Below are positions 1 to 64,000 of a stretch of 64,000 bases of DNA, piece by piece (position 1 is the stretch's first letter; each line of letters starts with the position of its first letter). The notes beneath the pieces are model-generated. The model did no database searches, was not told where the DNA came from, and saw nothing but the letters and a program-made list of their open reading frames with translations. Position numbers and translations under genes: made by a program. Source of the DNA: Paralichthys olivaceus (lineage: Eukaryota > Chordata > Actinopteri > Pleuronectiformes > Paralichthyidae); assembly GCF_024713975.1 (NCBI RefSeq), contig NC_091096.1:4987501-5051500 (forward strand), given 5' to 3'.

Positions 1-1097
1 CGCCTTTCTCTATCTGCTCTCCTCCGGGAACAAAGGCGCTCACTGTGTGCACATGGACAACGTTGAGAGCGGCGAGGCGTCTGGCTCTGACACAGTCGAG
101 CCCGATGGCGACGTGGGCCACACAGGCTCCCTTCCTTTCTTTGCAATTATATTTGGTCCTTTTCCTAATTGCGGAGAGCTGGCTGGAGCGAGGCAGGCAG
201 AGGCTGGAGGTTTGGTCTGAGGGTTTTATTGAACAGAGGATGAAGGGAGGTAGAGAGGGACGAGGCAGGGTCAGGGAGACGGTTGCTCATTAGGGACTGA
301 AGAGCTGCCAATCTCCCGGGCGCCGCTGCTCAACACGAGGATTACTGAGGAGGAGAATGTGCAACATTTTGCTTTCTCTACCTTTCTAGCCTTTCCAAAC
401 TTTTTTTTAAATATTCTTTGCCTTGTATGTCTTTCTTAGAAACTCTTTTTCTTTTCCTTTTCGCTGTCCCACTAGATTTTCCAGCCTCTGATGCCCCCTG
501 TTGTGTTTTTTCATCCCTTTTTTTATCAGTAAGCATCACTCCTGCTTCTGTGTGTGGGCAGAGAGCAGAGGAGAACATGTGAGCACGATGCCTCCTGCAT
601 CACTCATCTCCGATATCAGCAGGAGGTCCATCTGCGGCACCACGCCAATTAAGCAGGCCGCATCTTTAAAGGGGCATTTAGTCAATTTTCACCTCCCAGT
701 GGTCGCAGGGGCACCATGGGAAATGTTGTTCAGCTGCTGCGTCGCCCATTAATGCATCGAAGATTTTAACAAGGTGTTGGATACTCTTCAATGAGAGGTT
801 TATTACTGTTTATGCGGCGAGTTGGTAAACGCCACAAATTCCCAGAGGACGTGAAGTGACAGATGGAGACAAACAGGGTTTAAAGGAGGTTTGGAGTCTT
901 ATGTCTCAGTCTACTCAATGTAATTATCTCATGTAAATACAAAACCTTCCTCAACTTTCTTTCTTATTTCATCTCGCTTTTACTGAACTTCATATAGAAA
1001 TAGAGTTTTGTGCTTACAAATGCTTTTATGATTGTTTCTAATAAAACCGTGGCTAATTTCTTTATTTTATAATTTCGGTCATGCATATCTGTGTATC

Positions 1098-1136
1098 TTC
1101 TGTGTTTCATTTGTCAACACCAAATGAAACACAGAA
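1098..1136. repeat. Perfect 16-bp inverted repeat, 7-nt loop
   Basis: The left arm TTCTGTGTTTCATTTG (1098-1113) and right arm CAAATGAAACACAGAA (1121-1136) are perfect complements around TCAACAC. It is short for a pre-miRNA and matches no miRNA I know. Confidence 0.85.
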
Positions 1137-1556
1137 ACTTCTACATTTGTGCTGAACGTCTATCAAATCCCACACATACAGGCAAATCTGTGGTTCTTGT
1201 ATCTTGCGATTTAACCCTGTTGCAAATTACATGTAGGCTACAGAGAGATATTGAGAGAAATACCTCCTGAATTATACATTACATAATGAAATGTATATAA
1301 TAAATGTTTTCTAAGTACAGAAATATTCTAGATCATGACATGTTACCACCAAATTCAAAACAGCAACTATGTTTTCTATCAAGTGTCACTAACAAAATAA
1401 ACTGTCACCTCATGTAGACAAACAGTGACAAGGTTCCCCATTTATTTTGTCATGGTCAAACTTCAGGATAACAGTCATGTGGATATGTATCACAACTGGT
1501 TTTAATGTTTTCAAAGTCAACAGAATGTCCTCATAAGTACATAAATATAGGTTTGC

Positions 1557-1558
<2 letters not shown>

Positions 1559-1633
<75 letters not shown>
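1559..1633. repeat. (GT)n microsatellite
   Basis: About 37 uninterrupted GT units. It creates long Cys-Val frames in two phases that are not genes. Confidence 0.97.
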
Positions 1634-1634
<1 letters not shown>

Positions 1635-4600
1635 CAGTTTATTATTTCTGGACCAGTTCCTTATACTTTAGTTCCAGGACGCGAACAAGAACATTGCTCC
1701 TGCAGTGATAAGGTGAAATTCAGGCCTGATTGTGTTCGAGAGCAAGAATCTCCGGAAAGTGTAGAGTTTGTTCCCTGAATTCGGCTCCAGTCTGTCAGGA
1801 GGAAGCCAGAGTTGACTTCACCGCAAAATAATGGATGACAAAGAAATAACACTGAGGGCCAACAGCTCGGGCTGAAGTATTTATATTACCTTAATGTATT
1901 GCTGAGGAATATTCATGTTGAATGTATCTGTAAAATCATCACTGCTTTTGCTTTCCACCTAAATATCTAGTCTTAACCAGAGGAGTATAACTCTATAAAC
2001 ACTCCCCAGTCAATTCTAATTGTTTTACATGAATCAAGCTTCAGTCATTCTCACCGCTCCTGTCTTTGGTGCGGCGGCACACTTCAGAAATGATGTCATT
2101 TCCTCTGGTGCTCTGTGTCCTTTCAGACGGTCGCAAACAACTCCCAACTTTTTCTACAGAGCTGGAGGCAAGAATCTATAAGAACAGGCCGTTCTCTGCA
2201 GACCAGACCCCTCAAACAGGGAGCATGAAGATTCCCACATAGCTTTTAGAGAGAGATTGTTGATGAAGACGAGACATTCTGCAGGAAACTATGGAAGAAA
2301 ACCTCTGTGACTGGTTTGTCAGGGCAAAGTGCACACAAGCCTGAAGCGTTGCACCTGGGTGAAACAAGCTTGTGCCAAATCTGTTCTGTTTACATGCAGG
2401 TCAGAACCGTTTTATTTTCTGCAGTTAGTCACATATGAGACTGCAGCACATGTGTTGACGGACTGTGACAAACCACACTTTGGCATGTGGAGCACGGGTT
2501 GTTTATTCCCCCGACTGCGACACAGACGAGCTTTGTGAAACCTAAGCCGAGGAAAGAATGTGTCGTCTGTTTGATGTTGATTTGTTGTGGGTCCAAGATG
2601 AAACATTATACTTTTATGAAGAATCAACCGCTGCTAAGCTAGTGGAGGGGGGGGTTTGTGTGTTTTTTTAATCTTAGCTCGTTTACACGACTCAGACAAA
2701 AAACAGACACGAGATCCACGGCTTAAAAACAGCAAGAATTACAATGTTATTCTTCATTAGTCAAGATTCTTTTAGATTTCCTCGGGATGGAAATGTCAGA
2801 TCCACCACTCTGGTCCAGATTTTAATATCTCAACAACTATTGGAAGATTTGGTTACAACATTAACAGCCCTCAGAAAATGATAAGAAAATACCATAGCCT
2901 GTATAAATAGATGGACAGCGTCACAGCTTCTCATTCCAGCCTGAACTGTGAGTTTAGTGCTAATTAGCAATGAAGAAGAAGAGTGTAAACATTTTACCCT
3001 TTACAGCCTGATAACATGAGCATTTAGCTCATAGCACTGCTGAGCTGCGAGTACAGCCTGTGTCTTTACTGTTGTCGAACAATCTAAAATTCAAAACTGA
3101 CATATTTCGTTCAAATCCAGAACTAAAGACAGAATTTAAGCCAAATAGCTTCAGATCGCCTTGAATTCCATTTTGTTCTAACTTTGCGTGAGTAAAATAC
3201 TTAACATCTTGCATCTGTGACTAAAGACGAAATAGTTTGAAAATGCTAATTCAGGCCCATTAGGCTCAAAGACATTATTGGTTCAAGTGTTGTGAAGTGT
3301 TGTAATAACACTGACACGGTGCAAAAGGACGGCGGCAGTTAGCAATAAACGTGTGAAGGCCGCCGTGCTGTGAGTGCTGGGAGCAGCCGGCCGCTGTGTT
3401 TTGGCCACTGGAAGGTGGAGGCCTACATGCTGCCGACAGCTGCTGCACATGCATGTGCACACACACTCACACACAGCTCGCCATTGTTAACAGCTGGCAG
3501 GGGTTTAACTGCTGTATTACCCCAGACACGCAAAGGGGGAGGAGATAATGTGACAATGGTAACATGAACTGTCAAAACTGGAAAGTAAATGCAACAGTGT
3601 GACATAAATTTAGTTCGGGTCGACTTGGACTGAAGCCGTGTCCATGTCCGTCTTTGGAAAAAGTTATTGGAAGCATAATTCAACATGCATGACAATGACA
3701 CAATGCACATGTCTATGAACAAGCGGGTCAAAGTATTTGTTGTTCGCCTGTTTCTGCATAGTTCAATTTAAAGAAACTCAAAGTGGACATTTTCTAACTT
3801 CTAAGTTCTTTCTGGACACAGGCAAAAAGATTTCAAGCTGAAAAACATGATGTTTGGCATTGTGATTTTTTAATTCTTTTATAGTTTCTGGAAAACATAT
3901 TGCAGTTTTTACTTGCAGAATAATATATTCTTGTTTTTTCTGTGTATTTGTAGGAAATTATTAAAGAGAGGGAGTGTTTTCAAGTCTTCACATCCTCAGT
4001 AACTGAACAGTGAAGGACCTAAAGCCCCTCTGACCCTTGAGGATGATTAATATGTAATTAATTGAATGTGAAACCTTAAAATAAACCTGCGTTATTTTTA
4101 AATGAATTCAGGTCTCAGGCCGGTCAGAGCATTGGGGGGGCTGGGGCCTGGTTGGAGGTGAGCGACGTTCCCATGCCCTGGAGGCCCCTGGGGAGCAGTG
4201 GTAGCAGATGTGACGTCTGGGGCCCGCAGCCTCCCTCCCACTCCTGCCTCCCTTCCTCCCTGGCCTGGTAGCTGGACGTCCTCTTCTCTACGTCCTGGTT
4301 TATCTGCTGCGAGGAGGAAAGACTACAATCCATCACTTTTATAAATAAAAACAGACACATCGCTGACTCTTATTGGACAGCAGCCGATATAAACCTCATT
4401 TTTATGACCCAATCAGAAGAGAGCTCGTCTCTGTGTCTCAGCAGTTTAAATGTTTGTCGACTCATTGTTAATGTAAAAATATTGAGCCACTTAAAAAGAC
4501 AATCGCTGCTCCTACTTTTTTAAATTATAAATTCAAGGTGGCGGAGATGGAATTTGGTTCTAACCTTCATGGCTCACATGAGAGGAGAGAATTAAATACA

Positions 4601-6284
4601 TAAAATTATTAAATATTTGTTAATTAATGAGAAAGATTAGTTCATTCCATCAAATTCCTGTATGATGGTTTACACTGTGGCTGCCAAACCAATCACCCTC
4701 ATTTAGAACAAGGTGCTCTGTATTTATTATGTGATTCTTGTCTCGCAGCATTAAGTAATAAACGTGTCTCAGAAAAACTGTGACGGAAACAAATGGCTGT
4801 GGCTTTGCAGTGAAGCACAATGAACCAGAACCGTGATGAGACCTTATCAAAACAATGATAACAGAGATTTGTGGGTGAAAAAAAGACAAACTCAAGGGTT
4901 TGAAAGGAAGTGTGAGGCTGCAGAGGAAGAAACCTGTGGCAGAGATACAGCAGAAGGAAGGGATCCTCCCAGATCCACCCAGAGCCAGTTTTTCCAAGAG
5001 TCTGTCAGCATGAGACAGCTGTGAGCAGAGGCCTTTATCTCAGTAATGCACAGTATTACAGCGGGCCTCTTGGAAAAAGCCCCGTCTCTGTGCGGCTGGA
5101 TGAAAAAGATCCGGATTGGATCCCCCCTCCTCTGAACAGATTAGGACCCTGTGAGCAGTCACACATCTACAGCCGCCACATTTCTCTTTGAAGCCCTGCG
5201 AGTGGCTGTCGACACCCATCAAACATGGCAACAGGAGCACGGCCTCCGACAATGCGCCGGGGGACCGAATCCCCGGGTTTGAGGACCAGCAGCCAGCTTT
5301 TCTTCCAGGCCTCTTCCCAAGCTGCCTGATGATCTGTAAATAAACATGTTTAAAGTCTCTGGCTGATAAGTACCCGCTCCCTTTGTGCACCGTTTTAACT
5401 GGGAGATAGAAAAAAAGGAGAGGAGGTGATGGGGGGCATAACAAATTAAGGGTGGACTTCCTGGATGGTTGGAAAACAACGGCTGGGCCGTTCAGGATGA
5501 TCGCATCAGGAATAACAAACAGGAAATGACCTCAGATCCTCTGTGAAAAATGTCAGAGGAGTTACTGTAAAACGGAAACTTTCTGATCCTTAAGGACCTT
5601 CTCCCTCTCGGACATGGAAGCGTTTTTTTCAAAATGTTTTTTACCCTATTTCCCTGCAAACAATTAAATCAATAAGAAAAAATGAAACCTTGGATGAGCT
5701 GACATGAGCACAAACTCAGTTTTGTTTTGCTTTTTAGCATCAAAACGCACAAACATGATGAATTTACACGTGTTTTATAATAATAAAGGCCGAAGACAAA
5801 GATTAGGGACTTAGACAGCGATAGAGAATTGGGCTCAATAGCTCTCTCTTTTTTTTCACTTTATTTATTGGTTTTCACAATTGAAAATGAAACATATACA
5901 GAAGTATAAGAACAAACTTTTCTCCCAAATGAACGGTCGGGCTCAAATTAAAAATCATTCAAGTGCTCGTTACCCATCAAATCCCTGTTGAAAGGATTTT
6001 GTGTCAGTGTTCAGACGTATTAGTCATCAAGCAGAAAACAATGAATGATTAACGCTGGGAGTCCAGGAGGAAAAGATGATCCGTGATGTGTTGATTCTTA
6101 CGTTTGTTCCCGAGCTTCGTTTTATGTTTATAGATGAGTGGCTAAGAAAGGACCATATACCAAAACAAATTAAACTCAAATATTCAACATCATGTTTTGT
6201 AATATGGTTAGTTATTTTCATTATTCCGTTGATTGTTCAGCGGTTTACAAGAAGTGTGAAAAATCATTTACCGAGCCGACTAAA

Positions 6285-6355
6285 CCTCACCCCAGTCTGC
6301 ATGTCTTTGGCCTGTGGGAGGAAGCCAACCCACACAGAACCGGGATTCGAGCTAT
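6285..6355 (+). repeat. Fragment of a common teleost interspersed repeat
   Basis: It contains CTGCATGTCTTTGGCCTGTG, GGAGGAAGCC and CGGGATTCGAGC, phrases typical of a very common fish repeat with a tRNA-like part. It is short and diverged. Confidence 0.5.
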
Positions 6356-7339
6356 GAACACTTCTAACCACATTTCCGCTGCCCAGTCCAAAACTTAAAT
6401 TTTGTTTCCAGTGATATAAAACAGAGAAAAGCAGCAAAGTCTCATATTTAACAAGCAGTGATTTGTACTTTTTTTTTTTTCATGTTTGCTTGAAAATGAA
6501 AGAGCCAAATAACGATGTGCTATTATTCGATTGGAATATTGTAGTAAGAACGTGTGCACATTGCTTTCATCAGTGCATCAATATTACTCCATGGTGTGCA
6601 AGAACGATTGAACAATGTTATAACAATATAGACGTGTGATTTCTCCTCAGCACAGAGTTCACGTACAGCACATCAGGTTTTCTGTCTACTCTTTGCTGCT
6701 ACGCTATATTGTCATGAAGCATCCTCCCTCTCTCCTTTCTGTTCTCACAACCTTGCACCGAACAGCGAGGGCTCTGTGTGATTGGTCCTCGGGGAAGCTC
6801 TGTCCCTGCAGCACCTGTTTCACTTCACCGAGAGGATGTAACCGTAACACACAACAATACAGCAAACTCTACACCCCCCCCCCCCCCCTCTCTGAAACAC
6901 AACTCAGGGATATACAGTGTTAAATATAGATCTGTGAACACTTGTCCCCGTGGAGCGCACATCTGATACCATTGTCCCCGAGTACATTAACACCCACACT
7001 CACACAAAGCTGAATGTTTGAGCTCGGCTTGAGGACAAGTGGAGGGGCTAGACAAAGGGTGATGTCTCTTCCTCCCCCTGTATCTGTCTGCCTACAGGGC
7101 AGGGCTTCCCTGTCACTGAAACTATGACACCAGAGCAAAGAGAAAGATCCCGCAGAGTCTCAGATCTGCTGCTGACAAAGGGTCAGAGTTTGGCTTCCTT
7201 GTCAGGTTTAGTTTCAGATGTTTGGTTCTTTGAAAGACATCTGGTGAGTGAGTGCTGGAGAATCAACCTCAACTCAGTCATAGAGTCACTGCCCCCCTCT
7301 GGTCACGAGTGGTACTCAATGGGCCAGGGCTGCTTCCTT

Positions 7340-7570
7340 ACTTCAGAATCAGAATCTGGGTTTATTGCCAACTAGGTTTACACATACAAGGAATTTGCTG
7401 TGGTGTGTTTTGTGCAAGTATAAATATAGAAAATTTAAATTTAAAATAAAAACATTATAAATACCAGAGAAGGGATTGTACAATACTGCAGTTTAGATGA
7501 GGTAAGATATACTTGAAAATAAATCTGTGTAAAAAAAACTGCTCCAGTAAAAGCAAAAGTAAGAGAAAAG
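7340..7570 (+). repeat. Fish LINE-like 3' fragment
   Basis: It begins AGAATCAGAATCTGGGTTTA, followed by TTGCCAACTAGGTTTACACA and TACAAGGAATTTG, a phrase recognised from a widespread fish repeat, then trails into AT-rich sequence. The family assignment is from memory. Confidence 0.45.
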
Positions 7571-7664
7571 AGGTATTTCAGCAAAATGCACTTCAAATAT
7601 CATACAATAATATGCACCGTGCAGTGAAGGGGTTACTGTGACTGATATTTTATTGTATAGCATT

Positions 7665-7805
7665 ATCTATCATTCATCCTCTGAGGGTCGAGGATGTACC
7701 CGCTGACATTAGCCCTGGACAGGACGCAGTGTATCGCAGAGTCTCTGATCAACCTGACCCGTAGGACACGGGGAGAACATGCAAACTCCACACATGAAGG
7801 TTTGA
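7665..7805 (+). repeat. Fragment of a common teleost interspersed repeat
   Basis: It carries GACAGGACGCAGTGTATCGC and GGGGAGAACATGCAAACTCC, hallmark phrases of the repeat family also seen at 6285-6355. It is diverged and truncated. Confidence 0.55.
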
Positions 7806-9995
7806 GTAAGAACCATTCACCAGTGTTTCTCAACATGAGTTTCGGCCTCTCACAAGGGTCAACAGGTCAATCTGAGGGATCATGAGATGATTGATGGAAG
7901 AGGAAAGAAGAAAAAGTTCAGCTACATACATTTGTATTCACATTTGGACTTTCTAGATTTTCTTTCCTTGAATGACTGTTTGGTTGAACTGCTCACAACT
8001 GAAACAACACAACTAAGCATGCATCAGACCATGCAGACACTTCTCTTCATGTGGCAGGCAGAAGGTAAATATATTGGGAACCACATGGTTTAATCTCTAC
8101 CACAAGTTGTTCAGTGTCTTAAGATCCAAAGTAAAGTGCAATACTTCCACTGGGAACATGGAGTATAAAAGTATACACATATACAAGTAAAGTGCAAGTA
8201 TGATGAGTAAATGAAATTTAAACTGCTATTTTATGTGAAACTACACTGCACCGTATACTGAAAAGTTGTTTTTCAAATCCTATGACCAAATGTCCTTGTT
8301 ACCCATCGAAAAGTTTCTGAGATTTTCCTTTAAGGTCAAACAAAGTGAGAGAGAACATTTCCTAGACTGGTTTCACATGTTGGGTGGGAGACACGATCTT
8401 TCCAGTCTTTGTATTTTGAACACGTTGGTTTACACCCAGACTGCAGCTGTGTCAACAACGTGGCCCTCTCCACGGCCTCGGCAGACACTGACAATCTGTT
8501 ATATTACTGAGGGCACAGATAAAAATATGTTTGACTACAAACTGCTGATTTATGAGTTATAAAATTGACATCCTTACATTTGCGGTATTAAAAATGAGCC
8601 CCAGTTCAAAAAGCTTCTTACTAATAATGACTGAGTTTTAACGCTGAGTGAAAGAAGCTGTCGGTCTTGAACCGAGCTTCAAAGAAAGAGAAGCAGTTAT
8701 TTCCTAATTACACATTGACTCTGTAACTTACAGTGCAGTTAATAACTTCTTTGATCGTCATCGTCCTCATAAGGTTTGGTATGTTCCACTGATCCACACA
8801 CAGGGAGAGTTCTAATTAAATCCCTCTAAAGTGGGCTCTCCTCTCCGGATCACTAAATGGAACTGATGTGCTGAGGTTGTATTAGAGGGCTCAGAGGTCA
8901 GAGGTCGCTGTGGGTCATCAGGGCCTCATCAGTGTCTGTGCACCAAAGATCGCCTGAGGTGGAATCAGCAGCGACACAAGCTGGGTTCAGACACGCACAC
9001 TGAAGGAGGGGGCCGCGCGTGAGAACACAAATGTCCAAGTCAGTTGCTCCGTAGGTTTTTCTGAAGTTTTCCGGTCTGGAAAATGTCGGAGTGAGCACAT
9101 GTGGGAATACAACTGGAGCTCGTCTGCAGAATTCACAGGTAGCGAGTGGGCGTGTTGATGAAGTTTCTGACATCCGATGGACGAGTGGACAGAATAGAAA
9201 TATCTTAGGATGAAAAACAGGAGCAATGGACAAAGAGGACACAGGCAAAGTTGTCAACCTGGACAGACGACGATATTTAAGAGCTTTTGACAAAACGAGC
9301 CAACGCCAGATGCCATCCTCTGTCTGAATCATTTTCCTGTCGTCGTGAACGTGTGTTAAGAGTTCATGTCTGAAAATGGCTTTTGTTTCATCGACAGTGC
9401 CGAAGCTCCCAGATCTCAGAGAAGGACAAAAAGAATCACACACACACACACACAGAAATACTGTTATTGGATAAATATATTGAAGTTCACGTCTGAAAAC
9501 TCTTGACACTTGAACTTGAGCTCACTGTGACGCTGCATGAATGAAAAACGAAGAAACTTTCTGATGTTAAAGCAGAGAATCGATCTGAGAGCGCCCGATG
9601 ATCTTCTACGTGTTTATATTCTCAACTTGCTAAGTGGCTAATGTGACAAAGGTCAGAGGTTAATCCGCTGAAGCCCTCTCAGAGGCCATGAAGAGTTTCC
9701 TTAAACACTTCACTTCCTCATCTGGAGAAAGCAGAGTAAACAGAGAAAAGTCGATTTAATGGCAGAAGAAAAAACTTAACTGACCTTTTCAAACTTCTCG
9801 CAGCAAACGACTGCTTTTATTCTTAAAGCTGCCAAAATCAGTGTTAGTAAAATTAGTCAAATAAATTAAAAATGAGAAACCCAACACTCAAAGACATGAA
9901 TTCATCATTTTGACACAAGAGACGTTTCTCATCAGTCAGAGCTGGTTATGTTTTCCATGTTGGTGCTGATGACCACACTCAACCGGCTCATTAAA

Positions 9996-10015
9996 AGGTC
10001 AGAGGTCAGAGGTCG
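9996..10015 (+). promoter_or_regulatory. Triple AGGTCA half-sites with 1-bp spacing (DR1-type)
   Basis: AGGTCA-G-AGGTCA-G-AGGTCG reads without a gap. DR1 spacing is the preferred site of RXR heterodimers, HNF4 and COUP-TF. A two-site version (AGGTCA-G-AGGTCG) lies at 8895-8907. The occurrence is seen; binding is inference, and no target gene is nearby in the window. Confidence 0.4.
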
Positions 10016-11813
10016 ATGTCTGACCGCCCCTGACCGGTGCAGGGTGTGTGTGTTCAGATTCACAATGGGAACACAATAGTCCTGGCTCGCTCCCAGAACT
10101 CACACATCCACTCTTCATGCAGCACTTCCTGGATGTCTGCTGTTACGAGAAGATGGGATTCCACAGTTTGTTTCTTTCCCAAAAAGTTTCCAACCGCAAC
10201 AAACTGTGGAAATAAATCAGCGACGACAAACACGCAGCGTCAGAGCCGACATTCCTCCGCCTGAGTTATTATCGGTGGTGGCTGGAAACAGAGGAGGAGA
10301 ATGAAGAGTGTGAATACTTAACATTAATCTGAGTCCAGGTTTAACTGGGCAAAAACTAAATTTAGGCCCATTCAACTTGATTGTTTGGAATTTATGATTT
10401 TACTTCTGCTCTGAGAAAAGAAATTCTTTCAGAGAATAAAGAAAATCCTCTAATTTTAATCTTAATTTTTGGGGGCCGATGCCAACATGAGTGAGTCAAA
10501 TATTTGTGATATAAGAACGTTAGGGATCCAGATGTCATTATTAAACCCTTATTACAAATAAATGTTCCTGAGGTTTAATATTTTATAGTTTAACCATAAA
10601 GTTTATGATAAATAACTATAAATAAAAAGAAAACACAAAAATAACTTAAAGAGGATACAGAAAACATTCATAATTATTTTCACATGAAATATAAAATGCA
10701 CATTTCTTTTCTGATTTCGAATGTTCAGGTAAGTGTGTGTTCTGTGTTTCACCTGAATGACAAACGTCCTCCTGCCTGAGAACACAAGGAAGCTGAAATT
10801 GAAAAATTTGATTCAGTGGCAGTTGTTTGCAGGAATCATCTTAAATGAAATTTAAAAAAACAATGGAGGATTATTCTACAAAGGTTTCCTGACTTTGGAA
10901 ACTCTCTATAAGCATCTTTTCTCTGAGGAATGAAAAAGCTACGGTCCTTGTTGAACCTCAGTTAAAGATTAAATGGATTACATTTCTCAGCAGATCATAA
11001 AAACAAGCTTCATCTCAGCCAGAGTCTTACATTTCTAAACATGTTACAGAGGGAGTCACCTTCATGAAGGTGTTCTTCTGTTTGGACGGGGTCGGTCACG
11101 GCCGGCTGCAGTCGTTCACTCAGCTCTGAGCTGCCGTGCCTCAGGTCTGTAACGTGTGCCTGCTGTCTGTTGGCTGGAGATGCTATCATTGTGTGATTAG
11201 TGTTCAGCACATCTGTCGACACATGCTCCCTCTCTCTCTGTCTAACAGCAGTTACAGCTGTGAGTCGCCCCGAGGAGAAAACTCCTGCACCTGCCTCTCC
11301 GTCTCCGCCCGATGCAAACAGGTAAAGGAAATAATCTGCGTGTGCGAGCAGGAGGGAAATGTGGGATGTAAATGAAGGCATCTGCACGGGTGAGATCAAG
11401 TTGTCGGGACATGTTGAGGCCTCGATACCTGAGGAGAAACACTGAGTCAGTGGGGTCACGGGGATGGAGCCCAGAGGATGAGTCATGTGAGACGAGGCAG
11501 GAGAGCGGTGGGATCACATCCAGCATGTTGGAGCAGAACATGAGTGAAGACATGCTGATGTTTATCACACACTTCCAACAGAACGTGGCTCCAGCCATCA
11601 CACACGATTTTACATATCAGTCACAACACGGTATTTACATACATCCAAATCTTTACCCTGGAGCAAGCAGGGTAATATGTGTGTGTGTGTGTGAACAAAA
11701 TATGATGCCAAAAACAGTTTTTAGTTTAATAGATGATCTAAAGTTTATACTGATCAGAAAATGATTCCTTATCGCTAGATGTCGTAAGATGATTGTCGTC
11801 ATGGATATAGTTA

Positions 11814-11864
11814 ACTAATGCAGACATACCCTGAAACATTTTGTCCAGGTATGTCTGCATTAGT
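11814..11864. repeat. Perfect 17-bp inverted repeat
   Basis: The arms 11814-11830 and 11848-11864 are perfect complements around a 17-nt loop. It lies 20 bases before a tRNA-like repeat fragment and may be part of the same mobile element. Confidence 0.85.
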
Positions 11865-11886
11865 GGAAGACAATAGACACAAGCTT

Positions 11887-11952
11887 ATGGCATGGTGGTA
11901 TAGTGGTTAGCCTCACAACAATAAAGTTCCTGGATTATATCCAGGCTTTATA
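11887..11952 (+). repeat. tRNA-like repeat fragment
   Basis: GGTGGTATAGTGGTTAGC resembles a pol III A box, followed by CCTCACA, AAAGTTCCTGG and a damaged B box. This is the tRNA-like segment of a common fish repeat and not a functional tRNA: no acceptor stem closes and the B box is broken. Confidence 0.5.
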
Positions 11953-14760
11953 GCAATATAAAACAGACTGTGCTGAACTATCTGTCAAAACCTGTATATT
12001 TTGAGATATTCACCAACAGAGCCACACAAACGTGGGAAAAACCAGGCCTCGCTCGTTTATTTCAGATTCACCAAACTTCTTTTTATAGAACTGCAAAAGA
12101 ACTCGTATCTATTTTCCAACTTCGAAAATGAATTTCCCATCTTCACAACAAGAGAATGCCATCGGTGCATCAGTGGAGAAATCGTTTAGATTTTTTTCTG
12201 TGATTTTCCGAGTCTCCACAGGTTGAGATCAGGGAGGGAGAAAATGGAAACCTGCCAAACGAATGCGAGCTGTGATTTTGGAGAATCCCGCCTCGGGTTA
12301 AAAGACGATGACCCGAAGCAGACTTTGATCTGTGTTCATATCCAGGCTGAATAATCTCGGCTCCTTTGACCGCAGCTAATGATGTCTGTGGTGTGTAAGC
12401 ACAGACTGCAGAGGGGGATTTGTAGCCACACAGGCACCTTTAATGAGTTTTATTTGTTGTGTTTTATCCTCCTCCACCTCCTGCTCACCTCAGTGCAGAG
12501 TAACGAAGAATCAGGCGTCTGTACACCTTCGTGGGGCTAATTATCCGACCCTCGTGAGGATCATCTCTCAGCTTCACCTAAAGGAAAAGAGATTCCTCCT
12601 CCTCTCTCGCCACATAATTCTGTAATAACCTCCTTTGTTAGTCGACATTAGAGAGTGTCTGTCTGCTGCTGTTTCTGATTTACTCACGAATAATGAGGAA
12701 CACGAAGAGGACATTTCACACACTCTGTGAAACCAGTCCCCCAAATATGCTCGTTTTTATTTTTTTATTTTATCAAGGTCTCTGTGCTATTTCTTTAGAA
12801 TTGTATTATCTATTAACGTTTAACATTTTATCTATGGGGACTTGTTGAAAGCCACCAAACATGTTAAATTCAAATCATTTAAATCCGACCTACTGAGGAT
12901 GTAACTTTGACCACTGGGCTGTTGTGGAGAACATTTCTTTATCAGTTCATTATGTTTTCTAAATGAAACAATTAATTAAATCTAATCAATCAACTATTGC
13001 TAATTAATAACAATCGAATAAAGTATCGCACTCACAGCGTTTAATACTTTTTACGTCTGAAACTTTGTGTGTATTTTTGTGATACAGGCTCTTACTGAAG
13101 TAAAGGAACTGAATAATTCTTCACTTACTGGTGATGCCAACGTTATATATTATGTTGAAAAGGAAGAGAAGCAGGTTCATAACAACGAGTTTACATTGTG
13201 GCTCATCAAGGATATACTGTACGTAACCACGAATACTTTTTAACTTGAGTAAAACTTCACCAACTTTTGTGTTAATGCTGCACTAAACCGAACCGCGGCC
13301 TCAGAGCGTCTCCAGGGGTCAGTGTTAAACTTTAATCCATGTGTCCCACTTCAGAGTAATTTTCTCTCTCTCAGAAGTCATAATCACTGACGCGGACATT
13401 TGCCTGGAAAGCGTGTCCTTTAGCGGTATCGGTCACGGCACTTCCTCTTTCACAATGCACTCCCTATCTCTCCGTCGGACGGCAACTCCCAGGTCCCAGT
13501 CCATCTCCTCCTCATTAAGCATATGTCTCACTTTCCATTTCAGACCGGAGATAGCGAAGAAGCTGCACACAAAAGCACTATTTTCAGGCCTTTCTGCTCA
13601 TCTCGTCTGAAAGTCTAATGAGGGCAGATCAAATATAACTGACACCGAGGGGAGACAAAGGGAGACGTAGCCCTCGGTGAGAGATGAGGCGAGGCAGAAC
13701 AATGGGCCTGGATGTGCCGTCACTGCGGCGGTACGGAGCAGGACCAGTGAATGTAGATGATTCTGTAATGAGGGATTAAGTGGTGGATTATGGGTCTTTA
13801 TTAAGATGTTTCTGATCCTCATTAGGCTGAATCTCATATCAGGGCATCGATTCCCCTCTCGCTCGCTGGATTGGCTGCTCTCTGGAGGAAGAGGAGAGAG
13901 GAAAGAGTGAGAGAGAGAGAAAGAGGGAAAGAAAGAAAGAAAGAAAGAAAGAGGCATGTGCCTTTAATGTGCTCCTCCGAGACATTTAACAAAAACTGTA
14001 TGTATAGGGATTTATCTTGTTGGAGTATATAAGTGAAAGATACACTGTGTTAGCAGTTTATTAGGTACAGCTAAAATCATATATAAAGATGGACGACATG
14101 ACAGATCCACCAAAGTGAAGCCGAAAGCGTGTAGATCGCCATCTGGTGGCTGACTGAAGTATTGCTCATAAACTCTGCCCCCTCCATGTTAATGGCTGGG
14201 AGAAGCATGATAATATTATTGAATCTGACTCGTGGTGCGAGTCATCTACCTGTGACAACACTGTCAAACACACAGTGGAGCAGAAACAAACTCAGACGCT
14301 CTGAACAAATGATTCACATCTCGTTCTCCGTCAGCGGCCAAACTGCAGCAGCGTTAATAGAACCAGTGCATCACAACTATTCCAGTATTTATACGACACC
14401 GTCCAAGTTTGCTATGTGAGGCTGTAGACACAATGGTTTAGAGTTCACTCAGATTCAGACTAAACTTCCTCCGGCTCAGTGCAACAGTTTCAGTATTTAT
14501 AAGAAGCAGTTTGAGTCTGTGTGTATCACACATGGAAATCTACCGACTTCTGACACTTGCTCTGCATGTAAACTTCTGTTTTTATTTGAATGTCTGCTCT
14601 TCCCATAAACAACCAGCTGGTGTTTCAAACCAAAGTGTTTGTGTGTAATTGTTATATTCAAACAGTTATATTTAAGTTAGCCTGGAGCTTTTCACCCAAG
14701 TTAAAACACTATGGAACAATGTGTTTTTTTTTGTTATTGCAGTATTTTGCTTTCCTAATC

Positions 14761-14778
14761 CCCCCCCCCCCCCCCCCC
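14761..14778 (+). repeat. Poly-C run
   Basis: Eighteen cytosines in a row; a similar run of about 15 C lies at 6874-6888. Confidence 0.95.
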
Positions 14779-14829
14779 AAAATAGCTTGTATTCATCGAT
14801 GATATTTTCACGAAAGCCATACACACCTG

Positions 14830-14965
14830 GAAGATTCAGTGCGTAGGATTTAGTGGCATCTAGTGGTGAAGTCGTATCATAACCAACTGAATGCCCATGG
14901 CTTTGCCCTGGTGTAACGCCCCGCCCTCTACTCTCATGAAAACACAGTCAGCTCTGTTTCTGTGT
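14830..14965 (+). repeat. MITE fragment
   Basis: CAGTGCGTAGGATTTAGTGG and CATCTAGTGGTGAAG match the start of a widespread fish MITE whose fuller copy lies at 55101-55468. Only the left part is recognisable. Confidence 0.45.
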
Positions 14966-15591
14966 AAAGAGGCCACCAACCTCACTGACCTGGACCAGCA
15001 GAAGACAAAATGCTAAACTTAATATTTAAACTTAACACACACATTACACTGCTAATGCTTTAGATTGTGCAGGTTTTTGGATTAAAAATATGTATGATAT
15101 ATATATTATATAGGATGGAGAGAATCAGACATGCTCTTGAAAAGATGGTTAATGTTGGATTGAGGTTATTATATCATTACAACCGTCTTTTAAATACCGT
15201 CTTTTATTGCTATATACATTTTCTCTTTTCTTACGTGATTTGTTTAATAAGAAGACAGACACTCGTCTGTTCTTCTATCTGGTAAGTTAGGTTTTCTATT
15301 TTGCATGTTATACTTGTTTTTTTTCATTTTTTGTATCAATGAATTATTTATTTTATTGGTCCTTGTGCATATTGTACTTTGATTTGTCTGTTTGATTTAT
15401 GTTCAGACAAACAACTCGAGTGACTGAAAATGATCTGGCTCATCTGCCAGGAGATTGTAGACGCAGATCTGAGATGGTTGATTACTGAGAAAGTGTGGGA
15501 GGGAAATGAAGAAGTAAACTGTGTGAACGTGTGGAAGCACCAGGGCAACTCAGAGTAAACAGCAAGAAGCAGTAGTTTAGGTGTTGACAGT

Positions 15592-15597
15592 TTTATT
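15592..15597 (-). promoter_or_regulatory. Poly(A) signal of the crystallin gene
   Basis: AATAAA on the minus strand, 14 bases past the crystallin stop codon. A very short 3' UTR is usual for fish gamma crystallins. Confidence 0.75.
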
Positions 15598-15610
15598 CAG
15601 TGCAAAGAGT

Positions 15611-16705
15611 TTAATAGCAGGAGTCAGTGATGCGCTTCATGCTCATGAGCCTCATTCCGCTCATGCCGATGCTCATGAAGTTCCTGTACTCTCCGGGCTT
15701 CATGTACATCATCCTGCCTCTGTAGTTGGGCTGCTCGTACATCAGCCAGTGGCCCTCCATCACGTTGCAGGACATGCAGTTGGACATGCGGAACCTTTCC
15801 ATGATGTTCTCACAGTCGTCCATCAGCTCGTGCATCTGGCCGCCGAAGTTCTCCCTCTCGTAGATCTTCATCCTGTAGGAACCTCTGTGCTGTGGTGCAG
15901 AAGAGGAGCTTTATCTTCAAGCTTTTGTACGACTTATTATCAATTGGATTTCAAGCGAATTAGAGATATTAGCTACAGGGAATCGAGCCAGGTGTGACAT
16001 CTTACCATGGGGATCATGCGGCAGGACTTAATGCAGTCGCCACTGGTGCCCATCATGCTCATGTAGTCGGAGTAGTCGCCCCTCCTCAGGAAGTGCTGGT
16101 TGCCCATGTAGTTGGTGCGGTCGTACACCATGAAACAGCCTCTCTCCACCCTGCAGGACTGACACCTGCTCAGGAAGGAGGACATGTCAGGGCAGTCGCT
16201 CATGCACTCGTAGGTGCGACCCTGGAAGTTCCTGTCCTCGTAGAAGATGATCTGAAGGGATAGAGGGAAAGGATTTGGTTTGGAGAAAATAAATCTTAAA
16301 AGATCTTTACCTGAACCGATAGATCCAATAACTGACATGTTAGCAAACCTGTTAGCAAACCTGTTAGCAAACAGTTGCCTATTTAAAAACCCAGTAAATA
16401 TGGAGTGACATGAGTTGTGCTTCAGGCCCCATAAGTCAATCCTTCACTTTGCTTTTTGCCCCGTTTTGTTCTCCACCACCAACTTTTAAATTAAATGTCT
16501 TTTTCTTTTTTTTTTTTGCATTAAATGCTCCCATGTGTTTGTTGGCTAAATTATAACTTTGTCAACTGTTTGTAGCTCGGCAGTTGAAATACACTCTAAA
16601 ACTGAAAGTAACAGCACAGAACATTACAAGTCAAAAGACTGTGTTAGTGAATATTAAAAAAAACAAACGTACCCTGCTCATCATGTTCATTCCGGTGGAG
16701 GTCAT
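15611..16705 (-). CDS. crygm: Gamma-M crystallin (lens structural protein)
   Basis: Three exons: 16673-16705, 16006-16251 and 15611-15889, all phase 0, giving 185 residues. Exon 1 codes an 11-residue leader ([11 protein letters not shown]). Exon 2 codes Greek-key motifs 1-2 (starts [20 protein letters not shown]). Exon 3 codes motifs 3-4 ([20 protein letters not shown]) and ends ITDSCY. This one-domain-per-exon layout is the standard gamma-crystallin structure. The very high methionine content, with runs such as MSMMG and MRLMSMKR, marks the fish gamma-M class, which packs at high density in hard fish lenses. A TATA box lies about 90 bases upstream of the ATG and a poly(A) signal 14 bases after the stop. 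No damage is seen. Which of the many paralogues (crygm2 or other) it is cannot be decided here. Confidence 0.96.
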
Positions 16706-16794
16706 TTTGCTGGTCAGTGGGCTTCTGCTGTGGCTGGAGCTGCTGCTGTTCTTGCTCTTGCACTGAACTGTACCCTGCCTGGTTTAACCCTTTT

Positions 16795-16802
16795 CTTTTA
16801 TA
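16795..16802 (-). promoter_or_regulatory. TATA box of the crystallin gene
   Basis: TATAAAAG on the minus strand, 90 bases upstream of the start codon. The sequence between is C/A-rich with CAGCAGCAGCTCCAGCC, consistent with a short 5' leader. Confidence 0.8.
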
Positions 16803-18014
16803 CCTCCCGCCGTAGACTGGCCCTTTGTGTAAACCCCCTGAGCCAGCAACGACGCCATAGAAATGCACAGAATATGGAGGGATTGTCCCCCATTCCCAGG
16901 GGGCATTTCTCGTACAACACATGGGGGGGTCACAGAATGGGATGAAGGGTTAACAATCGGAGGTCTCACCTTGACATTGCTCTGTCATTGTCACATAAAG
17001 AGTTTTGTCAGCAGCAACATTTTTTCCAGCTGTATGTTTTTTTTTTCCCCTGTTGATTCATTTGTGATGATACATTTCTGAATGTTAAACATCCTAAAAG
17101 GAGTTTTATATAATAAACAGCAAAAAACCTCCGTTGAGGTATATAGTTATTAGTGCACAGAGAAATATTGGGTGTGTGATTATAGGGTGGATCTTATTAA
17201 ACACAAAACACAATGATACAACATAAACTGAATTCAGTAACAAGGTGATATTCACATAAGCGAAAATAAATATGTTCACCATGAAGGGCAGATGTTAGTA
17301 ACATGAAATAAAGTTTTATTATGCTGCTTATATCCCTTCATATAACTTATCTTTAGAAATAATTGTATTTATTAATTGCAGAATTATCATCTTATGATAC
17401 CACATATGGATTTTTTAAACACTTGAATCAATTTGGTTGTCTTTTATTTTGAAATACATTTAAATTAAATACAGTAATCCCCTTATCAGTGCATTGAGGT
17501 CAGAGTTAGAAGATTTCCCAGCCAGGTTTTTATATCTGAGCCAAACATCTCTACAACAGCTGAACACGTCAGGTTTTCACTTCTATCATCCAAGATCAGA
17601 AATCCGAGTCTGCAGTGGACACAGGCTCAACGACCCTGGACAAATACAGCCTGGTCTGAGGAATCATGATTTCTGCCGAGGCTGCAGATGGTAAGATTAG
17701 ACTTTAGCATCATAACCTAACGTGTCTGTGTCACCTCTTCAAGCTGCTGCTGCTGCTGCTGTAACATGTGGAGGATGTTTTCTTGCACATTTTGGGCCCC
17801 AGTCATCTTTTTTTAAATGCCACAGGATAGTTCACAGAAAAATGAAAACTCATGATCTCCTGCCCACTACGCCGATGGAGGGGTGTGTGACGTGTTTGAG
17901 TTTAAGTTAAAAACATGGTGTAAATGATGAATTTGAATGTCGGGGCTTGGATGACACCACAGGAGCAGAGTGGAGGCTTGTTAACAATAATAATTAATAG
18001 TCGTTACACCGTTG

Positions 18015-18395
18015 TTTACATTTTAACTAGTAAGATCTGATACCTGATGGCGCTCAAGTGTTCCCTGTCTTTCTCGCCCCTCTCTCCCCACTATCCCTCT
18101 CTCTTCTCTCCCCTCTTTTCCACCCATCTCTCCTCTTCTCCCCCCGTTTTCTTTGCTCACCCCAACCGGTCGAGGCACATGACCGTCCACACTGAACCGG
18201 GTTCTCCTGGAGGTTTCTCTCAGTTAATGAGGGAGTTTTTCCTCCACAGTCGCCAAAGTGTTGGTCCTTGTGGGAACTGTTGGGTTTCTCTATATTTAAT
18301 ACGATTTTAAGGTCTTGACCTTCTGTGTAAAGTGCCTTGAGATGATGTATATTATGATTTGGCGCTATACAAATAAAATTGAATTGAACTGAATT
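18015..18395 (+). mobile_element. L2-type LINE 3' UTR fragment
   Basis: It contains CTGGAGGTTTCTCTCAGTTA, GGGAGTTTTTCCTCCACAGT and the end phrase GATTTGGCGCTATACAAATA, followed by AAATTGAATTGAA repeats. These are typical of 3' ends of fish L2-clade LINEs. The same family appears inverted at 46885-47430 and 38568-40530 in this window. No coding part is left here. Confidence 0.65.
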
Positions 18396-18644
18396 GTTAT
18401 TTCTTTCTGTTTTTTCTTATGTATGAAGAAGTTGTCACCATTTACTTCAATTATATTTGATTTGGCTACAACGCTGTTTAAACCTGAAACTCCAGAAGTT
18501 CACCCTCCCTTCCATCGGCATATTGGTGAGCAGATAATGCATGAATTTTAATGTTTTGGTGAACTATCCCTTTAAAGGTACAGCTTGTAGAAATTAGTGA
18601 TATCTAGGACCTTTAACCCTCCTGTGGTCCCCCTGGGTCAAACT

Positions 18645-18975
18645 GATTCTGTTTTGACTGGTCCTTTCCTCCTTTTCTTCTCTCCCTCCATCCACCCTCC
18701 TTTCCTTCCTTTCGTTCTCCCTTCTTCCCCTCCTTTCCTTTCTTTGACCCTCTATTTCTCCATCCTTCATTCCTTTCTCCCTCCGTTCTTACAACCATCC
18801 TTTTCACTTCCTCCACCTTTCTTTCCCTCGATCCTTCCTTCTTCCTTCCCCGCACCAATCTGTTCTCCTTATCCAATCTTCTTTCCCTCCGTCCTGTCTC
18901 CCCCTCTTCTTTCCACCATCCCTTTTCCGATCCTTTCTTTCTTTATTTCTTCCCCCATCATTCCTTCTTCTTTCC
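18645..18975 (+). repeat. Pyrimidine-rich tract
   Basis: About 330 bases of almost pure C/T on the + strand, made of diverged CCTT/CTTT units, ending at 18975 next to the inpp5e promoter region. It gives long spurious frames on both strands and could form triplex (H-DNA) structure. Confidence 0.85.
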
Positions 18976-18999
18976 CTTGACCCAGAAGAAGAAGAAGAG

Positions 19000-19345
19000 C
19001 AGTTGCCTGCAGTTTCCTTTTCACCGCACACGGTGGCGCTGTGACACCGGACGCAGCCTCGGCTGTGTGACCGTCTCCTCTTGGTTACTGAATCTTTGTT
19101 GTCAAACGTTGCTAAGGAAGTCAGCGCCGCTTCTGCTAAACTCGCCTCGTCGACACCAGACAGCGGGAACACGAGGCAGCTTCTCTTCGGTGCGTGAACA
19201 ACAACACGACCCGGAGACCGCGACGTCGACCGTGGATCAACACAACCGTACAAACCTCCGTTAGCTCAGCTAGCTAGCTAGCTAGCTGCTGCACCGCTGC
19301 TGCTCTGCTAACGCTTCTTATAGCTTTGCCAAGTGGTCGCGTTGC
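19000..19345 (+). promoter_or_regulatory. Likely inpp5e promoter and non-coding first exon
   Basis: A CpG-richer island within AT-rich flanks that ends in an AGCT microsatellite (about 19263-19288). The start codon at 20280 is preceded by a good acceptor (TTTATATCTGCAG, ending about 20210), so a 5' UTR exon upstream is expected, and this GC-rich stretch is the only candidate. The exact start site and donor are not resolved. Confidence 0.4.
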
Positions 19346-20279
19346 GGCTCGCCGAATCAAAGCGGATTAAATGAAGCTGGTGTCTGAATGTGACTCGTTG
19401 GATGAACGACGGCGAGTTCAGCACGAATCACTGCGTCTCTGTGTAGTTGGACGAGGGTTAGCGTTAGCTAGCTGCCACTGCTATCGATCAATCACTGCTA
19501 ACTAACTAATGCTAGTGGTTGGAGGTCAGTGCAGTGTCTCTATAATGCTCCATGCTGATGAATAAAATGAAGAATAGCGTCAAGAATGAACTTCAGATTT
19601 GTTGCATCTGAATTCAGGGGAACTTGACTAAAGAATCTTTTATTTGAAACTGGGGTTTTAAAAGCTTGTAACATTTCCCCTCTTCATTTATTTATTTATT
19701 CTGCTTCTGTGGATGTCTCAAAATCTGATTCTTATTTTATTGTGTTTTAAACAGTGTTAAGCTTCTCTGAGTGAATTTAGTCCACATTAGACACGTGGAG
19801 GTGTGGTGTCCTGGATGAGGGACAACAAAGCAGTGACATTGAATTTTGGTTCTTTCTTTTCTTTTTGTTTGTTTTTAATAGATTTCCCACAAATCTGAAG
19901 CCGTGATTTTAACTGTCTGTACGTTCTCCCTGTTAATCTAGTCCAGATCTGAAGTCTCACTACAGTGGTTGTGCTTCAATCTGCACTGAAACTTGCATAA
20001 TGTAAATTACTGTACAACTAATGAATCACTTGCTAGTCTTTGATTTGACACATTTTTATTTTAAGTTAAGATTCTCCTGAGCTGTGTGTGAAATGAAAAT
20101 GTCTTCTACTGTGTTTAAATTCAGCTAACATCAAACCAGCTGATGAATATTTGGCTTAATACGTTTATTACAACATTTTTCTGAATCCCTTTCTGCTTTA
20201 TATCTGCAGGTGTGTGTCACTCAAGCAATGAGAGAGGTTTCACCATCTGACCACAGCGGGTCTGCGACATGACGAGAGG

Positions 20280-23200
20280 ATGACTGAGAATGGCGAGGAC
20301 GGCGGCGTCCATCAGCAAAGTGAAGCTCCCGACAAAAAGGATTCAGTTGTCAATGACAGCAGGCCACTCAAAGGCCCCTTAGTGGATGTCAAGCAACAAA
20401 ATGATGCCCTTAAACTCACTGCTAGAAACAAAGAGGGAGAGCTCATTCCATACCAGCCTCGGCCGCCCTTACTACCCAAGCAGACAAAGTCAAAGAGGAG
20501 CGGCTCCGTCGAGGAGACAGTGAGAAACAGGAGGCTGAGAAACAGCCAGGAGAGCCTGAGTGACCCGGCTGAGACTGGCTCCTCCACAGACTCCCTTAAA
20601 GAGGACCAAGCAGGACCAAATCCAGGTGGGTTCATCGTCAGTAACGCTGCAGCCGTCAGGAACCAGGACTCCAGTGCGAGACCCCTGTCTGCCACTTCTA
20701 CAGGATCCCCAGTCTTCCGAGAGCGAGGGAGTAGTCTCTCAGATTATGAGAGGAGGCCTCACAGCCAGCAGAGCGACCCCACGGACCAGCAGGCGCGGTC
20801 CACCAAGGTGCGCCTGTCCCCGGTGCAACCCACGGGGCGGCTGCCCGCTCTGGAGAAGAGCTTTGTGTCAGCCACTTTAAGGGCCGCTAATAGGATTGAC
20901 AGGGATTGTTTGGATTATGCCGTGCTGGCCAGAGAGAAGCTTGGGGAGAGACTCCACAGGAACCTGAGCGACAGCCGGCTTCTGGAGAACATGGGGTCGG
21001 ATAGTGCCTCTGTCAACTCCATGAGGTCCACGTACAGCGTGCTCAGCCCCATCAGACCTCAGGATGTCAGGAACAGGTACAGTAGCAGAACGCAGAGAGG
21101 ATTTTGTTGGAGTCCTCTTCAGGCCGGATGTGCCAGGTTTTTTTTTACAGCTTATTCTTTCTGATGTCAGAGCATTTTTAGAAACCGGTTTCTGCCGAGG
21201 TTCCTAAGCTTCTAATTTAGACGTAGGGTAGTGACGCCATGAGCTTTGTATAATCAATGCAGATTTGCACACTTCAGTTAACTTTGTCTGTCTCAGTTTG
21301 TCAGTGAGCTCTGACTTTAATATCATTCTCATCAAAGGAGAGTTACGATGCACATATACTTGTTTACAATTAAGACACAGTCTCTTATATCCGCTGGGAG
21401 ATTTTATAGATTCAGGAGTCCCCTCTGCTTGGACGGTTTGACTAAGCACAGCGCATCTTTCCTGATGGTGAGCTCTAGGACCGGGTGCTGTAGCGACACC
21501 AACAGACTGTTAATTTCTTTCCGCGTGTGTGCAGTGCTCACATCTTTTAGAGAAAAGGGGAACGTGAACGTGAGGAGGGAGATTAACACGGGATCAGAAG
21601 AGATGCTTGTTCAGCACAGTTTTTGACAGGAGGAGGAGTCTTGGTTCATTGTCTTGCTACACATTCAGAGCCCAGAGGGGAAAAGTTTGTTTTTATACCA
21701 TTGATATAAAATCAGAAACCACAGTCTTCACTTCTCTTATCTTGTATATTAAGAGTTACTTGTTATCAGTTAAACCCAAACGTGCTGCAGTTTTGCTTCT
21801 CATAAAAGTGCTAACTGTCCTTTCCAACTTGTATTTTCTAGAAGTTTCCTGGAGGGCAGCGTGCTGGGAAGCGGTGCATTGCTCGGGGCTGAGGAGCTGG
21901 ACCGCTACTTCCCTGAAAGGAGAGTGGGCGTTTACGTCGCCACGTGGAACATGCAGGGAGAGAGGGTGCGAGGAGACCGTGGCTCTGCAGCGTCTCACAG
22001 ACCAAGAAACATGCAAAGTGTTCGCGCTTCCTGCACCAACTGAGATGTAACTGAGTTTCTGTCACTTCCAGGGGCTTCCAGTCAACTTAGATGATCTCCT
22101 CCTTCCAACAGACTCTGAATTTGCACAAGACTTTTATATTATCGGGGTTCAGGAGGGCTGTCCCGACAGGTATGATACGCTTTGTTGGTGCATTATGTCA
22201 TGATTGATTATTCTATCAGGGATGTAAACATAGCTCAACACTTGGTGTGTGTGTGTGTGACTGTGTGTGCAGGAGGGAGTGGGAGACTCGACTTCAGGAG
22301 ACCCTGGGACCTTACTACGTCATGCTGTATGCAGCGTCACATGGCGTTTTGTATCTCACTGTATTCGTCAGAAGAGACCTCATCTGGTTCTGCTCTGGTC
22401 AGTGCTCCTTCACGTAAAACAGGAAATAAACGTCAGCTTCGGGTGATTCATCTCAGCTAGAGCTGAAACAGTTTATCAATAAGTTGATCTACAGAAATAT
22501 TTGGCAACTATTATGGTAGTAATTAATTTAAAAGAATATTTATTTTGGGTATTCGCTGATTTTGTTTCATATGTGATTGTAAACAGAATATTTTAAGATT
22601 TGTCAGGACATAACGAGACATTTGAGAACATCACATCCATGGGAAATGGTAAAGAAAGTCTGATTAATTGAAAAATGAATTGTCTTTTTCCAAACTCCAT
22701 ATTGATCCATGCTTTCATAAGTTTTGCGTAGATCAGACTTTGGTAAGATGATATTATTTTTAATTTGATGGTTTCACATTAAATCCACAGATAAATTCAG
22801 ATGTCAGATCATCATCATCATTGTTATTGGGTGGAAAAGGATTTTAATGTATGACATATTCCTTCTCAGGTTTTTGTGTTTGAATCCATCTGGTTTGTCA
22901 CTAACCTTCATTCTGTTGACTGACGCAGAAGTGGAACACGCCACAGTCACAACCAGGATCATCTCTCAGATCAAGACAAAAGGGGCTGTGGGGATTGCCT
23001 TTACTTTTTTTGGAACTTCCTTCCTCTTCATCACATCCCATTTTACCTGTGAGTAAAAACGTTCTCAGGTCAGTGAGGCTGTAGACTGAAGCAGAGCCTA
23101 GTGTCGGCGTGACTGTAGAGGGGACATTTCTACTGAAGTGGAGGAGGGGTGTGGCGGTTCCAGAGTGTTTCCAATGAATCCTTCTGTTCCTCTTTCAGCT

Positions 23201-24470
23201 GGAGACGCCAAAGTTTACGAGAGAATCCTCGATTACAACAAGATCATCGAGGCTCTAGCTCTTCCAAAAGGCCTTCCAGACACAAACCCTTACCGCTCCA
23301 CGCCGTGTAAGACTCATTTAAGTTCCCCCCGTCATGAAGGATGTGAAGAATCAAAGTGTAACATGATGACTTCTACAGCTGCTGTAGTAAACTTAAACAA
23401 TATTATAAGACTACGATTGGTTGTAACTGTTGAACATATTGAGATGCAGTATTTTTGCAGTGTTCAGGAGAACTCACCTTCTGTAATGGGTGTCATTTTT
23501 AATTGTAGCTGACGTCACCACAAGATTCGACCAGGTCTTCTGGTTTGGAGACTTTAACTTCCGGCTGTGTAAGGACCGTGGTGAAGTGGAGACCATCATG
23601 AACCGCACCACAGGAGGCGACATGGGCCCCCTGCTGGAGCACGATCAGCTCTCTAAGGAGATGAAGGAGGGTATGCATGAATCATGGAGGGTTGAATTTC
23701 TGTGAAAAGTTTTGTCCTAAATAGTTTTAGTTGTATTTGATCCTCACCCTGAGAGTATGATTCTGTTTCTCCAGGTTCTATCTTTAAAGGCTTTCAAGAG
23801 GCACAAATACACTTTCCCCCAACGTACAAATTTGACGTCGGCTGCGACGTCTACGACACAACTTCTAAACAGAGAACGCCTTCATTCACAGTAAGAATAA
23901 AAAAGAAAATCTCTCTGCTCCTTTGATTTAGTCACAAAATCTCCAGAATGAGTCAAACCGTCACTGGAGAGTAATTTTTATCACTCAGTGTTCAGCAGCT
24001 GAATCTGGAATCTAAGCAGGGTTTAAGTTTTCTGTTGTTTGTGTTCACAGGACAGGATCCTGTTCAGGAACAGACAGGCCGACGACATTAAGGTGGTCAA
24101 GTACAGCAACTGCTCCAGCATCAAGACCTCAGACCATCGACCCGTCATCGGTGTCTTCCAGGTCAAACTAAGACCAGGCAGAGACAAGTGAGTCACAAAC
24201 TGTGTTAGTGGCTTCACTGCCTTCGCCTTTTTTACAGGATCACCTTCTGCCCCTCAAACCTGGTTCATGAAAACATTGTATTTCCTTCATTCTGACCTCA
24301 TAATATCTGCTTACCTCTATTTACCTCTGTTTGTCAGTATTCCCCTGGGAGCGGGACAGTTCGACCGAGGCTTGTACTTGGAGGGCATTCGGAGGAGGAT
24401 CAACAGAGAGCTGAAGAGGAGGGAAGCCATGAAGAACCAAGGTAGCAGCACCATCTGCGCCATCTCTTAG
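20280..24470 (+). CDS. inpp5e: Inositol polyphosphate-5-phosphatase E (ciliary phosphoinositide phosphatase)
   Basis: Ten exons: 20280-21076, 21842-21965, 22072-22169, 22273-22397, 22929-23048, 23199-23306, 23509-23670, 23775-23890, 24051-24187 and 24338-24470. All phases agree, giving 639 residues against 644 in human. The first ~265 residues are polar and disordered. The Mg-dependent 5-phosphatase domain follows, with VATWNMQGE (about 297), [24 protein letters not shown], the signature FWFGDFNFR (about 469) and SDHRPV (about 576). The C-terminus STICAIS ends in a CaaX box; final Ser predicts farnesylation. INPP5E removes the 5-phosphate of PI(4,5)P2 and PIP3 in the primary cilium; human loss causes Joubert syndrome. 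Its convergent neighbour pmpca is also its neighbour in human. No defect is seen. Confidence 0.97.
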
Positions 24471-24684
24471 ACCTTTAAAGTGGATTCTCTGGACCAGACC
24501 AGATCCAACTGTTCCATAAACAGGTGGTAAAGGACCAAAAAGAAACCAGAGTTGTCTTGAAGTCCTGCTCCGGTGAAAATCATGTTTTCATGTCCCCTTT
24601 GTGCCTTTTTATTGGACAGAAGACAAATGAACCTCTGTAACACCACAGTGAACAAATGCAAGTCTGAAAACAACGGATCATCAA

Positions 24685-24860
24685 ATCAAAACATATTTTA
24701 ATTGTATAGCCCAAATTCACAAAACACATCTTGCCTCAGAGGGCCGTACATCTGTACAGGCAGTGACACCCTCATGGAGGTTTTGACACGTCACAAACCT
24801 AAGAAACCCTTCCTGTCAACTTGTAGCTGGAGAGGACTCAACTACAGGTGAGCTGAGGAG
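24685..24860 (+). repeat. Interspersed repeat in the inpp5e 3' UTR
   Basis: TTTTAATTGTATAGCCCAAA, then TTCACAAAACACATCTTGCC and TCAGAGGGC, resembles a common fish retroposon segment. It is partial. Confidence 0.4.
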
Positions 24861-52956: not shown

Positions 52957-55900
52957 TGATTTGATGCCGCTTGATTGGATTCAAGACAACTGAGCTCTAC
53001 TTTAGTTCATCATATTTCAGGTTCTCTAACCTGTGAGCCGATACACCGGGTTGAGGGAAGTGAACCCCCAGCTCCAGCAGGTGACTTGGTGATGAGGAAG
53101 GCCGTGACCTGTGACGAGACACTTCTTCTTTTCAGCCCATTGTAGAGAACAGATCTGCAACTGGACACATTAGGACTTGTCCATCCAACATGTGCACACG
53201 GTAAAATACTTCTGCAATAATTTAAGCACCTGCGAGTTGGTGTTGGCAGAATTCACGCAAGTCCCTGATTGTGTGTCCCAGATTCTCAGCTTTCCGTCTT
53301 TCCATCCTCCACCTGTGGCGATTATCTTTTCTCGCCATGGACACCATCCCATCGCCTAATCACACAAACACAGTGAAAATAAAACAGAAGACACCCAACA
53401 CCCAGTGAAGAGTTGCAGGATTAAATAACAGTGTTTCACCAACCAGGTTCAAACAGGTTTACACACACAAAAGTGTTAAAACACAGCTTATAAAGTTTTA
53501 TATATAGTTGTACTTTATATATATAACTATAGTTTGTTGAATTTATAAAATTATAGAACGACATTAGTTGACGAAATATTAGATAGTGATCATGGTATCA
53601 AGGTTCTGCCGATACTCAATCAGTCATGAGTCAGCCTCAGCTGTCAATCATGACGCCTCAGCCCATTTTTATAGCATCAAATAAAACCAGTAAAACCAAA
53701 CTAATTGATTTAAACAAATGTTAAAAGATCTGAGTTTTTCCAGACTGGAAACACAAGTAAACAGAAAAATCACACAAGTAGTTTCTCATGTCCCAGTTTC
53801 TAGTCCACTGACCTTAACAGCACTGGGCTGTTTCATGGTCGTCACCGGCTGTTTTGTCCTTGTGAGTCCTGCAATGTCCCCGTCCCATATATGGAGGAGG
53901 CCGTCTGCGGAGCCGCTGGCCAGCCAGTCGTCTCCTGGTGACCACTGAAGGCTGCAGATCCCCTCGTCCTGCAGAGCTGCACCAACCAGAGGCACAGGAG
54001 CCCGGGGGTCAAGGTGATGGATATGTCCGAGAACTGAGCCGCTGTTAGATGGTGGACACTGTTATTTCCCTGCAGTTGATAAATAATGTTCTGCTTTGTC
54101 ATGCTCAGGACATAGTCACCTACATTTATTTTGCTGAGGAATTAAACCGTTTTCTGTGTAATATGGTACACTGAACACACACACACACTGTATGGAGGAC
54201 CAGAAATGACCTAAGCATAAATAAATAAATGTGGAAATAAATAAATAAATGTCTTAAATTCATTTACACATTTATTTATTTCTGTGTTCCAGTTCCACTA
54301 CTTCTGCCTGTCAATGCTGACTGCTTTGCAGTAGTTGCTGTTTGCACTGCTGTGTCAGTTGACACTTTAAGAGACACACAGGTGTGTCAGTTCACACTTA
54401 GTGTCTCCTGGTGACCACTGAAAGCTGCAGAACAAGTGTGAACTGACACACTCATTTTTTATTGGGATGATTCAGTAAGAAACTAACGATCATGTGTTTA
54501 GTTATCTATCGATGGCTTCAGATCATGTCTGCGTGTCGCTCTAGTGATTTTATCACTGACTGCGAGCGTCTCCTCTCATGTTGAACTGAGCACAACATGT
54601 TGACGACTCATTTTTCATAATGTTTAAATGATAAACTCTGGAATCAAACAAACACTGAGTTACTTCATGTACTGATCAGGTCCTGATAACTAGTGATGGT
54701 GTTAGTTAAAGTGAGAGCAGAGTGGAGGAGGAAACAGAAACTCCAGCTCGATACAAACCAACTGCAGCTTCAGCTCTGATCATGAAGCAGCTGATCACTG
54801 AGCAGCTGTTACCAGAGAAACTCTGTGTTTCACTGTTTCTACTGCTCTTAAACTAAGTCTCTGATCTGCTGCTTCACGTGAACGTTCACTCAGTTTGCTA
54901 ACTACACTACAGGGTTTCGATCATGTGTCAGATCATGTCTGCGTGTAGCACTTTTAAAGTGTGAACAGACACACCTGTGTGTCTTTTAAAGTGTGAACTG
55001 ACACAACACTGCAAACAGCAACTATTGCACAACAGTCAGCACTGACGGGAAGAAGTAGTCAATAAATAAATGTGGAAATAAATAAATGTGGAATTAAATT
55101 TAAAGGTACAGCTTGTTTTCTGATGTCTAGTGTTGAAGTTGCATGTTGCAGCTGAACACCCCTCACCTCCCCCTCTCCTTCCAAACATGAAAGAGAACCT
55201 GTGGAAGCCTTTAATTGTCATAAAAATTCAGAAGGTGTTTAGTTTGTCCAGTCTGGACTGATGTAAAAAACATGGCGGCCTCCGTAGAGAGGGTCCCCTC
55301 CATGTTAATATAAAGTATTTTAATATAAAGGGCCTTTTCTGAGGTAAAGAAAACTACAAATCATAAAATTTAGATGAAACGAACTATTGAAAACATCATG
55401 AGGATTATTCTACATTTAATTTCTCCCAATAGTTCCCTTTCACCTAAATCTTACACACTGGACCTTTATTTATTTATACTTAAGTCAGTTCTGGTCCTCC
55501 AAACACCAGTACCTGCTCAGTAACTGCTGTTTCCAGGAAAGCGCTCTGACCACAGACAGGTGTGATGTCATACGTCTCATAATCTGCTTCGTTTCAACAT
55601 CCCACAGCTGAGGAGTCAAAGAAAGACAAAGAAACCACAAACCGTCAGCCTGCTGATGCAACAGGTCCTTTGCACAGACCCCTTTAACTACACTCTGTAT
55701 GAATAAGAGTTCACCCCTCTACCAGTTCATTTACTTGAAGTGCTTACCTGCACATCACCTCGTCTGGTCCCAATGCACAGAGCTCTGCCGTCTCTGCTCC
55801 AGCACAGAGACGAGACGGACTGATGGTGTCCAGTTGGTAGACTCTGCTCCAGATTTCCCACCAGAACTCGGGTTTCTGAATTCCAGAGGTAAACAGAACA

Positions 55901-56785
55901 GCCCAGGGCTAATGCAACCACGCCATTACAACTGCAGTCGAGAACGTTCGTGTCTGAGGGGGAAGAGATGGAGGAGAGTGTGCTTATTTGACCTTACGAT
56001 GGTCAGACAAATAGGAGCTTTTCACTGGTGCTTTACAGCTTATTGGCAATAACAACGTGTACAAATTAAAATTATAATAATACTAAAGGCCAGTAAACAC
56101 AAACCCCACCATGCACTGATGAAAAAAAAAAATTCAGGAATTGAACAAGGTCTCTTAAATTGTAAAAGAGAATTAAATTCCTACATTTGTTTATTCTAAC
56201 TGTTCAGTTATACTTTGTGTTGTTATCTCCTGAATCCTATTTTAAAGGCTTCTCCGCAGTACTCAGTACTTTTTACAACGTCCAGATGTGTTAGGCAATT
56301 ACTTACAGTTTTTTTTTTTAAATATGAAAGCATTTATTTGTGACACACAGACAGCATAGGAGGCATTAACTAACTTTTAATCTTTTCATGGGTCGTTGAG
56401 GCTCAGTGTTCTTCCTCGTGCATTTGAGAGTAAAGCAGAATTTGTGTCTTCTCTTACAATAGTCGTTCAGAAGCGACGGAGCTGCCAACTTCATCACTGG
56501 TGTTCCCTGCCGACCGTCTGGAGCTTTGTCCAGAACTGTGAAGGGCTGCAAACTACATCTTCTCACATCAGCGCCTGTCAAACAAAAAGAACATGCAAGA
56601 CGTTTCACATCAGCAGTACATCTTTGGTTTACTGGTGATAGTCTCAAACACATGTATTCTCTTAGTTATTCTGTCGTCAGGTTTGAAACAAGAAACATTA
56701 AACTCTTTAAATATTGGATTAATGACCCCTGACCATATTTACACTGAGGCTTATAGACGCAATCTGTTCAACAACTGTAAAACAA

Positions 56786-56823
<38 letters not shown>

Positions 56824-59800
56824 TTCAGCACATATCATGTTCGACCATCATGACTCCATTAACTTAACTCATATTTAACATTTCACACAATCATATCAGA
56901 AAAGACAAACAAAGACCTACAGCATTTCTCAAGTTCTTTCTTTTTTGTTTTAGCCTCTTGTTTCCTGGAGCGACATAAGGCAGTATCGCTCATCGTGTGT
57001 GTGTGTGTGTGTGTGTGTAGAAGAAATGTACGAGTGAAGAAAGAGTCTGCATGCTTTACCAGTCTGTTGTGTGCTGACAGGTTCTTCCACTGCTGCTCTC
57101 CACATCCATCCCTGTGAAAAAATGTTTTTATTGTCATTAGATTAGATATTTTACATGATTTTATATAAACATGTTCTTTTTCAAACGTATTTATCTATAT
57201 GAATGATCTTGCAGATATAGACAACATTTTCTGTATTTTGAAAGCCAGCACGGCAGGAGGAAATCCAGCACCCTGTCAAAGATTTTCATCTCTTAACACA
57301 CACACCCACACACACACACACACAGAAACCAAACTGCAGAGGCGCAGTCTCACATTTCTGAAACAGACCTGTTGTGGGACATTTTGTGTTGCAGGTCGTC
57401 CCCTGGCACAGATGGTGTGTGAAGTGTTCAGCGGTATAACAGACAAACGTCCCTCCAGTGTTGTCTCTGATGAGGACAAATGATAAGACAGAAACTAACA
57501 TCAATTATGATTAAATCTACCGTGTCTGTGTAGATCGATTCAATTTAAATGTGGTTTATTTATTTGGCCTTGGCCGAGGCATCTGCTCTACTGAGTGAAA
57601 AAGTTTTGGCAAAACCAACACTGTGTCCGTTCATCCATCCCCCAACTTCGTGAAAACGAGAGAGAGAAAGAGAGAGAGGAGTCAGGATGGACTGACTGAA
57701 TGAATATATATGATTTAATATAATGTATAAGTATAAGTGCCAGTTGGTGGGTTCATTTATACAGCTCTCAAGGAGGCAGACCATTACATCGGCAAAATTT
57801 AAAAAACAAATGTCAATAGACTCAGCTAATCATCGTTAGACAATAAATTCGTCCAATCGCCCGACCCTGGCTGGTAGTCGGCACAAGTGTTGCTGGGAAA
57901 TCAGAGGCGTAGCCAGTGAAGTATATGCTGATGTAATGTGAGGCTCCAGCACATGAAAAAACCAACCAGCACTAGCACTCGGCTCCCTCTGGTGGAAACG
58001 GGGGAAACAAAGTGAAAGTAACAGTGGGTCGTGGCTGGTGTTGGGATAAATCTTCAGAAAAAGGATGTAAGACAATGAAATGTCCCCAAAAGTGGCCTGT
58101 GGTGTTGGAGAGGTCAGTGTCACAGTATCTCAGGGCCAGGCTGGTTGTGGAGATACTAACCTTGCAGCGCCCCCTGCAGGCCTCTGCGTGCTGCTTCATG
58201 GTGTGTGGGTGGAGAGTCCAGCTCCAGCCTCTGACACACCGTGTCCAACTCAAAGCATCGCTGCCTCTGCTGCCGCCCAGTGGTCAGAGGTGTACTCACA
58301 GCCGGAGCCTCGGTGCTGCTCCTGTGGAAGTGGATCCACGTCTTGAAACGTTTGTATGAAACGTTACAAGCGTCGTTTTGTCCCTGAGAAGACACATGAT
58401 AATAATAAATTCTATTATAACTTACTGAAAAATAATTTAAACAAAACTACAGCAGGTCTGAATATGAAAAAAAAAAAAAACTTCACTGCAGCGTCATTCC
58501 AATTTAGATCAATGCTTCTGGTTTACACTTTCAAAGTAAAAGACCTTTACATTAACCCCTGACCCTTGTTTTCCTCTTAAGAGACCAGTCATCATATGAA
58601 TGTATGTTAGACTATTAATCCTGCTCTAGGGATACACACATATTTTTTAATTAATCAACTATGATTTAATGATTAAATTTATTTTCATTCTACAATTTCC
58701 ACATCTTTTGTGTAATATTGTGACTTTTGAAATACTTTAGATGACATTTCTCATTAAATTACACCTTAATCCTCATTATAGAACTTTATTCTCATACGCT
58801 CAATATCATTACTTTTTAATTGTTAAATAATTAAATTTTTCATGTAATATTATGACTTTTTTTCATTGAATTTGGATTTGATTCTGTGTTACTATGGTTT
58901 TCCCTAATTAAATTAGGACTTTATTTTGTAATATTATGATTCTCAATTTCAATTTCATTTATTTCGCAATATTACATTACATAAATCTCTAAATTTCAGA
59001 ATTCTTTCCTTCAATCCGTTCCCGATACTCTGTCAAAGTTCAAATAGGTGAAATGTACTTTTTATTTTGCTGGTGAGACTGGTTTTATTTTGACAGAATC
59101 ATCCCCTTGCTTCCTGTTCCATCCTGGTGTACTTCAGGGACTTTTACGCAGAGTCTTCCTCCGTCCGCCCCGACACGTCTGGAGCCCCTGACACCGACAT
59201 ACGGTCTGTTCTTCCCCCTCCAACATGGAGGCCTTAGGGGGCTACCCCACCAAGTCCTCCGGCCCCAGAGCGAAGAGGCTGAAGGTGCTGCTGAGCATGA
59301 CGGTGGGTGTGGGCTGTTTGTTCCTCCTGCAGACGCAGCTGGTGAAGCCGAGGAAACCCCAAGACTTTTATTCTTTCGAGGTGAAGGACGCGAAGGGGAG
59401 GTCTGTCTCTCTGGAGAAGTACCGAGGAAAAGTAAGTCCACATCATCATGTCACTTCTGAGAGTTAATCTGAGCAGACTTTGTCCTGGTTATCCACCGGG
59501 AGATGAGTTTTAGAATAAGTCTTTTCTTAAAGCATCTAATAACCAAACGTTTACGCGCGGTTCCCTCCATGGTCAGGCGTCTTTGGTTGTAAACGTGGCG
59601 AGTCTCAGCGAGCAGACCGAGGTGAACTACATGTCTCTGCAGGAGCTGCACCGGGAGCTGGGCACCTCTCACTTCAACGTGCTGGCCTTCCCCTGCGGAC
59701 AGTTCGGGGACACCGAGCCCGGGAGCAGCCGGGACATCGAGGCCTTCGCCAAGTCCACGTACGGAATCACCTTCCCCTTCTTCAGCAAGATCAAAATAAT

Positions 59801-62800
59801 GGGCTCAGAGGCGGACCCTGCCTTCAGGTTCCTCACAGGTCAGAGAGACACACCACACATCTGTCCAATTACACATGTGCACACAAGCTCAACTATTTGG
59901 GAGCAGAAGTCCCTATGTGTACAGTACCTGTAATAATGATCTGGTACTGATTTATACTCACTGGATGTTTGTATTGACCCGTGCAGACAGTAAATATACA
60001 TGTGACTTCTCTGAAACCCAACTACTGGAGGTGAAGTTTGCTATAAGCTGATCTGGAGCCCCTCCTCATATACAAACCTGTGGTACCTCACACATGTTCT
60101 CAAAGTTAGTACACAAAGGAAGTTTATGTTAGGGGTGGCTGTGTGTCACTTTTGATTAATTGGACTTCTACAAAGATATTTATGGTAATTACTTAGTTTT
60201 ACTACTTATTCAAGCGATAACTAACATTAGCCTAATCATAATCGTTACCACGGCTCGAGCTGATGTGGCTCTGGAGCACCATGGTTCTCCACCGCAGTAA
60301 AGCCCATTTCAGGGGCAGAGGTGCCTCGCAATTCTGTGTCAATCTCCTTTTTTCTCCTACACACTGCACCTTGTGACATCTCACATTAGACACAGCTCTG
60401 CTAAAATAACAATCCAACTCGATTCATGGCTAAACTCAAACTTTTAGATGCATCTTTAATGACTCTATGAAAACGTGTCGTTTTCCAGATTCTGTGAAGA
60501 AAATTCCAAAGTGGAACTTCTGGAAGTTTCTGGTGAATCCCGAGGGGAAAGTCATCCGCTTCTGGCGAACTGACGAGCCCATGGAAAGCGTTCGAGAGGA
60601 GGCCACGGCGCTGGTGCGAGAAATCATCTTAAAGAAACGCGTGGAGCTATGATGGAGCGTATTGACACACAGCTGTTTTCATGTCAGTGTTTCCTGTGCT
60701 GGAGTCACGAGCGGTGGACTGTGAACTGTTCCAGTGAGTTTGGTTTGGGTGACGTCTCCAGAAATGATCCACTAGCTTCAGACACAAATGCTATCAGTGT
60801 CAGAGCAAAGCACATCAGAATATGTGTGTATCTGTGTGTAATGGGGACCATCCTGTGGTTGCTAATGACAACGATGAAGAACTTTGATGACCACTGCTGC
60901 GGCTGAAGAATTGTTTAGCGTTGGATTTTTACACATTTACTTTGGCTTAGTCGCGTCTCTACTTTCCTAATGTTTACGTCAAAATCTATTTGTTAAGGTG
61001 AAGCATTCCAATTAAGGCAATTTTGACTGATCTGAGCCCAGCAAATTGTGAAACATCCATCCAACAATAAAAGGATTTCATCATTTTTTTGATTTAGCTA
61101 ATAGGCCTGGAATCTTTTATGTTTTTGCTATTTAGAAAAATGTTTTTACATCTGCATGTTTTCACATGCAGATGTAAATACTAACTATTGACTACTGGAA
61201 GAGTTCTCACAAATATCAGTTTGGTAAGAACTACCTACAATGACAGAAACAATCTCTGAGAAAAAATGATCGAACGTATACTTTAAATTTTTATTTTAGT
61301 CCATCTACTAACACAGAGAAGGTGGAGACCTATACTGTAGCCAGCCACCAGGGGGCATCAGTCTATGATACCAACTTGCTTGCAAAGCAACACAAATGCA
61401 TACTGATACTGATATATTTGTTTTTTTTATTAGTAGAAGTTCACGGTAATTGCAGAAGCTGCTGGTGAGGATTTAAATGTGGACAGTTGGAGGGCAGCAG
61501 CAGGTAAGCTGGCACTCACACATTCAACCAGCTAACAAGACACTGCCTTCCAGCCACCCACGACAAGACAGCGTAACAACCACACATCTCAAAATAATCC
61601 TTACTCTCTCCTATTTGCAAACAGTCTTCGGTGAATCAGGATGAACGTGTCCTCGACCCCGCACAGCATAAACGGTGAAATGTAAACTGTTAAGGTAGCA
61701 GAGCAGAGTGAGCTGACACAGGAAAACGTCAGCTAACATTACACTGCCTCCCAACCAGTCACACAGCTCGTGAGGCCACGTGAACGGAGATGAATGTTAA
61801 TCATGGTGTTAACTGTTAAATGTGAGGTTTGCTTGTATGAAAGCAACAATTCTCAGAGGTCGGTTGAAAGCAGCAGTGAGGAGTGCAGCTGGCAGCTGTC
61901 AGTCGTACAGTAACACAGCCAGCAGCGGTCACTGCCACACTGTCACCATCAGTCAATCCATCAGTCTGCTAATCTATTTATCTATACAATGAGAAAAACA
62001 AAGTCATTTTTTACAGACGATAAAATGGAGTAGAAACACACCAATAATAGATATTAGTGTGCGAACAGATTAAGTTTAATGAAATTTAACGACAGGGTTT
62101 TATTTTTTTTCCCCACTTTCTTTAAAGCAACACGATGTAACTTTTACTGAGCAACAGCGCCCCCTTCAGTCCCACTCACTGAACAGAAACACAAGTGAGC
62201 AGTGGATATTACCCATGATCCCCGGCTTCCTGAACCAGAAGAGCTGCCGCTGATACAAATCCACCAAACTCTGTTTAGAATTCTTCATATTTTAAAGTTT
62301 CCTGCTGAACATTGGAGATAAACTGTGGTTTTGAATGACTTCTCGGTCTTTTTAACTGAGCCACAGTTCAGCTTTACTCTTCAACTTGCTGGACCTGATT
62401 CTGACGTTTTAAGGAGATCGTACCCACTCACTGAAGTTACATAGAGCTAGAACATTCAGGACTGTTCAGGGTGAGGAGGAGGAATGAATGAGGAAAGATT
62501 CTCTCTATTCCAACTCTGTGAACCATCAAACTCAATTTTGAATCTGCTGTTTCAATGTAAAAAAAAGTTGCAGTGTATCTTTGACAATATGTTCTATTAT
62601 ACTATAAAATCATTTAGGTCATGAAACCACTTCCTTTTTTCTTTTTAAATTAGAAATAAATCTAAATGATAAATTTTACTCATATAGCACCTTTCAAAAC
62701 ACAGCGACAAGGTGCTTTACAAGCTTAAAATGAAAAGGTAGACTATGAGAATTATAAGAACTAATCCTGGGTGGAGGTTGTTGGGCCATGGCGGGAGAGA

Positions 62801-63490
62801 ATTCCAATTTTACAGATTATTATTCCCTCTTACCTTGAAGGGGTAGTTCCTCCTCTTCCCCACAAAGTCTCTGAACATTTCCCTCATATCGTCCTGGTCA
62901 TGAACAAACAAAGAAAAGAATAAGTTGCTCATCATCATCATCATCATCAGAAAACCATTCTCCACATGCAAAACTTCAACAAAAGTGGATTCCATATACC
63001 TCCAAATATAATTATTCAGTAAATTGAGGATTATTAAAACATAAAGTGTTGTTCGCTCCATGCTGAACATGTTAATGCAAGGAGGAACAGTCGTGTGTTT
63101 AGAGTTTGAAGTGGTTGCCTGGTAGCAGCAGCAGCAGCAGCAACAGGCCACAGAGTGAAAGGAAGGACATATAGTTCATAAGATAAGATAAGATAATTCT
63201 TTATTAGTCCCACAATGGGGGAATTTGCAGTATTACAGCAGGGGAAATCAAAATAGACATGAGTAAGTATATAATATGCAATACTTAAGTGTAAGAAAAA
63301 ATGAATTGATTAAAGTAATACAGTGTAAAAAGAGGCAACGTATGTGTAGTGAGTGGATTGCACATGAACCATTGGTATTCCACAGACAGATGAATATATA
63401 GCACACTGCATATTGCTCAGTTAAGAGATAATTAAAACTCAAAGCTCACCCATTCATCTCGAGGTTTCCAGACGAATCTCCAGCGATCAT
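52612..63490 (-). CDS. cdc20b: CDC20B-like WD40 protein (mir-449 host gene)
   Basis: Twelve exons: 63450-63490, 62834-62893, 58161-58383, 57369-57466, 57060-57111, 56458-56574, 55748-55953, 55513-55607, 53813-54041, 53230-53355, 53031-53154 and 52612-52742. From exon 2 all phases agree (487 codons with stop). Exons 6-12 code the WD40 propeller: LLNDYYTNVLDCSCNGVVAL, SVYLWNSETR, GDVQLWDVETK, SHLSVVRALSWKQQLLSSGS, LASGSADGLLHIWDGD, AMGWCPWREK, TNSQICSLQW, TGHSHRVLHLASNP and AAADQCFHIWDLQ. These follow human CDC20B closely; the C-terminal IR tail of CDC20 is absent. Exons 2-5 are weaker (PATQNVPQQ against human VTQNVVQQ). Exon 1 is odd: the ATG at 63490 is one base out of frame with exon 2. The gene hosts gpx8 and mir-449 in intron 2 and acts in multiciliated cells in other vertebrates. 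Confidence 0.88.
52898..52954. repeat. (TG)n microsatellite in the last cdc20b intron
   Basis: About 28 TG units, near the junction with exon 11. Confidence 0.95.
54402..54430 (+). repeat. Copied 28-base piece of cdc20b exon 9
   Basis: GTCTCCTGGTGACCACTGAA then AGCTGCAGA is the same as 53930-53958 inside cdc20b exon 9 (53813-54041), with one difference. It lies between TTCACACTTA and AACAAGTGTGAA, the two arms of a small palindrome of the foldback element. Confidence 0.8.
55101..55468. mobile_element. MITE nested in the foldback element
   Basis: The ends TAAAGGTACAG and CTGGACCTTTA are imperfect inverted repeats. Internal phrases AACATGAAAGAGAACCTGTG and AAAAACATGGCGGCCTCCGT are those of a very common MITE of spiny-rayed fish. 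It sits in the right subterminal AT repeat of the 54193-55501 element, so it is younger. Partial relatives lie at 14830-14965 and 18575-18615. Confidence 0.7.
56790..56822 (+). repeat. (GT)n microsatellite
   Basis: About 15 GT units in the cdc20b intron between exons 5 and 6. Shorter runs are at 56995-57018 (GT) and 57296-57323 (CA). Confidence 0.9.
58384..59224. other. cdc20b intron 2, part before gpx8
   Basis: No gene is seen. 58690-58990 is a degraded minisatellite of TAATATTATGACTTTATTCTC-like units. The gpx8 5' UTR and promoter must lie between about 59040 and 59224; no TATA box is evident. Confidence 0.5.
59225..60652 (+). CDS. gpx8: Glutathione peroxidase 8-like ER membrane protein
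   Basis: Three exons: 59225-59431, 59577-59838 and 60489-60652, giving 210 residues (human GPX8 209). A short N-terminal cytosolic part (MEALGGYPTKSSGPRAKRLK) precedes one membrane segment (about 20-42) and a thioredoxin-fold GPx domain in the ER lumen: FYSFEVKDAKGRSVSLEKYR, VVNVASLSEQTEVNY, LAFPCGQFGDTEPG, PKWNFWKFLVNPEG. GPX8 oxidises PDI using peroxide from ERO1. Two oddities: the peroxidatic Cys expected in VASxCxxT is Ser here (VASLSEQT), and the tetrad Asn in FPCNQFG is Gly. The C-terminus is RVEL in place of a KDEL-like signal (human KEDL). Frames and splice sites are otherwise intact. It is nested in cdc20b intron 2 on the opposite strand, as in mammals. Confidence 0.94.
61064..61069 (+). 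promoter_or_regulatory. Poly(A) signal of gpx8
   Basis: AATAAA (CAACAATAAAAGG), about 410 bases past the gpx8 stop. Confidence 0.55.
61145..61178. repeat. Perfect 14-bp inverted repeat, 6-nt loop
   Basis: TTTACATCTGCATG, loop TTTTCA, then CATGCAGATGTAAA, 75 bases after the gpx8 poly(A) signal and before the mir-449 cluster. It could be a termination or processing hairpin; no known family. Confidence 0.85.
61488..61552 (-). ncRNA. mir449: mir-449 family hairpin 1
   Basis: Minus strand, same as the host cdc20b. The 5p arm at 61548-61526 begins AGGCAGTGTCTTGTTAGCTG. The seed GGCAGTG and the 3' half GTTAGCTGG match miR-449 (human 449b starts AGGCAGUGUAUUGUUAGCUG), and part also resembles miR-34a, its sister family. 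The 3p arm at 61512-61491 (CCAGCTTACCTGCTGCTGCC) pairs with it through CCAGC/GCTGG and CTGCC/GGCAG, leaving a loop of about 13 bases. Location in intron 2 of cdc20b equals the mammalian site. miR-449 lowers Notch-pathway and CP110 levels during multiciliogenesis. Confidence 0.85.
61690..61755 (-). ncRNA. mir449: mir-449 family hairpin 2
   Basis: Minus strand. The 5p arm at 61749-61728 begins AGGCAGTGTAATGTTAGCTG, with the same seed and GTTAGCTG core as miR-449. The 3p arm at about 61716-61698 (GTCAGCTCACTCTGCTCTGC) pairs through GTCAGCT/AGCTGAC and the CTGCT end. It lies about 180 bases upstream, in transcription order, of hairpin 1, a spacing typical of one polycistronic primary transcript. 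Confidence 0.83.
61868..61940 (-). ncRNA. mir449c: mir-449c-like hairpin 3
   Basis: Minus strand, first of the three in transcription order. The 5p arm at 61937-61915 begins TGGCAGTGACCGCTGCTGGC: the seed GGCAGTG is exact and the 3' part GCTGCTGGCTGT resembles human miR-449c (GCUAGCGGCUGU) more than 449a/b. The 3p arm at 61898-61871 holds GCCAGC and TCACTGC, which pair with GCTGGC and GCAGTGA of the 5p arm. The middle is more diverged than in hairpins 1 and 2, so functional maturation is less sure. Confidence 0.6.
62123..62583. mobile_element. MITE in cdc20b intron 2
   Basis: It opens with TTAAAGCAACACGATGTAAC and closes with AGTTGCAGTGTATCTTTGA, an imperfect terminal inverted repeat. Internal phrases GAACAGAAACACAAG and GAACCAGAAGAGCTGC are familiar from a common fish MITE. 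It carries no coding sequence. Confidence 0.55.
62665..62820 (+). repeat. Interspersed repeat fragment
   Basis: TATAGCACCTTTCAAAACAC and AAGGTGCTTTACAAG is a phrase of a common fish retroposon. The fragment ends just before cdc20b exon 2. Confidence 0.45.
63178..63320 (+). repeat. Interspersed repeat fragment in cdc20b intron 1
   Basis: AAGATAATTCTTTATTAGTC, CCACAATGGGGGAATTTGCA and TATTACAGCAGG, the same family as the granzyme intron 2 repeats but closer to the usual consensus, so probably a younger copy. It is preceded by four AAGAT units. Confidence 0.6.
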
Positions 63491-63680
63491 GGCTGAGTTT
63501 CCTTCCCTGTGTGCGGGCAGTGGGAGCACTGGGAGCCGGTCATGCCTGGTGCACCTGTCGCCTCCTCTCCTGCTCCTCTCCGGGCTCCGGCCTCTAAATA
63601 CTCCCCCCGGGGCGGACGGTGGCGCGGGAAGCTCCGTCCTCCGAGCTGCTATTGGCGGTTACACGTGGACCCGAGTCGCT
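63450..63680 (-). promoter_or_regulatory. cdc20b promoter and first exon region
   Basis: The GC-rich stretch at 63490-63680 carries a CCAAT motif (GCCAATAGCAGC, minus, about 63645-63656) and a weak TATA-like AGTATTTAGAGG near 63590, all on the minus strand upstream of the cdc20b ATG. It would also drive the mir-449 primary transcript. Beyond 63700 I see no gene to the window end. Confidence 0.45.
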
Positions 63681-64000
63681 CTTGAGTATCTGTTGGTGAT
63701 GATCAGTTCAGGGACTTGTTGTCTCCGTGTCCTGTTGGTTTCCACTGGAAACTAAAGAGACAGAAAACAAAAGAGCAACGCGGTGATGTTGTAAATCTGG
63801 AGCGTGTTCACATCAGTTAATAACACAAGGACAGACGCTTATTTCTCTTGTTTGTCAGGTAAATACCCAAACACACTCAGAGCTTTATCAGTGTTTGACA
63901 TTGTGATGATTTATTATAACAATAAGAATCATAATAAGAATAAAACAATTATGTCATCATCATTATTATAAAATGAAATAAGAAGGTATGATTAATATTA

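Follow-up and report, generated by a model that had tools for sequence, protein, structure and literature searches.

A mir-449 cluster of three hairpins in a cdc20b intron of the flounder Paralichthys olivaceus

Human airway cells growing many cilia use a cluster of three mir-449 microRNAs, which lie in the order c-b-a within CDC20B, with gpx8 nested and mcidas and ccno as neighbours. Does a flatfish hold the same arrangement, and which of its copies correspond to which human ones? We examined this in 64,000 nucleotides of Paralichthys olivaceus DNA (contig NC_091096.1, positions 4,987,501 to 5,051,500), hereafter the window, to which coordinates refer unless they carry a contig or locus label. 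An earlier note on this DNA had described three minus-strand hairpins with the seed GGCAGTG on the cdc20b strand, placed them in intron 2 of cdc20b, and proposed that host, intron, order and number had been kept since the common ancestor of bony vertebrates.

To identify the host gene, window exons were joined by hand into a query, which matches CDC20B of many fishes and best that of P. olivaceus (99% over 83% of the query). On the minus strand, the P. olivaceus CDC20B record aligns between 62887 and 52615. Nine of the 13 cdc20b matches in the genome lie here and the other four (on C16 and C3) are ≤44% identical; judged by these matches, cdc20b is single-copy. The gene and its surroundings comprise the following features.

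63595..63655, minus strand: putative cdc20b promoter (CCAAT at 63655-63651; E2F-type TTCCCGCG at 63630-63623; TATTTA at 63600-63595)
62834..62893, minus strand: cdc20b exon on the 5′ side of the mir-449 intron, probably exon 2 (P. olivaceus CDC20B, tblastn; flanked by AG upstream and GTAAGA downstream)
58384..62833, minus strand: cdc20b intron with the mir-449 cluster and antisense gpx8 (exon ends, GT..AG borders)
52615..58383, minus strand: other cdc20b exons (WD40 part), approximate ends (ordered tblastn matches from 58386 to 52615; PF24807 in the orthologue P0001)
59225..60652, plus strand: gpx8 (exons joined by hand; PF00255, E 6.7e-32; PDB 3kij, E 7.4e-75)

The mir-449 intron separates an exon ending ...RRNYPFK from an exon starting GQNDACN..., the latter beginning at 58383 and preceded by CAG. 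At this junction the protein alignment continues into ...TRRHYPFR / MRKTADG... of bowfin, which was compared as protein. All three hairpins (H1 to H3, in transcription order) lie inside 62833-58384, in the sense of cdc20b. The P. olivaceus record starts in the exon at 62893-62834; bowfin, sturgeon and conger proteins are 21-24 residues longer in front, and these extra residues were taken as a presumptive exon 1. A GT donor at 63449 is preceded by the motifs of 63595-63655, whose spacing resembles that of a promoter, and this donor together with the CCAAT, E2F-type and TATTTA elements suggests a non-coding first exon; of two ATGs followed by eye, neither reads into the next exon. The host gene, the strand and the intron proposed in the earlier note were thus recovered, while the designation “intron 2” is likely only, since exon 1 is deduced from the donor site and the promoter motifs.

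Within the putative promoter, the motif TTCCCGCS has its single occurrence in the window (one of seven motifs tried). This E2F-type match sits in a GC-rich stretch. There, CCAAT and MYB-type matches occur about as often as expected, and neither the long RFX pattern nor a FOXJ1-type pattern has a match. For human, the accessible part of PMC6220262 places miR-449 in the second intron of CDC20B and describes a promoter activated by E2F1 and E2F4.

The nested gpx8 gene, whose best PDB match is “Probable glutathione peroxidase 8” (3kij), runs antisense within the mir-449 intron and converges on the cluster. The 3′ end of gpx8 probably falls before the hairpins are reached, because a poly(A)-signal-like word lies downstream at 61066. 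Between gpx8 and the cluster, the cdc20b intron also holds an inverted repeat (61145-61178) whose 15-base arms pair perfectly around a loop of four bases; this repeat has sub-threshold Rfam matches to YenS and mir-5595.

The three hairpins are listed below, first to last in the direction of transcription.

61865..61951, minus strand: H1, mir-449c orthologue (5p arm from 61937; RF00711 32.8 bits; fold; 449c alignment; pomfret primer)
61681..61763, minus strand: H2, middle mir-449 copy, 449b by position (5p arm from 61749; RF00711 35.0 bits; fold)
61478..61562, minus strand: H3, mir-449a orthologue (5p arm from 61548; RF00711 55.0 bits; fold; 449a alignment)

The minus-strand GGCAGTG words start at 61936 (H1), 61748 (H2) and 61547 (H3), in agreement with the 5′ ends of 61937, 61749 and 61548 claimed earlier, and GGCAGUG occupies positions 2-8 of the 5p arm in all three hairpins, with the exact mature 5′ ends assumed. 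As had also been claimed, two hairpins carry the miR-449 core: GTTAGCTG follows the seeds of H2 and H3, at 61737 and 61536, and one further copy occurs in the window at 20129. Counting only sites with full flanks, GGCAGTG occurs 10 times in the window, five times on each strand, and three of the five minus-strand sites fall within 389 bases. When five sites were placed at random 100,000 times, three of them inside 400 bases occurred with a frequency of 0.0013.

Folds were judged over the spans matched by the Rfam model, against 200 shuffles. Each hairpin formed a single stem-loop with the seed in its 5p arm: H1 at −34.1 kcal/mol (z −1.88, 7 of 200 shuffles as good), H2 at −34.3 kcal/mol (z −3.97, 0 of 200) and H3 at −38.0 kcal/mol (z −3.65, 0 of 200). 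H1 is the weakest of the three, only modestly better than shuffles and dependent on the frame. In shifted frames a competing pairing appears, with an alternative that has a 2x5 internal loop, and in a 76-nt frame ending inside the 3p arm the hairpin was not formed (z −0.12); this tight frame is misleading because the 3p arm is cut. Folding on its own is not decisive, since a further GGCAGTG site, at 63516 in plus orientation, likewise lies in a paired arm (18 bases, vs. 17 for each of H1-H3), and a good fold is also obtained for H3 read on the plus strand. This plus-strand fold (61485-61565, z −5.18) makes an antisense hairpin possible in principle, and its score with the mir-449 model is only 22.7 bits.

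We next turn to family membership. All three hairpins were matched on the minus strand by the Rfam mir-449 model, RF00711 (bit scores as listed), with E-values in a 2-kb search of 1.1e-11 for H3 and of 1.1e-5 and 5.2e-5 for the other two. All fall below the gathering cut-off of 60.4 bits, a reporting threshold rather than a biological feature, so that no RF00711 call is made in the window at the cut-off and the E-value mode is needed. Across the genome (588 Mb, 25 contigs), E-values were 7.5e-10 (H3), 7.6e-4 (H2) and 3.7e-3 (H1). The only other genomic match with E <0.01 was mir-34a on C6 (E 3.1e-3, 33 bits, about the score of H1), and beyond these four loci no RF00711 match in the genome was better than E 8.5. 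At the lax limit of E 10, the model gave matches in 4 of 14 control genomes, none of them above the cut-off.

A pattern of the seed plus TTAGCTG, which H1 does not fit, gave 13 genomic matches; by inspection, only H2, H3 and mir-34a (C6) have the fold of the family, and the remaining 10 lack it and look like chance. The reversed-pattern control gave 0 matches and understates chance, given these 10. Among the 11 loci besides H2 and H3, Rfam to E 0.1 returned mir-34a (on both strands) and one sub-threshold scaRNA. One locus on C6 whose core is identical to that of H2 (L017) was rejected, as it has no hairpin of the mir-449 kind. On the sequence evidence, the identification of the cluster as mir-449 in cdc20b is secure.

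Which copy is which was evaluated by aligning the flounder hairpins, the only fish hairpins in this comparison, with human precursors, the controls being fish hairpins shuffled by mononucleotide. H1 scored 65 against 449c (z 15.1 and 12.9 in two runs) and 34 against both 449a and 449b. Its loop and 3p arm alone scored 46 against 449c (z 10.1; best of 300 shuffles, 26), while its 5p arm minus the seed did not favour 449c (449b 16, 449c 14, 449a 12), so that the assignment of H1 rests on the rest of the hairpin. H3 scored 72 against 449a (z 16), 52 against 449b and 42 against 449c, and its loop and 3p arm alone scored 30 against 449a (z 6.4). For H2, the scores (34b 51, 449b 47, 449a 43, 449c 42) do not separate the human copies. 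By similarity over the whole hairpin, H1 is clearly 449c and H3 clearly 449a, whereas H2 is 449b by position only, similarity assigning it to no single human copy, so that the alignments do not establish one-to-one orthology for the whole set. In these alignments the first copy in transcription order is 449c, as the earlier note had it, and the last 449a, the order in human.

Printed human mature arms (449a, 449b-5p, 449b-3p, 449c-5p and 449c-3p) in the accessible part of PMC8499475 confirm those of the precursors used; no printed confirmation of the 449a 3p arm was found in the literature searched. Against the printed 449c-3p, the 3p arm of H1 scored 30 (best of 300 shuffles, 24). For printed mature miR-449 sequences of fish, the literature searched yielded only a study of silvery pomfret, which, in the part available, lists a primer for miR-449-z and reports this RNA from small-RNA sequencing and qRT-PCR (PMC12467872). 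The alignment of that primer to H1 spans 20 columns, contains a single gap and a single mismatch, and scores 30, where none of 1000 shuffles exceeded 27; H1 is one base short just after the seed. With H2 the primer scores 24 (shuffle maximum 23) and with H3 22 (shuffle maximum 25). Because the pomfret study reports both sequencing and qRT-PCR, another spiny-rayed fish seems to produce an H1-like RNA.

Three other readings of the cluster have to be weighed. If the hairpins were chance seed matches in a structured intron, with no microRNAs among them, one would point to the mere seven bases of the seed, to the other GGCAGTG site that folds, to the lack of an Rfam call at the gathering cut-off, and to the 13 genomic seed-plus-core matches, most of which look like chance. 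However, genome-wide E-values down to 7.5e-10 converge on one intron known for this family, the observed clustering is infrequent at random, and similarity specific to individual copies extends beyond the seed; we give this reading next to no credence. Independent duplications of a single mir-449 in ray-finned fish, with the agreement in number and order with mammals a coincidence, would sit well with an H2 that pairs clearly with none of the human copies and with the failure of the non-seed 5p arm of H1 to single out 449c, in a comparison of two species only. Yet H1 and H3 have different human counterparts, 449c and 449a, each far ahead of the other copies in loop and 3p arm and in the stated order, and we consider such a coincidence very improbable.

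The third reading concerns H1, i.e., H2 and H3 would be working microRNA genes and H1 a decaying 449c copy, its seed kept but poorly processed. The lowest Rfam score and weakest z of the three, the alternative pairing with its 2x5 internal loop, and the base by which H1 falls short of the pomfret primer just after the seed all lean this way, but H1 retains an intact seed and a 3p arm that preserves the printed 449c-3p, which is unexpected for a decaying copy, and miR-449-z is reported as an RNA in pomfret (PMC12467872, seen in part). Decay of H1 thus seems rather unlikely to us, although it is the most serious of the three alternatives. Overall, the flounder cluster is very probably the orthologue of the vertebrate mir-449c/b/a cluster. 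As regards the proposed conservation since the bony-vertebrate ancestor, H1 corresponds to 449c and H3 to 449a, H2 could not be assigned to a single copy, and the hairpins compared are those of two species.

The surroundings of the gene extend the likeness. Exons of multicilin (mcidas) lie within C4:5054866-5056121, upstream of cdc20b and on its strand (E 2.3e-137, 85% over 97% of a hand-joined query). Beyond them, again on the cdc20b strand, are cyclin domains at C4:5059077-5059984, in a gene that we take to be ccno from its position and sequence. In the flounder, cdc20b, mcidas, the ccno-like cyclin and mir-449 together form the vertebrate multiciliary locus. Past the ccno-like gene, C4:5067739-5068955 on the plus strand contains zinc-knuckle and nucleotidyltransferase-like exons that by eye resemble TUT4/TUT7 (L004:739-966 and 1632-1955), presumably not the neighbour found there in human.

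Compared with human MIR449C/MIR449B/MIR449A, the flounder cluster has the same host, strand and intron (by the junction alignment), three copies with the same seed, a 449c-like copy first and a 449a-like copy last, and gpx8, mcidas and ccno as neighbours in both. It differs in compactness, with all hairpins within 474 bases and the human spacing wider, in a middle copy that matches no single human copy, and in the diverged non-seed 5p arm of H1.

Among fishes, the parts available of the relevant papers name Atlantic salmon ssa-miR-449a/b in a table legend (PMC6356880) and Atlantic cod miR-449 (PMC4403832); these and pomfret miR-449-z share the family name of the flounder copies, the pomfret primer fitting H1 best, and those parts hold no description of a genomic cluster or host intron. 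In Otomorpha, CDC20B and mir-449 are described as lost and the locus as broken up, the locus being present in some other teleosts (PMC8470418, in the part available), and zebrafish multiciliated cells use the seed relative miR-34b, according to the accessible part of PMC11545745. In contrast to zebrafish and the Otomorpha as reported there, the flounder keeps both cdc20b and mir-449. A three-hairpin cluster in a teleost cdc20b intron was not described in the literature searched, and such a description may exist in subscription journals or databases; judged by title, no paper on flounder miR-449 came up, none was found for gar, and the accessible parts of PMC4159003, PMC9511750, PMC12153687 and PMC11324953 held nothing decisive for the cluster. 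The flounder cluster is a well-preserved case of a known arrangement, not something new, and its significance is modest because this arrangement, including the locus in non-otomorph fish, is already in print.

A further observation, beyond the window, concerns the mir-34 family in the flounder genome. The mir-34 model scored 63 of the 88,521 first-look candidates, and at a lax limit it gave matches in 6 of 14 control genomes, above the cut-off in none. Its ranking placed mir-34a first, followed by C15:843531-843597 (E 0.018) and C10 (E 0.46). The last of these (C10:11176292-11176352, plus strand; L027:1501-1561; 25.9 bits) is mir-34b-like, lacks the seed and was set aside as a possible relic or chance match. 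Canonical mir-34b/c was not found in the genome: a pattern allowing ≤2 mismatches hit two places, both lacking the fold of the family, and the reversed control also gave two matches.

Apart from the C15 copy (plus strand; L026:1501-1567), the genome yielded no mir-34b/c relative of note. This copy scores 56 against human 34b (z 11.2) and 54 against 34c (z 10.1), and its seed is intact, with three bases missing after it. Over 91 nt it folds no better than shuffles (z −0.07), and over 67 nt its z is −1.87, with 10 of 200 shuffles as good; mir-34a reaches z −5.26. No tandem partner was present in the 19.0 kb examined. A BTG-domain exon (L029:2798-3091, minus strand) lies 2.2 kb from the copy, and an ORF that by eye looks like the end of btg4 lies 1.1 kb from it; BTG4 is the neighbour of human mir-34b/c. 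The copy stands on the 3′ side of the btg4-like gene and points towards it; human mir-34b/c lie divergently beyond the 5′ end of BTG4, and this difference in orientation counts against simple synteny. The C15 copy may still work.

One reading of this pattern is reciprocal retention, i.e., the flounder lineage kept mir-449 while its mir-34b/c decayed to one weak copy near btg4, a mirror image of zebrafish and the Otomorpha. In their accessible parts, one paper names cod miR-34c beside cod miR-449 (PMC4403832) and another names miR-34c and miR-449 together for fishes including a sole (PMC11324953), so that a clade-wide exchange of mir-34b/c and mir-449 is not established. Given the cod evidence and the changed orientation to btg4, reciprocal retention becomes less probable; we regard it as possible but on balance doubtful.

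How the cluster would act can be outlined from work on other vertebrates, from which processing, promoter use and targets in the flounder are inferred. The hairpins would be transcribed within the cdc20b pre-mRNA, from the putative promoter with its CCAAT box and E2F-type site, which GemC1/Multicilin together with E2F factors would switch on when a cell commits to multiciliogenesis. Drosha and Dicer would then release 5p-arm microRNAs with the common GGCAGUG seed. By analogy with mammal and frog work, these would favour exit from the cell cycle and dampen both Notch signalling and Cp110, and CDC20B protein from the same transcript would help make centrioles.

Were reciprocal retention true, the two multiciliation microRNA loci would be interchangeable, some teleost lineages each having kept a different one, and Atlantic cod, with miR-34c and miR-449 both named in the part of the literature available, would keep the older state. 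If the decay of mir-34b/c is real and lineage-wide, comparing the two teleost groups would test the redundancy of mir-34b/c and mir-449 in multiciliated cells. From flatfish to human, 449c and 449a are conserved beyond the seed, and the host intron, the nested gpx8 and the mcidas-ccno neighbourhood are intact. Because of these conserved copies and the intact intron and neighbourhood, flatfish and related fishes should be usable to study a cluster that zebrafish has reportedly lost.
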